Source: Cyanobium sp. ATX 6A2
GTDB lineage: Bacteria > Cyanobacteriota > Cyanobacteriia > PCC-6307 > Cyanobiaceae
Direction of reading: 5' to 3'
Assembly (NCBI RefSeq): GCF_024346355.1
Contig: NZ_JAGQCU010000004.1
Coordinates: 1 to 64,000 of the forward strand
Length of the DNA stretch: 64,000 bases
Under the pieces are notes generated by a model. That model was not told the origin of the DNA. It did not search any database and saw only the letters and a program-made list of their open reading frames with translations. Numbering within the stretch: position 1 is the first letter of the stretch; each line of letters starts with the position of its first letter. A program made the translations under genes and the position numbers. This document shows, piece by piece, positions 1 to 64,000 of the stretch.

Positions 1-31
1 CAGGAACATTTGGAAGCTTGAAATGGCCGAT

Positions 32-232
32 TCATTGGCCGCTGTATAGCCAAGCGTCTGGGCAGACAACGCGCCGCTCGTTCGCAGTATTTGGATCCAG
101 CCGGCGGATCCCTTTTTCAGGAGTCCCCACGTAGCCGATGCCGCTCCAGTTGGTCTTCTCCACGATGCGCATCCCATCCGGCAGCCCGGAGGGCACGAAC
201 AGACGCAGGGCGAATGGGCGGGCTGTGCTCAT
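32..232 (-). pseudogene. N-terminal fragment resembling a GIY-YIG-associated protein
   Basis: This 66-codon frame opens with a stretch (LRLFVPSG, then DGMRIVEKTNWSG, about residues 8-32) that resembles the N-terminus of GIY-YIG/DUF4357-type proteins. After about residue 35 the resemblance stops and the frame ends early, so it looks like a truncated or rearranged gene. It starts 66 bases after the core end of the attC-like site at 298-385 and on the same strand, as the next cassette in an integron array would. The left edge of the window hides what follows. The family match is from memory and weak; it could equally be an unrelated short ORF. Confidence 0.3.
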
Positions 233-297
233 GGGGTGACCCTCATCGACCTGTCCTCAAAACCCGGGGAACTCAGGGAGTAGAAGTTAGTGATGGG

Positions 298-385
298 ACC
301 TAACGCTCCAGATCAGAAGCGGAGCAGGGTTGCGCGCCATTGATAGGCAATATCCGCACACGTCTTCTGCATCTGGTTGTTATGC
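298..385 (-). other. attC-like recombination site after hsdM
   Basis: On the minus strand this 88 bp element begins with GCATAAC (379-385) and ends with GTTAGGT (298-304), which fits the integron consensus GTTRRRY. Inside lie complementary arms at 364-376 and 308-319 that pair over 12 bases with one bulged base on the first arm, as in L''/L' boxes with an extrahelical base. The middle is unpaired variable sequence. It starts 13 bases after the hsdM stop. Bases 301-320 are identical to 8820-8839 in the second site. The arrangement of gene, then attC, on one strand is cassette-like. No integrase is in the window, so the call rests on structure alone. Confidence 0.6.
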
Positions 386-398
386 GGTTCAAGGGAGC

Positions 399-2012
399 TC
401 ATGGCAAGAGTGGTAGCTCCAGTTCTTTGAGGAAGGAATTATGGCTATCCCGTGCATCAGCGATAGCCTGCTCAAGCGAACACAGCTCAGAGTGAACCAC
501 TTGCAAGTCGATCTCCTCATCTGCGGCTGCCGTGCTAATGTAGCGCGAGATATTCAGGTTGAAGTTATTCTTCTCGATCTCTGACATCTCGACCTTACGA
601 GCATAGCGTGCCTCGTCTTTCCGGTGCTTGTATGTGTCGATGATCTTGGCTATGTGCTCCCGGCTCAGTTGATTCTGGCGCTTGCCTTTCTCGTAGTTCT
701 CAGCGGCGTTGATGAAGAGCACATCGTCAGGCTTCTTGCATTTCTTCAGCACGAGGATGCACACCGGAATTCCTGTTGAATAGAAGAGATTGGCAGGCAG
801 GCCGATCACGGTGTCGATGTGGCCGTCTTTGAGCAGCTTGGTGCGGATGCGCACCTCAGCGCCGCCACGGAACAGCACACCATGGGGAAGGATGATCGCC
901 ATCACCCCTTCTTCCTTCAGGTAGTGGAAGCCGTGCAGGAGAAAAGCGAAGTCGGCAGCCGATTTAGGGGCCAACCCATGGCCTTTGAACCGCACATCAT
1001 CAGCCAGGGCCTCGCTGGGTTCCCAGCGGTAGCTGAAGGGGGGATTGGCCACGATGGCATCGAAACTCGGCTTATGGGCAGGATTTATGTCGCGCAGTTT
1101 GTCCCACTCGTTGAGCAGGGTGTCTCCATGGAAGATCTCGAACTCGGTGTCCTTCACCCCATGCAGCAGCATGTTCATACGCGCCAGGTTGTAGGTGGTG
1201 ATGTTTTTCTCCTGCCCGTAGATCCTGCCGATCGTTCCGCCAGCCTTAGCCACCTGCTTGCGCACATTGAGCAGCAGCGAACCCGAACCGCAGGCGAAAT
1301 CCATCACGCTCTCCAACCGCTTCCTGGTGCCGCTGCTCGGCTCCTGGCTGTCGAGGGTGACGATGCCGGAGAGGATGTCTGAGATCTGCTGCGGGGTGTA
1401 GAACTCGCCAGCCTTCTTGCCTGAGCCGGCCGCAAACTGACCGATCAGGTATTCATAGGCATCACCAAGCGCGTCGATATCTGTCGAGAACTCCGCCAGC
1501 CCATCCGCTATCTTCTGGATGATGGTGCAGAGCTTGGCATTGCGATCGGAGTAGGTGCGGCCCAGCTTCTCGGAAGCCAGATTGATCTCCGAGAACAGAC
1601 CCTGGAACGTGCTCTCAAACGACTCGGTTTCAATGTATTTCAAACCAGCCTGGAGCGTGTTGAGCAGGTCGTCGCTTTGGATGCGAGCCTGATGGGCAAT
1701 GCTCGCCCAGAGATAGGACGGCTTGATCACATAATGGATCTTGCGGCGCATCTGCTTTTCAAAGGCATCCACATCCTCTGGATTGAGTTCATACCAGATG
1801 CTTAGGGGTACCAGGTAGCTGTCGGCCTCGAGTTCCAGGTAATCGCTGCCCAGCTCCTTCTTCGCGGCGATCTCGTAGTTGTCGGAGAGGTAGCGCAGGA
1901 ACAGGAAGGCGAGCATGTAGTCGCGGAAGTCGTCCGCGTTCATCGCCCCGCGCAGCTTGTCGGCGATCGCCCAGAGGGTGTTGCCGAGTTGTTGTTGGGT
2001 GGAGTCGCTCAT
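399..2012 (-). CDS. hsdM: Type I restriction-modification methyltransferase subunit HsdM
   Basis: This 537-residue protein is the N6-adenine methylase subunit of a type I restriction-modification enzyme; with HsdS it forms the M2S methyltransferase. Visible features are the HsdM N-terminal helical domain (about 1-170), GEFYTP (about 202-207), the AdoMet-binding FACGSG (239-244) and the catalytic NPPF (323-326). Length is normal for the family. Its ATG overlaps the rhuM stop in an ATGA, so it is the last gene of a translationally coupled chain. It is fully open, unlike hsdR and hsdS upstream. Without intact HsdS it should not methylate specifically, unless a start inside hsdS or another S subunit serves. 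Confidence 0.95.
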   Translation of the reverse strand: MSDSTQQQLGNTLWAIADKLRGAMNADDFRDYMLAFLFLRYLSDNYEIAAKKELGSDYLELEADSYLVPLSIWYELNPEDVDAFEKQMRRKIHYVIKPSYLWASIAHQARIQSDDLLNTLQAGLKYIETESFESTFQGLFSEINLASEKLGRTYSDRNAKLCTIIQKIADGLAEFSTDIDALGDAYEYLIGQFAAGSGKKAGEFYTPQQISDILSGIVTLDSQEPSSGTRKRLESVMDFACGSGSLLLNVRKQVAKAGGTIGRIYGQEKNITTYNLARMNMLLHGVKDTEFEIFHGDTLLNEWDKLRDINPAHKPSFDAIVANPPFSYRWEPSEALADDVRFKGHGLAPKSAADFAFLLHGFHYLKEEGVMAIILPHGVLFRGGAEVRIRTKLLKDGHIDTVIGLPANLFYSTGIPVCILVLKKCKKPDDVLFINAAENYEKGKRQNQLSREHIAKIIDTYKHRKDEARYARKVEMSEIEKNNFNLNISRYISTAAADEEIDLQVVHSELCSLEQAIADARDSHNSFLKELELPLLP

Positions 2013-3010
2013 GGCTGCGGTCTTCTTTTGAGTTTGGATTCCAAGGCCTGAAGATCGGCTTCGTCTTGCTGATCGGCTTGAAGCGCCTCCTGCTTTCGGC
2101 GCTGCTGGTCGAAGCGCTGGTAGAGCTCGGCTGTATGCGCTTCCATTTGCTGGTGGCTGATGGATCCGGCGTTGCTGAGCAGCGGAAAGCCATTGCTGGT
2201 GATGATCTGATCCACGTTCTGTTTCCAGAAGGCCATGCGGGTTTCCTGTTTGCTCTTGGCACGCAGTTCGGCCGTCTCCAGGAAGATCACCACCAGCCTA
2301 TTCAGGGTGTCGATCTCATCCTCACTCAGATAGTTCTTCGCGACAAAGATATCTTCTTTTCTAACCTTCTCGCGCTTCCAGGTGAGCAGACCGAAGTGGG
2401 GATCAGCGGGATTGGCGCGGGCCATAATCAGTTCTGCTGCCGTCTTCTGGGTCACAGCGAAGATGAGCTGATTCTGTACCGTTGCGAAGAAGAGCTGCGT
2501 TGCCTTGTCCATCTTGTCGTAGTCACTGGACAGAGCGAAGAGATCGCGTACTTTTTGGTAGAAACGCTTTTCGGAAGCCCGGATATCGCGGATGCGCTTC
2601 AGCATCTCATCGAAATAATCCGGCCGTCCATCCGGGTTTTTCAGCCGCTCGTCGTCGAGAACGAATCCTTTGATCAGGTAGTCCTTAAGCACAGTGGACG
2701 CCCAACGACGAAACTGCACACCGCGCGGCGAGCGCACGCGATAGCCCACGGCCAGGATGGCGACGAGGTTGTAAAGCTTGGTGAGGTAGTTTTTACCGTC
2801 AGAAGCAGTTACCGAGGATTCCTCGGTAACTGACTTGATCTCAAGTTCTCCATCTGCAAAGATATTCCTGAGATGCAAACCCACATTGTCTGTGCTCACG
2901 TCAAATAGCTGGGCCATCTCGCGTTGCGTCAGCCATACGGTCTGGTCCTTGGCTCGCAGCTTGATCTGGCTGCGACCGTCGTCAGTGGTGTAGAGAATTA
3001 GGTCGGTCAT
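2009..3010 (-). CDS. rhuM: RhuM family protein
   Basis: This 333-residue soluble protein belongs to the RhuM (virulence RhuM, COG3943) family, often found inside type I restriction-modification loci and genomic islands; the biochemical role is not established. The N-terminal half has the family pattern of a winged-helix-like segment (VWLTQREMAQLFDVS, about 25-39) followed by the conserved YLTKLYNLVAILAVGYRV and RWAS stretches (about 75-105). The C-terminal part is charged and helical. Its ATG (3008-3010) overlaps the stop of the 54-codon hsdM-like ORF, and its stop overlaps the hsdM start, both as ATGA. It probably entered with the resident hsdM in a recombination that displaced an older hsdM. 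Confidence 0.85.
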   Translation of the reverse strand: MTDLILYTTDDGRSQIKLRAKDQTVWLTQREMAQLFDVSTDNVGLHLRNIFADGELEIKSVTEESSVTASDGKNYLTKLYNLVAILAVGYRVRSPRGVQFRRWASTVLKDYLIKGFVLDDERLKNPDGRPDYFDEMLKRIRDIRASEKRFYQKVRDLFALSSDYDKMDKATQLFFATVQNQLIFAVTQKTAAELIMARANPADPHFGLLTWKREKVRKEDIFVAKNYLSEDEIDTLNRLVVIFLETAELRAKSKQETRMAFWKQNVDQIITSNGFPLLSNAGSISHQQMEAHTAELYQRFDQQRRKQEALQADQQDEADLQALESKLKRRPQP

Positions 3011-3171
3011 GGGTCAACATCCACATGGATATATCTTCTTATAGATGGCCCGCGAGAAAACAGGAATATTAATACTTCATAGAGGAAGTCATCCGCGTTC
3101 ATCGCCCCAAGCATCTCGTCGGCGATTTTCCAGAGCATGGTACCCAGTTGCTTTTGACTGGTGCCGCTCAT
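3007..3171 (-). CDS. 54-residue HsdM N-terminus remnant or microprotein
   Basis: This short frame begins MSGTSQKQLGTMLWKIADEM and aligns with the first 38 or so residues of the HsdM encoded at 399-2012 (MSDSTQQQLGNTLWAIADKL), including the shared GAMNADDF, then diverges. It starts in an ATGA overlap with the end of the ATPase gene and stops in an ATGA overlap with the rhuM start, so it is coupled on both sides. The simplest reading is a scar: an ancestral hsdM directly downstream of the ATPase gene was cut by recombination that brought in rhuM and a new hsdM. The sequence alone cannot say whether the 54-residue product is made or does anything. Confidence 0.65.
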   Translation of the reverse strand: MSGTSQKQLGTMLWKIADEMLGAMNADDFLYEVLIFLFSRGPSIRRYIHVDVDP

Positions 3172-4388
3172 ACTTTTCTCCGGTTAGTGGGGGCCTTCTT
3201 TCCTGATCTCTTTGTGGCCTTTGACGCCGTTGCCTTGACGGACTCTACCGGTCCATCAACCCCGATCTTCGCAGGGACTTGAACTGCAGGCCCGGCGGCA
3301 GGCGTGTGGAGCACAAACTGGTACTTTTCTTTCACACCCTTGAAGACCTTCTCAAAGATCGCCATGGTGTCTGGCACCAGCTCATCAGACTCGAAGTAGT
3401 AGATCTTCTTATGGGACATCGTGTTGACGATGGTGGCTACTTCTGCCGCATCAGTGATTCCAATCTGCGTGAGGACATAGCCAAACTGCCCGACACCCAA
3501 AAAGGATGAGATATTTTCAAGAACCTGCCGAAGAAGCGCAAAATGGTATGCTTTGACTTCGTTCACTGTGTATGCGCTATCCAATACTTGAAGCAGGCGA
3601 AGATGATACAAGAACACATCATTGCGACAGCTCTCTAGTGAAAGCTCACCATTCTTGAGGCTCAGCGTGCATATGCGCGTTCGCTTCTTAAATGCGGCGG
3701 CTTTCTCACCCTTTGTCAATAGGTCCGCCAGGATAGAGAAGAGCCCGATGTGATGAGTGGTAACGACAATCTTTCTGTTGACATGATGTTCGTCGATCAG
3801 GTCGTAGATGGTCGATGCCGTAATGAAGATATTGTGGTCGTCTAGGTTTGAAACGGGATCATCGATGAAAAAGTGGGATGAACGCTCGTCCGCCCATCCT
3901 TCTACCTCAAAAAGCGCAAGGAAGAAACACCAGACAAATATTCTCTCTTCCCCACGCGAGATCTTGAGCGGCACTTTGGTGATATTGCTCGGATCTTCTG
4001 AATCGGCAACTTCGTGGAAAAACATCACAGACCTGATCCCGTCCTCGGGATTGTCATGAAAGATGAAGTCAAACCGGTAGTTGGGCCTGAATCGGTTGAG
4101 CTTGTCCCGGATATCGTCCTCGGTAAGGGAGTTATGATAGCGATTCAAGCTACTCTTGCGAATCTCGAGCTGGATACTTGCCTCATCATTTTCAGGATCA
4201 TTGTCCCATACAAAGAGGTCTTCGCTGTAAGCATTGAAATAGACCCCGGCATGATTGCCGTCGCCATCCTTGGTCGCATTCTTGTAAGCAACTGACAACC
4301 TTGTCTTTCCGGTCGCGTTGAACGCGTAGATAAGCACGATCGGCTCTTGTACTTTAGTAAGTTTCTCGGCGATTAGCTCGTGACTCAT
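3168..4388 (-). CDS. PrrC-like ABC-type ATPase, candidate anticodon nuclease
   Basis: This 406-residue protein has an ABC/SMC-type ATPase domain: Walker A FNATGKTR (about 23-30), signature-like ISRGEE (143-148), Walker B FFIDDPVSNLDD (173-184) and an H-loop TTHH (210-213). The C-terminal part carries R287 and E291 (RQVLE) and H326 in NTMSHKK. This order resembles the Arg-Glu-His catalytic triad of PrrC anticodon nucleases, which reside in type I restriction-modification loci and cut a host tRNA when phage disables the restriction enzyme. The gene sits between hsdS and the hsdM remnant with ATGA overlaps on both sides. The C-terminus (about 365-406) is basic and low in complexity. Nuclease activity is inferred; a nuclease-free ATPase is possible. 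Confidence 0.7.
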   Translation of the reverse strand: MSHELIAEKLTKVQEPIVLIYAFNATGKTRLSVAYKNATKDGDGNHAGVYFNAYSEDLFVWDNDPENDEASIQLEIRKSSLNRYHNSLTEDDIRDKLNRFRPNYRFDFIFHDNPEDGIRSVMFFHEVADSEDPSNITKVPLKISRGEERIFVWCFFLALFEVEGWADERSSHFFIDDPVSNLDDHNIFITASTIYDLIDEHHVNRKIVVTTHHIGLFSILADLLTKGEKAAAFKKRTRICTLSLKNGELSLESCRNDVFLYHLRLLQVLDSAYTVNEVKAYHFALLRQVLENISSFLGVGQFGYVLTQIGITDAAEVATIVNTMSHKKIYYFESDELVPDTMAIFEKVFKGVKEKYQFVLHTPAAGPAVQVPAKIGVDGPVESVKATASKATKRSGKKAPTNRRKV

Positions 4389-5674
4389 CCCTCCACCTCC
4401 GCGGATGGGAAAAGCTGCTGCATCAGGCCCATCTTGTGGGTCTTAAAAGCTTCGAGCTTCTGAGTTTCGCCGGTGATCTTGGCGTCGAGGCTGCTCAAGC
4501 AGGAGGCAATATGTTGTTGTTCGGCGAGCATCGGCGGCAACGGAATCGAGAGCGAACTGTACTGAGTACTGTTGATGCCCGGCTGCCCGCTGCGCGCGGA
4601 TGCCACAGCGACCCAATTCCAGAAGGATCCGGTCTTCAGATAATTAGCAAGATACGCTGAAACTAATTTTTTGGGGTGTGGTTTAACTCTGATCAGAAAT
4701 CCTGCGAATACCAGCCTGCCATCCTCCTTTCGATATTTATAGGATTTGCCAACACTTGCGCCCGTGCGGGCAAGGACAACGTCACCCTCCTCTAAATAGT
4801 TCTGATCAGCAGCCTGAAGATTGACTGATACCCGCTTCTCGGGCAGATAGTGCCCATCTTCTGAAATATCTGTGATTCGGAGGTACTGAGGCAGATCTTC
4901 AGAAAATGGCACTGCCGCGGCATTCACTCCGTAGCTGGGGGGATGCATTAGGAGCGTACCCATCGGTGAATCAGCCCAATCCCCAGAATCCTGAAACTCA
5001 GGAAAACGAAGCGGAGGCTGGGTTTCGCCTTCGCGGGGGAACAGCCGCTGCATCAGCCCTTTCTTATGGGACTTGAGCGCCTCCACTTTCTGCGCTTGCG
5101 CAGCGATCAGCTCGTCCAGCGAAGTCAGGCAGTCGGCGACTTTGTTCTGCTCTGCGAGAGAAGGTAATAAAGTATGCCATTCGCAAAGCCTGCTGAAATA
5201 CAGACGGGTTCGAGTACCTCCGGCTTTTTGTGAGAAGGCAAAGTGCTTGAAATCAAGGCCGTCATTCAACTTGGCAAGCAAGAATGTTGAGTTCAGACCT
5301 TTGGTTCGGAAGACGGGATACTCTTTACTGACCGCGATTGCACCGCCAGTATCATTGATATTAAACTTGAACAGTCCGTCGTCGCTCATATGCCTGTAGA
5401 CGAAACAGCCTGGCGGAACAACGCCGTATTCGCTCTTGTTCTGGAGAAGTCTTCCATCAAAGTATGAATCTTGGCGCTTGAGACCTTCCCGCGTAGAACT
5501 ATAGACAGGCAAATTTGTCTCAGGCGGAACTCTGCCTCAGCAGTCTTCCAAATAAGGGCCGATGAGCTTGATTTCCCACCCGTTAGTTTCCCGAAACTCA
5601 GGAAACCGCAGCTTCGGCATCAGAACAGTCGTTTCGTGTTGCTTCATCGTGCTGGCTGTCGTCTCACTGCTCAT
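4385..5674 (-). pseudogene. hsdS: Type I specificity subunit HsdS with in-frame TGA
   Basis: Read from the ATG at 5672-5674, which overlaps the hsdR end by 11 bases, the frame is 429 codons and has one stop, TGA at 5537-5539 (codon 46). It lies between YLEDC and GRVPPET, and the frame continues without a shift. The rest is a typical HsdS: target-recognition domain 1, a conserved helical repeat ending KGLMQRLFP, target-recognition domain 2, and a second repeat ending MGLMQQLFP. The two repeats resemble each other, as expected for the half-subunit symmetry. A TTG at 5510-5512 (codon 55) could restart translation and lose only the first part of domain 1. Inactivation is likely but not certain. 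Confidence 0.85.
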
Positions 5675-8600
5675 ACGCACGCAACCCTGAGATTTCGCGC
5701 CCCCCAGCGCGCCTGACGAGCAGAGGAACCAGGTCGGCCATCAGGGCAAGTTCGGCCTGGCTGCGGGCTTTCCAGCCGAGCTCAAGCGGGGCCATGAGAT
5801 CACTGAGCTGTTCGCCATCGAAGATCATGCGGCTCAGGATGGCATCCACAAAGGCTTGCAGGGCGGTGGTCGCCAGGCCATGCCTGGCAGCAATGGCGGC
5901 GAGCTCCCTTGCGCTCTGTTCGGCCTTGAAGCGCGTATACCCCTCGCGGATGGCGGCTTCGCTGAGGCCCTCGCCCGCTTTCAGGGTGTTGATGTAGGCG
6001 GCGATGGCATCGCGCTCGTCCATGAACTTGGCATCGGCGCTGATCAGGCCGATCAGTTCCTCGCGGGTCATCGAGGCCTTGCCCGGTGCCTTCTGCGAAT
6101 ACCTGGTAATCAGGCCCATGATGTAGTCGTAATCAATCACAGCGGAGGCAAACAGCACAAACTCAAAATCGAGCTGATCCAGAGGCACATCCTTGCTCTG
6201 ACATTTACCATCGTTGTCACCGCGCTGCTCCCTGAGCTTCCTGGCCGTATCGAGGTACTGACCTCTGAAACCCCGCAGACGGTCTTCCGGCAGAACCTGT
6301 TCGATGCTGTCTTTGTCACCCTCGCTGAGGTCGGTGTATTGGTCGAGCTGAGTCTTGAGCCGCTGAACTTCCTTGAAGTGGCTGATGAAGGCCACCTTGG
6401 CGACATCCCCCTTCAGGTTGGCGACGTCGGAGGGCGTGCAATCGAGGCCTTGAGAGCCCATGAACTCGGCAAGCTTCTGGGCGGCGGAACGCAGCTTCTC
6501 GATCACGACCGGCGCCTTGTCGACAAGCCAGATCTCGCGCGCCTGCTCACCGGTTTTCTCACCCGAAAACAGAGCGATCGCGGCATCCACTGCCTCCTGC
6601 TGCTGACGGAAATCGAGAATATTGCCGTAGGGCTTGCTGCTGTTCAGCACGCGGTTGGTGCGCGAAAAGGCCTGGATCAGGCCATGGTGCCGCAGGCTCT
6701 TGTCCACATACAGTGTATTTAGATACTTGGAGTCGAAGCCTGTTAGCAGCATGTCCACCACAATCGTGATGTCGATCTTGTGGTGGGCGGCCTGGGGGTT
6801 GGCCTTGCGGAGATCCTGCTCCGGCCACTGCTGATCCTTGATGCGCGTCTGCACATCCTGGTAGTAAAGATCGAATTCGCTGAGGCGGTGATTGGTGCCG
6901 TAGCGGCTGTTGTAATCGGCAAGAATGGCCTTAAGGGCTGCCTTCTTGCCTTCGGGGTCGTCCTGGTTGTCGACTTGCTCCTGCGGTAGATCCTCCTGGA
7001 TCTGCTTCACATCAGGATTTCCCTCGACAGGCGGAGAGAACACGCAGGCGATGTTCAGCGGCTTGAACTCGGGATCGGCAGCCAGCTTCTCTGCCTGGAT
7101 GGCCTTGAACAACGAGAAATATTCGATCGCATCATTGATCGACGCCGTGGCGAGGATGGCGTTGAAGCGTCTGGCTGCGGTGGCAGCATCGTGCTTTTTG
7201 AGGATGGCCTCAATCACGGCCCGTTTGGCGATGGCCTCGCCGGGCTTGGGTGGGTTGGCACCCTCGGGTTTTTAGTAGTCGATGTGGAAGCGCAGTACAT
7301 TGCCATCCTCAATGGCATGGGTGATGGTGTAAGCGTGGAGCTGCTTCTCGAATAGATCAGCCGTGGTGCGCATCGAAGCCTGCCTGTCTTCGATTTTCTG
7401 TGAGGACGCATTCACCTAGAAGATTGGCGTGCCGGTGAATCCGAACAGCTGGGCTTTGGTGAAGAAGGTCTTGATGGCCTTGTGGTTGTCGCCGAACTGG
7501 GAGCGGTGGCACTCGTCGAAGATGAACACCAGCCGCTTGTGCTTTAGGGCCTCGAGCTGCGCCTTGTAGGTGGCCTGGCCATTCCTGCTCCGTTGCTGAT
7601 TCCGCTTGCTGTTCTCATCCAGCGCCAGCCCCAGCTTCTGGATGGTGGTGACGATCACCTTGTCGGCGTAGTCCTCCGAGAGCAGGCGGCGCACCAAGGC
7701 AGCGGTGTTGGTGTTTTCCTCCACACAACCGTCCTGGAAACGGTTGAATTCCTCGCGGGTCTGGCGATCGAGATCCTTGCGATCCACCACGAACACGCAC
7801 TTGTGAATATGCGGGTTCTCCTTCAGCAAGGTGGAGGCCTTGAATGAGGTGAGCGTCTTGCCGCTGCCGGTGGTGTGCCAAACGAAGCCGTTGCCATTGT
7901 CTTCATCGATGCAGCGAACCAGATGCTGCACGGCATACACCTGATAAGGCCGCATCATCATCAGCTTCTGCTCTGCTGCCAGCAGCACCATATAGCGGCT
8001 TATCGTGCGACCTAGATCGCATTTCGAAAGGAATCCCTTTGCAAAGTCGTCGAGGTGGGTGATCTTCCTGTTATCCTCGCCCGCAAATTCGTAGATCGGT
8101 AGAAAGCGCTCTTCGGCGTTGAAGGCGAAATGGCGGGCGTTGTTGTTGGCGAAGTAATAAGTGCGATCGCGATTGCTGACAGCGAAGAGCTGCATGAAAC
8201 AGAGCAGCGTGCGGGTGTAGCCATTGCCGGGATCATTCTTGTACTCCACGATCTGCTCCATGGCCCGTCGTGGATTGATACCGAGGCTTTTGAGCTCGAT
8301 CTGCATCACGGGCACGCCGTTGATCAGCAGGATGACGTCGTAGCGGTGGTGGCTGTACTCCGTATTGATGCGTAGCTGATTGATCACCTCAAAGTCGTTT
8401 TTGCACCAATCTTTCAGGTTCACAAGCGAATAGTTCAGCGGCGTGCCGTCATCGCGGGTGAAGGCGTTGAGACTGCGAAGAATCCTGGCAGCAGCGAAAA
8501 CGTCGGGCGTGATGATCTCGTCAAGCAGACGAGCAAACTCCCCATCGGATAACTTGACGCGGTTAAGTGCTTCGAACTTCTCTCGAAAATTACTCTCTAG

Positions 8601-8690
8601 CGTCGCACGGCTATTGATTTCTGCTCGATAGACATATTTAAGTTCAGTCAGGCTGGCAATCAGGTTGGCTTCGATTTCCTGTTCAGTCAT
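5664..8690 (-). pseudogene. hsdR: Type I restriction subunit HsdR with two in-frame stops
   Basis: The full frame from the ATG at 8688-8690 is 1,008 codons, normal for HsdR. It is interrupted by TAG at 7416-7418 (codon 425, just after GFTGTPIF) and TAA at 7272-7274 (codon 473, after FHIDY), with the same frame before, between and after. The N-terminal part has the nuclease pattern D118, E132, K134 and the motor motifs TGSGKT (274-279) and DECH (392-395). The stretch between the stops (RTTADLFEKQLHAYTITHAI) and the C-terminal part remain recognisable. Translation would stop after the first helicase lobe, so the translocase should be dead. A TTG at 8702 is a less likely start. The 3' end overlaps hsdS by 11 bases. 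Confidence 0.9.
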
Positions 8691-8719
8691 GAACTGCGGC
8701 AATGCTTGCCTTTGCGGGA

Positions 8720-8725
8720 ATTATA
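8720..8725 (-). promoter_or_regulatory. Perfect TATAAT -10 box upstream of hsdR
   Basis: The minus strand reads TATAAT at 8725-8720, 30 bases upstream of the hsdR ATG and downstream of the attC-like site. No good -35 hexamer sits at 16-18 bases; TTGGAC is 23 bases away. It is a plausible promoter carried by the cassette, but only the -10 element is convincing. Confidence 0.4.
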
Positions 8726-8816
8726 GAGCAGCCCATCCAATCCGCACAGTCCAAGCTGCATGGGTGAGACTTTGGTCGCATCTTTGAGGCTATTTGGTTT
8801 CCCTCAGACGCCCGCC

Positions 8817-8902
8817 GCATAACGCTCCAGATCAGAAGCCGGCAGGAGGCGAAAGGATATCAAAGTAACATAGGCCCCGTCTTCGGTATTTGGATGTTAT
8901 GT
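8817..8902 (-). other. attC-like recombination site after the sieB-like gene
   Basis: On the minus strand this 86 bp element runs from ACATAAC (8896-8902) to GTTATGC (8817-8823), near the integron core consensus. Complementary arms lie close to each end (around 8881-8895 and 8824-8838) with an extra base on the upstream arm, the same polarity as the 298-385 site. Bases 8820-8839 match 301-320 exactly, so the site shares its whole L'/R' half with the other one while the other arm and the middle differ. It begins 42 bases after the stop of the gene at 8944-9462. The pair brackets the restriction-modification operon. Confidence 0.6.
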
Positions 8903-8943
8903 GGCCAGCCACGCGACTATTCCAGTAAGGTCTAGTAGCGTAA

Positions 8944-9462
8944 TCATTTTTCAGTTGTTATTGTCTCATCAGTCACAAGGCGAGGATTGTCCTGCAAGCA
9001 CCTCCACGCCCAAGGTTGGATGTTGAATGCAAAGGACTTGTAGTGGGCACCCACATTGGAAGCTCTGTAGATGAATCCCCTGGCTTCCAAGCCATTTGCG
9101 ATGCCGTCACTGATATCAAAGTAGTGCGTCGTAGTCTTATCGTTGAGGTACTTTGCCAGCAAGGCTTTCTCGGGAGGGCTGAGATACTTAAATGACTTTC
9201 GCCTTGCCTTGGATTCATTGATCTCAGATATCCATCTCCCGACTTGACGAAGGACAGCCGACAATCCATTGCCCAGGAGAAGGGCCGAGCTTAAAACAAA
9301 TGCTCCTCCGAGCCATCCGCGAAATTTAGAGACAAAGGCATGAAGCCCCAGCTTGGTGAGAGCGCTTTCTGGTAAAAGTGCCAGTACGCCAGTTCCCAGC
9401 AAGATGCCCAGAAGTGTCTGCGGCCTCAGCTTCAGAAGCTCTAGAAACCTTGTCAGATCCAT
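8944..9462 (-). CDS. SieB-like superinfection exclusion membrane protein
   Basis: This 172-residue protein resembles the superinfection exclusion protein B family, inner-membrane proteins that block growth of certain infecting phages. Two hydrophobic segments are visible, about residues 15-31 and 50-68, separated by a short basic loop. A soluble C-terminal part follows with family-like stretches: LSPPEKALLAKYL, THYFDISDGIANGLEARG, IYRASNVG and FNIQPWAW. It is a single gene with its own promoter-like sequence upstream and an attC-like site downstream on the same strand, so it forms a compact cassette. The start ATG gives the expected N-terminus. The phage target cannot be read from sequence. 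Confidence 0.75.
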   Translation of the reverse strand: MDLTRFLELLKLRPQTLLGILLGTGVLALLPESALTKLGLHAFVSKFRGWLGGAFVLSSALLLGNGLSAVLRQVGRWISEINESKARRKSFKYLSPPEKALLAKYLNDKTTTHYFDISDGIANGLEARGFIYRASNVGAHYKSFAFNIQPWAWRCLQDNPRLVTDETITTEK

Positions 9463-9499
9463 TGCATCTACTCAGCCATGCAACCATAACCGGTAGACC

Positions 9500-9528
9500 A
9501 TATAACTAGTTCTTCGATTGTTCCGCAA
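9500..9528 (-). promoter_or_regulatory. Promoter-like TTGCGG-N17-TTATAT for the sieB-like gene
   Basis: The minus strand has TTGCGG (9528-9523), a 17-base spacer and TTATAT (9505-9500), ending 38 bases before the ATG at 9462. Hexamers and spacing fit a sigma-70 type promoter. It lies inside the putative cassette, so the gene would not depend on an external integron promoter. Confidence 0.45.
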
Positions 9529-9555
9529 GCCACTCAATCCGCCTCAACTCTTTCC

Positions 9556-9562
9556 GTATAAC
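9556..9562 (-). other. Integron core-like heptamer at the island edge
   Basis: The minus strand reads GGGGCGTTATACGG here. GTTATAC resembles the GTTRRRY/GTTATGC core, and GCGTTATRCGG is shared with the R' end of the site at 8817-8902. No partner arm is visible in the next 100 bases toward nrdJ, so this is not a full attC. It coincides with the shift from the lower-GC island to high-GC core sequence and may be the crossover point of the first cassette. Confidence 0.3.
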
Positions 9563-9622
9563 GCCCCTTTTCCCTGCGCCCCAAAAACCTTAGAGCCCTT
9601 GGGGCAGTGGCTATCTGCCGTC

Positions 9623-9667
9623 GTCCGGCCCACCGGACCCAGGTGGTTCACGGACCCGTGAACCACC
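9623..9667 (-). terminator. Double hairpin after nrdJ
   Basis: Two perfect inverted repeats follow the nrdJ stop. One is at 9642-9667 (11 bp stem GGTGGTTCACG, 4-base loop). The other is at 9623-9638 (6 bp stem GTCCGG, 4-base loop). A weaker GCCCCAA/TTGGGGC repeat lies at about 9579-9606. There is no U-tract, so an intrinsic terminator is likely but not proven. The hairpins also mark the border with the defence island. Confidence 0.5.
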
Positions 9668-9683
9668 CCCCGCATGCAGCGCT

Positions 9684-12041
9684 TCACCCCTCCGGCTTCG
9701 CCAACGGCAGCAGGCACTTGTCCGAATCACAACCGGCAGGTCCCGCCTCCATCAGTTCGCCGCGGTCGTAGCGGGCCAGGGCTTCGAAGAAGTCCGCCGT
9801 GCGGCGGCGGCCTTCCACCTCCTGGTGCAGCCGTTCGTAGGTGGCCTTGTCGATCGGCTCGAACGGCAGCCGCGGGAAGGTGGCGTTGGCATCGAAGCGG
9901 GCCAGCAGCGCCGCCGAGATGTAGCCGAAGCCCTCCTCGATCGCCTCGTGGATCCTGTGGGCCAGCGGTGCGATCTCGTTTTCGCGGAACTCAATGGTCG
10001 CGCTGGTGTTGTGGGCCGTGTAGTGCTGCTGCACCTGCATGTAGAAGTCAAACTGCGCCAGGGCCGAGAAGTTGTTGATCTCCACCGTGTCGGCACCCGG
10101 CAGGTTCGCCCAGCTCACCTCCGTGGGGATCTCCACCAGCCACTCGCTGCAGCGTGGATCGAACGGATCATCCAGCAGACGGCCCTGTTCGTCCTTATCG
10201 GATTGGCTCGGCACGATCGTGTAGCCGTAATCCAGACACGCCAGCGCCACCGGATCGTTCTTGCGGAAGGTGATGCGGCGGATGAAGCGCTGCGCCTTGG
10301 GCGGATGCCAGCCCGGGCTGGCGCCGGTGAGCAGGCTCTTGGTGCCCGCCGGCTGCACCGTGGTGCAGCGGTTCGGCCGGCGGATGCCGTGGCGGTCGCA
10401 GTATTCCCACACCGCTTCGTGCACGATCCGCTTCCAGCGCTGCAGATAATCGGCCTCCCGCGCCTTGAACGCCCGGCCCTCCTCTGAATCCGGCCGGCCC
10501 GCCTCCCACCAGTTCAGCCACGGCGTGCCGAAGGCATGCACGAAGAAGTCGAACAGGCCGGTGAAGCTCACGCCCACGATCGGATCCCAGGCCCGGCTCT
10601 GGCGGTAGCGCTCCACCTCGAAGTCGTGATTCAGCAGACACGCCACGGCGATCCCGCCGGCGCGGAAGGCATCCTCCTGGGCCTGGAAGTCGGTGGGGTG
10701 GATCTGGTTGAGGTGCACCTCGGCCAGGTTGCAGTGGAAGTCGGCGCCGAGGATCTCGCCGCAGGGATTCAGCCCGTAGCGGCCCAGGCGGTGCTCCAGC
10801 TCGTCGGCCTCCAGGCCCGGGTGGTGCAGCTTGAGCCAGTTCGCCGCCTGCTCGCGGCCCTGGTCGCAGTAGATGCCCACAAACTCCTCGCGCAGCTCAA
10901 GGGTGGGCAGCAGGTCGGCATTGGAGCGGGCGATCGCCTCGGGGGCGAACTGGATCGCGCCCTCGCCGCTCTGAAACTGCTTGATCACCGCCTCCAGCAC
11001 CGTGTCCCAGTTCGGGCGGGTGTGGAACACGCGCGTGTGGTTCGCCATCCGCAGTGCGTCGCGCTCCGGATCGATGCTCCAGTTGCCCGCCCCGTCTTGC
11101 TGCCAGAGGTTGTCTTTCGCTCCAGCGGCTGACGAATCCTCGGCGCAGAACTGGCGCATGCCCGCGCTGCGCCGGATGTTGCCGGCCACGATCGTGACCG
11201 CCGCCTCATCGATCAGCAGGCAACATTCCACCGAGGTGAGCTGCCGCCCCTGGGCCTTGTTGAGAATCTGGGCCACCCGGCCGTAGAGGTCTTTGAGCTT
11301 CACCGGGTTGGCCATGCCGCCGAAGCCCTTCAGGGTTTCGCCCACCGGCCGCACATCGGAGAGATCCACGCTGATCTCGATCGGCGTGCTGGTGTCGAAG
11401 CGCTCGTCGCTGCTCAGCTCCAGCAGCAGCTGGTAGCTGTCCACCCAGCCGCGGCGCGTGTCGCCCACCTTGATCGCCACGCTCTGGCCATCAATGCTGT
11501 GGGTGGTGGCCTGCTGGCGCTGGCCCGCCGGCGTGGCGCCGATGTCGGCCACGCTGGTGATTGCCAGCCGGTTGCGCACCGCCGGCAGCTTCTCGATCAG
11601 CCGCGGCTCGATGATGGCGCCGGTGCCGCAGCCCATCATCGCCAGGTCCATCATCAGCCCGAAGGCTTCCCAGTCCACCAGGTTGGTGGAGGTGCAGTTG
11701 TAGGCGCCGCTGAAGTTGTGGCGCTGCTCGATCCAGGGGGTGCCGCCGATCCACAGCCAGCGCCCCGACGGCAGCGACTTCTGCTGCAGCTGCATGCGCC
11801 GCAGCAGCTCCACCTCCGCCTCGCTCAGCTTGCCCAGCTGGCGCAGGCCCCCCAGGTTGCGCTCCGCCACCTGGCTCCAGCTCTCGCGGCCCGCCTCCTG
11901 GCGGCGCGAATAGGTGCGGTAAAACACCGGGTTCGCCGCCGGCGCCGTGGGCGGGAAGTCGCCCCGTGCCGGAGCCCCGAAGGCCTTCTCCACCGCAGCT
12001 GCTGAGGCCGCTGCTGCTGGTGGCGTGGCGGAGGCGGTCAT
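9684..12041 (-). CDS. nrdJ: Adenosylcobalamin-dependent (class II) ribonucleoside-triphosphate reductase
   Basis: This 785-residue monomeric enzyme reduces ribonucleoside triphosphates to deoxy forms using a radical generated from adenosylcobalamin, and works with or without oxygen. Motifs seen include SGAYNCTSTNL (N-terminal redox cysteine), GNIRRSAG, NPCGEI (thiyl-radical cysteine) and a C-terminal CDSDKC pair that is reduced by thioredoxin. No intein is present. The ATG at 12039-12041 is chosen because the upstream extension is low-complexity and would run into the leader. B12-dependent reductase is usual in marine and related picocyanobacteria, so the cell needs cobalamin or a cobamide it can use. 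The gene stands alone next to the island border. Confidence 0.95.
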   Translation of the reverse strand: MTASATPPAAAASAAAVEKAFGAPARGDFPPTAPAANPVFYRTYSRRQEAGRESWSQVAERNLGGLRQLGKLSEAEVELLRRMQLQQKSLPSGRWLWIGGTPWIEQRHNFSGAYNCTSTNLVDWEAFGLMMDLAMMGCGTGAIIEPRLIEKLPAVRNRLAITSVADIGATPAGQRQQATTHSIDGQSVAIKVGDTRRGWVDSYQLLLELSSDERFDTSTPIEISVDLSDVRPVGETLKGFGGMANPVKLKDLYGRVAQILNKAQGRQLTSVECCLLIDEAAVTIVAGNIRRSAGMRQFCAEDSSAAGAKDNLWQQDGAGNWSIDPERDALRMANHTRVFHTRPNWDTVLEAVIKQFQSGEGAIQFAPEAIARSNADLLPTLELREEFVGIYCDQGREQAANWLKLHHPGLEADELEHRLGRYGLNPCGEILGADFHCNLAEVHLNQIHPTDFQAQEDAFRAGGIAVACLLNHDFEVERYRQSRAWDPIVGVSFTGLFDFFVHAFGTPWLNWWEAGRPDSEEGRAFKAREADYLQRWKRIVHEAVWEYCDRHGIRRPNRCTTVQPAGTKSLLTGASPGWHPPKAQRFIRRITFRKNDPVALACLDYGYTIVPSQSDKDEQGRLLDDPFDPRCSEWLVEIPTEVSWANLPGADTVEINNFSALAQFDFYMQVQQHYTAHNTSATIEFRENEIAPLAHRIHEAIEEGFGYISAALLARFDANATFPRLPFEPIDKATYERLHQEVEGRRRTADFFEALARYDRGELMEAGPAGCDSDKCLLPLAKPEG

Positions 12042-12076
12042 GGGCTGGTGCTCAGGTGTCGGAAACCCTAACGCCA

Positions 12077-12109
12077 CTGGTGGGGTGTGCAAGCGACTCC
12101 TCCCACCAG
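12077..12109 (-). promoter_or_regulatory. Leader hairpin upstream of nrdJ
   Basis: CTGGTGGG (12077-12084) and CCCACCAG (12102-12109) form a perfect 8 bp stem with a 17-base loop, 36 bases upstream of the nrdJ start. It may be a structured leader or a two-way terminator in the short region between nrdJ and the divergent hydroxylase gene. It does not fit the cobalamin riboswitch consensus well. Confidence 0.3.
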
Positions 12110-12169
12110 GCCCAGCGTGGTGCGGGTTCCTTACAGTTTTTTCATCAGCGACCGCCGTTCCCGTCGCCC

Positions 12170-12730
12170 TTGGTTCTCGCCAGCCCACTGGAGATCCTGC
12201 GCTGGGCCGCCCTGTTTGCCCTGGCCCTGCTGGCCTGGACGGCGCTCGCCTATGGCATTCACCGCCTCGCCCATCACAACGTGAGCTGGAACCGGCTGGC
12301 CCTGGCCCACCGCGCCCATCACCACCCGGCCTACCTGCTGCGGCCCCGCCCCCTGCGCTGGCATCACCTGCTGTTCTGGTTCGACACCCCCGCAGAAACG
12401 CTGGATGTGTGGTTCACCCTCACCCTGCCGGCGCTCCTGGTCGCGGCGCTGTTTCCCGCTCAGGGCCCCGTGCTGCTCGGCTGCCATTACCTCTACGAAG
12501 TGCTGCTCAGCGACGGGCGCTTCGATCACAATCCCGCCATCGATGGGCCGATCACCCGCGTGCTGGCCTGCGGCAGCTATCACCTCGAGCACCACCGCAA
12601 CCCGGCTCGGCACTACGGACTGATCCTCACGCTCTGGGACCACGTCTTCGGGTCCGCCGGCTTCGGCCCGGGTCCGGGCTTCCCCATCCCGCCACGCCAG
12701 CCGCTGGACGGCACCGAGGCCTCTGCCTAA
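12170..12730 (+). CDS. Sterol desaturase/fatty acid hydroxylase family membrane di-iron protein
   Basis: The protein (about 186 residues) has the histidine clusters of the membrane-bound di-iron hydroxylase superfamily: HRLAHH, HRAHHH, HYLYE and HLEHHRNPARHYG. Hydrophobic segments lie at about residues 8-25 and 85-105. Members hydroxylate or desaturate lipids, sterols or carotenoids; the substrate here is unknown, and carotenoid hydroxylation is possible in a cyanobacterium. No ATG occurs in frame near the conserved region. The TTG at 12170 is used because it lies just before the first hydrophobic helix, and the true start may differ. It is divergent from nrdJ and followed closely by the adenylate cyclase gene. 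Confidence 0.75.
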   Translation: MVLASPLEILRWAALFALALLAWTALAYGIHRLAHHNVSWNRLALAHRAHHHPAYLLRPRPLRWHHLLFWFDTPAETLDVWFTLTLPALLVAALFPAQGPVLLGCHYLYEVLLSDGRFDHNPAIDGPITRVLACGSYHLEHHRNPARHYGLILTLWDHVFGSAGFGPGPGFPIPPRQPLDGTEASA

Positions 12731-12756
12731 GGTCGGTGGAAGGTTTGGCTTCCAGC

Positions 12757-14493
12757 ATGTTCGAGATCCGCGGCTGGAGGCCGGGACGCTGGCGTATTGC
12801 CCCCACACTCGCGCTGATCTTCACCGTGACGGTGACCACCGCGACGGCCATCAACGGCGTGATGGTGATCACCCAGAGCATGAATGTGGCCCGGGAGAAC
12901 ACCACAAAGCGGCTGCGGGAGACCACACGGGCGCTGGCCGCGCGGATCAATGCCGATGACCTCGCCACGCTTCGCGAGCCCTCCCAGCACGTTGATCCGA
13001 TCTATCTGCGCACCCATGCGCAGATGAAACGAACGCTCGATCATGTGGAAGGTGTGGGGTTCATCTACACTCTCCGCAAGGTGGAGGGCACCCCGCGGGA
13101 TGAGTTCTCCCGCTATGCCTTCGTGGTGGATGGCACGCCCTACGCCAGCGAGGATTACGAGCCGATCGGCTCGGTGATGACCACCAGCCCCAGCACCGAT
13201 GCCCTGCACCGCGTCTGGCAGACGGGCCAGTTCGAGGCCGACCGGGGCTTCGTCACCGACGAGTGGGGCACCTGGCTGTCGGGCTACTACCCCCTGTTCC
13301 GGCGTGACGGCAGCTTCGAGGCCGTGCTGGGGATCGACATCAACTCCGACCATGTGATTGCCGAACGGCAGCGCATCCTGAGCACCCTCTCTCAGGGCTA
13401 CCTGCTCAGCCTGCTGATCATCCTGCCCACCGCCGCCTTCTTCGGTCGACGCATCAGCAGTCCCCTGCGCCGCATCAACGGCCGCCTGCTGGCGGTCTCC
13501 ACACTCGACTTCGACCCCGAACGGAAACCAGAGCCGATCACTGGCCGCTGGGTGCACGAGATCCATGAGATCTCCGACTCGATGGAACGCGTCGAGAGCG
13601 CCCTCGTGGACTTCAGCCGCTACGTTCCCGCCAAGCTCGTGCGCAAGCTGGTGCTCAACGCTGATCAGATCCAGCTCGGTGGCGAGGTGCGCCAGCTGGC
13701 GATCCTGTTCACCGACATCATCGGCTTCACCGAGATCACCGAGAGCCTGGATCCCGAGACGATCCTGGATGCGCTCAACGAGTACTTCAGCGTCATTCAT
13801 GACACCGCCGAATCCACGCAGGGTGTGCTCGACAAGTACATGGGCGATTCGGCCCTGCTCTTCTGGGGAGCCCCCGATTCAATCGAGGATCCCGCCCGCT
13901 GCGCGGTGGAGACCGCCCTCAGTTGTCACCAGCGCCTGGAGGATCTCAATCGCCGCTGGCAGCAGGAGGGCCGGCCCCTGTGCTTCCACACCAGTTTTGG
14001 TCTTGACTATGGCGCGGTGGTGGTGGGCAACATGGGCTCCACCAATCGGGTGAACTACACGATCGTGGGTGACCGTGTGAATCTCTGCAGCCGGGTGGAA
14101 ACCGTGAACCGCCGCTACGGCACACGGATCCTGGCCACCCGCTCCCTGATCACCGCCCTGGGGGAAGACCGGGAGCGGTATGTGATCGTCAAGATCGACG
14201 ACGCCCATCTGCGGGGCATCCACAAGCCGGTGGAACTGTTCGAGATCCGCGGCCGCCGGACTGAACTCGACGCCGAGGAGGTGGCCTTCGCCGCCAGCTT
14301 CGACTCCGCCAGATCCGCCGCTCAGGCCGGACACCACGGCGAGGCGATCCAGCGCATCGATGCGCTGCCCGAACGCTTCCGCCATCTGCCCTATGTGCGG
14401 CAGGCCCTGCGCCTCTGGCGGCAGGGCGACGGGCACCACGGCCCCCCCGAGCCCCTGCCGGGGCTGCCTTCGCGCCGGGATGTGGATCCCTGA
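12757..14493 (+). CDS. Membrane-bound class III adenylate cyclase with periplasmic sensor
   Basis: This 578-residue receptor-type cyclase has a transmembrane helix at about 15-38, a periplasmic sensor of about 165 residues, a second helix (about 208-228), a HAMP-like linker, and a class III cyclase domain from about 305 to 490. The catalytic pattern is intact: FTDIIGF with metal-binding D320, LDKYMGDSALLFW with K360 and D364, and GDRVNLCSRVE near the C-terminus. The lysine favours ATP, so the product is probably cAMP. A helical tail follows. The ATG at 12757 is preceded by GGTGGAAGG. The stop overlaps the start of the SET-domain gene by one base, so the two are probably co-translated. Confidence 0.88.
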   Translation: MFEIRGWRPGRWRIAPTLALIFTVTVTTATAINGVMVITQSMNVARENTTKRLRETTRALAARINADDLATLREPSQHVDPIYLRTHAQMKRTLDHVEGVGFIYTLRKVEGTPRDEFSRYAFVVDGTPYASEDYEPIGSVMTTSPSTDALHRVWQTGQFEADRGFVTDEWGTWLSGYYPLFRRDGSFEAVLGIDINSDHVIAERQRILSTLSQGYLLSLLIILPTAAFFGRRISSPLRRINGRLLAVSTLDFDPERKPEPITGRWVHEIHEISDSMERVESALVDFSRYVPAKLVRKLVLNADQIQLGGEVRQLAILFTDIIGFTEITESLDPETILDALNEYFSVIHDTAESTQGVLDKYMGDSALLFWGAPDSIEDPARCAVETALSCHQRLEDLNRRWQQEGRPLCFHTSFGLDYGAVVVGNMGSTNRVNYTIVGDRVNLCSRVETVNRRYGTRILATRSLITALGEDRERYVIVKIDDAHLRGIHKPVELFEIRGRRTELDAEEVAFAASFDSARSAAQAGHHGEAIQRIDALPERFRHLPYVRQALRLWRQGDGHHGPPEPLPGLPSRRDVDP

Positions 14494-14996
14494 TGGGCCT
14501 GCAGATTCCGTACCGGATCGGTGCCAGCGGCATCCATGGCCAGGGGGTGTTCTCTCTGACTCCACTGGAGCGCGGCAGCCTTCTGTGGCGCTTCGAACCG
14601 GGTTTCGATCGTGCCGTGCGGCTGGAGGGCCTGCCCGAACGGCAATGCCGTGACCTGCTCCACTACGGCTACACCAACCCGCGCCGGCCGGGCTGGGTGA
14701 TCGTCTGCGGTGACAATGCCCGGTTCTGGAACTTTCCCCCGCCCGGAGAGCCCGCCAACGCCGTGCTCTCCCCCCGCACCGTCCAAGGGGAACACCTGGT
14801 GATCGCTGCCCGCAGGATCGAGTCCGGCGAGGAACTGCTGATCGAGCCCGCCTCCGACGCCGACTACGCCCGCAAGCTCAGGCACCTCCTGTCGCCACTG
14901 CCGGTGGCTGCTGCGGCTCACAGCCAGCCCCGGCGGCGGAACATCAGCATCAGCGCCACCGCCAGGGCGACCATCAGCGCCAGCACCGCCCGGTAG
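14493..14996 (+). CDS. SET domain-containing protein
   Basis: This 167-residue protein contains a short bacterial SET domain: [12 protein letters not shown] and ERGSLLWRF at the N-terminus, [14 protein letters not shown] in place of the usual NHSC-type stretch, and EELLIEP near residue 120. Known SET proteins transfer methyl groups to lysines, but several short bacterial ones have no known substrate. The canonical NH and Tyr motifs are only partly visible, so activity is unclear. It starts in a one-base overlap with the adenylate cyclase stop. Its last 79 bases overlap the convergent corA 3' end, and the C-terminal tail after about residue 140 is probably unstructured. Confidence 0.75.
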
Positions 14997-16003
14997 CCCA
15001 GCCGCCAGGACAGCTCAGGCATGTGCTGGAAGTTCATGCCGTACACCCCGGCGATGAAGGTGAGGGGGATGAAGATCGTGGAGATGATGGTGAGGGTCTT
15101 CATCACCTCGTTCATGCGATTGCTGAGGCTCGAGAGGTAGGTGTCCTGCAGGCTCGCCAGCGTGTCGCGGCAGGTTTCCACCAGGTCGATCACCTGCACC
15201 GCGTGGTCGTGGAGATTGCGCCAGAACACATGCGTCTCGCGCCGGATCAGGCCGCCTTCGCTCGTCATCACCGCTCCCATCACCTCCCGCATCGGCCACA
15301 CCGCCCGCCGCAGCACCAGCAGAGCGCGCTTGAAGTGGTGGATCTCCTCGATCCGCAGATGGTTGGGGTTGTTGAGCACATGATCGTCGAACAGCTCGAT
15401 CTCATCACCGGTCCACTCCACGGCAAGAAAGTAGTGATCGATCACCGCGTCGATCAGGGAGAACGCCAGATAGTCGGCACCCTGCTTCCGCACCCTGCCG
15501 TTGCCGCTGCGGATCCGCGAGCGCACGCTCGTGAACACGTCGCCGTCATCTTCCAGAAACGTGAGCACCCAGTTGGAGCCGAGGATCAGGCTCACGTGCT
15601 CGATCTCCACCTCCCGGGTTGTCTCGTTCACCCCCAGCATCTTCAGCGCCATGAACCCGTAGCTGGGAAACTCCTCCCACTTCGGCCTCTGGGAGGTGTC
15701 GGCGATGTCCTCCCGCGTCATCGGGTGCAGACCGAACAGATCCCCCAGCGTGTCGATCAGGCCCACGTCGTGCACCCCGTTCACGTTCACCCAGGTGACG
15801 CCGTGCGCTCGAAGACGTTCCTGGCAGTCCGCCAGGCTCGCCCCCTCCACCTCATGCAGCCGCTCATGATCGAAGTGGATCAGGTGCAGGCTCGCCTGGT
15901 CCTGCTTGCGCTCCCCCACGAACACCGGTGTGCCGGGCACCAGAAAGGTGGCGGCCTGGCTGGACGGGCGCCGGGACTGCACGCGGATACGGGACGGGGG
16001 CAT
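14918..16003 (-). CDS. corA: CorA-type magnesium/cobalt channel
   Basis: This 361-residue protein is a CorA family divalent cation channel of the inner membrane. A long cytoplasmic N-terminal domain is followed by the stalk helix, a first transmembrane helix ending in the selectivity motif YGMNF, the short loop MPELSW, and a second helix with a basic tail (RRRGWL). It normally imports Mg2+ as a pentamer. The ATG at 16001-16003 is chosen over an upstream frame extension because the extension would overlap the divergent prfC start and looks non-coding. The gap to prfC is about 50 bases, so promoters must be compact. Confidence 0.92.
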
Positions 16004-16054
16004 GCCGGAGGAGCGACCCAAGACCCCATCCTGGTGGCCTGGCAGGCTGATCCG

Positions 16055-17722
<1,668 letters not shown>

Positions 17723-17802
17723 GCCCGCCGCCGCCGGGATCCATTGCCTCACACCGGTTCTCCGGCCGCGCCAGACTGGCGTGTAACAAACCGTCAAGGA
17801 CG

Positions 17803-18048
17803 ATGCCGGATCCTGTCTGGCTGGTGCGCCCCCGCGCTGATGGGGGCTGGGATTACGTGAGTTTTCAGAGTCAGCCCGGCGTTGAGCCCACGGGCCTCTC
17901 CACCGTGGAGATGCGCGAAGGCAGCCATCTGCCGCCCCAGATGCCGTTGCTCAAGCACCGCCACCAGCTCGATCCCGCCGAGGCCGAGCGCCGCCGGCAG
18001 CGCCTGCAGCGCGAGGGTGGATTCCGTTGCAGCAAGCCCCTCTTCTGA
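17803..18048 (+). CDS. DUF1651 family protein
   Basis: This 81-residue protein matches the DUF1651 pattern of picocyanobacteria: an early WLV, a short beta-rich half, then PQMPLLKHRHQL and a basic helix ending in GGFR. No membrane segment or known catalytic residues are seen and the function is unknown. The ATG follows AAGGACG, a good ribosome-binding sequence. It lies between prfC and a CPP1-like gene on the same strand with its own short upstream gap. Confidence 0.8.
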   Translation: MPDPVWLVRPRADGGWDYVSFQSQPGVEPTGLSTVEMREGSHLPPQMPLLKHRHQLDPAEAERRRQRLQREGGFRCSKPLF

Positions 18049-18111
18049 CCTTGGCTCGATACGCTCTGTCCAGGCAGAGTCTGCTCACAGCCGTCCCGGA
18101 CGCCCCCGCCG

Positions 18112-18801
18112 ATGTCCAACCTCCTCGAACCGCCCTCCGATTCCGGTTCCGACTCAGGAAGTGGGCCCTATGAGCGGCTTGGGGTGACCCCCGAGGCCAG
18201 CTTCGATGCGGTGCAGGCCGCCCGCGAAGCCCGACTCAAGGACGCCGGCGACGACCCCATCGCCCGCTCACGGGTGGAGGCGGCCTACGACGCCGTGCTC
18301 ATGGATCGCCTCAAGGAGCGCCAGCAGGGCCGGGTGAGCACCGCCGCCCGCACGGCCTCCGCCCGCGAGCAGCTCACGCCGGCCTCGCCCTCGCCGCGGC
18401 CCTCCCTGCCGGCCCTGCCCAAGGTGGCCCTGCCCCGCGTCGCCGCACCCTCCCTGGCCGCCCCCAACCTGGTGATGGCCGAGGGCAACGACCGCGCCCT
18501 GGCCCTGGGGGGCTTCGGGGGCCTGTTCGTGCTGCTCCTGCTGGTGCCCTCGGCGCCGGCCGAACTGCTGCTGGCCCTGGGCACCGGCCTGTGCGTGGTG
18601 GTGCTGCAGCGCCGCCGCCGCCGCTTCCTGGCGGCCGTGGGCTGGGGCTTCGGCCTGCTCAGCCTCGGGTTGCTGGTGGGCGGCCTGCTGGTGGGTGCCG
18701 CCTCCTCCACCATCCCTCTGGGCCTCTCCCTCAACCTGGGCCAGCTGCAGAGCCTGCCGGCCCTGCTGCTGCTGCTGCTCGGTGCCCTGCTGGTGGCCTG
18801 A
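18112..18801 (+). CDS. CPP1-like (DUF3353) J-like membrane protein
   Basis: This 229-residue protein has an N-terminal J-like domain (YERLGVTPEASFDAVQAARE, then RSRVEAAYDAVLMDRLKER, residues 18-65) without the HPD motif. A Pro/Ala linker follows, then three to four hydrophobic helices from about residue 130 to the end. The layout is that of cyanobacterial CPP1 proteins, whose plant relative acts as a chaperone-like protein for protochlorophyllide oxidoreductase. The role in cyanobacteria is less certain. The gene ends just one base before the convergent hslO 3' end at 18802. Confidence 0.85.
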   Translation: MSNLLEPPSDSGSDSGSGPYERLGVTPEASFDAVQAAREARLKDAGDDPIARSRVEAAYDAVLMDRLKERQQGRVSTAARTASAREQLTPASPSPRPSLPALPKVALPRVAAPSLAAPNLVMAEGNDRALALGGFGGLFVLLLLVPSAPAELLLALGTGLCVVVLQRRRRRFLAAVGWGFGLLSLGLLVGGLLVGAASSTIPLGLSLNLGQLQSLPALLLLLLGALLVA

Positions 18802-19716
18802 TCAGCGCGCCACCGGCGTCACGTCGTCGATCAGCTGCTCCAGCTCGCTCCCACTCACCTGATACACCGCGTTGCAGAAGTGGCAGGTGAGCTCGGCCTG
18901 GCCGTCTTCCTCCAGGATGCTGCCCAGCTCATCGCGTCCCAGCAGCTTGAGAGCCCCGAGGCTGCGCTCGCGGCTGCAGGGGCAGCGGAACCGCACCGCT
19001 TGAGGGCCGGAGTCCAGGGGCTGGGGGTCGAGGTCGGGGAAGATGTCCTGCAGCAGGCTGTGCAGGTGGCCTTCGCAGGCCGCCAGCCGCTGGGGAAAGC
19101 CCGTGACCTCCCGGCAGCGCTCCTCCAGCAGGGCCACCAGGGCCGGCTCCTGGGCCGCCTTGGGCAGCACCTGCACCAGCACGCCGCCGCTGCAGAGGAT
19201 GCCCTGGCTGTCGATCTGCTCGCCCACGAACACCGCCGAGGGCGTCTGCTCCGAGTGCAGCAGGTAGGAGGCCAGGTCATCGCCGATGCCGCCGCTCACC
19301 AGCTCCACCGTGGAGCTGTAGGGCTCGCCCTCGCCCAGGTCGCGCACCACGTGCAGATAGCCGGTGCCGGTGGCGGTGCGGAAGTCGAAGTGGTGGCCGC
19401 CGTCGCTCTCCTCCACCAGATCCAGCTCCAGCTCCGGGTTGCCCACGTAGCCCCGCACCGTGCCGTCGCGGCCGGCATCCACATTCAGGCCGCGCAGGGG
19501 GCCGTCGGAGGCGATCCGCAGGTTCACCCGGCCGTGGGCCACCTTCATCGAGCTGGCCAGCAGCAGGCCGGCGGTCATCGCCCGCCCCAGCAGGGCCGAG
19601 GTGAGAAACGACAGCCGGTGCCGCCGCGTCGCCTCGCGGCTGGCGGCGCTGGTGCTCACCGCCACCAGGCGGATGCCGCCGCCGGCGGCGGCGGCCCGCA
19701 GCAACTGGTCAGTCAT
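18802..19716 (-). CDS. hslO: Redox-regulated holdase chaperone Hsp33
   Basis: This 304-residue cytoplasmic chaperone is activated by oxidation, when its zinc-binding cysteines form disulfides and the protein dimerises. The zinc motif is complete near the C-terminus: CPCSRE (about 245) and CHFCN (about 281), giving CxC and CxxC. The N-terminal holdase domain is of normal length. Its ATG overlaps the stop of the upstream ABC ATPase gene as ATGA, so the two are coupled. The functional link between them is unknown; oxidative stress during photosynthesis is a natural setting for Hsp33. Confidence 0.96.
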
Positions 19717-20384
19717 GCACGCCCCCCGTTTGCGGAAATGGTACGGAGCGTGCCCGCCTCCATGGGGCTCAGCCGGCCCTCCCGCAGCGACCAGCTCGCC
19801 GGCTCCAGCTCCCGGAACAGCTCCGGCTCGTGGGTCACCACCAGCACCACCCGCTCCTTCGCCAGATCCCCCAGCAGCCCCACCACATCGCTGCGCACCG
19901 CCCAGTCGAGGCCGGCGGTGGGTTCATCCAGCAGCAGCACCCGCGCTTCGCGCAGCAGCTGCACCGCCAGCGCCAGCCGCCGCTGCTGGCCGCCGCTGAG
20001 GCGCTCCGGCTGCTGCTGCACCGACAGCGCGCCCAGCCCCACCCGCTCCAGCACGCGCTCCAACCGCTCGGCCTCCAGGCGGCGGTGCCCCAGCCGCAGC
20101 TCCTGGCCCACCGTGAGGCCCAGGAAATGGCGTTCGGGGAACTGGAACACCAGCCCGCACAGCCAGCGCCGCTGGCGGCCGCTGAGCGTCTCCCCGTTCC
20201 AGCGGATCGTGCCCCGCTCCGGCTCGGCCAGGCCGCTGATCACCTCCAGCAGGGTGGTTTTGCCGCCGCCGCTGGGGCCCGCCACCAGCGCCAGCCGGCC
20301 AGCCTGCAGCTGCAGGTTCACGTCGTCGAGCACCGGCCGGGCCGCCGTGGCCGGCTGGTAGCGCACCCCACTGAGTTCCAGCAT
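19713..20384 (-). CDS. ABC transporter ATP-binding protein
   Basis: This 223-residue ATPase has Walker [11 protein letters not shown] (about 34-43), signature [12 protein letters not shown], Walker [13 protein letters not shown] and H-loop VTHE. The Q-loop region ([11 protein letters not shown]) resembles that of energy-coupling factor (CbiO/EcfA) ATPases, where QFPE is typical. No membrane partner is encoded next to it, so the transporter and substrate are unknown. The ATG at 20382-20384 is chosen because the conserved N-terminus starts there. It is translationally coupled to hslO. Confidence 0.88.
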
Positions 20385-20459
20385 CGCCCCAGCATGCCCG
20401 GCCCCGGGGTGGTGTGGGATGGTGAGGCCCCTGCCCCACCGCCCCCGAGGCCGCTCTCC

Positions 20460-20915
20460 ATGGAGGTGCGTTTCCGCGAGATCAATCCCTTCAGCTGCTG
20501 GATCTGGCTGCGCTTTCTCCACCCCCCCGGCAAGGGGGAGCGGGGCTATGTGGACACCGCCTTCGACAGCTGGTTCTTCCTCGGCAAGCTGGGTGGCTTC
20601 AACGCCGAGAACCTCCAGGCCCAGGAGGCCGATGGCGGCGAGATCAGCTGGATGGCCTACGACGCCGAGTTGGCTGAAACCGCCCAGCATGCGCTGATGC
20701 ACAACATGGGGCCGGTGGAATACCAGGGGGAGTGGGCCCGCTGCTGGGTGGATCTGGGCCTCAGCGACGCCGTGGCCCTCGACGTGCTGATCAACACCTT
20801 CACCCAGCTCAGCCGCGAGCTGGTGGAGATCGACGAGCTGGTGATCGGCGGCATCAACGACGACTGGCCGGTGGAGGAGCAGCCCGAGGAGCTGCTGCCC
20901 TTCGCCGGCAACTGA
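20460..20915 (+). CDS. DUF3531 family protein
   Basis: This 151-residue soluble protein begins MEVRFREINPFSCWIWLRF, the characteristic opening of DUF3531, a family conserved in cyanobacteria and plant chloroplasts with no established function. Acidic stretches dominate the C-terminal half (WPVEEQPEELL). It is followed 13 bases later by rsmE and may be cotranscribed. No catalytic motif is recognisable. Confidence 0.88.
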   Translation: MEVRFREINPFSCWIWLRFLHPPGKGERGYVDTAFDSWFFLGKLGGFNAENLQAQEADGGEISWMAYDAELAETAQHALMHNMGPVEYQGEWARCWVDLGLSDAVALDVLINTFTQLSRELVEIDELVIGGINDDWPVEEQPEELLPFAGN

Positions 20916-20928
20916 GCGGGCGAGCGCG

Positions 20929-21783
20929 GTGGCGCGGGAGTGGCGACGGCTGCTGGTGCCCCCCGAGCGGCTGGCCGCTGCCGCCGCCTCAGCCGTAGAC
21001 GATGCCGGTTTCCATGCCGGTGCGGTGCTGGCGCTGGAGCCGCCGGAGCTGCACTACCTGCGCCGGGTGCTGCGGCTGCGGCCCGCTGAGCGCTTTGCCC
21101 TGGTGGATGGGGCCGGCCACCTCTGGAGCGCCACCCTGGCGGCCGACACGGCCCTGCTGGAGCAGCCGCTGCAGCGGCCCCTGCTGGCCGAGCCGCTGCC
21201 CCGGCCCGTCCTGCAGCTGGCGGTGGCCCTGCCCCGTCAGGACGCCGATGTGCTCCTGCGCATGGCCTGCGAACTGGGCATCGATCGTCTCTCGCCCCTG
21301 CGCGCTGAGCGCAGCGCCGCCGCCGCGCCCCTCAGGCCCCAGCGGCAGGCCGCGATCCTGCGCGAGGCGCTGGAGCAGTGCGAGCGGCTGTGGCTGCCCC
21401 GCCTCGATGCCCCCCAGCCCGCCGCCGCCGTGCTGGCGGCCGGGCCGGAGCCAGGGCCGCAGCCGGGTGCCGAGGGGCCGGTGCTGCGGCTGCTGGCCAC
21501 CACCCGCCGCGAGGGTCTGCAGCCCCTGGAGCGGCGCCTGAGGGCGGTGGAGCTGTTGCCGCAGCAGCTGCCGCCTGCTCAGGTGGTGGTGGCGATCGGG
21601 CCGGAGGGGGGCTGGAGCCCGGAGGAGGAGCAGGTGGCGGCGGCGGCGGGCTGGCAGCCCGTGGGCCTGGGCGCCATGATCCTGCGCACCTCCACCGCCG
21701 CGGTGGCCGTCGCCGCCCTGCTGGCCGCCTGGCGCCGGGGGTTGGCGCTCAGCTGCGGAACATCTCGTCCACCATCCCCTTGA
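20929..21783 (+). CDS. rsmE: 16S rRNA (uracil-1498-N3) methyltransferase RsmE
   Basis: This 284-residue SPOUT-class enzyme methylates N3 of U1498 in 16S rRNA. An N-terminal PUA-like part (HYLRRVLRL) precedes the knotted domain. The AdoMet-binding motif AIGPEGGWSPEE (about 223-234) and the closing LGAMILRTSTAAVA are typical. The start is GTG at 20929. The last 35 bases overlap the convergent gene at 21749-22126. Length is slightly greater than usual because of Ala/Pro-rich inserts. Confidence 0.95.
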   Translation: MAREWRRLLVPPERLAAAAASAVDDAGFHAGAVLALEPPELHYLRRVLRLRPAERFALVDGAGHLWSATLAADTALLEQPLQRPLLAEPLPRPVLQLAVALPRQDADVLLRMACELGIDRLSPLRAERSAAAAPLRPQRQAAILREALEQCERLWLPRLDAPQPAAAVLAAGPEPGPQPGAEGPVLRLLATTRREGLQPLERRLRAVELLPQQLPPAQVVVAIGPEGGWSPEEEQVAAAAGWQPVGLGAMILRTSTAAVAVAALLAAWRRGLALSCGTSRPPSP

Positions 21784-22126
21784 ACAGGCCGAGGTTGGCG
21801 CCGGCGCGGCGGCGGCGGCTGGGCACCGCGTTGGCCGGATTGAGGCAATCCGGCGCGAAGGTCACGTTGCTGGGCACCGGCCGCGCCTCCTGGGCCGCCC
21901 GCAGCTCGGCGGCCACCGCCTCGGCGGTGGTGAGCGCCGGCTGGGCCGCAGGGGCCAGCGGGGCCGGGGCCTCTGCCGCCTCGGTGGCCGTGGGCTTCTC
22001 CACCGCCGGAGCTGCCGGCTTGCTGGGCGTCGCGGCCGGCTGGGTCCCGGCGGGCTTGCTCTCAGGGGCCGTGCTGCCGGCCTTGCTGAGGTCGAGGAAG
22101 AAGCTGTCCTTGCGCTTGAAGATCAT
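21749..22126 (-). CDS. Conserved hypothetical protein with Pro/Ala linker
   Basis: This 125-residue protein has short conserved-looking ends (MIFKRKDSFFLDL at the start; APDCLNPANAVPSRRRR and LGLFKGMVDEMF at the end) joined by about 60 residues of low-complexity Ala/Pro/Thr. No domain is recognised. An ATG five codons upstream (22141) is a possible alternative start. Coding status is supported by the ordered ends and by its position between rsmE and a divergent DUF92 gene, but the function is unknown. Confidence 0.65.
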   Translation of the reverse strand: MIFKRKDSFFLDLSKAGSTAPESKPAGTQPAATPSKPAAPAVEKPTATEAAEAPAPLAPAAQPALTTAEAVAAELRAAQEARPVPSNVTFAPDCLNPANAVPSRRRRAGANLGLFKGMVDEMFRS

Positions 22127-22191
22127 GTCCGCCGCCTGCACGTGGAGGGATTATCCGTTGCCAGCAGGCCCCGGCGGCCCCGGCCTTAGGG

Positions 22192-23094
22192 GTGTGCAAC
22201 ACAGTGGGGCCGCCCGCCGCGGCCGCCGCCTTGGTTTCTCTCTTCGCCGCCATCGCTCCGCTTGCGCTCCTGGTGCCCGCGGGCCTGGGTGCGGGCGGCC
22301 TGCCGGCGCCCCAGGAGCCCCTGGCCTGGCTGATTGCCCTGCTGCTCAATGGCCTGCTGATCGGTGGGGCCCAGCGCCTGCCCCTGCTCACCTCGGCCGG
22401 CTGGGTGCATGCCGGCATCCTCGGCACCGTGCTCTGGGGTTGCCTCGGGCCCCGCGGCTGGCTGGCGGTGGTGGGCTATCTGCTGCTCGGTTCGCTGGTC
22501 ACGCGGCTGGGCCTGCGCCGCAAGCTCGAGCAGGGCCTGGCTGAGGCCCGCGGCGGCCGGCGCGGGCCTGAGAACGTGTGGGGCTCGGCGGCCACCGGCG
22601 CCCTGCTGGCCATGGCCATCGCCCTGGCGCCGCCCGCCTGGACGCCCCTGCTGCTGGTGGGCTTCACGGCCAGCTTCGCCGCCAAGCTGGCCGACACCTG
22701 CGGCAGTGAGATCGGCAAGCGCTGGGGCCGCCACACCGTGCTGATCACCAGCCTGCGGCCCGTGCCGCCCGGCACGGAGGGGGCGATCAGCTTGGAGGGC
22801 ACCCTGGCCAGCCTGGTGGGCAGCGTGGTGATGGTGGCGCTGGCCCTGGTGCTGGGCCTGCTGCCCGGCCCCCCGGCTGCGCTCACCGTTGCCGCCGCGG
22901 CCCTGATCACCGTGGTGGGCCTGGTGGCCACGCTGCTGGAGAGCGTGATCGGCGCCACCGCCCAGAGCCGCTACAGCTGGCTCAGCAACGAACTGGTGAA
23001 CGGCCTTCAGACCGCCATCGCCGCCCTGCTGGCGATGCTGGCCTGGGCCGTGGTGCTTGCCGGGGCAGGGGTGCTTCCCGGTGCCCTGGTCTGA
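22192..23094 (+). CDS. DUF92/VTE6-like integral membrane protein
   Basis: This 300-residue protein has about seven hydrophobic helices and the DUF92 (TIGR00297) core. That core includes FAAKLADTCGSEIGKRWGR, the stretch PVPPGTEGAISLEGT, and SVIGATAQSRYSWLSNELVN near the end. The plant relative VTE6 is a phytyl-phosphate kinase that returns chlorophyll-derived phytol to tocopherol and phylloquinone synthesis. The same role is plausible here. The start is GTG at 22192. Its 3' end overlaps the convergent sigma factor gene by 88 bases. Confidence 0.88.
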   Translation: MCNTVGPPAAAAALVSLFAAIAPLALLVPAGLGAGGLPAPQEPLAWLIALLLNGLLIGGAQRLPLLTSAGWVHAGILGTVLWGCLGPRGWLAVVGYLLLGSLVTRLGLRRKLEQGLAEARGGRRGPENVWGSAATGALLAMAIALAPPAWTPLLLVGFTASFAAKLADTCGSEIGKRWGRHTVLITSLRPVPPGTEGAISLEGTLASLVGSVVMVALALVLGLLPGPPAALTVAAAALITVVGLVATLLESVIGATAQSRYSWLSNELVNGLQTAIAALLAMLAWAVVLAGAGVLPGALV

Positions 23095-23918
23095 AGGGTC
23101 ACCAGCAGCGCCTCGCCCCGCTCGCGGCACACGGCGGCCGAGCAACCCTGCAGCCGCCCCAGGTCCCGCCAGCTCAGGCCATCGATCCAGCGGCCCTCCA
23201 GCAGGTCGCGGTCGCCTGGGCTGAGGCGGCCGAGCTGGGCCATCAGCCATTGGTGCTGCTGGTCTGGGTTCTGGGCCTGCCACGGCCGCTGGCCGGCGCT
23301 GAGCAGGTCCTGCCGGCTGGGGCCGTCGTCGCCCTCGCCGCCCTCGCCGCCGCTGCCCGCCGCCGGCTGATCGAGGCTGCCCACCACCAGGGCCCGCTTC
23401 ACCCGGCCCGCCTCCTCCAGCCGCTCCAGGCTGCAGCCCAGGGCCCCGGCCAGCTCAGCGGCGCTGAGGGCGGTCAGGCCGCCGCCGCGCCGCTGCTCCA
23501 CCAGCTTCTCGGCCCGGCGCTGCAGCTCCCGCAGCCGCCGGGGGGTGTGTAGCGGCTGCTCGCGATCGCGCTGCTCCTGGAGCATGGCGCCGCGGATGTA
23601 GGGCACCGCGAAGCTGCTCAGGGCCAGGCCACGGCTGGCATCGAAGCCCTCCACAGCCCGGATCAGTCCCAGGCAGCCGCTGGCGTAGAGCTCATCGAAG
23701 GGTCGGCCGCTGCGGCGGCTCTCGCGGTTGGCCACCAGCCGCACCAGGGCCAGGTTGCTCACCACCAGGGCATTGCGCCAGTGCAGCCTGGCCGCGCAGG
23801 CCCGGCTGCGGCCCAGCCGTTGCAGCAGGGCGCGGTTGCGCAGGTGATGGCCGCTGGTGCTGGTTCTGGTGCTGGAGCTGGCGCTGGCCCGGTGGGCCTG
23901 GCAACGTGAAACGGTCAT
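23007..23918 (-). CDS. Alternative sigma-70 family RNA polymerase sigma factor
   Basis: This 303-residue protein has sigma region 2 (DELYASGCLGLIRAVEGFDASRG and SSFAVPYIRGAMLQEQRD as separate blocks, about 75-120), region 3, and region 4 (LSPGDRDLLEGRWIDGLSWRDLG, about 235-258). The recognition helix is CSAAVCRERGEALL. Region 1.1 is absent, so it is an alternative (group 2 or 3) factor of the kind found in picocyanobacteria. A Gly/Glu-rich insert separates regions 3 and 4. The ATG at 23916-23918 is favoured over upstream starts. The target regulon is not visible. Confidence 0.85.
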   Translation of the reverse strand: MTVSRCQAHRASASSSTRTSTSGHHLRNRALLQRLGRSRACAARLHWRNALVVSNLALVRLVANRESRRSGRPFDELYASGCLGLIRAVEGFDASRGLALSSFAVPYIRGAMLQEQRDREQPLHTPRRLRELQRRAEKLVEQRRGGGLTALSAAELAGALGCSLERLEEAGRVKRALVVGSLDQPAAGSGGEGGEGDDGPSRQDLLSAGQRPWQAQNPDQQHQWLMAQLGRLSPGDRDLLEGRWIDGLSWRDLGRLQGCSAAVCRERGEALLVTLQTRAPGSTPAPASTTAQASIASRAAMAV

Positions 23919-24022
23919 GGCCGGGAACGATGGGGATCGTGAGCTCACCGTTCTCCTGGCCCACAGCCCCTTCCACACCGTTCCGGGCCTGACGATTCAC
24001 CCGAATGGGGGATGGGGCCACC

Positions 24023-24718
24023 TCAGCCCCATGCCGTGCCCAGGTGCAGCGGCTGCAGCCGCGCCCACTCCAGCAGCGCCGGCCACTGCTGCACCCGCCT
24101 GTACACCTGCCGGTGTCCCTCGCTGTTGAGGTGCAGGCCGTCGCCACACAGCCAGGCGGGCCAGCTGGGATCGGCGAGCAGGTCGTTGAGCAGGGGCAGG
24201 AAGGGCACATCGGCCTCCAGGCAGGCCTCCTCCACCAGTCCCTCGTAGCGCCGCACCTGCTCAAGGCCATACCAGAGCACATCGGCATAGGGCATCGCCG
24301 CTTCCTGCACCGGGGTGAGCCCGAGCACCAGCACCGGGGCGGAGGCCCGCGCCCGCAGCAGCAGTTGCTGGAGGCCGTAGAGGAAGCCCTCCGCCTCCAG
24401 CTGGGGGCGGCCGTCGGGCCGTCCCACCCGGGCACAGTCGTTGATCCCCGTGGCCAGCAGGATCCCGTGGGGCTGCTGGCGGCGCAGCTCCCCGCGGCAG
24501 GCCACCTCCGCCTGCAGCCGGGCCGCCACCCGCTCCAGGCCATCGCCGCGCACCCCGAGGGGGTAGAGCACCGGGGCGTCGGGCAGGCCCATCCAGTGGC
24601 GCCGCAGGCGCTCGCACCAGCCGCCCTCCAGGGGATCGCCCCAGCCATACACACCGCTGTCGCCCAGCACGATCAGCTTGCGGGGCACAGCGGCGGGCAT
24701 CGGTGCGGCAGCGGGCAA
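24023..24718 (-). CDS. SGNH/GDSL-type hydrolase
   Basis: This 231-residue protein has the SGNH hydrolase motifs: block I LGDSGVYGWG with the catalytic serine (about 18-27), an LLATGIND block with the Asn, and GDGLHLNSEGH (about 196-206) with the catalytic Asp and His. There is no signal peptide, so it likely acts in the cytoplasm as an esterase, lipase or acyl hydrolase of unknown substrate. The start may be 24718 or the Met six codons later (24700). It is divergent from selU, whose longest possible frame overlaps this start. Confidence 0.88.
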   Translation of the reverse strand: MPAAAPMPAAVPRKLIVLGDSGVYGWGDPLEGGWCERLRRHWMGLPDAPVLYPLGVRGDGLERVAARLQAEVACRGELRRQQPHGILLATGINDCARVGRPDGRPQLEAEGFLYGLQQLLLRARASAPVLVLGLTPVQEAAMPYADVLWYGLEQVRRYEGLVEEACLEADVPFLPLLNDLLADPSWPAWLCGDGLHLNSEGHRQVYRRVQQWPALLEWARLQPLHLGTAWG

Positions 24719-25938
24719 ACCAGGGCCTGATCCTGCACCACACCTGCCCCGCCCGGCTGTTCGGCGGTCAGGACGTGCGGCCGCCAGGCAGCATTGGTGG
24801 AGGCAGCGGCGGAACTTCAGGCGTGGCAGAGAGCGGGGCGACGCCGGAGCGTGGGGGGCCGGAGCGTGGGGAGGCCGAGCGGGTGGATGTGGAGCTCTTC
24901 CTGGCCCGCCAGGGTCCGCTGCTCGATGTGCGCAGCCCGGCCGAGTTCGCCCAGGGCCACATCCCCGGCGCGATCAACCTGCCCCTGTTCGACGACGCCG
25001 GCCGGGCCGAGGTGGGCACCGCTTACAAGCTTGAGGGCCGCCAGACGGCGGTGCTGCGCGGCCTGGCCCTGGTGGGGCCGCGCCTGGAGGCGATGGCCGC
25101 CGAGCTGGCCGAGCGGGCCGCCGCCAGCCCCGGCCAGCCCCTGCGGCTGCTCTGCTGGCGTGGCGGCATGCGCAGTGCCAGCCTCGCCTGGCTGGCCGGC
25201 CAGCTGGATCTGCCGGTGCTGCTGCTGGAGGGGGGCTACAAGGCCTACCGGCGCTGGGTGCTGGCCCTGTTCGAGCGGCCCTGGCCCCTGCGCCTGCTGG
25301 GCGGCCGCACCGGCACCGGCAAAACCGACCTGCTGCTCGCCCTGGCGGCCCGGGGTGTGGCGGTGGTGGACCTCGAGGGCCTGGCCCACCACCGCGGCAG
25401 CAGCTTCGGGGCCCTGGGCATGCCCCCCCAGCCCAGCAGCGAGCACTACGAGAACCGCCTGGCCATGGCCCTGCGTGGCCTGGCGGGGGCGGAGCAGATC
25501 TGGTTGGAGGCCGAGAGCGTGCAGGTGGGCCGCTGCCGCATCCCGGCCGGCCTCTGGCGGCAGATGCAGGCGGCGCCGGCCCTGGCGGTGCAGCGGCCCC
25601 TGGAGCAGCGCCTGGCCCAGCTGGTGCGCATCTACGGCGTGCAGGATCCCGAGCAGCTGGCCGAGGCCACCCGGCGCATCGCCCGCCGCCTCGGGCCCCA
25701 GCGCACCGCCCTGGCCCTCGAGGCGATCGCCGCCCGCGACTGGACCGCCGCCTGCCGCCAGATGCTCGACTACTACGACCGCTGCTACGACCACGACCTC
25801 AGCGCCCACACCCGTGCGCCGGTGGAGCTGGGCGAGCGCGGCGCCGAGGCGGCGGCCGCGCTGCTGCTGGAGCGGGGGCTGGTGAGCACCGCCGCGGCAC
25901 TCAGCCCGCCAGCAGGCGGCGGCGCAGGCGGTCGCTGA
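24703..25938 (+). CDS. selU: tRNA 2-selenouridine synthase
   Basis: SelU (MnmH) replaces the sulfur of 2-thiouridine at the tRNA wobble position with selenium from selenophosphate. An N-terminal rhodanese domain (LLDVRSPAEFAQGHIPGAIN, about 73-92) carries the active-site loop LLCWRGGMRS. A P-loop domain follows (GGRTGTGKTDLL). The frame opens at GTG 24703 (411 residues), but the first 60 residues look non-conserved. GTG at 24775 or 24883 is a more likely start and would avoid overlap with the divergent hydrolase gene. Its 3' end overlaps the selenate-type ABC permease gene on the opposite strand. selD is not in the window. Confidence 0.93.
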   Translation: MRQRANQGLILHHTCPARLFGGQDVRPPGSIGGGSGGTSGVAESGATPERGGPERGEAERVDVELFLARQGPLLDVRSPAEFAQGHIPGAINLPLFDDAGRAEVGTAYKLEGRQTAVLRGLALVGPRLEAMAAELAERAAASPGQPLRLLCWRGGMRSASLAWLAGQLDLPVLLLEGGYKAYRRWVLALFERPWPLRLLGGRTGTGKTDLLLALAARGVAVVDLEGLAHHRGSSFGALGMPPQPSSEHYENRLAMALRGLAGAEQIWLEAESVQVGRCRIPAGLWRQMQAAPALAVQRPLEQRLAQLVRIYGVQDPEQLAEATRRIARRLGPQRTALALEAIAARDWTAACRQMLDYYDRCYDHDLSAHTRAPVELGERGAEAAAALLLERGLVSTAAALSPPAGGGAGGR

Positions 25939-27535
25939 GGTCCTCCCCCAGCAGCGTCAGGGCGGCGTACACCAGCATCAGCGCCGCCAGTTCGTCGACG
26001 GCGAAGGAACTGAGGGCCTCCAGCAGCTGGCTGCCCAGGCCCGTGGCTCCCACCAGGCCCACCACCACCGATTCGCGCAGGATCACATCGGCCCGGTAGG
26101 CGCCGTAGGCCAGGTAGGGCCGCGCCAGGGCGCTGAAGCGCCCGTAGAGCAGCGCCAGCCGTGGGCCGCTGCCGGCGCTCAGCAGGGCCTGCTCGCTGCT
26201 CTCGCCGCGGTGCTCGGCACTCTCCAGCAGCAGCCGGCCCAGCACCCCCAGGTTGTGGAGGCCCAGGGCCAGGGCGCCGGTGATCACCCCGGGCTGCAGC
26301 ACGAACAACAGCAGCAGGGCGATCAGCGGCGGTGGCCACAGCCGTCCCAGGGCCCAGAGCCCCAGCACCGCCGCCCGGCCCAGGGGCCAGGGCCGCACCA
26401 GCAGCAGCAGCAGCGGCGCCAGGCCCACCGCCAGGGCCGCGGCCAGCAGGGTGAGGCTGAGGGTGTTGGCCACCAGGGTGGGCCAGGGCAGGGCCGCCAC
26501 CGCCCCCCAGTCGGCGGGGGGCAGGGGGGGCAGGGGTTGCCAGCGCAGCAGGCTGCGCGGGTCCACCTCCAGGCCCCAGGCCAGCGCCACCAGCACGGGC
26601 AGCAGCAGGGCCGCGGCCAGCACCAGTTCCCGGCCGCCGCGGCCCACGCCGCTGGCGTTGCCGTTGACCGCGGCGTGTCTGTGGGGCGAGGCGGCCTGGG
26701 GGCTGAGGCTGAGGCGAGCCGGCATCGTCCAGCGCCGCCGCAGCCAGCCCACCAGCTGCTCCAGCAGCAGCATCGCCGCCAGCAGCAGCCAGAGGCCGGT
26801 CCAGAGCTCCCTGAAAGCCAGCGACTGCAGCGTCAGCCGCAGCTCGGTGCCCAGCCCCCCCAGGCCGAACACCCCCAGCAGGGTGGCGCTGCGCAGGGCG
26901 CATTCCAGCCGGTAGCCGCCGTAGCTCAGCAGCTGGGGCAGCAGCGGCGGGCCCAGGGCGGTGAGCAGGGCGGCCGGGGGCGTCACGCCGGCCGCCTCCA
27001 GGGCCTCCAGGCCAGCGCTGGGCAGGGCGTCGAGCTGGTCGCTCAGCACCCGTGCCACCAGGGCGCCGAAGGGGATGGCGATCGCCAGCACCGCCACCGC
27101 CGGCTGCAGGCCCACCAGTTGCAGCAGGATCAGGCCCCAGAGCAGCTCGTGGATCGAGCGCGGCAGCGCCAGCAACCGCCGGATCAGCTCCGCTGGCCAC
27201 AGCCGGCCGCTGCAGCGGCGCCACACCTGCCGCGAGCTCAGCACCCCCAGCACCAGCCCCAGCACCAGGCTCAGGGCCCAGCCCAGCAGGGCCATGCCCA
27301 CGGTCACGCCCAGGCCCCGCAGGGCCGAGCTGAGCACCAGTGGATCCAGCGAGGGCCGCAGCGCCGCCAGTGCGAACTGCCCCACCAGGCTCCAGCCGCC
27401 GCCGTGGCTGAGGCCCGGCAGCAGCACCAGCAGGGGCAGCAGCACCAGGGCCGGCAGCAGCACCCACAGGGGCGCCGCCGGCCGCCAGCGGTGCCACCGG
27501 CATCCGCCGGCCAGCGCCGGACCCGCCGTGCTCAT
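25901..27535 (-). CDS. Fused PhnE-like ABC transporter permease, putative selenium oxyanion uptake
   Basis: This 544-residue inner-membrane protein contains two PhnE/PtxC-type permease modules in one chain, about 60-275 and 300-540, each with five or so hydrophobic helices and the permease EAA-like loop (EALEAAGV in the first; EQALLSAG in the second). Single-module PhnE is about half this length, so this is a fusion or duplication. Its ATG overlaps the stop of the ATPase gene (ATGA). Together with the binding protein at 30307-31263 it should form one transporter. Its position beside selU points to selenate or selenite, but phosphonate or phosphite cannot be excluded. Confidence 0.85.
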   Translation of the reverse strand: MSTAGPALAGGCRWHRWRPAAPLWVLLPALVLLPLLVLLPGLSHGGGWSLVGQFALAALRPSLDPLVLSSALRGLGVTVGMALLGWALSLVLGLVLGVLSSRQVWRRCSGRLWPAELIRRLLALPRSIHELLWGLILLQLVGLQPAVAVLAIAIPFGALVARVLSDQLDALPSAGLEALEAAGVTPPAALLTALGPPLLPQLLSYGGYRLECALRSATLLGVFGLGGLGTELRLTLQSLAFRELWTGLWLLLAAMLLLEQLVGWLRRRWTMPARLSLSPQAASPHRHAAVNGNASGVGRGGRELVLAAALLLPVLVALAWGLEVDPRSLLRWQPLPPLPPADWGAVAALPWPTLVANTLSLTLLAAALAVGLAPLLLLLVRPWPLGRAAVLGLWALGRLWPPPLIALLLLFVLQPGVITGALALGLHNLGVLGRLLLESAEHRGESSEQALLSAGSGPRLALLYGRFSALARPYLAYGAYRADVILRESVVVGLVGATGLGSQLLEALSSFAVDELAALMLVYAALTLLGEDLSDRLRRRLLAG

Positions 27536-28275
27536 GGCGCCTCGCCGGCGTAGAGCGCCGCCAGCAGGCCGGGGTTCACCGCCCCCACCGGCAGGTCGAA
27601 CTGCACCCGCCCGGCCCGCAGACCCACCACCCGATCGAAACCCGCCAGCAGGTCGGGTCGGTGCAGGCTGAGCAGCAGGGCCCTGGGCGCGCGGCCCTCC
27701 GCCAGCAGCAGCGCCAGCAGCTCGCCGGCCAGGCGCGGATCGAGGCTGGCCAGGGGCTCATCGGCGAGCAGCAGCATCGGCTCCTGGCGCAGCAGCCGCC
27801 CCAGGGCCACCCGCTGCCGCTGGCCGCCCGAGAGGGCCGACACGGGCTGATCGAGCAGGGCCGGATCCAGATCCAGCCGCCGCAGGGTGGCGGCGCAGGG
27901 CTCGCTCTCCAGCGGCAGCAGCAGGTTGAGCAGGGCCCGTGGCCAGCCCCACTGCCCCAGCCGCCCGGCATTGAGGTTCTGCTGCACGCTCAGCTCCTCG
28001 ATCAGGCGCAGGTCCTGCCAGAGGGTGCCGATGCGGCGCTGCTGGCGGCGGCGCAGCCGCTGCGATCGCGCCACCGGCTCTCCCTGCCAGTGGACGCTGC
28101 CCTTGTCGGGGGGCAGCAGGCCGTTGGCGACGGCCAGCAGCGTGCTCTTGCCGGCACCGCTCGGACCCAGCAGGGCAACGATCTCGCCGGTGTCCAGTCG
28201 CAGGGACACCCCGTCCAGACGGGGCCGCTGGCGGCCGCCGACAGTGACGGACTGAAGCTCGAGCGCCGGTGGCAT
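27532..28275 (-). CDS. PhnC-like ABC transporter ATP-binding protein
   Basis: This 247-residue ATPase has Walker A GPSGAGKSTLL (about 37-47), signature LSGGQRQRVALGR, Walker B LLLADEPLASLD and an H-loop-type SLHRPD. The pattern fits the PhnC/PtxA group that energises phosphonate, phosphite or selenate importers. It precedes the fused permease in the same direction with an ATGA overlap, so the two are co-expressed. The matching periplasmic binding protein is about 2 kb away, on the same strand. Confidence 0.9.
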   Translation of the reverse strand: MPPALELQSVTVGGRQRPRLDGVSLRLDTGEIVALLGPSGAGKSTLLAVANGLLPPDKGSVHWQGEPVARSQRLRRRQQRRIGTLWQDLRLIEELSVQQNLNAGRLGQWGWPRALLNLLLPLESEPCAATLRRLDLDPALLDQPVSALSGGQRQRVALGRLLRQEPMLLLADEPLASLDPRLAGELLALLLAEGRAPRALLLSLHRPDLLAGFDRVVGLRAGRVQFDLPVGAVNPGLLAALYAGEAP

Positions 28276-28350
28276 GGGGCGGCAGCAGCAAGGCGGCGGG
28301 TGACCCGGCCATGCTGCCTGGCCGCACTCAGACTCCCCCCCGCTGGACGC

Positions 28351-28593
28351 TCAGCCCCCGCTGGCGGCGTGCTGCTTCAGCAGCAGCTCCAGGCGCTCCT
28401 GCAAGTCAACGCGCTGGGCAGGATCTCCCACCAGGGTCACCGCGCCGGTTTCCGGCCACCAGTTGAGCCGCAGGTTGCTGACGCCGTCGTGGAACACCGC
28501 CATCTGGAAGGCTCCCTTGTGGATCCATTCACAGGGAATGTCCAGGCTGCCGACCAACTCCTGGAGTTGCTCGACGGTTCCGTGAAAGATCAC
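28351..28593 (-). CDS. Small conserved hypothetical protein
   Basis: This 80-residue soluble protein begins MIFHGTVEQLQELVGSLDI and ends in a helix with LLLKQHAASGG. The middle is a beta-rich stretch (GVSNLRLNWWPETGAVTLVG). It looks like a folded small alpha/beta domain rather than a chance ORF. No family is recognised. It lies between the transporter ATPase and the divergent urea transporter gene, which starts 30 bases away. Confidence 0.6.
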   Translation of the reverse strand: MIFHGTVEQLQELVGSLDIPCEWIHKGAFQMAVFHDGVSNLRLNWWPETGAVTLVGDPAQRVDLQERLELLLKQHAASGG

Positions 28594-28622
28594 AGCCCTG
28601 GCAGATCCGCAGTTCTCTCATA

Positions 28623-30293
28623 ATGACAGGAATCGGATGCCCATCACCGTCGTTGACACGGACCAACGCCGGCGAGGCCAGCGCCTACACCCTGCTCGCC
28701 AGCCTTCTGCCCGAGCCTGGGCCCTCCCGCAGCCGACTGCAGCGCTGGTTGCCCACCAGCGGCACCCTTCACACCGTCACCGATCCCTGGCTTTCCGGTT
28801 CCCCGCTCCTCGCCGCCGTGCTGGTTGGAGCGCGGGCCTTCGGCCAGGTGATCCTGATCAACAACCCCCTCAGCGGAGCCCTGTTGCTGCTGGCTCTTGT
28901 GCTGCAGTCCGGCTGGCTGGGCCTGTTCGCCATCCTGGGCCTCGCCGGTGCCCAGGGTCTGGCGATGGCGCTCGACTGGGATCCGTCCACGCGGCTTCAG
29001 GGCATCCACGGCTTCAATGGAGTGCTGGTGGGCTGCGCGGCCGCCACCTTCGCCGATCTCCGTGGGCCAGCTCTGGTTGGCTGGCTGCTGGCGGTGCCGC
29101 TGGCCGGTGCCGCCAGCGCCGCCCTGTTGGAGAGCCTGAGGCGGGGGTGGTTCTGCCTGCCCTCCCTGCCTCCCCTCACCCTGCCGTTCTGCCTGCTCAG
29201 CTGGCTGCTGCTCGGCCTCGGCCTGGGTCTTGAGCCCGCCGGCCTGGCTCTGGCCTCCCCGCCGCCGCCGGCTGCTGTGCCGGCGACCCTGCCGGGACTT
29301 CTGGAGGGGATCGTGCACGGTTTCGGCCAGGTGTTCCTGTGCCCGGGCCTGCCCAGCGGGTTGCTGGTGGTGGCTGCGGTCGCCATCGCCAGCCCCCTGG
29401 CCGCCCTGCTCGGGGCGGCCGGGGGACTGGCGGCTGCCCTGGCCGCCCTCCTGCTGCAGGCTCCCTGGTCGGAGGTCGTCAACGGGCTGGCCAGCTACAA
29501 CGGCGTGCTGGTGGCGATCGCCATCGGCGGTATCTTCTATGCCCCCAGCCGCCTCAGCCTGCCGATCGCCCTGGCCGGGGCCGCCGGCAGCGTTCCTCTG
29601 GCACGGCTGCTCCAGGTTCCCCTGAACAGCCTGGGCTTGCCCCTGCTGACCAGTCCCTTCGTGCTGGCCACCTGGCTGGCGCTGTTGCTGGTGCGCCAGA
29701 ACCTGCCGGCGCTGCTGCCGGTGGCCGTGCATGCCATCCTCACCCCGGAGGAGCACCGTCGCCGCTACCGCGTTGCCTTGCGCATGCTCGGCGAGTTCCA
29801 CCGGCGGCTGGGCACCTCCACGCCGGCATCCCTCACCCCGGATCTGGCCGCCACAGCCCCACCCGAGGATCTGGAGCGGATCGGCCAGCTGTTCCGGCGG
29901 CTCGATCGCGACGGCAACGGCTGGCTGTCGATCGAGGAGCTGCGGGCGGGCCTGGCCGCTGCCGGTGATGGGGGCCATCAGCAGGCTTCAGAGCTTCTGA
30001 ACCGGATCGCCCGCGGCATGGATCGCAATGGCGACGGCCGGCTGGATCGGGAGGAAGTGGTGGAACTGGTGCTGCGGCTGCAGCGGTTGCGGCAGGGCCG
30101 TGAGCGCCTGCTCACCTACCTGCTGCCCTCGGATGCCGATGGCGATGGACGGCTCGATCGGGCTGAACTGGCCCGGTTGCTGCGCGGCATCGGCCTGGCT
30201 CCCCTCCAGGCGTACGAGGAGCAGGTGTTGTTCGGCCCCCAGGGCAGTGCCCTGACCTGGGGGGAGTTTGTGGATCGGCTGCTGCTCAGCTGA
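28623..30293 (+). CDS. Urea transporter family protein fused to EF-hand domain
   Basis: The first 375 or so residues form a UT/SLC14-type urea channel: about ten hydrophobic helices in two repeated halves, each with a pore-type segment (INNPLSGALLLLALV and GFNGVLVGCAAATF in one half; VNGLASYNGVLVAIAIGG in the other). The cytoplasmic C-terminus carries three canonical EF-hand loops starting at about D428 (DRDGNGWLSIEE), D467 (DRNGDGRLDREE) and D504 (DADGDGRLDRAE), with a degenerate fourth (GPQGSALTWGEF). Calcium control of urea permeation is inferred. No urease gene is in the window. It interrupts the selenium-type ABC cluster. The ATG at 28624 or the GTG/ATG next to 28623 gives the same frame. 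Confidence 0.88.
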   Translation: MTGIGCPSPSLTRTNAGEASAYTLLASLLPEPGPSRSRLQRWLPTSGTLHTVTDPWLSGSPLLAAVLVGARAFGQVILINNPLSGALLLLALVLQSGWLGLFAILGLAGAQGLAMALDWDPSTRLQGIHGFNGVLVGCAAATFADLRGPALVGWLLAVPLAGAASAALLESLRRGWFCLPSLPPLTLPFCLLSWLLLGLGLGLEPAGLALASPPPPAAVPATLPGLLEGIVHGFGQVFLCPGLPSGLLVVAAVAIASPLAALLGAAGGLAAALAALLLQAPWSEVVNGLASYNGVLVAIAIGGIFYAPSRLSLPIALAGAAGSVPLARLLQVPLNSLGLPLLTSPFVLATWLALLLVRQNLPALLPVAVHAILTPEEHRRRYRVALRMLGEFHRRLGTSTPASLTPDLAATAPPEDLERIGQLFRRLDRDGNGWLSIEELRAGLAAAGDGGHQQASELLNRIARGMDRNGDGRLDREEVVELVLRLQRLRQGRERLLTYLLPSDADGDGRLDRAELARLLRGIGLAPLQAYEEQVLFGPQGSALTWGEFVDRLLLS

Positions 30294-30306
30294 GCGGCCG
30301 CAGCCC

Positions 30307-31263
30307 TCAGCGGATCTTGCCGATCTGGCGGCCCACCGCCTCGATGGCCTCGTACTGGCTGTTGCTCGCCGGCACGAAGGTTTCGGCTCCGAACAGCTCC
30401 AGGATCTGCGCCTGGCGGGGGTCGTCGGGGCTGAGGTTGGTGAAGGCCTGCTCCAGCCGCTCGGTGAAGCCCTGGCCGTAGTCCTCGTCCAGGCCGGGCT
30501 GCACCACCCAGGTGTAGTTGGCGTAGCCGGGCGTGCGCCAGATCGCCAACACCTTGTCGGTGTCCACCTTGCCCTCCCGGAGCCGGCTGAGCCACACCTC
30601 CTCGTTCACCACCCCGGCGTCGTAGGTGCCGCTCTGCACCAGGGCGATCAGGGCGTCGTGGCTGCCGCTGAAGCCCGGGTTGCCGCCGGCGAAGTCGCTC
30701 AGCTCCACGCCCGCCTGGTTGAGGTAGTACTGGGGCATCAGGCGGCCGGAGGTGGAACTCTCCGAGCCGAAGGTGAAGCGCTTGCCCTTGAGCTGCTGCA
30801 GGTCGCCGGGATCGCTGAACGGCTTCAGGCCGCTGCTGGGATTGGCGATGAACACGCTGTGGAAGGAGCGGTCGATGTCGCGCTGGGCGAGGGCGCGAGC
30901 GCCGGGTTTCTGCAGCCAGGCCTGCACGCCGGTGAGGCCGCCGAACCACACCAGGTCGAGGTCGCCGGTGCGGAAGGCCGTCACGGCCGCGGTGTAGTCG
31001 GTGACGGGCACGAAGCGCACCGGCACCTTCAGCTGCTCGCTCAGCTCATCGGCCACCAGGCCGTAGAGGCGGTTGAGTTTCTCGGGGTTCTGGTCGGGGA
31101 TGGCACCGATGCGCAGCACCCGCTTCTCGTTCGGACGGGCGGCTTCGCTGGTGGCGCCATCAGCACCGGCGTTGGTGTCGGTGCGGGGGGAACAGGCCGT
31201 TGGCAGCAGGCCGATCAGCAGCAGGCCGGCGAGCGCAACGGCCCAGCGTTCTCGGTTGGTCAA
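30307..31263 (-). CDS. PhnD-like lipoprotein, putative selenate-binding ABC component
   Basis: This 318-residue protein has a lipoprotein signal (LLLIGLLPTACSP, Cys about 24) and a type II periplasmic binding fold: LRIGAIPDQNPEKLNRLY, the FRTGDLDLVWFGG block, and GSHDALIALVQSGTYDAGVVNEEVW, read as separate conserved blocks. It belongs to the phosphate/phosphite/phosphonate-binding superfamily. One clade of this superfamily is annotated as putative selenate-binding (TIGR04553). The nearby selU gene supports that assignment. It is separated from its presumed ATPase and permease (25901-28275) by two genes. Confidence 0.82.
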   Translation of the reverse strand: MTNRERWAVALAGLLLIGLLPTACSPRTDTNAGADGATSEAARPNEKRVLRIGAIPDQNPEKLNRLYGLVADELSEQLKVPVRFVPVTDYTAAVTAFRTGDLDLVWFGGLTGVQAWLQKPGARALAQRDIDRSFHSVFIANPSSGLKPFSDPGDLQQLKGKRFTFGSESSTSGRLMPQYYLNQAGVELSDFAGGNPGFSGSHDALIALVQSGTYDAGVVNEEVWLSRLREGKVDTDKVLAIWRTPGYANYTWVVQPGLDEDYGQGFTERLEQAFTNLSPDDPRQAQILELFGAETFVPASNSQYEAIEAVGRQIGKIR

Positions 31264-31309
31264 GGGTCGACACGGAAACGACCAGCCGATGCTGCCTCAG
31301 GCCCGGCGA

Positions 31310-32515
31310 CTAGAGGGCGCTGAGGAAGCGCCGCAGCCGCTCCAGGCCGTCCTCGATGGTGGCCGGCGAAGCGGCGCAGGAGAGGCGGATGCAGCGGTCG
31401 TCGCCGAAGGCCGCCCCCGGCACCACCGCCAGTCCCACCTCATCCAGCAGCCGGTTGCTCAGCTGCATCGAGTCGAGCTTGAAGTGGCTGAGGTCGGGGA
31501 AGGCATAGAAGGCACCCTCCGGGGGCTGCAGGGTGATGCCGCCGATGGCCCGCAGGCCGTCGCTGAGCAGGGCCCGGCGGCGGCTGAACTCGGCGGCCAT
31601 CTCGCGCACGCACTCGCGCGGGCCGTTCACCGCCGCCAGGGCGCCGTACTGGGCGAAGGTGCACACGTTGCTGGTGGTCTGGCTCTGCAGGGCCGCGGCC
31701 GCGGCGATCACCGGCTCCGGGCCCACCAGCCAGCCCACGCGCCAGCCGGTCATCGCCCAGCCCTTGGCGCAGCCATTCACGATGAACACCCGATCGGCCA
31801 GGTCGGGAGCCAGCCCGGCCAGGCTCAGGTGCTCGTGGCCAGGATTCACCAGGAACTCGTAGATCTCGTCGCACACCACCGCCACCTGGGGATGGCGGCG
31901 CAGCACCGCCGCGATCGCCTCCAGCTCAGCGCGGTTCAGCACGGTGCCGGTGGGATTGCCGGGGCTGTTGAGCACCAGCAGCCGGCTGGCGGGGGTGATC
32001 GCCGCCTCCAGCTGCTCGGCGGTGAGCCGGAAGCCCTGCCCGGCGCTGCTGGAGAGTTCCACCACCCGGGCCCCAGCCAGCCGGGCGATCTCGGGGTAGC
32101 TGAGCCAGTAGGGCGAAGGCAGCAGCAGCTCGTCGCCGCTCTGCAGCAGCACCTGGAAGAGGTTGTAGAGGGCCTGCTTGCCGCCGTTGGTCACCAGCAC
32201 CTCGGCGGCCCTGGTGGGGCGTCCGTTCTCGCGGCTGGTCTTGGCGGCGATCGCCTCGCGCAGGGCCGGTTCGCCGGCGGCGGGCCCGTAGCGGGTGAGG
32301 CCGGCGGCGAGGGCGTCGGCGGCGGCCCGGCGGATGAACTCCGGCGTCTCGAAGTCGGGTTCGCCGGCGCTGAGGCTGCAGATGTTGTGCCCGTCGGCTT
32401 TGAGCTGCTTGGCCCTGGCGGCGATCGCCAGGGTGAGGGAGGGCTGCAGGGCCTTGGCGCGCTCGCTCAGCCGCTCGGCCGGGCTGATGCTGAGCGCCGG
32501 CCTGGGAGCGGGCAT
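31310..32515 (-). CDS. Pyridoxal-phosphate-dependent aminotransferase (AspC-like, class I)
   Basis: This fold-type I aminotransferase of about 401 residues has SLSAGEPDFETPEFI, LTRYGPAAGEPALREA, LNSPGNPTGTV and the PLP-lysine region NGCAKGWAMTGWRVGW. The final arginine motif is RLSCAAS. Enzymes of this type act as aspartate or prephenate/glutamate aminotransferases, and the substrate cannot be fixed here. The ATG at 32513-32515 is preferred; an in-frame Met 50 codons upstream (32665) adds only Ala/Thr/Pro low-complexity sequence. The binding-protein gene lies 46 bases downstream. Confidence 0.93.
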   Translation of the reverse strand: MPAPRPALSISPAERLSERAKALQPSLTLAIAARAKQLKADGHNICSLSAGEPDFETPEFIRRAAADALAAGLTRYGPAAGEPALREAIAAKTSRENGRPTRAAEVLVTNGGKQALYNLFQVLLQSGDELLLPSPYWLSYPEIARLAGARVVELSSSAGQGFRLTAEQLEAAITPASRLLVLNSPGNPTGTVLNRAELEAIAAVLRRHPQVAVVCDEIYEFLVNPGHEHLSLAGLAPDLADRVFIVNGCAKGWAMTGWRVGWLVGPEPVIAAAAALQSQTTSNVCTFAQYGALAAVNGPRECVREMAAEFSRRRALLSDGLRAIGGITLQPPEGAFYAFPDLSHFKLDSMQLSNRLLDEVGLAVVPGAAFGDDRCIRLSCAASPATIEDGLERLRRFLSAL

Positions 32516-32826
32516 CGCGGGGGCGGTTGTGGGAGCGGCCGGTGTTGGCACGACAGGCCTCTGGGCAGAAAGCCTGCTTTGCTGAGGGTTCGTGGCCTGG
32601 GTCAACAGTGCGCTGGCAGGGGCGCTCGGGGCTGTTGTGGTGGCGGGGACCCCGGAAGTCGGCATCGGCGGCGGTGCCGGCTTCGGGAGCGCACGGCTGT
32701 GGCGTATCCACCATCCTGCCGCACGCTTCGGCCCCTTTTACAGGGTGCCCACCGGCGTCATTCACACTTCGTACGGGGCTGGGCCGGTGGCGGCGGGGCT
32801 GGCCCGGTGGCGGCAGGATAGGGGCC

Positions 32827-33609
32827 ATGGACGCCGATCCCCACCCCCGGCAGATCAGTCTGTTTTCAGCGCCTGGTGCGGCTGTTCCTGCCACGGCTTT
32901 TCCTGCCACCGAGGTTCCTGCCACCGAGGTCCCCACGACTGAGGTCCCCGCTGCCCCAGGGCCCGTGCCACCGCCCGTGTCGTCTTTGATGGGGCCCTCG
33001 ACTCCGGCGTTGTCGTCCAGCCTCGAGCAGCTCACCGAGGCCTGCCGCGGCTGCCGCCGCTGCGGCCTGGCCGATGGTCGCCTGCACGTGGTGGTGAGCC
33101 GCGGCAACCCCGCCGCCCGGCTGATGGTGATCGGCGAGGGCCCCGGCGCCCAGGAGGATGCCTCAGGGCTGCCCTTCGTGGGCCGAGCCGGCCAGCTGCT
33201 CGATCAGATGCTCGCCAGCGTGGCGATCGACTCCAACCGCGACGCCTACATCTGCAACGTGGTGAAGTGCCGTCCGCCCGGCAACCGCAAGCCCACGGTG
33301 CTGGAGATCGCCGCCTGCCGCCCCTGGCTGGAGCAGCAGGTCCGGCTGGTGAATCCGGCCGTGGTGCTGCTGGCCGGTGCCTCGGCCCTGGAGGGCGTGC
33401 TCGGCATCAAGGGGGGCATCACCCGCCTGCGGGGTCAGTGGCGCCAGGGCGAGCGGGACCCTCTGGCAGGTCGGTGGCTGATGCCGATCCTGCATCCCTC
33501 CTATCTGTTGCGCAATCCCTCGCGGGAGCAGGGCAGCCCCAAGTGGCTCACCTGGCACGACCTCCAGGACGTGCGCCGGCGCCTCAACCAGCTGGAATCC
33601 GGCAGCTGA
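32827..33609 (+). CDS. Family 4-type uracil-DNA glycosylase with repeat-bearing N-terminus
   Basis: The 260-residue protein removes uracil from DNA. The family 4 iron-sulfur pattern is present: CRGCRRC (about 73-79), GEGPGAQED (motif 1), [13 protein letters not shown], and CRPWLEQQ as the last ligand region. ILHPSYLLR forms the DNA-binding HPS loop. The first 65 residues are a Pro/Thr/Val linker coded by 15 bp tandem repeats and are not part of the fold. The ATG at 32827 follows AGGATAGGGGCC. It is divergent from the aminotransferase and followed 10 bases later by ispG. Confidence 0.93.
32885..32944 (+). repeat. Four 15 bp tandem repeats in the glycosylase linker
   Basis: Units of TTCCTGCCACCGAGG type run head to tail. 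Two are identical (32900-32914 and 32915-32929), with diverged copies on each side (32885-32899 and 32930-32944). Each encodes the pentapeptide VPATE or a variant, so changes in copy number keep the frame and only alter linker length. Confidence 0.8.
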
Positions 33610-33619
33610 TGCTCCTCCT

Positions 33620-34921
33620 GTGACAGCCTTGGCGCCATCGTCTCCGGCCACTCCCGCCATGACCGGCACCCTGGTCAGCCCCGAGCGTTCCGGCCCCGGC
33701 TCCGGCCCGGCAGCCGACCTGCCCGGCTTCGACCCCGGCAACTCCCGCTACGACACCCTCATCCGCCGCCGCCCCACCCGCAGCGTGCGCGTGGGTGACA
33801 TCTGGGTCGGCAGCCAGCACCCGGTGGTGGTGCAGTCGATGATCAATGAGGACACCCTCGACATCGAGGGCGCCACGGCCGGCATCCGCCGCCTGCACGA
33901 GGCCGGCTGCGAGATCGTGCGCGTCACGGTGCCGTCGTTGGCCCATGCCAGGGCGATGGGCGAGATCCGCCAGCGCCTAGACGCCACCTACCAGCCGGTG
34001 CCGCTGGTGGCGGACGTGCACCACAACGGCATGAAGATCGCCCTCGAGGTGGCCCAGCACGTCGACAAGGTGCGCATCAACCCGGGCCTGTTCGTGTTCG
34101 ACAAGCCCGATCCCAACCGCACCGAGTTCTCCGACGCCGAGATTGCGGCGATCGGCGAGCGCATCACCGCGACGTTTGAACCGCTGGTGAGTTTGCTCAA
34201 GGAGCAGGACAAGGCCCTGCGCATCGGTGTGAACCACGGCTCGCTGGCCGAGCGGATGCTGTTCCGCTACGGCGACACGCCCCTGGGCATGGTGGAGAGC
34301 GCCATGGAGTTCATCCGCATCTGCGACCGCCTCGACTTCCACAACATCGTGGTGTCGATGAAGGCCTCGCGGGCGCCGGTGATGATGGCCGCCTACCGGA
34401 TGATGGCGGACCGCATGGACGCCGAGGGCTTCCCCTATCCCCTGCATCTGGGCGTGACCGAAGCCGGCGACGGCGACTACGGCCGGATCAAGAGCACCGC
34501 CGGCATCGCCCCGTTGCTGGCCGAGGGCATCGGCGACACGATCCGGGTGTCGCTCACCGAGGCGCCGGAGAAGGAGATTCCCGTGTGCTACTCGATCCTG
34601 CAGGCCCTCGGGCTGCGCAAGACGATGGTGGAATACGTGGCCTGCCCCAGCTGCGGCCGCACCCTGTTCAACCTCGAGGAGGTGCTGCACAAGGTGCGCG
34701 CGGCCACCGATCACCTCACCGGCCTGGACATCGCCGTGATGGGCTGCATCGTCAACGGCCCCGGCGAGATGGCCGATGCCGACTACGGCTACGTGGGCAA
34801 GACCCCCGGCACCATCTCCCTGTATCGGGGCCGCGAGGAGATCCGCCGGGTGCCCGAGGCCGAGGGGGTGGAAGCCCTGATCGCCCTGATCCAGGACGAC
34901 GGCCGCTGGGTTGACCCCTGA
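33620..34921 (+). CDS. ispG: 4-hydroxy-3-methylbut-2-en-1-yl diphosphate synthase
   Basis: IspG (GcpE) makes HMBPP in the plastid-type MEP isoprenoid pathway, feeding carotenoid and chlorophyll side-chain synthesis. The 433-residue protein has the TIM-barrel opening [12 protein letters not shown], the barrel strand LVADVHHNG, and the Fe4S4 cysteines in VACPSCGR and [10 protein letters not shown]. The start is GTG at 33620; the ATG at 33659 is a possible alternative, and the first 40 residues are low-complexity. It lies directly downstream of the glycosylase gene and just before a protease gene on the same strand. Confidence 0.97.
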
Positions 34922-34982
34922 GCTGCCGCTCATTAGCGCTAGTTTGAAGCTGGTGTCACGGTCCTGGCGGGGATTTACAGAG

Positions 34983-36338
34983 ATGGGCAGGATGCGCAAC
35001 GGCCTCGTGGTGCTGGTTGGCGTCGGCGCCTGTGCGGCCACCGCCGTGATGGCCCGGGAGGCTGTGAGCCCCTCGTCGGGCAATCCCCGCATCCTCGACA
35101 GCCCCAAGGAGGTGATCGACCAGACCTGGCAGATCGTCTTCCGCGACTTTCTCGACATCAACGGCCAGTACACCGCCGAGCAGTGGCGTGAACTGCGCCG
35201 GGATGTGCTCGCCCGCAGCTACTCCACGCCCTCGGATGCCCACGAGGCGATCCGCGGCATGCTCGCCACCCTCGACGATCCCTACACCCGCTTCCTCGAT
35301 CCGCGGGAGTTCAAGGAGATGCAGATCGACACCTCCGGGGAACTCTCGGGGGTGGGCATCCAGCTGAGCCTCGACAAGGACACCAAGGAACTGGTGGTGG
35401 TGGCCCCGATCAAGGGCTCGCCCGCCTCCCAGGCCGGCGTGCTGCCCAAGGACGTGATCACCGCCATCGACGGCCAGTCCACCAAGGGGATGAGCACCGA
35501 GGACGCGGTGAAACTGATCCGCGGCCAGGTGGGCACCACGGTGACCCTCACCCTGAGGCGCAACAAGCAGAGTCTGGAGGTGCCCCTCACCCGCGACCGC
35601 ATCGAGCTGCAGGCGGTGGACCACCAGATCAACGTGTCCCCCGATGGCACCAGGGTGGGCTACATCCGCCTCAAGCAGTTCAACGCCAACGCCACCAAGG
35701 ACATGCGGGCGGCGCTGCGGGAGCTGGAGAAGGAGGACGTGGCCGGCTACGTGATCGACCTGCGCAGCAACCCCGGCGGCCTGCTGATGGCCAGCGTGGA
35801 GATCGCCCGGCAGCTGCTCAACGAGGGCACCATCGTGTCCACTCAGACCCGCCGCGGCATCGTGGACGTGCAGCGGGCCAGCGGCCGCGCCCTCACCGAA
35901 CGGCCCATGGTGGTGCTGGTGAACGAGGGTTCGGCCAGCGCCAGTGAGATTCTTTCGGGCGCTCTGCAGGACAACAACCGCGCCGTGCTGGTGGGTCAGA
36001 AGACCTTCGGCAAGGGGCTGGTGCAGTCGGTGCGCAGCCTCTCCGACGGCAGCGGCATGACCGTGACCATCGCCCGCTACCTCACCCCCAGCGGCCGGGA
36101 CATCAACAAGCACGGCATCGAGCCCGACGTGCTGGTGAAGATGAGCGAGCAGGAGGCCCAGCGCCTCCAGCTCGAGGACATCGGCACCCGCCGCGACAGC
36201 CAGTACCGGGTGGCCGAGAACACCCTGGTGGAGCAGCTCCAGAACGGTGGTCGCGCGGGGCGCCGGTTCAAGCCGGGCAGCGCCAACCTGCCCTCGGCCC
36301 TGCCCGCCGCCGAGGCGGCATCACCCGCCCAGCCCTGA
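34983..36338 (+). CDS. ctpA: C-terminal processing peptidase (S41 family, CtpA-like)
   Basis: This 451-residue secreted serine protease has an N-terminal hydrophobic signal or anchor (NGLVVLVGVGACAATAV, about 4-20). A PDZ domain follows (about 120-205, with VGIQLSLD and SPASQAGVLPKDVI), then the S41 catalytic domain with Ser in NEGSASASEIL and Lys in GQKTFGKG. Cyanobacterial CtpA cuts the D1 precursor so the manganese cluster of photosystem II can assemble; other paralogues exist, so CtpA versus CtpB/C is not settled. The ATG at 34983 is chosen for its position just before the signal. A short membrane protein gene follows. Confidence 0.9.
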   Translation: MGRMRNGLVVLVGVGACAATAVMAREAVSPSSGNPRILDSPKEVIDQTWQIVFRDFLDINGQYTAEQWRELRRDVLARSYSTPSDAHEAIRGMLATLDDPYTRFLDPREFKEMQIDTSGELSGVGIQLSLDKDTKELVVVAPIKGSPASQAGVLPKDVITAIDGQSTKGMSTEDAVKLIRGQVGTTVTLTLRRNKQSLEVPLTRDRIELQAVDHQINVSPDGTRVGYIRLKQFNANATKDMRAALRELEKEDVAGYVIDLRSNPGGLLMASVEIARQLLNEGTIVSTQTRRGIVDVQRASGRALTERPMVVLVNEGSASASEILSGALQDNNRAVLVGQKTFGKGLVQSVRSLSDGSGMTVTIARYLTPSGRDINKHGIEPDVLVKMSEQEAQRLQLEDIGTRRDSQYRVAENTLVEQLQNGGRAGRRFKPGSANLPSALPAAEAASPAQP

Positions 36339-36356
36339 TCAAACTGAGACCAGCCA

Positions 36357-36566
36357 GTGGCCGATACGCTCTGGACCCTGAAGCCCTGGTGGTGCCAGCC
36401 CTGGAGCATTGTGCTCACAGGTCTGGCAGTGATCGTCGGCAGCTGGCTGATGCTGCACCGCTGGTGGATCAGCGCTCCGGCAGCTCTGGCCGTGCTGCTG
36501 TGGTGGTGGTTGTTTCTGGTGCTCGCCCCGGCCGCCTACAGACAGCAGCCCAACGATCACACCTGA
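36357..36566 (+). CDS. Small membrane protein (DUF6737-like)
   Basis: This 69-residue protein has two hydrophobic helices (about 17-33 and 41-60) and many tryptophans (LKPWWCQPWSI, LLWWWLFLV). The pattern resembles a small cyanobacterial membrane family I associate with DUF6737. The start is GTG at 36357. It follows ctpA by 18 bases and is probably cotranscribed. No function is known. Confidence 0.7.
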   Translation: MADTLWTLKPWWCQPWSIVLTGLAVIVGSWLMLHRWWISAPAALAVLLWWWLFLVLAPAAYRQQPNDHT

Positions 36567-36635
36567 ACATCCAGCCCTGAGTTACCGAGACGGTCCTGGG
36601 TCTGGCCCCCGGCTGCCTCAGGCGATCGGGCTGCC

Positions 36636-36803
36636 TCAGGCAACAGGCTGCATCAGGCCGCCGCCGGGGCCGGAATCGTCGTCGTCGTTGCGGCCGTCCC
36701 CCTGAACCAGGGCGTAGATGCCGAGGGCCACCACGCTGACCAGGGTGGACATGAGCTGAAAAGCCCCCGTGGAGTTGCGGCCCACCTCGATCAGCTCACC
36801 CAT
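36636..36803 (-). CDS. 55-residue single-helix membrane protein
   Basis: An ATG at 36801-36803 opens a 55-residue frame with a soluble N-terminus (MGELIEVGRNSTG), one hydrophobic helix (about 14-34, AFQLMSTLVSVVALGIYALV) and an acidic tail with DDDD then GPGGGL. The order resembles small subunits or assembly factors of photosynthetic complexes but no family is recognised. It is supported by the sensible helix position and by its own upstream region with an inverted repeat. It lies convergent to the gene at 36357-36566. Confidence 0.6.
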   Translation of the reverse strand: MGELIEVGRNSTGAFQLMSTLVSVVALGIYALVQGDGRNDDDDSGPGGGLMQPVA

Positions 36804-36823
36804 GCCGGCTCTCGTGCTTAACG

Positions 36824-36850
36824 AATGTTCTCATAAGTGTAACGAACATT
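36824..36850 (-). promoter_or_regulatory. Operator-like inverted repeat upstream of the 55-residue gene
   Basis: AATGTTC (36824-36830) and GAACATT (36844-36850) form a perfect 7 bp inverted repeat with a 13-base spacer, 21 bases upstream of the ATG at 36803. The spacer holds TACACT and TATGAG, possible -10 elements. It fits a repressor site over a promoter, but not the LexA, NtcA or Fur consensus I know for cyanobacteria. Confidence 0.35.
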
Positions 36851-36896
36851 TGCGGCTTTTGGGGCAACGGGCCCGCTGCCCGCGTGTTGCCCGTGC

Positions 36897-39800
36897 TCAC
36901 ACGGCCAGCACCTCGGCGTCGCGGGTCTGCTGCTGTTCGGCCCGCTGGGCCTCGCTGAGGCCGTCGGCAGCGGGGATCTGGGCCGCCATCTGCTCCAGCC
37001 AGCCCTTCAGTTCCTCCAGCTGCCGCTCCATCGGCAGCACCCCCAGCCCCCTGGCCAGCACCTTGGCGGTGCTGCCCGTTCCGGCCTGATACACCAGCCG
37101 GCCATGCAGGTGCTGGGGCAGGCCCTGGCGCAGCAGCCGGAAGGCCGGCTCCTCCATTGGCGTCTCCAGCACGATGTTGGGTTTCTCTGGTCTGACCCGC
37201 GAGAACCCGCAGCGCCGGGCCAGCAGCTTCAGCTCCATCAGCTGCAGCAGGGCGATCACCGGGGGCGGCAGGGCGCCGTAGCGATCCACCCAGCCGGCGG
37301 CCAGTTCCAGCAGCGCCGCCCTGCCCCCGCAGTCGGCGGCGGAGCGGTAGGCGGCAATCTTCTCGTCGTTGTCGGTGATCCAGTCGCCGGGGATGAAGGA
37401 GGTGATCGGCAGGTCGATCTGGGTGTCGTCCACCTTGGGGATGTCCTGGCCCTGAATCTCGGCCAGGCACTCCTGCAGCATCTCCATGTAGAGGTCGAAG
37501 CCGATCACCTCCATCTGGCCGCTCTGCTCCACCCCCAGCAGGTTGCCCACGCCGCGGATCTCCATGTCGCGCATGGCCAGCTGGTAGCCACTGCCCAGCT
37601 GGGCGAATTCCTGGATGGCCCGCAGCCGCTGCCGGGCCGCCTCACTCAGCGACGCATCCCCGGGATAGAACAGCCAGGCGTGGGCCTGGATGCCGCTGCG
37701 GCCCACCCGGCCGCGCAGCTGATAGAGCTGGGCCAGGCCGAACTTGTGGGCGTCCTCGATCAGGATCGTGTTCACCCGCGGGATGTCGAGACCGCTCTCC
37801 ACGATCGTGGTGCAGAGCATCAGGTCGGCCTCGCCGGCGTTGAAGGCCACCATGGCGCTCTCCAGCTCCCCCTCGGCCATCTGGCCATGGGCCACCAGCA
37901 GCTTCAGGCCCGGCACCATCGCCCGCAGCTGGGCGGCCACGTCCTCGATTCCCTCCACCCGCGGCACCACATAGAACACCTGGCCGCCTCGGTCGAGTTC
38001 CTGGCGGATGGCACTGCGCACCACCTCCTCATCGAGGGCCGCCAGGTGGGTCTTGATCGGCCGGCGCAGGGGCGGCGGGGTGGTGATCAGGCTCATCTCC
38101 CGCACACCTGAGAGGCTCATGTAGAGGGTGCGCGGAATCGGCGTGGCGCTCAGCGTCAGCACGTCCACGTCCTTGCGCAGGGCCTTGATCTTCTCCTTCT
38201 GATTCACGCCGAAGCGCTGCTCCTCATCCACCACCAGCAGCCCCAGCTGCTGGAAGCCGGTGCCCTTGGAGAGCAGCTGGTGGGTGCCCACCACCACATC
38301 CACCTTGCCCTCGCGCAGGCCCTCGAGGATCGTCTTGCGTTCGCCCGCGGTGCGGAAGCGGTTGAGCAGGCTCACCTTCACCGGGTAGGGGGCGAAGCGC
38401 TCGCTCAGGGAGCGCCAGTGCTGCTGGGCCAGCACCGTGGTGGGGGCCAGCATCGCCACCTGCTTGCCGGCCGTCACCGCCTTGAAGATGGCGCGGATCG
38501 CCACTTCGGTCTTGCCGAAGCCCACATCACCGCACACCAGCCGGTCCATCGGCTGGGGCTGCTCCATGTCGCGCTTCACCTCCACGATCGCCTTGAGCTG
38601 GTCGGGCGTGGGCTCGTAGGGAAAGGAGTCCTCGAGTTCGTCCTGCCAGGGACCATCGGGGGGAAAGGCGAAGCCCGGGGCCTTGTGGCGCTCGGCGTAG
38701 AGCTTCACCAGGTCGATGGCCACCTTGCGGATCGCCTTGCGCGCCCGCTCCTTGGCGCGGGTCCAGGCCGTGCCGCCCATGCGGTTGAGTTCCGGCGGCT
38801 TCTCGCTGGTGGCGCGGTAGCGGCCCAGGCTGCCCAGCTGGTCGGCGGCCACCCGCAGCAGGCCGTCGGCGTACTGCACCACCAGGTAGTCGCGCGATTC
38901 GCCACCGATGGCCAGCTTCTCGAGCTTGAGAAACTTGCCCACGCCGTGGTTGCGGTGCACCACGAAGTCGCCCGGCCGCATCTTGCCCGGATCCACCGTG
39001 CGGCTGGCGGCCTTGCGGCGCCGGCGCACGTAGCCGCTGGCGGCCAGGGCGTGCTGGCCGAAGAATTCCCGGTCGGTGATCAGCACCAGCTTCCAGGCCG
39101 GCAGCTGCAGCCCCTCGATCTCGGCGGTGCCCCGGGTTTTCAGCGCCACTGGCGTGTTCTGTTCGATCAGCCGCTCGATCGCCGGCGTGTCGGCGGGATT
39201 GGGCACGAAGCGGGCGACGCAGTCGTGCTCCTCCAGGAGCGCCACCGCCCGGCTGGGCTGGGCCGAGATCAGCCACACCCGGGCCCGCTCGCTCTGGAAG
39301 CCTCTGATCAGCCCCGCCAGCTTGCCGAAGGCGTTGGGGTGGGACGGCACCGGCCGGCTGGCCAGATCGAAGCTGTTGGCGTGGCCGTCGCTCTCGTGCA
39401 GCTCGGCCAGATCGAAGCCGGCGAAGCGCTCGCCCGCCTCCGCCAGGGCCTCGGCCGGCGGCCGGTGCAGCCCCACCGGCAGCACCCCTCCCAGCTCTGC
39501 CTTGAGCTCGGCAGCCACCTCGCGGTGGTGCTCCAGCACATGGTCGAACCACTGCTGGCCGTGGGCCAGGGCCGCTCGCCGCTCGTCGATCGCCACCAGG
39601 GTGGCGGCGGGCAGATAGTCGAGCAGGCAGGCGGGGCGCCCCCAGGCCAGGCCCATCAGCCGCCGCAGCCCCTCCGGGGTGCCGCCCTCCAGCAGCAGCT
39701 CCAGCGCCTGGGGCGGCAGCAGGGCCTCCAGCCCATCGGGCATCGTCTCCCGCAGGGCCTCGGCCACCAGCGGGCCGTAGCCGGTGGGGGTGAGGCGCAG

Positions 39801-40508
39801 CACCGCGATCGGATCGAGGGAGCGTTGGCTGGCGGGGTCGAACTCGCGCAGCTTCTCCAGCTCCTCGCCGAAGAACTCCAGCCGCACCGGCAGCTCGGCG
39901 CTCACCGGAAACACGTCGACGATGTCGCCGCGGCGGCTCCAGGTGCCCTCCTGCTCGATCGTGTTCACCCGCTCGTAACCCAGCCGGGCGAGGGTGTGGC
40001 CCAGCTCCTCAAGGTCGAGGCTGGCCCCGCGGCGCAGGCTCAGGCACTGGTCGCGCAGGGCCTGGGGCGGAGGCAGGTGGGGCTGCAGGGCCCGCTCGGT
40101 GGCCACGATCGCCAGGCCGGAGGCGTGGGCCTGCTGCTCCCCTTCGCCGCTGCCGTCGAGCAGTTCGCTGAGCACCTGCAGCTGGCCCCAGGTGATCTCG
40201 CTGGTGGGATCGAACGGCTCGTAGGGGCTGCCCTCGCTGGTGGGGTAGAGCTGGGCGCTGCGCCAGCCCATCAGCTCCAGCAGCGCCGCCCAGCGGCCCG
40301 CCTCCTCGAGGGTGGGCACCACCACCAGCAGCGGCACGGGCCCTGGCCCATCGGCCCCGCTCAGACCCGCCAGGGCGCTGCCGATCAGGGCCCGCGCCGC
40401 CCGGCCGGCACCACTGAGCCGGAGCCGCTGGGGCCGGCGGGTGCGCTCCAGCACCTCCCCGGTGAGGGGCACCTGCTGCAGCTGGCGCACCAGGGGGGAG
40501 AGGGGCAT
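36897..40508 (-). CDS. mfd: Transcription-repair coupling factor
   Basis: Mfd removes RNA polymerase stalled at DNA damage and recruits UvrA. The 1,203-residue protein has the UvrB-like N-terminal module (from [11 protein letters not shown] onward), the RNA-polymerase-interacting CarD-like domain ([19 protein letters not shown] region), the RecG-like motor with [20 protein letters not shown] and VVDEEQRFG, and the C-terminal TRCF domain. Length is normal. The start ATG at 40506-40508 fits the conserved N-terminus. It is divergent from the zinc-ribbon metalloprotease-like gene. A short inverted repeat at 36862-36892 follows its stop. Confidence 0.97.
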
Positions 40509-40585
40509 GGAGGCACAGGATCACGGCCTCCGATCTTCGCAATCGCCGCCGGCCGCCGCTGCCCTCGCGGGTTCAGAATCACACC

Positions 40586-41518
40586 GTGGCCCGCTTCTTC
40601 TGCCCCCGTTGCCGTCACCGGCCGCAGGCGATGCGCCGCCGGGCCGATGGCGTCTGGCTGTGCCAGGAGTGCGGTGCCCCCCTGCAGCGCCGGGTGCCGG
40701 CGGGGCCGCTGCTCCTGGGGGGAGTGCCGCTGGTGGCCGGCCTGCTGGTGGCCCTGGGGTTCGGTCTCAGCGCCCTGCCACCGGGGCCCCAGCCCTTGCA
40801 GCGCCTCACCGGCCTGGAGCTGCCGCCGGTGGACGAGCTCAGCCTCGCCCTCGACCCGCCGGCCCCCCTGGCCGCTCTGCTGCCGCCCCCCAGCGTTGGC
40901 GGACTGGAGGGGATCGACGAGGCCAGCCTGATGGACCAGCTGGCCCGGGCCGACGCCGCCTGGGTGCCCCGGGCTGAGCGGCTCCCCGATGGCGGCACCC
41001 GCTACCACTACAAGCGCCGCAGCGGCGACCCCCAGCTCTCGGTGGCCGAGATCCGCTCCCTGATCGTCAACCCCCCCAGTTTCGGTCGGGAGCGGCTGGG
41101 GATCGCTGAGCTGCTGGGGGTGCTGGCCGATGTGGGCGTGCGCGTGCAGCTCAGCCCGCCCCGCAAGCTGGGTGCCGCCGGCGAATGGGACCCCCGGGCC
41201 CGCAGCATGCGCGTCAAGCCGGCGGTGCTGGACAGCGGCAGTGTGGAGTTCTTCCAGGTGCTCAACCACGAGGCCATCCACGTGGCCCAGAGCTGCCGCA
41301 ACGGCCATGTGCGGGCCACACCCAGGCCCCTGGGGATCGGTGAGCAGGTGCCGGCGGAGCTGGCGCCGGTGCTCAACGACGCCCTCTACAGCCAGGCGTC
41401 GGAGCTGGAGCGCCGGCTGGAGCGGGAGGCCTACGCCAACCAGAACCGGCTGGGCATCGGAGTGGATCTGGTGCGTGCCCACTGCCGCCCCGCCGCCTCA
41501 GCCCCCGGCGCCGGTTGA
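40586..41518 (+). CDS. Zinc-ribbon membrane protein with HExxH-type motif
   Basis: This 310-residue protein starts with a zinc ribbon (CPRC, about 6-9, and CQEC, about 26-29), followed by one transmembrane helix (about 41-62) and a soluble domain. That domain carries NHEAIHVAQ (about 228-236), an HExxH metalloprotease-like signature, and a following Glu-rich helix (ASELERRLEREAYANQN) that may supply the third zinc ligand. Membrane-anchored peptidase activity is inferred, not shown. The GTG at 40586 is the start. Its 3' end overlaps the convergent gene at 41498-42274. Confidence 0.7.
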   Translation: MARFFCPRCRHRPQAMRRRADGVWLCQECGAPLQRRVPAGPLLLGGVPLVAGLLVALGFGLSALPPGPQPLQRLTGLELPPVDELSLALDPPAPLAALLPPPSVGGLEGIDEASLMDQLARADAAWVPRAERLPDGGTRYHYKRRSGDPQLSVAEIRSLIVNPPSFGRERLGIAELLGVLADVGVRVQLSPPRKLGAAGEWDPRARSMRVKPAVLDSGSVEFFQVLNHEAIHVAQSCRNGHVRATPRPLGIGEQVPAELAPVLNDALYSQASELERRLEREAYANQNRLGIGVDLVRAHCRPAASAPGAG

Positions 41519-42274
41519 CGGCAGCACCACCGTGGTCGGATTGATCAGGATCTCCTCCAGCAGCATGTTGAACTGCAGCAGCTGGCTGTCGCTGAGTTGC
41601 TGGCGACTGGCCAGGGCGAAATGCTGCTCGAGGAAGAGGCGGCCGCGGCCCGCGTCCCAGCCCAGCTGAGCCAGCAGCTGGTCGCACTGGCCGAGCAGCT
41701 CGGGGCGGCGCAGGGGCACGGGTGCCTGGGTTGGATCGCTGCCGCTGGCCAGGCCCTGCAGCACCTGCAGGTAGGCCATCAGGTTGGCGAAGGTGGTGAT
41801 ACGGGCCCTGCTGGGGTGACCGAAGGCCCGCTGCAGGTAGGTGGTCTCCTGGTCGCGCTGCCAGCCGATCCGCCGCAGTTGCAGATCAATCTGGGCCAGC
41901 TCGCCACTCCAGTCCTCCGGATCGGGCGCCGGCTCTTCGGGCGCCGGTCTTGGGGCCGCCGGCTGAGAGGCCACCGGTTCTGGGGCCGCCGGCTCAGGTG
42001 CTTCCGGCCTGGCCACCGGCCTGGGGCTGGGCGGTCGCACCGGCCGGGGCTGGCCCGGCTGCACGCCAGCGTCCAGGCCCAGGCCCTCGCCCAGATCCAG
42101 ATCCAGCCCCAGGCGCTGGCGCAGGCGCTCCAGGGCGCGCTCCTCGGCCTCCTCCGCCGTGGCCGCCTCCCCCAGGGCGCTGCCCAGGGTCTGCCCCTGG
42201 CGCCGGACGCTCACCTCCACCACCCGCGCTCCGGGTTCGGCATGCACCAACCGCGCCACCACCTCCATCACCAT
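41498..42274 (-). CDS. Conserved hypothetical protein, two domains with Pro/Ala linker
   Basis: This protein of about 258 residues has an N-terminal beta-alpha part (VVARLVHAEPGARVVEVSV with an Ala/Glu-rich helix), a Pro/Ala linker (about 80-125), and a helical C-terminal domain (QIDLQLRRIGWQRDQETTYL, then AFGHPSRARITTFANLMAYL). The C-terminal domain looks folded and conserved, but I cannot name it. The ATG at 42272-42274 is chosen; the next Met is two codons on. It is divergent from the terC-like gene and convergent with the metalloprotease-like gene, overlapping it by 21 bases. Confidence 0.7.
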   Translation of the reverse strand: MVMEVVARLVHAEPGARVVEVSVRRQGQTLGSALGEAATAEEAEERALERLRQRLGLDLDLGEGLGLDAGVQPGQPRPVRPPSPRPVARPEAPEPAAPEPVASQPAAPRPAPEEPAPDPEDWSGELAQIDLQLRRIGWQRDQETTYLQRAFGHPSRARITTFANLMAYLQVLQGLASGSDPTQAPVPLRRPELLGQCDQLLAQLGWDAGRGRLFLEQHFALASRQQLSDSQLLQFNMLLEEILINPTTVVLPSTGAGG

Positions 42275-42332
42275 CCGCCCGCGGACGCTCCAGTCAAACG
42301 CCCTACCTAGAGTGGGATCCCCGCAGAACGAG

Positions 42333-43136
42333 ATGGAAGCCGGCACGATCGAGACGCTCACCCCGGTGCTGCAGTCGGCGGATCAGTGGAGCGAGATCCT
42401 GCTGCTGCTGCCGCTGCTGGTGGCCCTCGAGGCCGTGCTGTCGGCCGATAACGCCATCGCCCTGGCCGCCATCTCGCGCCGTCTTCACGACCGCTCTCGC
42501 CAGGAGACGGCCCTCAACCTGGGCCTGCTGCTGGCCCTGGTGTTCCGCATCGCCCTGATCCTGGCGGCGCGCTGGGTGCTCAATTTCTGGCCCCTCCAGC
42601 TGGCGGCCTCTGCCTATCTGCTCTGGCTCTGCGGCCGGCACCTGGTGCTGGTGTTCAACGGCAGGGAGGAGGGGCTCGAAGCCGACGCCGGCAGCCTTGA
42701 TGCCGGCAGCGCCAGTGCCGGCCTGCCCCATCCTCCGGGCCACCCCCATGAGCACCTCACGGTGGGCCTGGGCAGTGTGATCGCCACCCTGGCGCTCACC
42801 GATCTGGCCTTCTCCATCGACAGCGTGGCCGCGGCGGTGGCGGTGAGCGATCGCATTGGCCTGGTGATCGCCGGTGGCGTGATCGGGGTGATCGCCCTGC
42901 GGCTCACCGCCGAGCTGTTCATCCGCTGGCTGGAGGTGTTCCGCCACCTGGAAACCGCCGGTTACCTGGCGGTGGGCCTGGTGGGCGTGCGGCTGCTGCT
43001 GCGCCTGGGCCTGCCCGATCTGGTGCCGCCCGAGTGGCTGCTGCTCGCCATGGTGGCCTCCCTGTTCCTGTGGGGCTTCTCCACCCGCAACCCCGCCCCT
43101 GGCGTGGCCAATCCCACCCTGGCGGAAGCCGACTGA
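42333..43136 (+). CDS. TerC family integral membrane protein
   Basis: This 267-residue protein has seven or so hydrophobic helices and both TerC acidic motifs: EAVLSADNAIALAA (about 32-45) and LTDLAFSIDSVAAAVA (about 160-175). TerC relatives are proposed to move manganese or other metals or to help membrane protein insertion; the plant thylakoid homologue is needed for thylakoid formation. A His-rich loop (HPPGHPHEH) between the halves may bind metal. The ATG at 42333 is well placed. The DUF6464 gene follows 11 bases later. Confidence 0.88.
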   Translation: MEAGTIETLTPVLQSADQWSEILLLLPLLVALEAVLSADNAIALAAISRRLHDRSRQETALNLGLLLALVFRIALILAARWVLNFWPLQLAASAYLLWLCGRHLVLVFNGREEGLEADAGSLDAGSASAGLPHPPGHPHEHLTVGLGSVIATLALTDLAFSIDSVAAAVAVSDRIGLVIAGGVIGVIALRLTAELFIRWLEVFRHLETAGYLAVGLVGVRLLLRLGLPDLVPPEWLLLAMVASLFLWGFSTRNPAPGVANPTLAEAD

Positions 43137-43147
43137 GGGAGCCGGCG

Positions 43148-43510
43148 ATGCGGGTGGAGTTGCGTGAGATCGGCAGCGATCAGCTGCTCGATTGCCTCGA
43201 TGTGGAGGCGCTCAGCGAGGTGCCCCAGCCGGGCCGCTGGCTGGAGTGCGGGCCCCGCAGTTTTCTGGTGCTGCAGCGCCGCCATCGCTACCGGCTGCGC
43301 AGCGGCCGCTACGAACTGGCGGCGGTGGCGCTGCAGGTGAAGCAGCAGCGCCGCCCCAGCGATGCCCGTCGCTGGGGCGGCGGCTGGGTGATCGGCGATC
43401 CCCGCTGCCGCTTCAACGCCCGCAGCCCTCTGCTGCGCTGCGCCGTGCTGCCCGAGGGACCCTGCGAGCGCTGCAGCCACTTCACGCCGGTCGCCGCCGC
43501 GGCGCCCTGA
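43148..43510 (+). CDS. DUF6464 family protein
   Basis: This 120-residue protein shows the cyanobacterial DUF6464 ending: GDPRCRFNARSPLLRCAV and GPCERCSHF, with four cysteines that could bind a metal. The N-terminal half is beta-rich with basic patches. Function is unknown. Its stop overlaps the next gene's ATG by one base, so the two are coupled. Confidence 0.8.
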   Translation: MRVELREIGSDQLLDCLDVEALSEVPQPGRWLECGPRSFLVLQRRHRYRLRSGRYELAAVALQVKQQRRPSDARRWGGGWVIGDPRCRFNARSPLLRCAVLPEGPCERCSHFTPVAAAAP

Positions 43511-44238
43511 TGGCGGCCGGCCCCGCCGCTCCTGAGGGCCTGATCCCCTCCGAGGCCCTGCGCTGGCACCGCTGCCAGCGGGTGAGCGGCCATGGCGTGG
43601 CCTCTGGCCAGGCGGCCGCCAGCCCTTACCCCGCCGGCACCATCGCCCTGCAGAGCCCCCACTTCGCTCGCCTGGGGCTGGATCTCTCCGGCTGTCACCC
43701 CGGCACCCTCAACCTGTGCGTGCCAGGCGGCCGCTGGCAGCTCCAGCACCCCGCCTGGCACTTCGAGCGGCTGCGCTGGACCTCCTTGCACCCGCCGGAA
43801 ACCTTCTCCTTCTGGCCCTGCCTGCTGGGCTGGCAGCCCACGGCCTCCTGCCCCCGGCCCCAGCCGCCGGTGGCGGGCTGGATCTACCGGCCCGATCCCG
43901 CCACCAAGGCCCGCCACCACCAGAGCGCCGACCAACTGGAGGTGCTGGCCCCCTGGATCGGGGTGGTGCAGCTGGAGGTGCCCCTGGAGCTTGGTGTGGA
44001 TGGCCGCCATTGCCGCCTGATTCCCGCGGCAGCCCTGCGCGGGCGGGTGCTGGAGTTTCTCAAATTCCGGGTGCTGGCGGCCCAGGAGCAGTTCTTCGCA
44101 GGCTTCCAGGGGCCGGAGGCGGCCTCGGCCCTGCGCCACTGGCTGGCCTGTCAGGGCTGCGCCGATGGGCGCGACCTCGATGACACCGAGCTGCTGGCGG
44201 TGCTGCAGCGCGCGCGGGAGCTCTACCTCGACGGATGA
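43510..44238 (+). CDS. DUF120-like (archaeal riboflavin kinase-like) protein
   Basis: The 242-residue protein has blocks that resemble the CTP-dependent riboflavin kinase of archaea: RVSGHGVASG near residue 20 (like VSGLGEG), HPGTLNLCV about residue 65 (like PYEGTLNL, whose Thr and Asn bind Mg-nucleotide), and HHQSADQLEVLAPW about residue 140 (like HSSEIIEIIAP). The last 70 residues form a separate helical part. Riboflavin kinase activity is not shown; the fold match is by eye. It is coupled to the DUF6464 gene upstream and its stop overlaps the ATG at 44235 that should open the helicase gene. Confidence 0.55.
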   Translation: MAAGPAAPEGLIPSEALRWHRCQRVSGHGVASGQAAASPYPAGTIALQSPHFARLGLDLSGCHPGTLNLCVPGGRWQLQHPAWHFERLRWTSLHPPETFSFWPCLLGWQPTASCPRPQPPVAGWIYRPDPATKARHHQSADQLEVLAPWIGVVQLEVPLELGVDGRHCRLIPAAALRGRVLEFLKFRVLAAQEQFFAGFQGPEAASALRHWLACQGCADGRDLDDTELLAVLQRARELYLDG

Positions 44239-44461
44239 CCGACCCGGTTGCGGTTCGTAGGCTGTACCCGATCCTCAGCGCCAGTTCCCCATCACCAGCA
44301 CCGTCCCCAGCACCCGCCGCCGCCGCCGGCCCTCCGGTGAGCGCTCGCCACAGCCTGCCGCTGCAGCGCCCGCCGCGGCCGCAGGGCTCAGGGCAGCGGC
44401 CGCCGCCGCTGATCCCAGCCTCGCCGCCCCCTTCGCCGAGCTGGGGCTGGGTCAGCCGATC

Positions 44462-45682
44462 GTGCAGGCGGTGGCCAGCAAGGGCTACACCCAGCCCTCG
44501 CCGATCCAGCTCCAGTGCATCCCTGCGGTGCTGGAGGGCCGGGATGTGATGGCGGCGGCCCAGACCGGCACCGGCAAGACCGCCGGCTTCACCCTGCCGA
44601 TGCTGGAGCGCTTGCGCCATGGCCCCCACGCCAGGGGCGGGGTGGTGCGGGCCCTGGTGCTCACCCCCACCCGTGAACTGGCTGCCCAGGTGGCGGAGAA
44701 CGTGGCCGCCTACGGGCGCTTCCTCGACCTGCGCAGCGACGTGGTGTTCGGCGGCGTGAAGGTCAATCCCCAGATCAACCGTCTGCGGGCCGGTGCCGAT
44801 GTGCTGGTGGCCACCCCGGGCCGGCTGCTCGACCTGCAGCAGCAGGGGGCCGTCCGTCTCGACCAGCTGGAAATCCTGGTGCTGGATGAGGCCGACCGGA
44901 TGCTCGACATGGGCTTCATCCGCGACATCCGCCGGCTGCTGGCCCTGATGCCGGAGCGGCGCCAGAACCTGCTCTTCTCCGCCACCTTCAGTGGTCCCAT
45001 CAAGGCCCTGGCCCATGGTCTGCTGCACCAGCCCGTGCAGCTGCAGGCGACACCGGAAAACCAGGCCGCCCCCACGGTGGAGCACCTGCTCCACCCCTGC
45101 GACATGGCGCGCAAGCCCGAGTTGCTCTGCCATCTGATCGCCAGCAACGACTGGCAGCAGGTGCTGGTGTTCTCCCGCACCAAGCACGGTGCCAACCGCA
45201 TGGCCGAGAAACTCAGCCAGGCCGGCATGGCCGCTGCCGCGATTCACGGCAACAAGAGCCAGGGGGCCCGTACCCGCGCCCTGTCGGGCTTCAAGGCCGG
45301 CGAGCTGCGGGTGCTGGTGGCCACCGATCTGGCCGCCCGTGGCATCGACATCCACCAGCTGCCCCATGTGATCAACCTCGATCTGCCCAATCAGCCCGAG
45401 GACTACGTGCACCGCATCGGTCGCACCGGCCGGGCCGGCCACCCCGGCCACGCCATCTCCCTGGTGGCGGCGGAGGAGCATGAATTGCTGCGCGGAATCG
45501 AGCGCCTGATCGACACCCGCCTGCCACGCCAGGAGGTGCCGGGCTTCGAGCCCACGGTGCACTCGGCGCCACCGCTCGATCTCGGCGGAGGCCGGGGCCG
45601 GGGCGGCGGGCGCAACCCGGGCGCCCCGGCCCGGGGGCGGCGCCCGGCAAACAGCAACAATCGACACAACCGCAACCGCTGA
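44462..45682 (+). CDS. DEAD-box RNA helicase, N-terminus in doubt
   Basis: The frame has all core motifs: PSPIQ (Q motif), AAQTGTGKT (I), PTRELA (Ia), TPGR (Ib), VLDEADRML (II, DEAD), FSATF (III) and [10 protein letters not shown] (VI), with a Gly/Arg tail. It can unwind structured RNA in cold or stress responses. The coding signal continues upstream in the same frame, including the Q-motif [10 protein letters not shown] from 44432, but no ATG, GTG or TTG occurs before the stop at 44258. The ATG at 44235, overlapping the previous stop, lies in a different frame. A one-base indel between about 44,300 and 44,345 would join them. The GTG at 44462 is only a formal start. Confidence 0.88.
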
Positions 45683-45732
45683 CCTCCGCTGCCATGGTTG
45701 TGCCACCGCGTTCCTTCAGCGTCTGAATCCCC

Positions 45733-45951
45733 ATGCCTTACGAGCCCGGATCACCGCAGTGCCGCATCCTGATCGACTGCAAGAGCCAGATCGAGTCGAT
45801 GCTGCTCATGCTCGGCCGGATCGAGGACAGCGCTCCGATCCGCGACCAGCTGCGGGGCGTGCACCAGCAGCTCGAGGACCTGCACGGTCGCTACCGCCGC
45901 TCCGAGGCCCCGGGCGATGCCGATCAGTCGGCTGCGCCCGTGATCCCCTGA
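45733..45951 (+). CDS. Small conserved hypothetical protein
   Basis: This 72-residue soluble protein is mostly helical (CKSQIESMLLMLGRIEDSAPIRDQLRGVHQ region) with an acidic unstructured tail. It looks like a small coiled or helical-hairpin protein. The ATG at 45733 lies 50 bases after the helicase stop. No family is recognised. Confidence 0.65.
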   Translation: MPYEPGSPQCRILIDCKSQIESMLLMLGRIEDSAPIRDQLRGVHQQLEDLHGRYRRSEAPGDADQSAAPVIP

Positions 45952-45966
45952 CAGGCGGCTGATGGC

Positions 45967-47013
45967 TCACTGGCGATCCAGACCTGGCGATGGGCTCCCC
46001 AGCCGGTCGCCTGGCTGCAGGCCCAGTTGCTGCAGCAGGGCCTGAGCGGCACAGGCTGTGCGGCCCGCCAGCTGTGCTTCACGCACCAGCAGCGGACAGC
46101 CGCCGGTGGCCAGCACCGCCCCCACCCCACTCTCCAGCGCCAGCACGGTGCCTGGTGCCGCCTTCCCCGCTGCGGGCCAGGAGCGGCCGCACAGCGCCGC
46201 CGCCTCGGGGCTGAGCTGATCGGCCAGCCGCTCCACCAGCGGTTCGGTGGCCAGCAGGCGCAGGCGCTGGTCGCGCCAGCTGGTGTGGGCACCGGGATGG
46301 AGCCCCATCACGCGCCGGTGGATGGTGAGGGCCGGCTGGACCCAGTCGATCGCGAAATCCTCCTTGCTGAGCAGCCGCGCCAGGGTGAGGCCCTGCTCCC
46401 CCTGGGGCCGTACCCCCAGCCGCGCTAGCCGCTCGGCCTCAGGCCCTGGCCCGGCGGCCTCGATCCGGGGCATGGCCTCCACCAGCAGCTCAGCGGTGAG
46501 GGCCGACAGGCGGCCTGAGAGCTCGGACGCGTTCTCCAGCAGGCCGATCGGAATCGCCCGCTCCAGCAGCACCGGCCCGGTGTCGAGGCCCGGCTCCATG
46601 GCCATGATCCCCACACCGGTGTGGCTGTCGCCCTCGATCAGGCTCCACTGGATCGGCGCCGCCCCCCGCCAGCGCGGCAGCAGCGAGCCGTGGCCGTTCC
46701 AGCAGCCCAGCGGCGGCTGCTCCAGCACTGCGGGCGGCAGCATCTGACCGAAGGCCACCACCACGTAGGCATCGGCTCCCAGGGCCGCCAGCTGGGCCTG
46801 GGTGTGGAGTTCGCGGCGGATCCGCTCGGGGGTGAACACGGGCAGCCCCAGCTCGAAGGCCCGGGCCTTCACCGGGCTGGCCACCAGGGCCTTGCCGCGC
46901 CCTCGCCGCCGGTCGGGCTGGCTCACCACCCCCACCAGCGTGTGCCCGGCGGCCTCCAGGGCATCGAGGCTGGCCACGGCGTAGGCCGGGGTGCCCCAGA
47001 ACAGGATCTTCAT
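45967..47013 (-). CDS. fmt: Methionyl-tRNA formyltransferase
   Basis: Fmt formylates initiator Met-tRNA using 10-formyltetrahydrofolate. The 348-residue protein has the N-terminal transferase fold (FWGTPAYAVASLDAL), the active-site block NGHGSLLPRWRGAAPIQW (about 109-126), and the D-G motif near residue 145 (SHTGVGIMAMEPGLDTGPVL). The C-terminal OB-type domain follows (RVMGLHPGAHTSW). The second catalytic-block residue is Gly where Val/Leu is commoner (NGHGSLLP), a mild variation. It is followed by tldE on the same strand, 33 bases upstream. Confidence 0.96.
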   Translation of the reverse strand: MKILFWGTPAYAVASLDALEAAGHTLVGVVSQPDRRRGRGKALVASPVKARAFELGLPVFTPERIRRELHTQAQLAALGADAYVVVAFGQMLPPAVLEQPPLGCWNGHGSLLPRWRGAAPIQWSLIEGDSHTGVGIMAMEPGLDTGPVLLERAIPIGLLENASELSGRLSALTAELLVEAMPRIEAAGPGPEAERLARLGVRPQGEQGLTLARLLSKEDFAIDWVQPALTIHRRVMGLHPGAHTSWRDQRLRLLATEPLVERLADQLSPEAAALCGRSWPAAGKAAPGTVLALESGVGAVLATGGCPLLVREAQLAGRTACAAQALLQQLGLQPGDRLGSPSPGLDRQ

Positions 47014-47046
47014 GCCCCCCAGCTTGGAGTGCCCAACAGCCTTGCC

Positions 47047-48468
47047 TCAGGCGTCGCCGGTGATCGAGAGACCCTCCACCCACACGTGCGGACAGAGGCC
47101 GTCGGGGGTGATCTTCGCCTCGCCCTCGAAGCCCACGATGGCATTGAGCAGTTGGCGGATGTCGCCGGCCACGGTGGCCGCCTCGATCGAGCGCGCTTCG
47201 CCGTGGCGCACCAGCCAGCCATCGAAGGGCAGCGAGAAACTGCCCTGGCTGGCCTTGACGCCGGCGTGCAGGGCCGAGAGGGAGTCGATCACCACAAGGC
47301 CGGCAGCGGCGCTCTGCTCGGGTGAGCGGTGATCGAGACCCTGCTGGCCGCCATCGCTGCCGGGGGTGGGTCCCACCTCGAACCACCCCGGGCTCACCGA
47401 CACCTTGGCGCCCATGCCGGCGTGGCCGGTGGGCTCCACCCCGAAGGCCCGGGCCGTGGCCTCGGAGTGCAGGAAGTGGCGCAGCACTCCCCCGTCCACC
47501 AGGGATAGCCGGCGGGTGGGGGTGCCCTCGCCGTCGAAGGCCGCCGCCCCGATGTTGCCCGGATGCAGGCCGTTGTCGTGGATCGACAGGAACGGCACCG
47601 CCAAGGGCTGGCCGATGGCGTTGCGGCCGCTGAGGCTGACGCCGTCGAGCACGGCGCGGGCGTTGAACAGGCTGGAGAAGGCGCCGATCAGATCGAGGAA
47701 CGCCTCCGGGGTGAACACGCAGGTGTAGCGACCGGTGTCGATCGGGCCGTAGTCGAGGTGGCTGATGGTGCGCTCGGCCGCTTCGGCGATGCAGCCGGCT
47801 ACATCCAGCTCATCGACGCCGTAGGCCAGGCGCATGGCGCCGGCGCTGCGCGGCTTGCGGCCCGTTTCCTCCGCCTTGGCGTAGAGGTAGAGGCTGGCGG
47901 TGCTCAGGCGCTGGTGGCGGCAGGCCCCGGCGCTGTTCAGATACAGGCGCTCGCTGAGGCGCTGGGCGAGGCCGTTGTAGGGCACGGTGCCGATGGCGTC
48001 GTGGCAGTCCAGCAGCTGGCGCTCGGCGTCCTGCAGGGTGTCGAGCAGCTGCAGGATCGGCCGGGTGGGGCGCAGGGGCTGCTCCAGCTCCGGCAGGGGC
48101 GCCGTGGCCAGGGGGGAGAAGGCGGGGGTGTCGTCGGCATTGCCGAAGGCACTGGCGGCGTGGGCCCCCACCAGGGCCGTTTCCAGGCCGGCGGCGGAGA
48201 GATCGGAGGTGCTGGTCACCCCCACCAGCCCGGCGTCGTTCCACACCCGCACGGTGATGGCACTGCGCTGGGCACCCTTCATCTGTTTGGGTTCACCCCG
48301 GTCCACCTGTACCGAGGTGTCGGTGCTGCAGGAGGCGCCGAGATCCCACTGGTGGATGCCGTGGCGGCTGGCCAGCTGCTCGAGGATGTCGCGCAGGGCC
48401 GGCGCGTCCAGCCCGGCGGCAGGGGTGCTGGCGGCCGTGGGTGTGGACGGGGTCGTGGTTGCCGTCAT
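47047..48468 (-). CDS. TldE/PmbA-type metalloprotease subunit
   Basis: This 473-residue protein is the non-catalytic partner in the TldD/TldE protease, which degrades unfolded peptides and matures some peptide antibiotics. The TldE fold is seen in VQVDRGEPKQMKGAQRSAIT, GVSLSGRNAIGQPLAVPFLS and DGEGTPTRRLSLVDGGVL, with no HExxxH motif. The ATG at 48466-48468 is chosen. tldD ends only two bases upstream, so the pair is cotranscribed and should form the heterodimer. Confidence 0.92.
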   Translation of the reverse strand: MTATTTPSTPTAASTPAAGLDAPALRDILEQLASRHGIHQWDLGASCSTDTSVQVDRGEPKQMKGAQRSAITVRVWNDAGLVGVTSTSDLSAAGLETALVGAHAASAFGNADDTPAFSPLATAPLPELEQPLRPTRPILQLLDTLQDAERQLLDCHDAIGTVPYNGLAQRLSERLYLNSAGACRHQRLSTASLYLYAKAEETGRKPRSAGAMRLAYGVDELDVAGCIAEAAERTISHLDYGPIDTGRYTCVFTPEAFLDLIGAFSSLFNARAVLDGVSLSGRNAIGQPLAVPFLSIHDNGLHPGNIGAAAFDGEGTPTRRLSLVDGGVLRHFLHSEATARAFGVEPTGHAGMGAKVSVSPGWFEVGPTPGSDGGQQGLDHRSPEQSAAAGLVVIDSLSALHAGVKASQGSFSLPFDGWLVRHGEARSIEAATVAGDIRQLLNAIVGFEGEAKITPDGLCPHVWVEGLSITGDA

Positions 48469-48470
48469 GA

Positions 48471-49901
48471 TCAGCGCCCCCCCACGGTGATCGTGTCCAC
48501 CTTGATGTGGGGCTGGCCCACGGTGACGTTGACACTGCCGCTCACCGACCCGCAGAAGCCCGCCGCCAGCTCGAGATCGTTGGCACACATCGAGATGCGC
48601 GGCATCACCTCCTTGGCTTCGCCGATCAGGGTGGCTCCCTTCACCGGCTTGCTGAGCTGGCCGTTGTCGATCAGGTAGCCCTCCTCCACGGAGAAGTTGA
48701 ACTGGCCGGTGGGGCCCACGCTGCCGCCCCCCATCGACTTGCAGTACAGACCGCGATCCACCGAGGCGATCAGCTCCTCGGGGCTGTGGGGACCGGCGGC
48801 GATGAAGGTGTTGCGCATGCGGCTGGCGGCGGCGAAGTTGTGGCTCTGGCGCCGCCCGCTGCCGGTGCGGGCATGGCCGGTGCGCAGTTCGCCGGCCCGG
48901 TCGGAGAGGAAGCGCTGCAGCACGCCGTTCTCGATCAGCACCGTGCGCTGGGGCTCCATGCCCTCGTCGTCCATCGACAGGGAGCCGAAGGCCCCGTCGC
49001 TGAGACCCTCATCAATCGCCGTCACCGCCGGGTTGGCGATGGCTTCACCCACCTTGTCGGCGAAGGGGGTGGTGCCGCGCTCCACCTGGGTGGTTTCGAG
49101 CAGGTGGCCGCAGGCCTCGTGGAAGATCACGCCGCCGAAGCGGTTGGCGAGCACCGCCGGCATCTGGCCGGCCTCCACGTAGTCGGCATGGAGCATGGTG
49201 CCGGCGCTCTCGCACACCTCCCGGGCGCTGGCCTCCACATCCCAGTGGCGCAGTTGGTCGGGCCGGCCTGAGCTGCCATAACGCCGGCCAATGCTGGAGC
49301 GGTGCTCGCCATCGGTGGCCAGCACGCTCAGCCCCAGCGACTGGTGCAGGCGCACGTCGCGGGCGAAGGTGCCGTCGCTGGCGGCCACCAGCACCTCCTG
49401 CCAGTCGCGGGAGTAGCTGCCGCGGCGCACCTGCAGGTGGCGACCCACCTGCTCCAGTCGCCGCGTGCCCTCCAGCAGCTGGCCCGTGGCCTCGCTCAGG
49501 TCGGGACAGCGGCCCAGCCAGTCACCCTTGGCGCTGCCGTGGTCGCGCAGCGCCGGCAGGCCCTCAAAACCACTGGCGGTCTGGACGCTGAGCTCCAGCC
49601 CCAGCATCCCCAGGGCCTGCTCGAGGGCGGCCAACAGCCCGGCCTCGCTGAGGTCGTTGGTGCTCACGAAGCCGTCGCGCAAGCCTCGGAACACCCGTAG
49701 ACCGGCGCCGGTGCCGAAGGCGGGGCTGACGCTGGTGATGCCGTCCTGCTCGGCCAGCACTCCGATGTGGTCGATCCGCTCGAGAAACACCTCCACCAGG
49801 TCGGCCCCGGCGGCCTGGCCTGCGGCCAGGAGGGTTTCCAGCCGGGGTTTCAGGCCGGCATCAAGCTGCTGCAGGCGGGGCGGTGACGCGGTGACGACCA
49901 T
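48471..49901 (-). CDS. tldD: TldD-type zinc metalloprotease subunit
   Basis: This 476-residue catalytic subunit has the HExxxH zinc motif HEACGH (in [13 protein letters not shown], about 256-268) and the partner cysteine in [15 protein letters not shown]. Its length and the C-terminal [14 protein letters not shown] fit TldD. It pairs with the TldE gene immediately downstream. The ATG is at 49899-49901, and acsF lies 57 bases upstream on the same strand. Confidence 0.95.
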
Positions 49902-49957
49902 CGGACGGGACCAAGTGAGGAGGTCCTAGCAAAAGGGCCCGTCCCGTGGTGGCCCGC

Positions 49958-51085
49958 TCAGCGCACGGCGGGCTGCAGGTCTTCGCTGCGGATCGGCTTC
50001 ATCAGGAACAGGGCGGCCATCTCCGTGCCGTTGGCCAGCCAGAGGGGAAGCTTGCGGAGCGTTTTGAAAGGGGCGGGGGCACTGCCCTGGTCGGCGGCGC
50101 TGAGTTTGGCGTTGTTCTGCACCATGCGCTCCAGCCGCTCCCAGAAGCGGGGATTGCGCACATCGAGCACCACCGGGAACACGCGGGCGGAGGTCTCGTT
50201 GGTTTTCTCGATCACCTCCTTGTCGTAGGCGCGGGCATCGAGGCCCAGGGCCTCGTAGAACTCCTTGCGGGCCACGTCGCGCACGTACATGGTGGCGAAC
50301 ACGGCCAGCAGGAAAAACCGGCACCACAGTCGGGCGCGCAGACCGCGCACAGTGTCGGGCTGGGCCTTCATCAGGGCATCGAAGAAGTCGCCGTGGCGGT
50401 TCTCGTCCTGGCACCAGTTCTCGAAGAAGTTGAAGATCGGGAAGATCTTGCTTTCCGGATGCTGCTCGAGGTGGCGGTAGATGGCGATGTAGCGCCAGTA
50501 GCCGATCTTCTCGCTCAGGTAGGTGGCGTAGAAGATGAACTTCGGCTTGAAGAAGGTGTAGGCCTTGTTGGCAGTGAGGAAGCCCAGATCGAGCTGGAGA
50601 CCGAAGTCGCCCATGGCCTTGTTGAGGAAGCCGGCGTGGCGGGCCTCATCGCGGGCCATGTGGGCGAAGCACTCGGCCAGCAGCGGGTTCTTGTCCTTGA
50701 TGCGGCGGCTGAGCTCCTTGTAGAGCAGGAAGCCGGAGAACTCGGAGGTGCAGCTCTGCTCGAGAAACTCCACGAACACCCGCCGGGTTTCGGGATCGAG
50801 CTTGTCGGCAGCGCCATCGAACTCGCCGTTGCGCACGAAATGGTGGCGGTTGTAGTCCTTGCGGAACTCCTCGCAGATGGCCTCCAGCTCCGCTTCGTTG
50901 GGCCGCAGATCCATCGCCGCCATGGCGTCGAAATCCGTGGTGTAGAAGCGGGGGGTGAGGATCGTGTCCTTCACCGGATCCTTGATCGCCGGTGCGTCGG
51001 GGCTGCCGATCGGCTGGCTGCTGATCTCGGATCCTGCGGCAGGACCGGTGGAGGCGGCGGTTGAGACGGCGGAGGGGGGCACCAT
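49958..51085 (-). CDS. acsF: Magnesium-protoporphyrin IX monomethyl ester (oxidative) cyclase
   Basis: AcsF (ChlE) forms the fifth ring of chlorophyll in an oxygen-dependent reaction. The 375-residue protein carries the di-iron ligand set: [19 protein letters not shown] (about 105-123), [10 protein letters not shown] (about 143-152) and [12 protein letters not shown] (about 222-233). The first 30 residues are low-complexity, before the conserved [19 protein letters not shown]. It is one of the clearest signs of an oxygenic phototroph in this window. The ATG at 51083-51085 is the first plausible start. Confidence 0.97.
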
Positions 51086-51187
51086 CGAGGAGCAGCACAG
51101 AGCAGTGCCGGCATCGTAAGGGGCCTGCCAGCGCCGGTGGTGGCGGATGTAAAGCGTCGCTGCAGCGCGATTGGGGCCGCCTTGAGC

Positions 51188-51670
51188 TCAGTTGGGCCCG
51201 AGCCACTTCTGGCCGTTGAGCCGCTGCACCAGGCGTGACACCAGCAGCGCCTGGCTCATGCGCTTTTCGTCGCCGAGGAAGGGCTCCAGCAGGGACGGTT
51301 CGGCGCCGGGCTCGGCCAGGGCCACGGTCTTGGCGGCGTTGATGTCGGCGGCGGTGAAGCTCAGCCAGAAGCGCCGTTCACCAGGCAGTGCGCCCACCAC
51401 CATCCAGCAGCTGCCGCCCACCACCGGCATGGCGCCCTGCTCGAAGCGCAGGTCTGGCTCCGGACCGCCGTAGCTGCGGATCTCCTTGGCCAGGGCCGGC
51501 AGCAGCGACTCGGGGATGAAGGTGGCGAAGGGAGCGTCCTCCGGAGCCGGGGGCTTGGCCGCTTTGGCGGGCTTGGCGGCCGGCTTGTCGGCTGATGGGC
51601 CGGCTGATGAGTCGGCAGAAGAGTCGGCAGATGGGGTGGGTTCGCTCACCAGACTCAAATCCCCGTTCAA
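51188..51670 (-). CDS. DUF2996 family protein
   Basis: This 160-residue protein has an N-terminal Ser/Ala/Lys/Pro-rich segment (to about residue 45). A conserved domain follows, with FATFIPESLLPALAKEI, FEQGAMPVVGGSCWMVVG and RRFWLSFTAADINAAKT, matching the cyanobacterial DUF2996. It is soluble and of unknown function. The start at 51670 is used. It is separate from acsF by about 100 bases on the same strand. Confidence 0.82.
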   Translation of the reverse strand: MNGDLSLVSEPTPSADSSADSSAGPSADKPAAKPAKAAKPPAPEDAPFATFIPESLLPALAKEIRSYGGPEPDLRFEQGAMPVVGGSCWMVVGALPGERRFWLSFTAADINAAKTVALAEPGAEPSLLEPFLGDEKRMSQALLVSRLVQRLNGQKWLGPN

Positions 51671-51699
51671 TACTTGTGCTGACTCTAGTCAGCCCGATC

Positions 51700-52233
51700 T
51701 CACCACTCCTCGCCCGGACCCGGGTCCCAGCCACCGCCGACGTCGCCGTCGTGACGGGTGGCGGCCGCCGGGGGTGGCGCCGGGGCTGCCACTGGAGTTG
51801 CCACTGCGCTGTCCGGTCGGCGGATCACCCGGTAGGCCACGGCCACGGTGGGGGCGGGTTCCCCCGGCGGGCGGCTGGGGCCGGCGCTGGGCGGGGCCGC
51901 TGCCCCTGACGTCTGGGAGCGGCGCGGATTGGCTTCCGGCTCCCGCTCCCGCTCCCGCGCCGGCTGCGGTTCAGGCTCCGGCCACACCTCCCGGATCACC
52001 TGGCGCTTCAGGGTCTGTCCTTCGCCCCGCAGGGCCAGGGCCGTGGCACCGGCGCTGAGCAGGGCACCACCGCCGGAGGCCAGCAGCACCCACACCCCGA
52101 TCGGCAGGGGGGGCGAGGTCCAGATCAGCAGCCGCAGGCGCACCGGCGGCCGCGGGTTCATCGCCCCGATCAGCAGCACCGCCAGCAGCGGAGCCAGCAG
52201 GGGCAGGAGCAGCAAGCGGCGCAGCAGGCTCAA
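51700..52233 (-). CDS. Small two-helix membrane protein (LapA/DUF1049-like)
   Basis: This 177-residue protein has two hydrophobic helices (about 6-24 and 35-70) joined by a short basic loop (NPRPPVRLR), then a long charged tail rich in Arg/Glu and Pro. The N-terminal hairpin resembles the DUF1049/LapA group. The start is a TTG that overlaps the ubiX stop (TTGA), in frame and just before the first helix. It is coupled to ubiX. The function is unknown. Confidence 0.6.
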   Translation of the reverse strand: MSLLRRLLLLPLLAPLLAVLLIGAMNPRPPVRLRLLIWTSPPLPIGVWVLLASGGGALLSAGATALALRGEGQTLKRQVIREVWPEPEPQPAREREREPEANPRRSQTSGAAAPPSAGPSRPPGEPAPTVAVAYRVIRRPDSAVATPVAAPAPPPAAATRHDGDVGGGWDPGPGEEW

Positions 52234-52886
52234 GACTCGGCAAAGGAGCGGCCTGGGCCCGAGTCTGCACGTCCCACCGGTCCCTGCCAACGGCGCAGCG
52301 GTGCCAGGTCGTAGCCGAGCAGGTCGAACACCCGGATCACCAGGAAATCCACCATGTCCTCGATGGTGCGGGGCTGGTGGTACCAGGCCGGCACCGGCGG
52401 GGCGATGCGCGCTCCCGCCTCTGCCAGGGCGGTGAGATTGCGCAGATGCACCAGGTTCCACGGGGTTTCCCGCGGGCAGATCACCAGCGGCCGGGCTTCC
52501 TTGAGGTGCACGTCGGCGGCGCGCTCCACCAGATCCAGCGCCACGCCGGTGGCGATCCGGCCCACGGTGCCCATCGAGGCCGGCAGGATCACCATGCCGC
52601 GGGTGCGGTAGCTGCCGCTGGCGATCGCGGCCGCCTGGTCGTTCCAGCGGTGGCAGTGCAGCCGGCCGCCGCGGCAGCCGGTGCGATCACGCCAGAAGCG
52701 CTCCTGGGCCTGTGGATCCCCGGGCACCTGCACCCCCAGCTCGGCCTGCCACACGCTGATGGCGCCCCGGCTGGTCACCAGTTCCACCGTTTCGCCGGCC
52801 TCCAGCAGCAGCTGCAGGGCGCGCTGGGCCAGAGGCTGGGCCGAGGCACCGGAGATTGCCAGCACCACCGGTGCTCCTGGGTTCAT
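52230..52886 (-). CDS. ubiX: Flavin prenyltransferase UbiX
   Basis: UbiX attaches dimethylallyl to FMN to make the prenylated flavin cofactor used by UbiD-type decarboxylases. The 218-residue protein has the opening VLAISGASAQPLAQRAL, GTVGRIATGVALDLVERAADVHLKE and PLVICPRETPW. It is followed by a coupled membrane protein gene. A UbiD gene is not in the window. Length and motifs are normal. Confidence 0.94.
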   Translation of the reverse strand: MNPGAPVVLAISGASAQPLAQRALQLLLEAGETVELVTSRGAISVWQAELGVQVPGDPQAQERFWRDRTGCRGGRLHCHRWNDQAAAIASGSYRTRGMVILPASMGTVGRIATGVALDLVERAADVHLKEARPLVICPRETPWNLVHLRNLTALAEAGARIAPPVPAWYHQPRTIEDMVDFLVIRVFDLLGYDLAPLRRWQGPVGRADSGPGRSFAES

Positions 52887-52903
52887 GGTGTTGCTCCTGC
52901 GGC

Positions 52904-55249
52904 TCAGACTTCGCTCAGCACGGGCACGGCGGCAAAGCTGTCGTAATCCCCTTCGCCCTGGTCATCGCCGCGATCCTCCAGGGGCTGCTGCAGGGGCTCC
53001 TGCTCGTCCATCGGATCGATCTCGGGTTGCACCACGGCCAGGTCGATCTGGTGGCGCAGGGCATCCACCTTCTGGATCTCCACCTCCACCGCGTCGCCGA
53101 GCATGTAGGTGCGCCGATTCTTGCGGCCCACCAACCGATTCTGGCGGGAGCGGTATTCGTACCAGTCGTCCTTGAGGGAGCTCACGTGCACCAGCCCCTC
53201 GACGTTGGAGGGGGGCACCTCCACGAAGAAGCCGTAGCTCTGCACGCCGCTGATCACCCCGGGCAGCACCTGGCCCACCAGGGGCTCGGCCTTGCGGGCC
53301 TGGGCCATGGCCAGCAGGTCGGCCTCCAGTTCCGCCAGGAAGCGGCGCTTGCCGTTGAGGCGCTGCACCAGCCCGTGCTCCAGGGCCTGGTGCAGGGGGG
53401 TGAGCCGGGCGGGCTCCAGCAGCGGCCAGTCGATGGCGCCGTGGCAGGCGGGGGAGGCCAGATCCACGCTCGTCTTGTGGCGGGGGCTGGGCCGATCCTT
53501 GCCCTCGCAGAGGAGCAGCACCAGCAGCTGCTGGTTCCAGATGTCGGCGTAGTGGAGCGTCGGGCAGGTCCAGGGGGCCAGGGCGGCCTTCTCGCCCACC
53601 AGGCCGGCCAGGGTGTGGTCGCCCCGGCTGCCGCTCAGCTGCAACGGCTGCAGCACCCCGCGCAGCTGCTGCTGAAGCGAGCGGCTGCGGCTGGAGGCCG
53701 CGAAGACCGCGGCCAGTTCGGCGGCGCTGGCATGGCCCTCCTCCCCCAGCTCCAGGGGGATCTCCAGGGCCAGGGCCGCCTTGGCCACATCGTTGAGGTC
53801 GCCGCTGTCGGGAGTGGGGTTGATCGCGAACAGTGCCGGCAGCTCCAGGGCGGCCAGGTGCTGGCCCAGGGCGCGCTGGGCCAGCAGCACCGCTTCGCGC
53901 AGGATCGCGGCCGGGTGGTGGGACGGCAGCCTGAGCAGCCAGCCCTGGTGGGCCGGGCCGGGGGGGGGGACGCTGAGATCGCCGAGGCTCTCGATCGGCG
54001 GCAGGGGCAGCTCGAGCTCGATCGAGCCAGCCTCCACGCGCCGCGCCCGCATCAGCTCGCCCAGGGCCACCAGCTGCTCCAGCTGCTCCAGCTGGCCCTT
54101 GAGCGGCTTCAGGGCCGCCGGCGTGGTGCGGCTTTTGGGCTTGCGCTCCGCCAGGGCGGTGAGGGCGGCGAGGTCGACGCTGGCCACCGGTTTGATCCAG
54201 CTGCGGCAGAAGCGGTAACCCTGCAGGTGGCCGTCGGTGTCGAGCTCCAGGGCCACCGACAGGGCCGCCTGTTCCTGGCCGGCGCTGAAGGCGGCGGCCT
54301 TGGTGAGCGCTGGGCTGAGCAGGGACAGCCAGCGGCGACCCAGGCAGAGGGCGTCGGCCTGCTCGCGTAGCCACTGATCGAGGCTGCCGTCGGTGGCGAA
54401 GCGCTCGGCCACTGCCGGGCTGTGCAGCCAGAGGATGGAGCCCTGATCGCGGGGCTCCAGGGCCAGGGCCGGCAACCCCGGTGCCGCCTCACCGGCCCAG
54501 AGTTCCGGCAGCAGGGCGGGCAGGGCTGTGAGGTCTTCCCGTCCGTCGGCCGTCAGCGCCTTGAGGCTGGCCCGGGGGGCCGCGGCGCGGCTGTTGAGCC
54601 GGTGTTTGGTGAGCAGCAGCTCCAGATCGGCCTCCTCACCGCCGTTCACCGGCAGGCTGCGGGCCACATGACCCTGGGGGGAGAACTGGCCCACGGGGTA
54701 ACGATCGATCACCACCTCCACCACCGAGTGCTGTTCGGGGTCGAGGTGGGCGGCGTCGGCGGCGGGGAGCACCACGCTGGTGAGCAGACGGTCATCCAGC
54801 GGGGTGGCCAGCAGCCGGTCCTGCTGCTGCTCGATCTGCGCCAGCAAGGAGGGGGTCTGCCGCTCGAGGATGCACTGCACACCGCCCTCCGGCGACCGCC
54901 GGCGACCTCCCTCTCGGGTCACCTTCACCAGCACGCGATCGCCGTTCCAGGCGTGGTTGAGCTGATGTTCACGGATGTAGATGTCCTCGCCACCGTCCTC
55001 GCGCAGGGCGAAGCAGAAGCCCTTGCTGGAGCAGCGCAGCCGGGCGGGGATCAGCCCGGGGTTGTCGGCGCGCGCCAGGCCGGCCTCGCTCTCCTGCACC
55101 ACAGCCAGCTTGAGCAGGGCGTCAAGGGCGATGCGCAGCTGCTGCTTGGCGGGTTTGGTGCTCAGCCCCAGGGCTTTCTCAAGCTTGTCGAGGGGCAGAG
55201 CTTCGTCGGCGGGAAGCTGGTCGAGCAGGTCGGCGACCGTGAACTTCAT
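52904..55249 (-). CDS. RNase II/R-like protein with degenerate active site
   Basis: The 781-residue protein has the layout of RNase R/VacB: an N-terminal helix-turn-helix (TVADLLDQLPADEA and KALGLSTKPAKQQL), two OB-type cold-shock domains (ARLRCSSKGFCFALREDGGEDIYI), an RNB-like region and a C-terminal S1 domain (VGQVLPGVISGVQSYGFFVEV). The four catalytic aspartates that should follow REDLTALP are absent: the DIDDA-type motif reads APGLPALALE. The RRYxD-type stretch is also replaced (LHYADIWNQQLLV). The protein is therefore probably not an exonuclease in the usual way. The ATG at 55247-55249 is the start. Confidence 0.82.
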   Translation of the reverse strand: MKFTVADLLDQLPADEALPLDKLEKALGLSTKPAKQQLRIALDALLKLAVVQESEAGLARADNPGLIPARLRCSSKGFCFALREDGGEDIYIREHQLNHAWNGDRVLVKVTREGGRRRSPEGGVQCILERQTPSLLAQIEQQQDRLLATPLDDRLLTSVVLPAADAAHLDPEQHSVVEVVIDRYPVGQFSPQGHVARSLPVNGGEEADLELLLTKHRLNSRAAAPRASLKALTADGREDLTALPALLPELWAGEAAPGLPALALEPRDQGSILWLHSPAVAERFATDGSLDQWLREQADALCLGRRWLSLLSPALTKAAAFSAGQEQAALSVALELDTDGHLQGYRFCRSWIKPVASVDLAALTALAERKPKSRTTPAALKPLKGQLEQLEQLVALGELMRARRVEAGSIELELPLPPIESLGDLSVPPPGPAHQGWLLRLPSHHPAAILREAVLLAQRALGQHLAALELPALFAINPTPDSGDLNDVAKAALALEIPLELGEEGHASAAELAAVFAASSRSRSLQQQLRGVLQPLQLSGSRGDHTLAGLVGEKAALAPWTCPTLHYADIWNQQLLVLLLCEGKDRPSPRHKTSVDLASPACHGAIDWPLLEPARLTPLHQALEHGLVQRLNGKRRFLAELEADLLAMAQARKAEPLVGQVLPGVISGVQSYGFFVEVPPSNVEGLVHVSSLKDDWYEYRSRQNRLVGRKNRRTYMLGDAVEVEIQKVDALRHQIDLAVVQPEIDPMDEQEPLQQPLEDRGDDQGEGDYDSFAAVPVLSEV

Positions 55250-55413
55250 GGGGTATCGGATTGGGTGGCGGTGGCCATCGCCAACCGCCCGGGGGGGCAC
55301 GCGGGGATGGCGGGCGGGAACGCTCGGTCTGGGCTCGGAGCGATGCCCACGACCTGCCTGCTCCTGCTTGGCTGATTGTATGCAGCCGCGGTTCAGGTGG
55401 ATGCAGCCGCCCT

Positions 55414-55773
55414 TCAGGCCTGGCTGGAGTCGGCCTTGCCGGCCTCGCCGGCGCTGGCCCCCTGCGTTGCCTCCCGGGTGGCATCCGCGGTGATCTCAGC
55501 CGCGGCGGCCCTGCGGATCAGGCGCACTCCCAGCACCAGGAAGCCGGCCGCGGCCGCCAGCTGCAGGGCATTGGTGGGAATCACCGCCGACAGCGACCCT
55601 CCGGCCGCCGCCCCCAGCAGGCTGGCGAGCACCAGGGCCAGGGAGCTGCCGGCGAACACGGCCAGGGGGCGGCTGGAGGTGCCGCTGATGCTCACGATCG
55701 CCAGCTGGGTCTTGTCGCCGAGCTCCGCCAGGAACACGGTGATGAAGGTGGAGGCGAGCAGGCTGAAATCCAT
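55414..55773 (-). CDS. Half-size GDT1/UPF0016 cation transporter (subunit A)
   Basis: This 119-residue membrane protein has one ELGDKT motif (TVFLAELGDKTQLAIV, about 12-27) and three hydrophobic helices. Full GDT1/Mnx proteins carry two such halves. A second half-size gene lies next to it at 55848-56273, so the pair probably forms a heterodimer. Relatives move manganese or calcium out of the cytoplasm and protect photosystem II manganese balance. The C-terminal tail is low-complexity Ala/Glu. Confidence 0.88.
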   Translation of the reverse strand: MDFSLLASTFITVFLAELGDKTQLAIVSISGTSSRPLAVFAGSSLALVLASLLGAAAGGSLSAVIPTNALQLAAAAGFLVLGVRLIRRAAAAEITADATREATQGASAGEAGKADSSQA

Positions 55774-55847
55774 CAGTGGTTTGGCCAGTGGGTTGGCGGT
55801 GGCCGGGCGCGGGCGGTGGGGACGTCGAGCGCTGGAGCGGGTGGAGG

Positions 55848-56273
55848 TCAGCCCAGGGGTAGACCGGTGGGTGGTGTGTTCAGCTGCACCACCGCCTGGC
55901 GGCCCAGCCAGAGGCTCAGGCCCACCATCAACAGACCCGCCAGCCGTTCCAGTTCGTGGGCCGGCAGCAGGCGGGCCAGCCAGCGGCCCAGCAGCACCCC
56001 CACCAGGCTCGAGCTGATCAGGGCCAGCGAGGCCCCGATGAACACCACCAGCGGTTGCCCCGACTGGGCGGAGAGCAGCAGGGCCGCCAGCTGGGTCTTG
56101 TCGCCCAGCTCGGCGAGGAAGACGGTGGTGAACGTGGTGACCAGAGCCCCCAGAAAGGCGCCGCTGGCCGGCGTTGCCGTGCCGGCCTTCCGCCCCTCAC
56201 TGCTGGTATGGGCCCCACCGGGCTCAGCTCCAGTGCCTTCAGCCGGCAGCTCTCCAGACTCCTCGCTGTTCAT
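55848..56273 (-). CDS. Half-size GDT1/UPF0016 cation transporter (subunit B)
   Basis: This 141-residue protein has an unstructured N-terminus (to about 35), then the second ELGDKT motif (TVFLAELGDKTQLAALLL) and three helices. It is the partner of the gene at 55414-55773, 74 bases downstream. The ATG at 56271-56273 overlaps the stop of the upstream YkgJ-type gene as ATGA. Together the two halves rebuild a full GDT1 fold. Confidence 0.88.
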   Translation of the reverse strand: MNSEESGELPAEGTGAEPGGAHTSSEGRKAGTATPASGAFLGALVTTFTTVFLAELGDKTQLAALLLSAQSGQPLVVFIGASLALISSSLVGVLLGRWLARLLPAHELERLAGLLMVGLSLWLGRQAVVQLNTPPTGLPLG

Positions 56274-56626
56274 GGCCGGCGAATCGCCCGCAGGAAACGG
56301 CACATCACCTTGCCACGCCCTCCGTACTCGCTGCGGATCTGCTGCCGGCAGCAGGCGATGGCCAGCCCATCGGCGTGCTGGCCCGTGGCGCCGAACAGCG
56401 CCATCAGGTTGCTCACCCGGCAGAAATCGGGACGCCCGTCGTACACCCGGCAGCGCCGCCCGCCGGTGTCGTAATGGCGGCACCAGCCATCGGGGCCCAC
56501 CATCGCCAGGACTTGCTCGCGCTGCTGGGGATTGAGGGCGGCCAGGGCGTCCTGGCGCAGCTCCGGATCGAGGCGGCAGCAGGCTCCACAGCCGGCGATG
56601 CAGGTCCAGGTGGGGGAGGGCTTCAC
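56270..56626 (-). CDS. YkgJ family cysteine-cluster protein
   Basis: This protein of about 118 residues has the YkgJ-type metal-binding cysteine pattern: [12 protein letters not shown] at the start, [22 protein letters not shown] in the middle (read as two blocks) and CCRQQI near the end. Such proteins bind zinc or an iron-sulfur cluster; the role is unknown. The start is taken as GTG at 56624-56626, with ATG at 56692 possible. It is coupled by ATGA to the second GDT1 gene, which suggests a link with metal handling. Confidence 0.82.
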
Positions 56627-56772
56627 GGGCTGCGATTCAGCGGCTGGGCGGTTCGGTGTCGGGGCCGGGCAGCGGGCGTGACGAGGGATCACAGAGCGGC
56701 GCAGCGGCTGCGGCGGAGCAGGGGTTGAGTCTTACGCTGGCGCCAGCGATTTGCTTCAACGCGACGGCAACC

Positions 56773-56880
56773 ATGGGCATCGACATCAACCTGATCGCCA
56801 ATTTCGCCGCCCTGGCCCTGATCACCTTGGCCGGCCCCGCAGTGATCTTCATTCTCTTCTATCGGCGCGGTGCTCTCTGA
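56773..56880 (+). CDS. psb30: Photosystem II protein Psb30 (Ycf12)
   Basis: This 35-residue protein is a single-helix subunit of photosystem II that sits near PsbJ and PsbK. The sequence begins [20 protein letters not shown] and ends [10 protein letters not shown], the typical Psb30 order of helix followed by RRGxL. It is too short for most gene callers. The ATG follows GCGACGGCAACC. Its last 32 bases overlap the convergent ClC-type gene. Confidence 0.93.
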
Positions 56881-57445
56881 GGGCGTGGTAGATGGGCTCG
56901 GCCTGCAGCCGCCGGCCGGCATGGGCCCCGAGGGTTGAACTGACCACAATTCCCAGCAGCCACTGCTGATCGCCGGCCAGCTTGAGGGCAAACACCGTGC
57001 TGATCAGCGGCAATTGGGTGGCCCCCGCCAATGCCCCGGCCATGCCCAGGGCCACCCCGAGGGCCGTTTCACCTCCCAGCAGGTGCAGCAGGCCCCCGCC
57101 GAACAGCCCGCCCATGGCCAGGGATGGGTCGATCAGCCCTCCCGGTACGCCCGCCGCCAGCACGAGGGGCGGAGCGAGCAGACGGCTCAGCAGTACCCCT
57201 AACCAGGCGCCGATCGAGTGCGCAGAGCCCGGGTCCGGCAGTGGTCCGCGCTGATCGAGCACCTGCTTCAGCAGCACTTCGCCATCGCCGCCGCTCCAGC
57301 CGCCGCCGGAGACGCCCGGCAGCACCCCCAGCAGGCGGGCCTGGGCGCCGTCGATCAGGTTCAGGGGCCAGCAGGCCAGACCCACCAGCAGGCCCAGCAG
57401 CAGCAGCCGGGTCAGGTTCGCCAGATCGCCGTAGCCGTAGGGCAT
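56849..57445 (-). CDS. Half-length ClC-type chloride channel protein
   Basis: This 198-residue membrane protein matches only the C-terminal half of ClC channels and antiporters. [19 protein letters not shown] corresponds to the GxFxPxLxxG anion-binding segment, and a helix with [21 protein letters not shown] follows. The first-half motifs (GSGIP, GREGP) are missing and no gene for them is nearby. The ATG at 57443-57445 opens a hydrophobic helix, so it may be expressed as a half protein or be a truncated gene. It follows recJ by one base and converges on psb30. Confidence 0.75.
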
Positions 57446-57446
57446 C

Positions 57447-59354
57447 TCAGGCGGCCAGTCCGAGGGCGGTGGCGGCATCCTGCAGGAGGGCGCGCAGGTA
57501 GGGGTGGTCCGGGCTGCTGCCGCTGTGCAGCTCCTCGCCGGCGGCATTGCGGATCACCAGCCCCGTGCCCTGGCGGCGGCACCAGTAGATTCGCTCGCCG
57601 CGCTGCAGCATCACCTCGGCGTCACCGCTCTCCCCCGTGCTGCTGGGCCGCAGGCCCAGCAGCTCCAGCTGCAGCCGCTCGCGCTCCTGCCAGCGATCCA
57701 GCCGCAGCCGGTAGGCCACATCCAGCCAGCGCGGCAGCCGGGCCTCGCCCTGCCAGCGCCAGCCGATCGCCCGCAGCCGGGCGCCGTCCTGCTCCAGCTC
57801 CAGCTGCAGATGGCCGCCCCGCAGCAGCTTCTGGCTGCGCAGCTCACAGCCGCTGCTCCAGTACACCGGCTGGGGATGGCCGATGCCGAAGGGTTCCAGC
57901 CGCCGCTGCTGGCGCAGAAACTCCCGATCGATCGCCGTCAGCGACAGCAGTGCCTCCGGCTCCACCGGATGGCTGCCGCCCCGCTCCTCCAGCCACAGCC
58001 GGGCCCGTTGCTGCAGCCGCTGCTGCAGCTCCGCCAGTCGCTCGGCCCGCACCGTGAACCCGCCGGCGGCCGGGTGGCCGCCATAGCGCTCCAGCAGGTC
58101 GGCGCAGGCCCCCAGGGCCCCATCCACGGCGAACCCCCGCGGCGCCCGCACCGATGCCCGCAGGCGCCCGTTGCCCTCCCCTGCCAGCAGGGCGCAGGGC
58201 CGGTTCAGCCGCTCCACCAGGCGGGCGGCCACGATGCCGATCACGCCGTGGTGCCAGTGGTTCTGAGCCAGCAGCACGAAGTCCGGTCGGGCGCTGCCAT
58301 CGGCCTCCAGCAGGGCCAGGGCTTCGGCCTCGATGGCCTCGCAGAGCTCGCGCCGCTGGCGGTTGAGGCCCTCGCAGTCGCGGGCCAGCTCCAGGGCTCG
58401 CTCGGGATCCTCAGTGGTGAGCAACTCCACCACCAGCTGGGGGTCTCCCAGGCGTCCCACGGCATTGATGCGGGGGGCGATGCGGAAGCTCACTGCCTCG
58501 GCGTCGAGCGGCTGGCCCTCGACGCCCGCCAGGCGCTGCAGGGCCTGCAGCCCGGCCAGGCCGCTCTGGCCCAGCCGCGGCAGGCCGTCGATCAGCCAGC
58601 GCCGGTTCACTCCCGCCAGCGGGGCCATGTCGGCGATGGTGCCGATGCAGAAGAGGTCGAGGGCCATGCGCAGGCCATCGGCGCGGCCCTGACGCCGGCA
58701 CAGCGCCGCCGCCAGCACGTAGGCCAGTCCCACCCCGGCCAGGCCGCGGAAGGGCGATCCCTCCGGCGTGCGCTGGGGGTGCAGCAGGGCCAGGTGGGGA
58801 GGCAGCGGCTCGGGGATGGTGTGGTGGTCGGTGAGGATCACCTCGAGTCCCAGTTCCCGGGCCCGCTCCAGGGCCGCGTGGGCTGACACACCGTTGTCCA
58901 CCGTCACCAGCAGGGCCACCCCCTGGCCGGCGAGGTCCTTCACCATGGTGGCGTTGAGGCCGTAGCCGTCCTCCAGACGGCTGGGAATGGCCGCCTGGGG
59001 CCTGGCACCCAGCCGCTCCAGCACGCCCACCAGCAGGGCCGTGCTGGTCATGCCGTCGGCGTCGTAATCGCCACAGATGGCCACGGCTTCGCCCTGGCGG
59101 CAGGCCTGCTCCAGGCGCGTCGCCGCCGCCGCCAGATCGGCGAAGTGCAGCAACGGGTCGGGCGCCTGCGGCGGCTGCAGCAGGGCCGCCACCGCCTCGG
59201 CGCTGCCATGGCCTCGCCGGGCCAGCAGGGTCAGCAGCGCATCGGGCAGCGGCTCGCCGCCGGCTGGATTGAGCTGCCGCAGGGCCTCCGGCTCGGCCAG
59301 CGCTCCCAGGGCAGCGGGGAGCTGCCAGCGCTGCTCGTGGAGGGCGGGGAGCAA
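57447..59354 (-). CDS. recJ: Single-stranded-DNA-specific exonuclease RecJ
   Basis: RecJ degrades 5' ends of single-stranded DNA in recombination and mismatch repair. DHH-family motifs are clear: CGDYDADGMTST (motif I), VTVDNGVSA, LTDHHTIPE (DHH) and the DHHA1 domain with YGGHPAAGGF. The start is uncertain: no ATG lies between the non-conserved upstream frame (to 59510) and the catalytic region, and the TTG at 59354 is used. It gives 635 residues and leaves a normal gap to the divergent HAD gene. The ClC-type gene follows immediately. Confidence 0.93.
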   Translation of the reverse strand: MLPALHEQRWQLPAALGALAEPEALRQLNPAGGEPLPDALLTLLARRGHGSAEAVAALLQPPQAPDPLLHFADLAAAATRLEQACRQGEAVAICGDYDADGMTSTALLVGVLERLGARPQAAIPSRLEDGYGLNATMVKDLAGQGVALLVTVDNGVSAHAALERARELGLEVILTDHHTIPEPLPPHLALLHPQRTPEGSPFRGLAGVGLAYVLAAALCRRQGRADGLRMALDLFCIGTIADMAPLAGVNRRWLIDGLPRLGQSGLAGLQALQRLAGVEGQPLDAEAVSFRIAPRINAVGRLGDPQLVVELLTTEDPERALELARDCEGLNRQRRELCEAIEAEALALLEADGSARPDFVLLAQNHWHHGVIGIVAARLVERLNRPCALLAGEGNGRLRASVRAPRGFAVDGALGACADLLERYGGHPAAGGFTVRAERLAELQQRLQQRARLWLEERGGSHPVEPEALLSLTAIDREFLRQQRRLEPFGIGHPQPVYWSSGCELRSQKLLRGGHLQLELEQDGARLRAIGWRWQGEARLPRWLDVAYRLRLDRWQERERLQLELLGLRPSSTGESGDAEVMLQRGERIYWCRRQGTGLVIRNAAGEELHSGSSPDHPYLRALLQDAATALGLAA

Positions 59355-59472
59355 CGGCGGGGCAGCGGTTGCAGGCCATTGTGCGGCGGCGTGGCCTGGC
59401 CGGCATCGGCGTTTGGGGCTGTGCTCTGAGCCCTGCTTAGGGTGGTGGGTGGTACTCCCCGCTGACCTGCCG

Positions 59473-60210
59473 ATGGCCCTGCGGGCCCTGCTCTGGGATG
59501 TGGACGGCACCCTGGCGGAGACCGAACGGGACGGTCATCGCCTCGCCTTCAACCGCGCCTTCGCCGAGCAGGGGGTGCCGCTGCACTGGGATGCCCAGAG
59601 CTACGGGACCTGGCTGGCGATCGCCGGCGGCCGCGAGCGCATCCGGGCCGCCCTGCGCGATCTGCAGGGCCGGGAGCCCGATCCGGCCTGGGTGGAGTCG
59701 CTGCAGGCCTGCAAGCAGGGCCATTACGCAGCCCTGATGGCGGCTGGCGGGCTGGGCCTGCGGCCTGGGGTGGCGGCGCTGATCGGGGCCGCGGCCGCCG
59801 CCGGCCTGCGCCAGGCGATCGTCACCACCAGTGGCCGCGCGGCGGTACAGGCGCTGGCGGAACGGCTGCTGGGCGATCTGGCCGGCGCCTTCGAGCTGTG
59901 GGTGTGTGGCGACGACGTGAGTCGCAAGAAGCCCGATCCCGAGGCCTACGTCCTGGCCCTGCAACGGCTGGTGCTGGCGCCAGCCGACGCCCTGGCGATC
60001 GAGGATTCCCCCGCCGGGCTGGCGGCGGCGGCGGCGGCGGGGGTGCCCTGTGTGCTCACCCTCAGCCATTACGGCCGCGCTGAGCCCCTGGCGCGCTTCG
60101 CGGCGGCGCGGGCCGTGCTCACGGGCCTGGGCGCCGATGGCCGGGTGCTGCGCGGCCCGGCTTGCCCCCAGGGCCGGTTCACGCTCTCCTATCTGCAGAC
60201 CCTGCCCTGA
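59473..60210 (+). CDS. HAD-superfamily phosphatase, CbbY-like
   Basis: This 245-residue hydrolase has the HAD catalytic DVDGTLAETE (about 9-18), a helical cap, the TTSGR threonine/serine motif, the KKPDP lysine motif and the acidic EDSPAGLAAA. The cap type matches the CbbY/beta-phosphoglucomutase subgroup, and CbbY in phototrophs removes the Rubisco inhibitor xylulose bisphosphate. That role is a possibility only. It is divergent from recJ; its end overlaps the start of the Ycf20 frame. Confidence 0.9.
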   Translation: MALRALLWDVDGTLAETERDGHRLAFNRAFAEQGVPLHWDAQSYGTWLAIAGGRERIRAALRDLQGREPDPAWVESLQACKQGHYAALMAAGGLGLRPGVAALIGAAAAAGLRQAIVTTSGRAAVQALAERLLGDLAGAFELWVCGDDVSRKKPDPEAYVLALQRLVLAPADALAIEDSPAGLAAAAAAGVPCVLTLSHYGRAEPLARFAAARAVLTGLGADGRVLRGPACPQGRFTLSYLQTLP

Positions 60211-60554
60211 GACCCACGACCCTGCAGCGCACCCGCTTCCAGCGCCTGAGCTCCGCCCTGGCCGATCTGCTCGCCGGCCAGCTGCGGGGCGGCTGGCGCC
60301 ATCGCAGCGCCGTGCTGCTGGCCCTGCTGGTGGGGTTCTACATCGGCGGCAACCTCACGGCCTACCTGCTGCCCCTGTTTCCCGGTGGCCGGCCGCTGAT
60401 GGTGCTGGCCCTGGTGCTGCTGCTCGAGCTGGTGGTGCGGCTGCGTGGGCGGCTGTTGCAGGAGCAGCCCGGCCTGGGCTGGCGGGTGGCCGACAACCTG
60501 CGCATCGGTCTGGTGTACGCGGTGGTGCTGGAGGCCTACAAGCTCGGCACCTGA
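60162..60554 (+). CDS. ycf20: Ycf20 (DUF565) family membrane protein
   Basis: The conserved part (about 110 residues) begins TTLQRTRFQRLSSALADLL, has two hydrophobic helices (VLLALLVGFYIGGNLTAYLL and LMVLALVLLLELV) and ends LRIGLVYAVVLEAYKLGT. This is the Ycf20/DUF565 pattern of cyanobacteria and algal plastids, linked to non-photochemical quenching in one alga. No ATG is in frame; the only listed start is TTG at 60162, overlapping the HAD gene by 49 bases. The true start is probably closer to 60,210. Its stop overlaps the kinase ATG by one base. Confidence 0.78.
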   Translation: MPPGPVHALLSADPALRPTTLQRTRFQRLSSALADLLAGQLRGGWRHRSAVLLALLVGFYIGGNLTAYLLPLFPGGRPLMVLALVLLLELVVRLRGRLLQEQPGLGWRVADNLRIGLVYAVVLEAYKLGT

Positions 60555-61504
60555 TGGACAGCGATCCAGAGCTGCTGCGACGCTTTGCCCTGCCCCTGCT
60601 GCACCGCCTGCAGCAGCTGGCGGGGCAGGGGCTGCGGCCGGCCATCGGTCTGAACGCGCCGGTGGGGGCCGGCAAGAGCAGCCTCTGCCGGCTGCTGGCC
60701 GGACTGGCCCCGCAGCTGGGTCTGGGCCTGGCGGTGGCTTCGATCGACGACGTCTACCTGCCCTGGGAGGAGCGCCTGCGGGCTCTGGCGGGCAATCCTT
60801 TCGGGGTCACGCGGGTGCCGCCGGGGAGCCACGATCCGACCCTGTTGCGACGCTGCCTGACCGACTGGCGCGCCGGCGCCCCGCTGCGCCTGCCGCGTTT
60901 CGACAAGACCCTGCGGGACGGGGAGGGTGACCGCTGCGGGGAGCAGGTGCTGCAGGCCGACGCCCTGCTGCTGGAGGGCTGGCTGATCGGTTGCCGGCCC
61001 CTGGGCCCGGCCCTGGCGTCGCTGGATCTGGACGCTCTGATGGCCAGTGCCGGGCCCCGCACCCTGACGGCTGAGGAGCGGGCCTGGCTGCCTCGCTGGG
61101 ACCGGGAGCTGCAGGCCTACGAGCCTGCTTGGGCCCAGCTCGATGAGCTGTGGGTGCTGCGGCCGCTGAACTGGAGCCTGCCGCGGCGCTGGCGGTTCCA
61201 GGCGGAGGCGCGACAGCGGCGATCAGGGGGCGCAGCACTGGCGCCTGCTGCCCTGGAGCGGCTGGTGCGGGCCAGTTTGTGCAGCCTGCCCCCCGAGCTC
61301 TACCTGGACCCTCTGGTGATGGCCCAGGCCAGCGAAGAGGTGGCTGCCGCAGGGCGGGATGGGAACCCAGCTCCGCCTCTGTCTGCCGTGGGAGTGCTGG
61401 ATGGCCGCCGTCGCCTGCTGGCGGTCAGCGGCACGGTGAGTGGCCCCGGAGATCACTCCTCGGCGTCGTCCTCGTCGCTGTCGATCGGATACACAAATCC
61501 CTGA
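60554..61504 (+). CDS. glyK: D-glycerate 3-kinase-like P-loop kinase
   Basis: This 316-residue P-loop protein has [15 protein letters not shown] (about 32-46), [12 protein letters not shown] (about 69-80) and [15 protein letters not shown], the layout of plant-type glycerate 3-kinase. That enzyme returns photorespiratory glycerate to the Calvin cycle as 3-phosphoglycerate. Uridine or pantothenate kinase-like activity is the main alternative. The ATG at 60554 is coupled to the Ycf20 stop. The last 52 bases overlap the convergent rpmF gene. Confidence 0.83.
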
Positions 61505-61632
61505 GCGCGGCCGCTGAGCACGGCCTTGCCGAGGGACATGGCCCGCTGGGCCGCCACTGTGGCCTTGCCCTTCCAGGTGGCGTGGCGCTGGTTGCGCTTG
61601 CCCTTGGAGGTTTTCTTCTTGGGTACAGCCAT
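61453..61632 (-). CDS. rpmF: 50S ribosomal protein L32
   Basis: This 59-residue ribosomal protein has the typical start [20 protein letters not shown] and an acidic cyanobacterial tail (DSDEDDAEE) in place of the cysteine zinc-finger form. The ATG at 61630-61632 is the start. It is divergent from ftsH, with 90 bases between them that must hold both promoters. Confidence 0.96.
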
Positions 61633-61722
61633 CCCCGTGCTCGCAATCTGCCAAACGAGGATCATCCTCTGCAGACTCGCCCTGCGTCAAATCGCTAGGC
61701 TCCTGTGCAGCGACGGAACGCC

Positions 61723-63612
<1,890 letters not shown>

Positions 63613-64000
63613 CAGTCGCGCCGTCCGCCCGCTCTCGTTCACGTGGGCATGCCAGTGGCCCGGGGGCGTGATGAAGGCACCGCCGGCCTGCCAGTCGATG
63701 CGCTCGGGGTTGCGGATCCGCCCCTGCTCATCGAGGTCGCTGCCCACCAGGGTGTAGCAACCGGGATCGCAGTCGATGATCAGATCCAGGGCCACCGACT
63801 GGTGCCGGTGGGGTGGCTGTACGGCCCCCGGGGGCACGACACCGAGCATGGCCCAGAGGGTATGGGTCACGGTGCGGCTGGCGGGCAGGTCGGCATTGGC
63901 CAGCAGCACGGAGAGGCGATTGCTGTGGGCCGCGCTGGGGTCGGCCAGCAACTCCTGCAGGTTGGCCTCCAGCAGGGCGGCGGGGTAGTGGGTGGGTTCG

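What the first reader, a model, noticed from the sequence alone, without database searches (positions are those of the whole stretch)
28623..30293. Urea channel fused to a three EF-hand calcium sensor
A UT/SLC14-type channel of about 375 residues continues in frame into three textbook EF-hand loops with Asp at the first positions (about 428, 467, 504). Urea channels are not normally tied to calmodulin-like domains. This suggests a channel gated or regulated by intracellular calcium, possibly linking nitrogen supply to calcium signals in a cyanobacterium.
Basis: partly seen in the sequence, partly recalled or inferred. Interest (0 to 1): 0.7.

Follow-up and report, generated by a model that had tools for sequence, protein, structure and literature searches.

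The report
Urea channel with calcium-sensor tail
Some cyanobacteria make a urea channel that carries its own calcium-binding tail, and in many relatives its gene sits directly behind a gene for a urea-making enzyme that also carries a calcium-binding domain, which suggests, but does not prove, that calcium controls how these cells make and release urea.

Summary
The 556-aa ORF at 28623-30293 is a UT/SLC14 channel (Pfam UT, E 3e-64) followed in frame by three canonical EF-hand loops (428, 467, 504) and a degenerate fourth. It is no chance or assembly join: 38 of 48 cyanobacterial loci found have the same two-domain protein in one frame (the other ten are cut, broken or fragments), and the first Asp and last Glu of all three loops are invariant in 39 of 39 sequences. 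A model (pLDDT 87, pTM 0.87) shows a UT fold plus a calmodulin-like domain.

New: in 16 of 48 loci an arginase gene lies directly upstream on the same strand; 13 of the 16 show an EF-hand domain of their own. Two relatives have the window's exact gene order with the arginase present, so the window probably lost it. In one filamentous clade the neighbours are instead a nucleoside hydrolase and an EF-hand 5'-nucleotidase, and two urea-contacting pore threonines are replaced.

Best reading: a Ca2+-responsive urea channel, ancestrally paired with a Ca2+-binding arginase, releasing or equilibrating urea. Ca2+ binding, gating and flux direction are inferred. No paper on either fusion was seen in the searches.

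The parts
28623..30293 (+). UT-EF gene: urea channel fused to a calmodulin-like EF-hand domain, 556 aa
28830..29690 (+). UT (PF03253) channel domain; the pore threonines map to T186 (29178-29180) and T343 (29649-29651)
   Evidence: the UT-B residues are named in PMC4357013 (passages)
29745..29816 (+). Long helix after the last membrane span (residues 375-398), proposed coupling helix between channel and EF domain
   Evidence: model; basic stretch 358-400, mean 7.5 R+K against 3.3 D+E over 39 sequences; coupling role inferred
29904..29939 (+). EF loop 1, residues 428-439
30021..30056 (+). EF loop 2, residues 467-478
30132..30167 (+). EF loop 3, residues 504-515
30210..30287 (+). Degenerate fourth helix-loop-helix, residues 530-555, loop without acidic ligands
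   Evidence: model; sequence
28594..28622 (.). 29-bp gap where relatives L037 and L050 hold the arginase gene
28351..28593 (-). Small conserved ORF (80 aa, no Pfam match)
27532..28275 (-). ABC transporter ATPase of a phosphonate-type importer (PhnC-like by context)
   Evidence: ABC_tran
25901..27535 (-). ABC transporter permease of the same set (PhnE-like by context)
   Evidence: BPD_transp_1, 27.1 bits against a cut-off of 26.4
30307..31263 (-). Phosphonate-type binding protein (PhnD-like)
   Evidence: PF12974, E 5.1e-66

Best explanation
A cyanobacterial SLC14-type urea channel fused to a cytoplasmic calmodulin-like domain with three metal-competent EF hands. Ancestrally it formed a gene pair with an EF-hand arginase, so that the enzyme making urea from arginine and the channel passing it would both respond to intracellular Ca2+. 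When Ca2+ rises, the EF domain folds onto the long helix after the last membrane span and changes pore opening; the passive pore lets arginase-made urea leave or equilibrate. In the window's genome the arginase partner is absent and the channel stands alone. Shown: fusion, ligand and pore-residue conservation, predicted fold, gene pairing in relatives, absence of the arginase at this locus. Inferred: Ca2+ binding, gating, direction of flux, and that the arginase was lost here and not gained elsewhere.
For: UT and EF models and structure model with Foldseek matches to solved UTs and then calmodulin-like domains. EF ligands invariant 39/39. Pore Gln and Thr positions kept in the window copy. Arginase directly upstream, same strand, in 16 of 48 cyanobacterial loci, 13 of the 16 with an EF-domain match; 11 aligned ones all keep Asp-1 and Glu-12 of three loops and the six His/Asp metal positions. 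7 of 13 measured pairs overlap or lie within 9 nt, with ATGA overlaps in L049 and L059. In 386 phylum genomes 8 of 9 with this arginase have UT-EF, 7 adjacent, UT-EF being in 12 (Fisher p 4e-13 ignoring kinship). Same gene order as the window plus arginase in L037 and L050. UrtA and urease lie elsewhere in the genome.
Against: No Ca2+ binding, flux or expression data. The window copy has no arginase beside it and its genome has no strong match to that arginase (best E 2.8e-13); 32 of 48 loci show no arginase domain at E under 1e-20 (pieces in L039 and L058), and relatives L075 and L125 have the channel at other places in the neighbourhood, also without arginase. Some arginase neighbours have no EF domain (L049; none found in L084). 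The family is patchy and often broken. No NtcA-type site upstream (0 of 38). Start codons used for the gaps were picked by script.
Confidence: 0.5

Rival explanations
1. Calcium-modulated urea uptake: the channel is a low-affinity entry route beside UrtABCDE that feeds urease, opened or closed by Ca2+ signals tied to nitrogen status.
For: The window genome has urease and keeps the channel without an arginase partner. UT channels are passive and work both ways (recalled).
Against: A high-affinity importer gene is present; the recurrent neighbour in relatives makes urea.
Confidence: 0.25
2. The EF domain is structural: it binds Ca2+ constitutively for folding, trimer assembly or membrane localisation and does not gate the pore.
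For: Nothing here shows a Ca2+-dependent switch; EF3 departs from the canonical pattern at position 6 in 29 of 39.
Against: Three ligand sets kept invariant at the first and last positions in all 39 sequences across two deep clades, and EF domains recur on unrelated neighbours, an arginase and a 5'-nucleotidase, which suits shared regulation better than separate structural needs.
Confidence: 0.15
3. In part of the family the pore no longer passes urea mainly but another small solute of nucleoside or nucleotide breakdown, so 'urea channel' is the wrong name there.
For: 12 of 12 channels beside nucleoside hydrolase or EF-nucleotidase have Gly at 186 and Ala or Ser at 343; 14 of 14 beside arginase have Thr at 186, 13 of them Thr at 343. 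In Moorena SIO3I8 the hydrolase-side copy (L082) is Gly/Ala and the broken arginase-side copy (L077) has Thr at 186.
Against: On the tree this is a single change (1 independent pair among 28 rows). The window copy keeps both threonines. G276 has a Gly-type channel with no nucleoside hydrolase match in the 13 kb read, and an EF-arginase on another contig. L056 and L071 are of the Gly kind with neither partner seen.
Confidence: 0.1

Closest known systems
SLC14/UT urea channels (dvUT 3k3g, bovine UT-B 4ezc, human UT-A and UT-B)
   Same: Pfam UT over its cut-off; same fold (3k3g, TM 0.84 on the target); conserved Gln pair and, in the window copy, the Thr pair of the filter.
   Different: The solved UTs matched end where the EF domain begins; below the cut-off of the bacterial Yut model TIGR03441.
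Cyanobacterial NOX5 (csNOX5)
   Same: A calmodulin-like EF domain fused to a membrane protein and switching it with Ca2+ (PMC7317449, passages).
   Different: An oxidase, not a channel; no sequence relation tested.
CSE, Ca2+ sensor EF-hand protein of filamentous cyanobacteria
   Same: Cyanobacterial EF-hand protein linked to nitrogen metabolism (PMC7065334, passages).
   Different: A small free-standing two-EF-hand protein, not fused to a transporter or enzyme.
ATP-Mg/Pi carrier and calcium-dependent protein kinases
   Same: EF-hand regulatory domain on a transporter or enzyme; their EF domains are among the Foldseek matches (4zcu E 3.4e-3, 3khe E 3.7e-4).
   Different: Eukaryotic, unrelated transporter and kinase folds.
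Cyanobacterial UT-M23 fusions (G065, G074, G213)
   Same: UT channel with a fused C-terminal domain.
   Different: Peptidase M23 domain in place of EF hands; 22-28% identity over aligned channel stretches.

Membership tests
UT / SLC14 urea channel | Pfam UT model over its curated cut-off | tested here: met
   217.3 bits against 25, residues 70-356
UT / SLC14 urea channel | Fold of solved UTs | tested here: met
   Foldseek ranks 1-19 are UT structures, E 2.5e-16 to 9.8e-14
UT / SLC14 urea channel | Filter residues (Leu/Thr pairs of the Sm site) | tested here: met
   L135, T186, L296, T343 in the window copy; residue list from PMC4357013 passages. Not met in 13 filamentous relatives of the alignment, Gly at 186
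UT / SLC14 urea channel | Urea conduction | not testable with these tools
   needs flux assay
Bacterial Yut equivalog (TIGR03441) | Score over the curated cut-off | tested here: not met
   142.9 bits against 274.6; so not filed as Yut
EF-hand / calmodulin-like domain | Loops with ligand residues at 1, 3, 5 and 12, in paired helix-loop-helix units | tested here: met
EF-hand / calmodulin-like domain | Ca2+ binding with conformational change | not testable with these tools
   needs purified protein
Arginase (partner gene in relatives) | Pfam arginase family and the metal-site His/Asp residues | tested here: met
   P0002 E 2.5e-48 and P0005 E 1.3e-48; six positions 11 of 11 (roles recalled)
Arginase (partner gene in relatives) | TIGR01229 rocF equivalog cut-off | tested here: not met
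   200.2 and 210.5 bits against 227.6; agmatinase model 51 and 68 bits. Works like an arginase by motif; not filed as the equivalog

The most novel reading that the evidence does not exclude
Cyanobacteria have a calcium-tagged urea module: an EF-hand arginase and an EF-hand urea channel encoded as a pair, so that one intracellular Ca2+ signal sets both urea production and urea release. A sister branch re-tuned the channel's filter and swapped the partner for an EF-hand 5'-nucleotidase and a nucleoside hydrolase, giving a family of calcium-gated small-solute channels matched to nitrogen-salvage enzymes.
Probability: 0.4. Interest if true: 0.82.

Novelty: new variant of a known kind. Interest (0 to 1): 0.68.

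Why it matters
Ca2+ is held to signal nitrogen and carbon status in cyanobacteria, but few effectors are known: PMC7065334 calls CSE the only known Ca2+ sensor in Anabaena (passage). A channel and a neighbouring enzyme that each carry a calmodulin-like domain would be direct effectors. That would make the question of what bacterial Ca2+ signals do testable with two purified proteins, and would provide a built-in ligand-controlled version of the kidney urea channel family.

Tried and rejected
Assembly or frame artefact: rejected, same fusion in one frame in 38 other records. Chance EF-like loops: rejected by conservation. Fusion limited to picocyanobacteria: rejected, filamentous and pleurocapsalean genomes have it. 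NtcA control: GTA-N8-TAC (motif recalled) found within 300 bp upstream in 0 of 38 loci, shuffled mean 1.9; none in the window either. Arginase remnant in the window: none; outside the EF domain of UT-EF only hits of E 0.30 or worse. Viral spread: one scan of viral contigs, which finds close relatives only, gave none. Several independent filter/neighbour switches: rejected, one change only. The second structure model (EF-arginase, 11 sequences) was mediocre (pLDDT 73, pTM 0.72) and nothing rests on it.

Rows dropped: A2 holds the window and the 38 of 52 loci with one ORF of at least 530 aa reaching past query residue 500, so its EF conservation is measured on proteins chosen to have that region. 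Left out: L070 (in-frame stop), L071, L072 and L080 (contig ends), L073, L075, L077, L084, L085 and L086 (broken or fragments) and the non-cyanobacterial L078, L079, L081 and L083. The patterns came from the channel part only, so the search itself did not favour EF hands. In one search (257 of 386 genomes with some match; not all rows are listed) I counted only E 1e-100 or better, 9 genomes: six cover the EF part, G267 part of it, G017 only the catalytic part, and in G428 the EF part is separate and holds a stop.

Literature: searches (10 of 10) showed no paper on a UT-EF or arginase-EF fusion. I saw titles and starts of abstracts only, and not all hits were listed (20 of 176; 10 of 27). Only open-licence PMC papers are held, so this is weak evidence of absence. 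Papers opened, passages only: PMC7065334, PMC10117731, PMC4357013, PMC7317449, PMC11316352, PMC9948718.

Full report
WHAT IS THERE. The ORF at 28623-30293 (+) encodes 556 residues: a UT channel domain at 70-356 (Pfam UT, E 3.2e-64) and three EF hands at 428, 467 and 504. The bacterial 'yut' equivalog model is matched below its cut-off (142.9 against 274.6 bits), so it is a UT-family channel but not a filed Yut. It is the only UT match in a 3.0-Mb, 46-contig genome. AlphaFold2 on 39 sequences gave mean pLDDT 87.1 and pTM 0.87: a UT fold, one long helix (375-398), then two helix-loop-helix pairs, the last without acidic ligands. Foldseek ranks UT structures 1-19 (3k3g, TM 0.84 on the target) and then EF-hand domains (3khe, E 3.7e-4).

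IT IS A FAMILY. A search with channel-only patterns in the species-genome collection returned 52 loci. 48 are cyanobacterial: 47 by title and L076 by sequence (it is titled Bifidobacterium breve but sits among cyanobacteria in the tree). In 38 of the 48 one frame covers channel and EF domain. The other ten are cut by contig ends (L071, L072, L080), stopped (L070) or broken or fragmentary (L073, L075, L077, L084, L085, L086). None of the 48 is an intact channel without the EF domain. Of the four non-cyanobacterial hits, three were run through Pfam: L078 and L081 channel only, L083 channel plus SIR2; L079 is 283 aa long, too short for a tail. In a draw of 386 genomes of the phylum 14 had a UT over the cut-off: 12 UT-EF and 2 fused to peptidase M23. 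So this is a patchy family within the phylum.

EF CONSERVATION. Asp-1 and Glu-12 of all three loops are invariant in 39 of 39. The commonest residue averages 0.54 over the EF domain outside the ligand positions and 0.60 over the channel. EF3 is atypical at position 6 in 29 of 39.

THE PARTNER. In 16 of 48 cyanobacterial loci an arginase catalytic domain lies directly upstream on the same strand (E under 1e-20); L039 and L058 keep pieces of one. Of the 16, 13 show an EF-domain match (L041's cut by the contig start); L049 and L084 showed none, and L064's contig starts inside the gene. Eleven were aligned: all have Asp-1 and Glu-12 of three loops, six His/Asp positions of the arginase metal site, and Asn and His of the SGN-H loop, with Ser in 10 of 11 (roles recalled). 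Arginase scores exceed agmatinase scores (200 and 211 against 51 and 68 bits) but stay below the rocF cut-off of 227.6. Of 13 gene pairs measured, 7 overlap or are within 9 nt, with ATGA overlaps in L049 and L059; the other six are 99-304 nt apart (starts picked by script). In the 386-genome draw, 8 of 9 genomes with this arginase (E 1e-100 or better) have UT-EF, 7 adjacent, while UT-EF occurs in 12; Fisher p 3.9e-13, ignoring kinship.

THE WINDOW COPY. L037 and L050 have the window's order, phnE-phnC-small ORF-[arginase]-UT-EF-phnD-aminotransferase-uracil glycosylase-ispG-ctpA. Pfam supports five flanking genes; the last three names and the phn letters are recalled. In the window 29 bp lie where the arginase would be, with no remnant. 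The own genome has only weak matches to the arginase query (3, best E 2.8e-13). Other relatives without arginase have the channel elsewhere in this neighbourhood: L075 between phnD and the aminotransferase, L125 after the aminotransferase. Losses seem recurrent: L043, L045, L046 and L073 have a FUR-family gene and then UT-EF, where L049 and L042 have FUR-arginase-UT-EF, and L039 keeps a shortened arginase. Arginase pairs occur in both main clades of the tree, so I read the window as having lost its copy; gains elsewhere are not formally excluded. Urease and UrtA are on contig C42.

A SECOND PARTNER AND A CHANGED PORE. In filamentous relatives 11 loci have a nucleoside hydrolase and 7 a 5'-nucleotidase nearby; no locus has either together with the arginase. 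All 7 nucleotidases carry the EF tail; Pfam was run on one (three EF-hand stretches). The filter threonines of UT-B (T172, T334; PMC4357013 passages) map to T186 and T343. They are Thr at 186 in 14 of 14 arginase-side channels (13 with Thr at 343; L049 has Ala), Gly plus Ala/Ser in 12 of 12 of the second kind, and mixed in the 13 others, window Thr/Thr. Moorena SIO3I8 holds both kinds: an intact Gly/Ala copy beside hydrolase and nucleotidase (L082) and a broken Thr-186 copy beside a broken arginase (L077). The tree makes this one switch, so it suggests but does not prove functional matching.

MECHANISM. Shown: fusion, conserved ligands, predicted fold, pairing. Inferred: the tail is cytoplasmic (UT termini recalled to be so; the stretch 358-400 is basic, mean 7.5 R+K against 3.3 D+E); Ca2+ makes the EF lobes act on the linker helix and shift pore opening; urea flows passively out when arginase runs. 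csNOX5 is a cyanobacterial precedent for a calmodulin-like domain switching a membrane protein with Ca2+ (PMC7317449, passages).

AGAINST. No binding, flux or expression data; a patchy family that often decays; no nitrogen-regulator site found; the window copy lacks the partner and sits on a long branch (0.81); some arginase neighbours have no EF domain.

NOVELTY. The parts are known kinds. The combination and the paired EF-enzyme genes were not seen in the ten paper searches listed under Tried and rejected, which cover only part of the literature.

Noticed in passing
L053, L057, L061, L066, L068, L069, L082 (e.g. L068 2600-4297): 5'-nucleotidase fused at its C-terminus to three EF hands, near UT-EF and usually a nucleoside hydrolase; itself an unusual fusion.
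   Followed up: partly
L125 3882-7284 (G035): UT-EF relative of the window, 57-63% identical, broken between about residues 249 and 282 by a stretch with two reverse-strand ORFs that look like a transposase (name by eye).
   Followed up: no
L040 4563-5780, L044 4548-5699, L055 4510-5727: Alanine dehydrogenase gene upstream of UT-EF on the same strand in three records (Pfam on L040; others by tblastn).
   Followed up: partly
L010 (G074), L011 (G065), L026 (G213): A second kind of cyanobacterial UT fusion, with a peptidase M23 domain, 717-754 aa frames.
   Followed up: partly
L083 5926-7842: Smithella UT fused to a SIR2 domain.
   Followed up: no
L076: Record titled Bifidobacterium breve MAG carries a cyanobacterial EF-arginase/UT-EF pair: mislabelled or contaminated contig.
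   Followed up: no
L077 (Moorena SIO3I8): Second, broken arginase/UT-EF pair in a genome that also has the intact hydrolase-side copy L082; about 1.6 kb separates the channel part from the end of the EF domain.
   Followed up: partly
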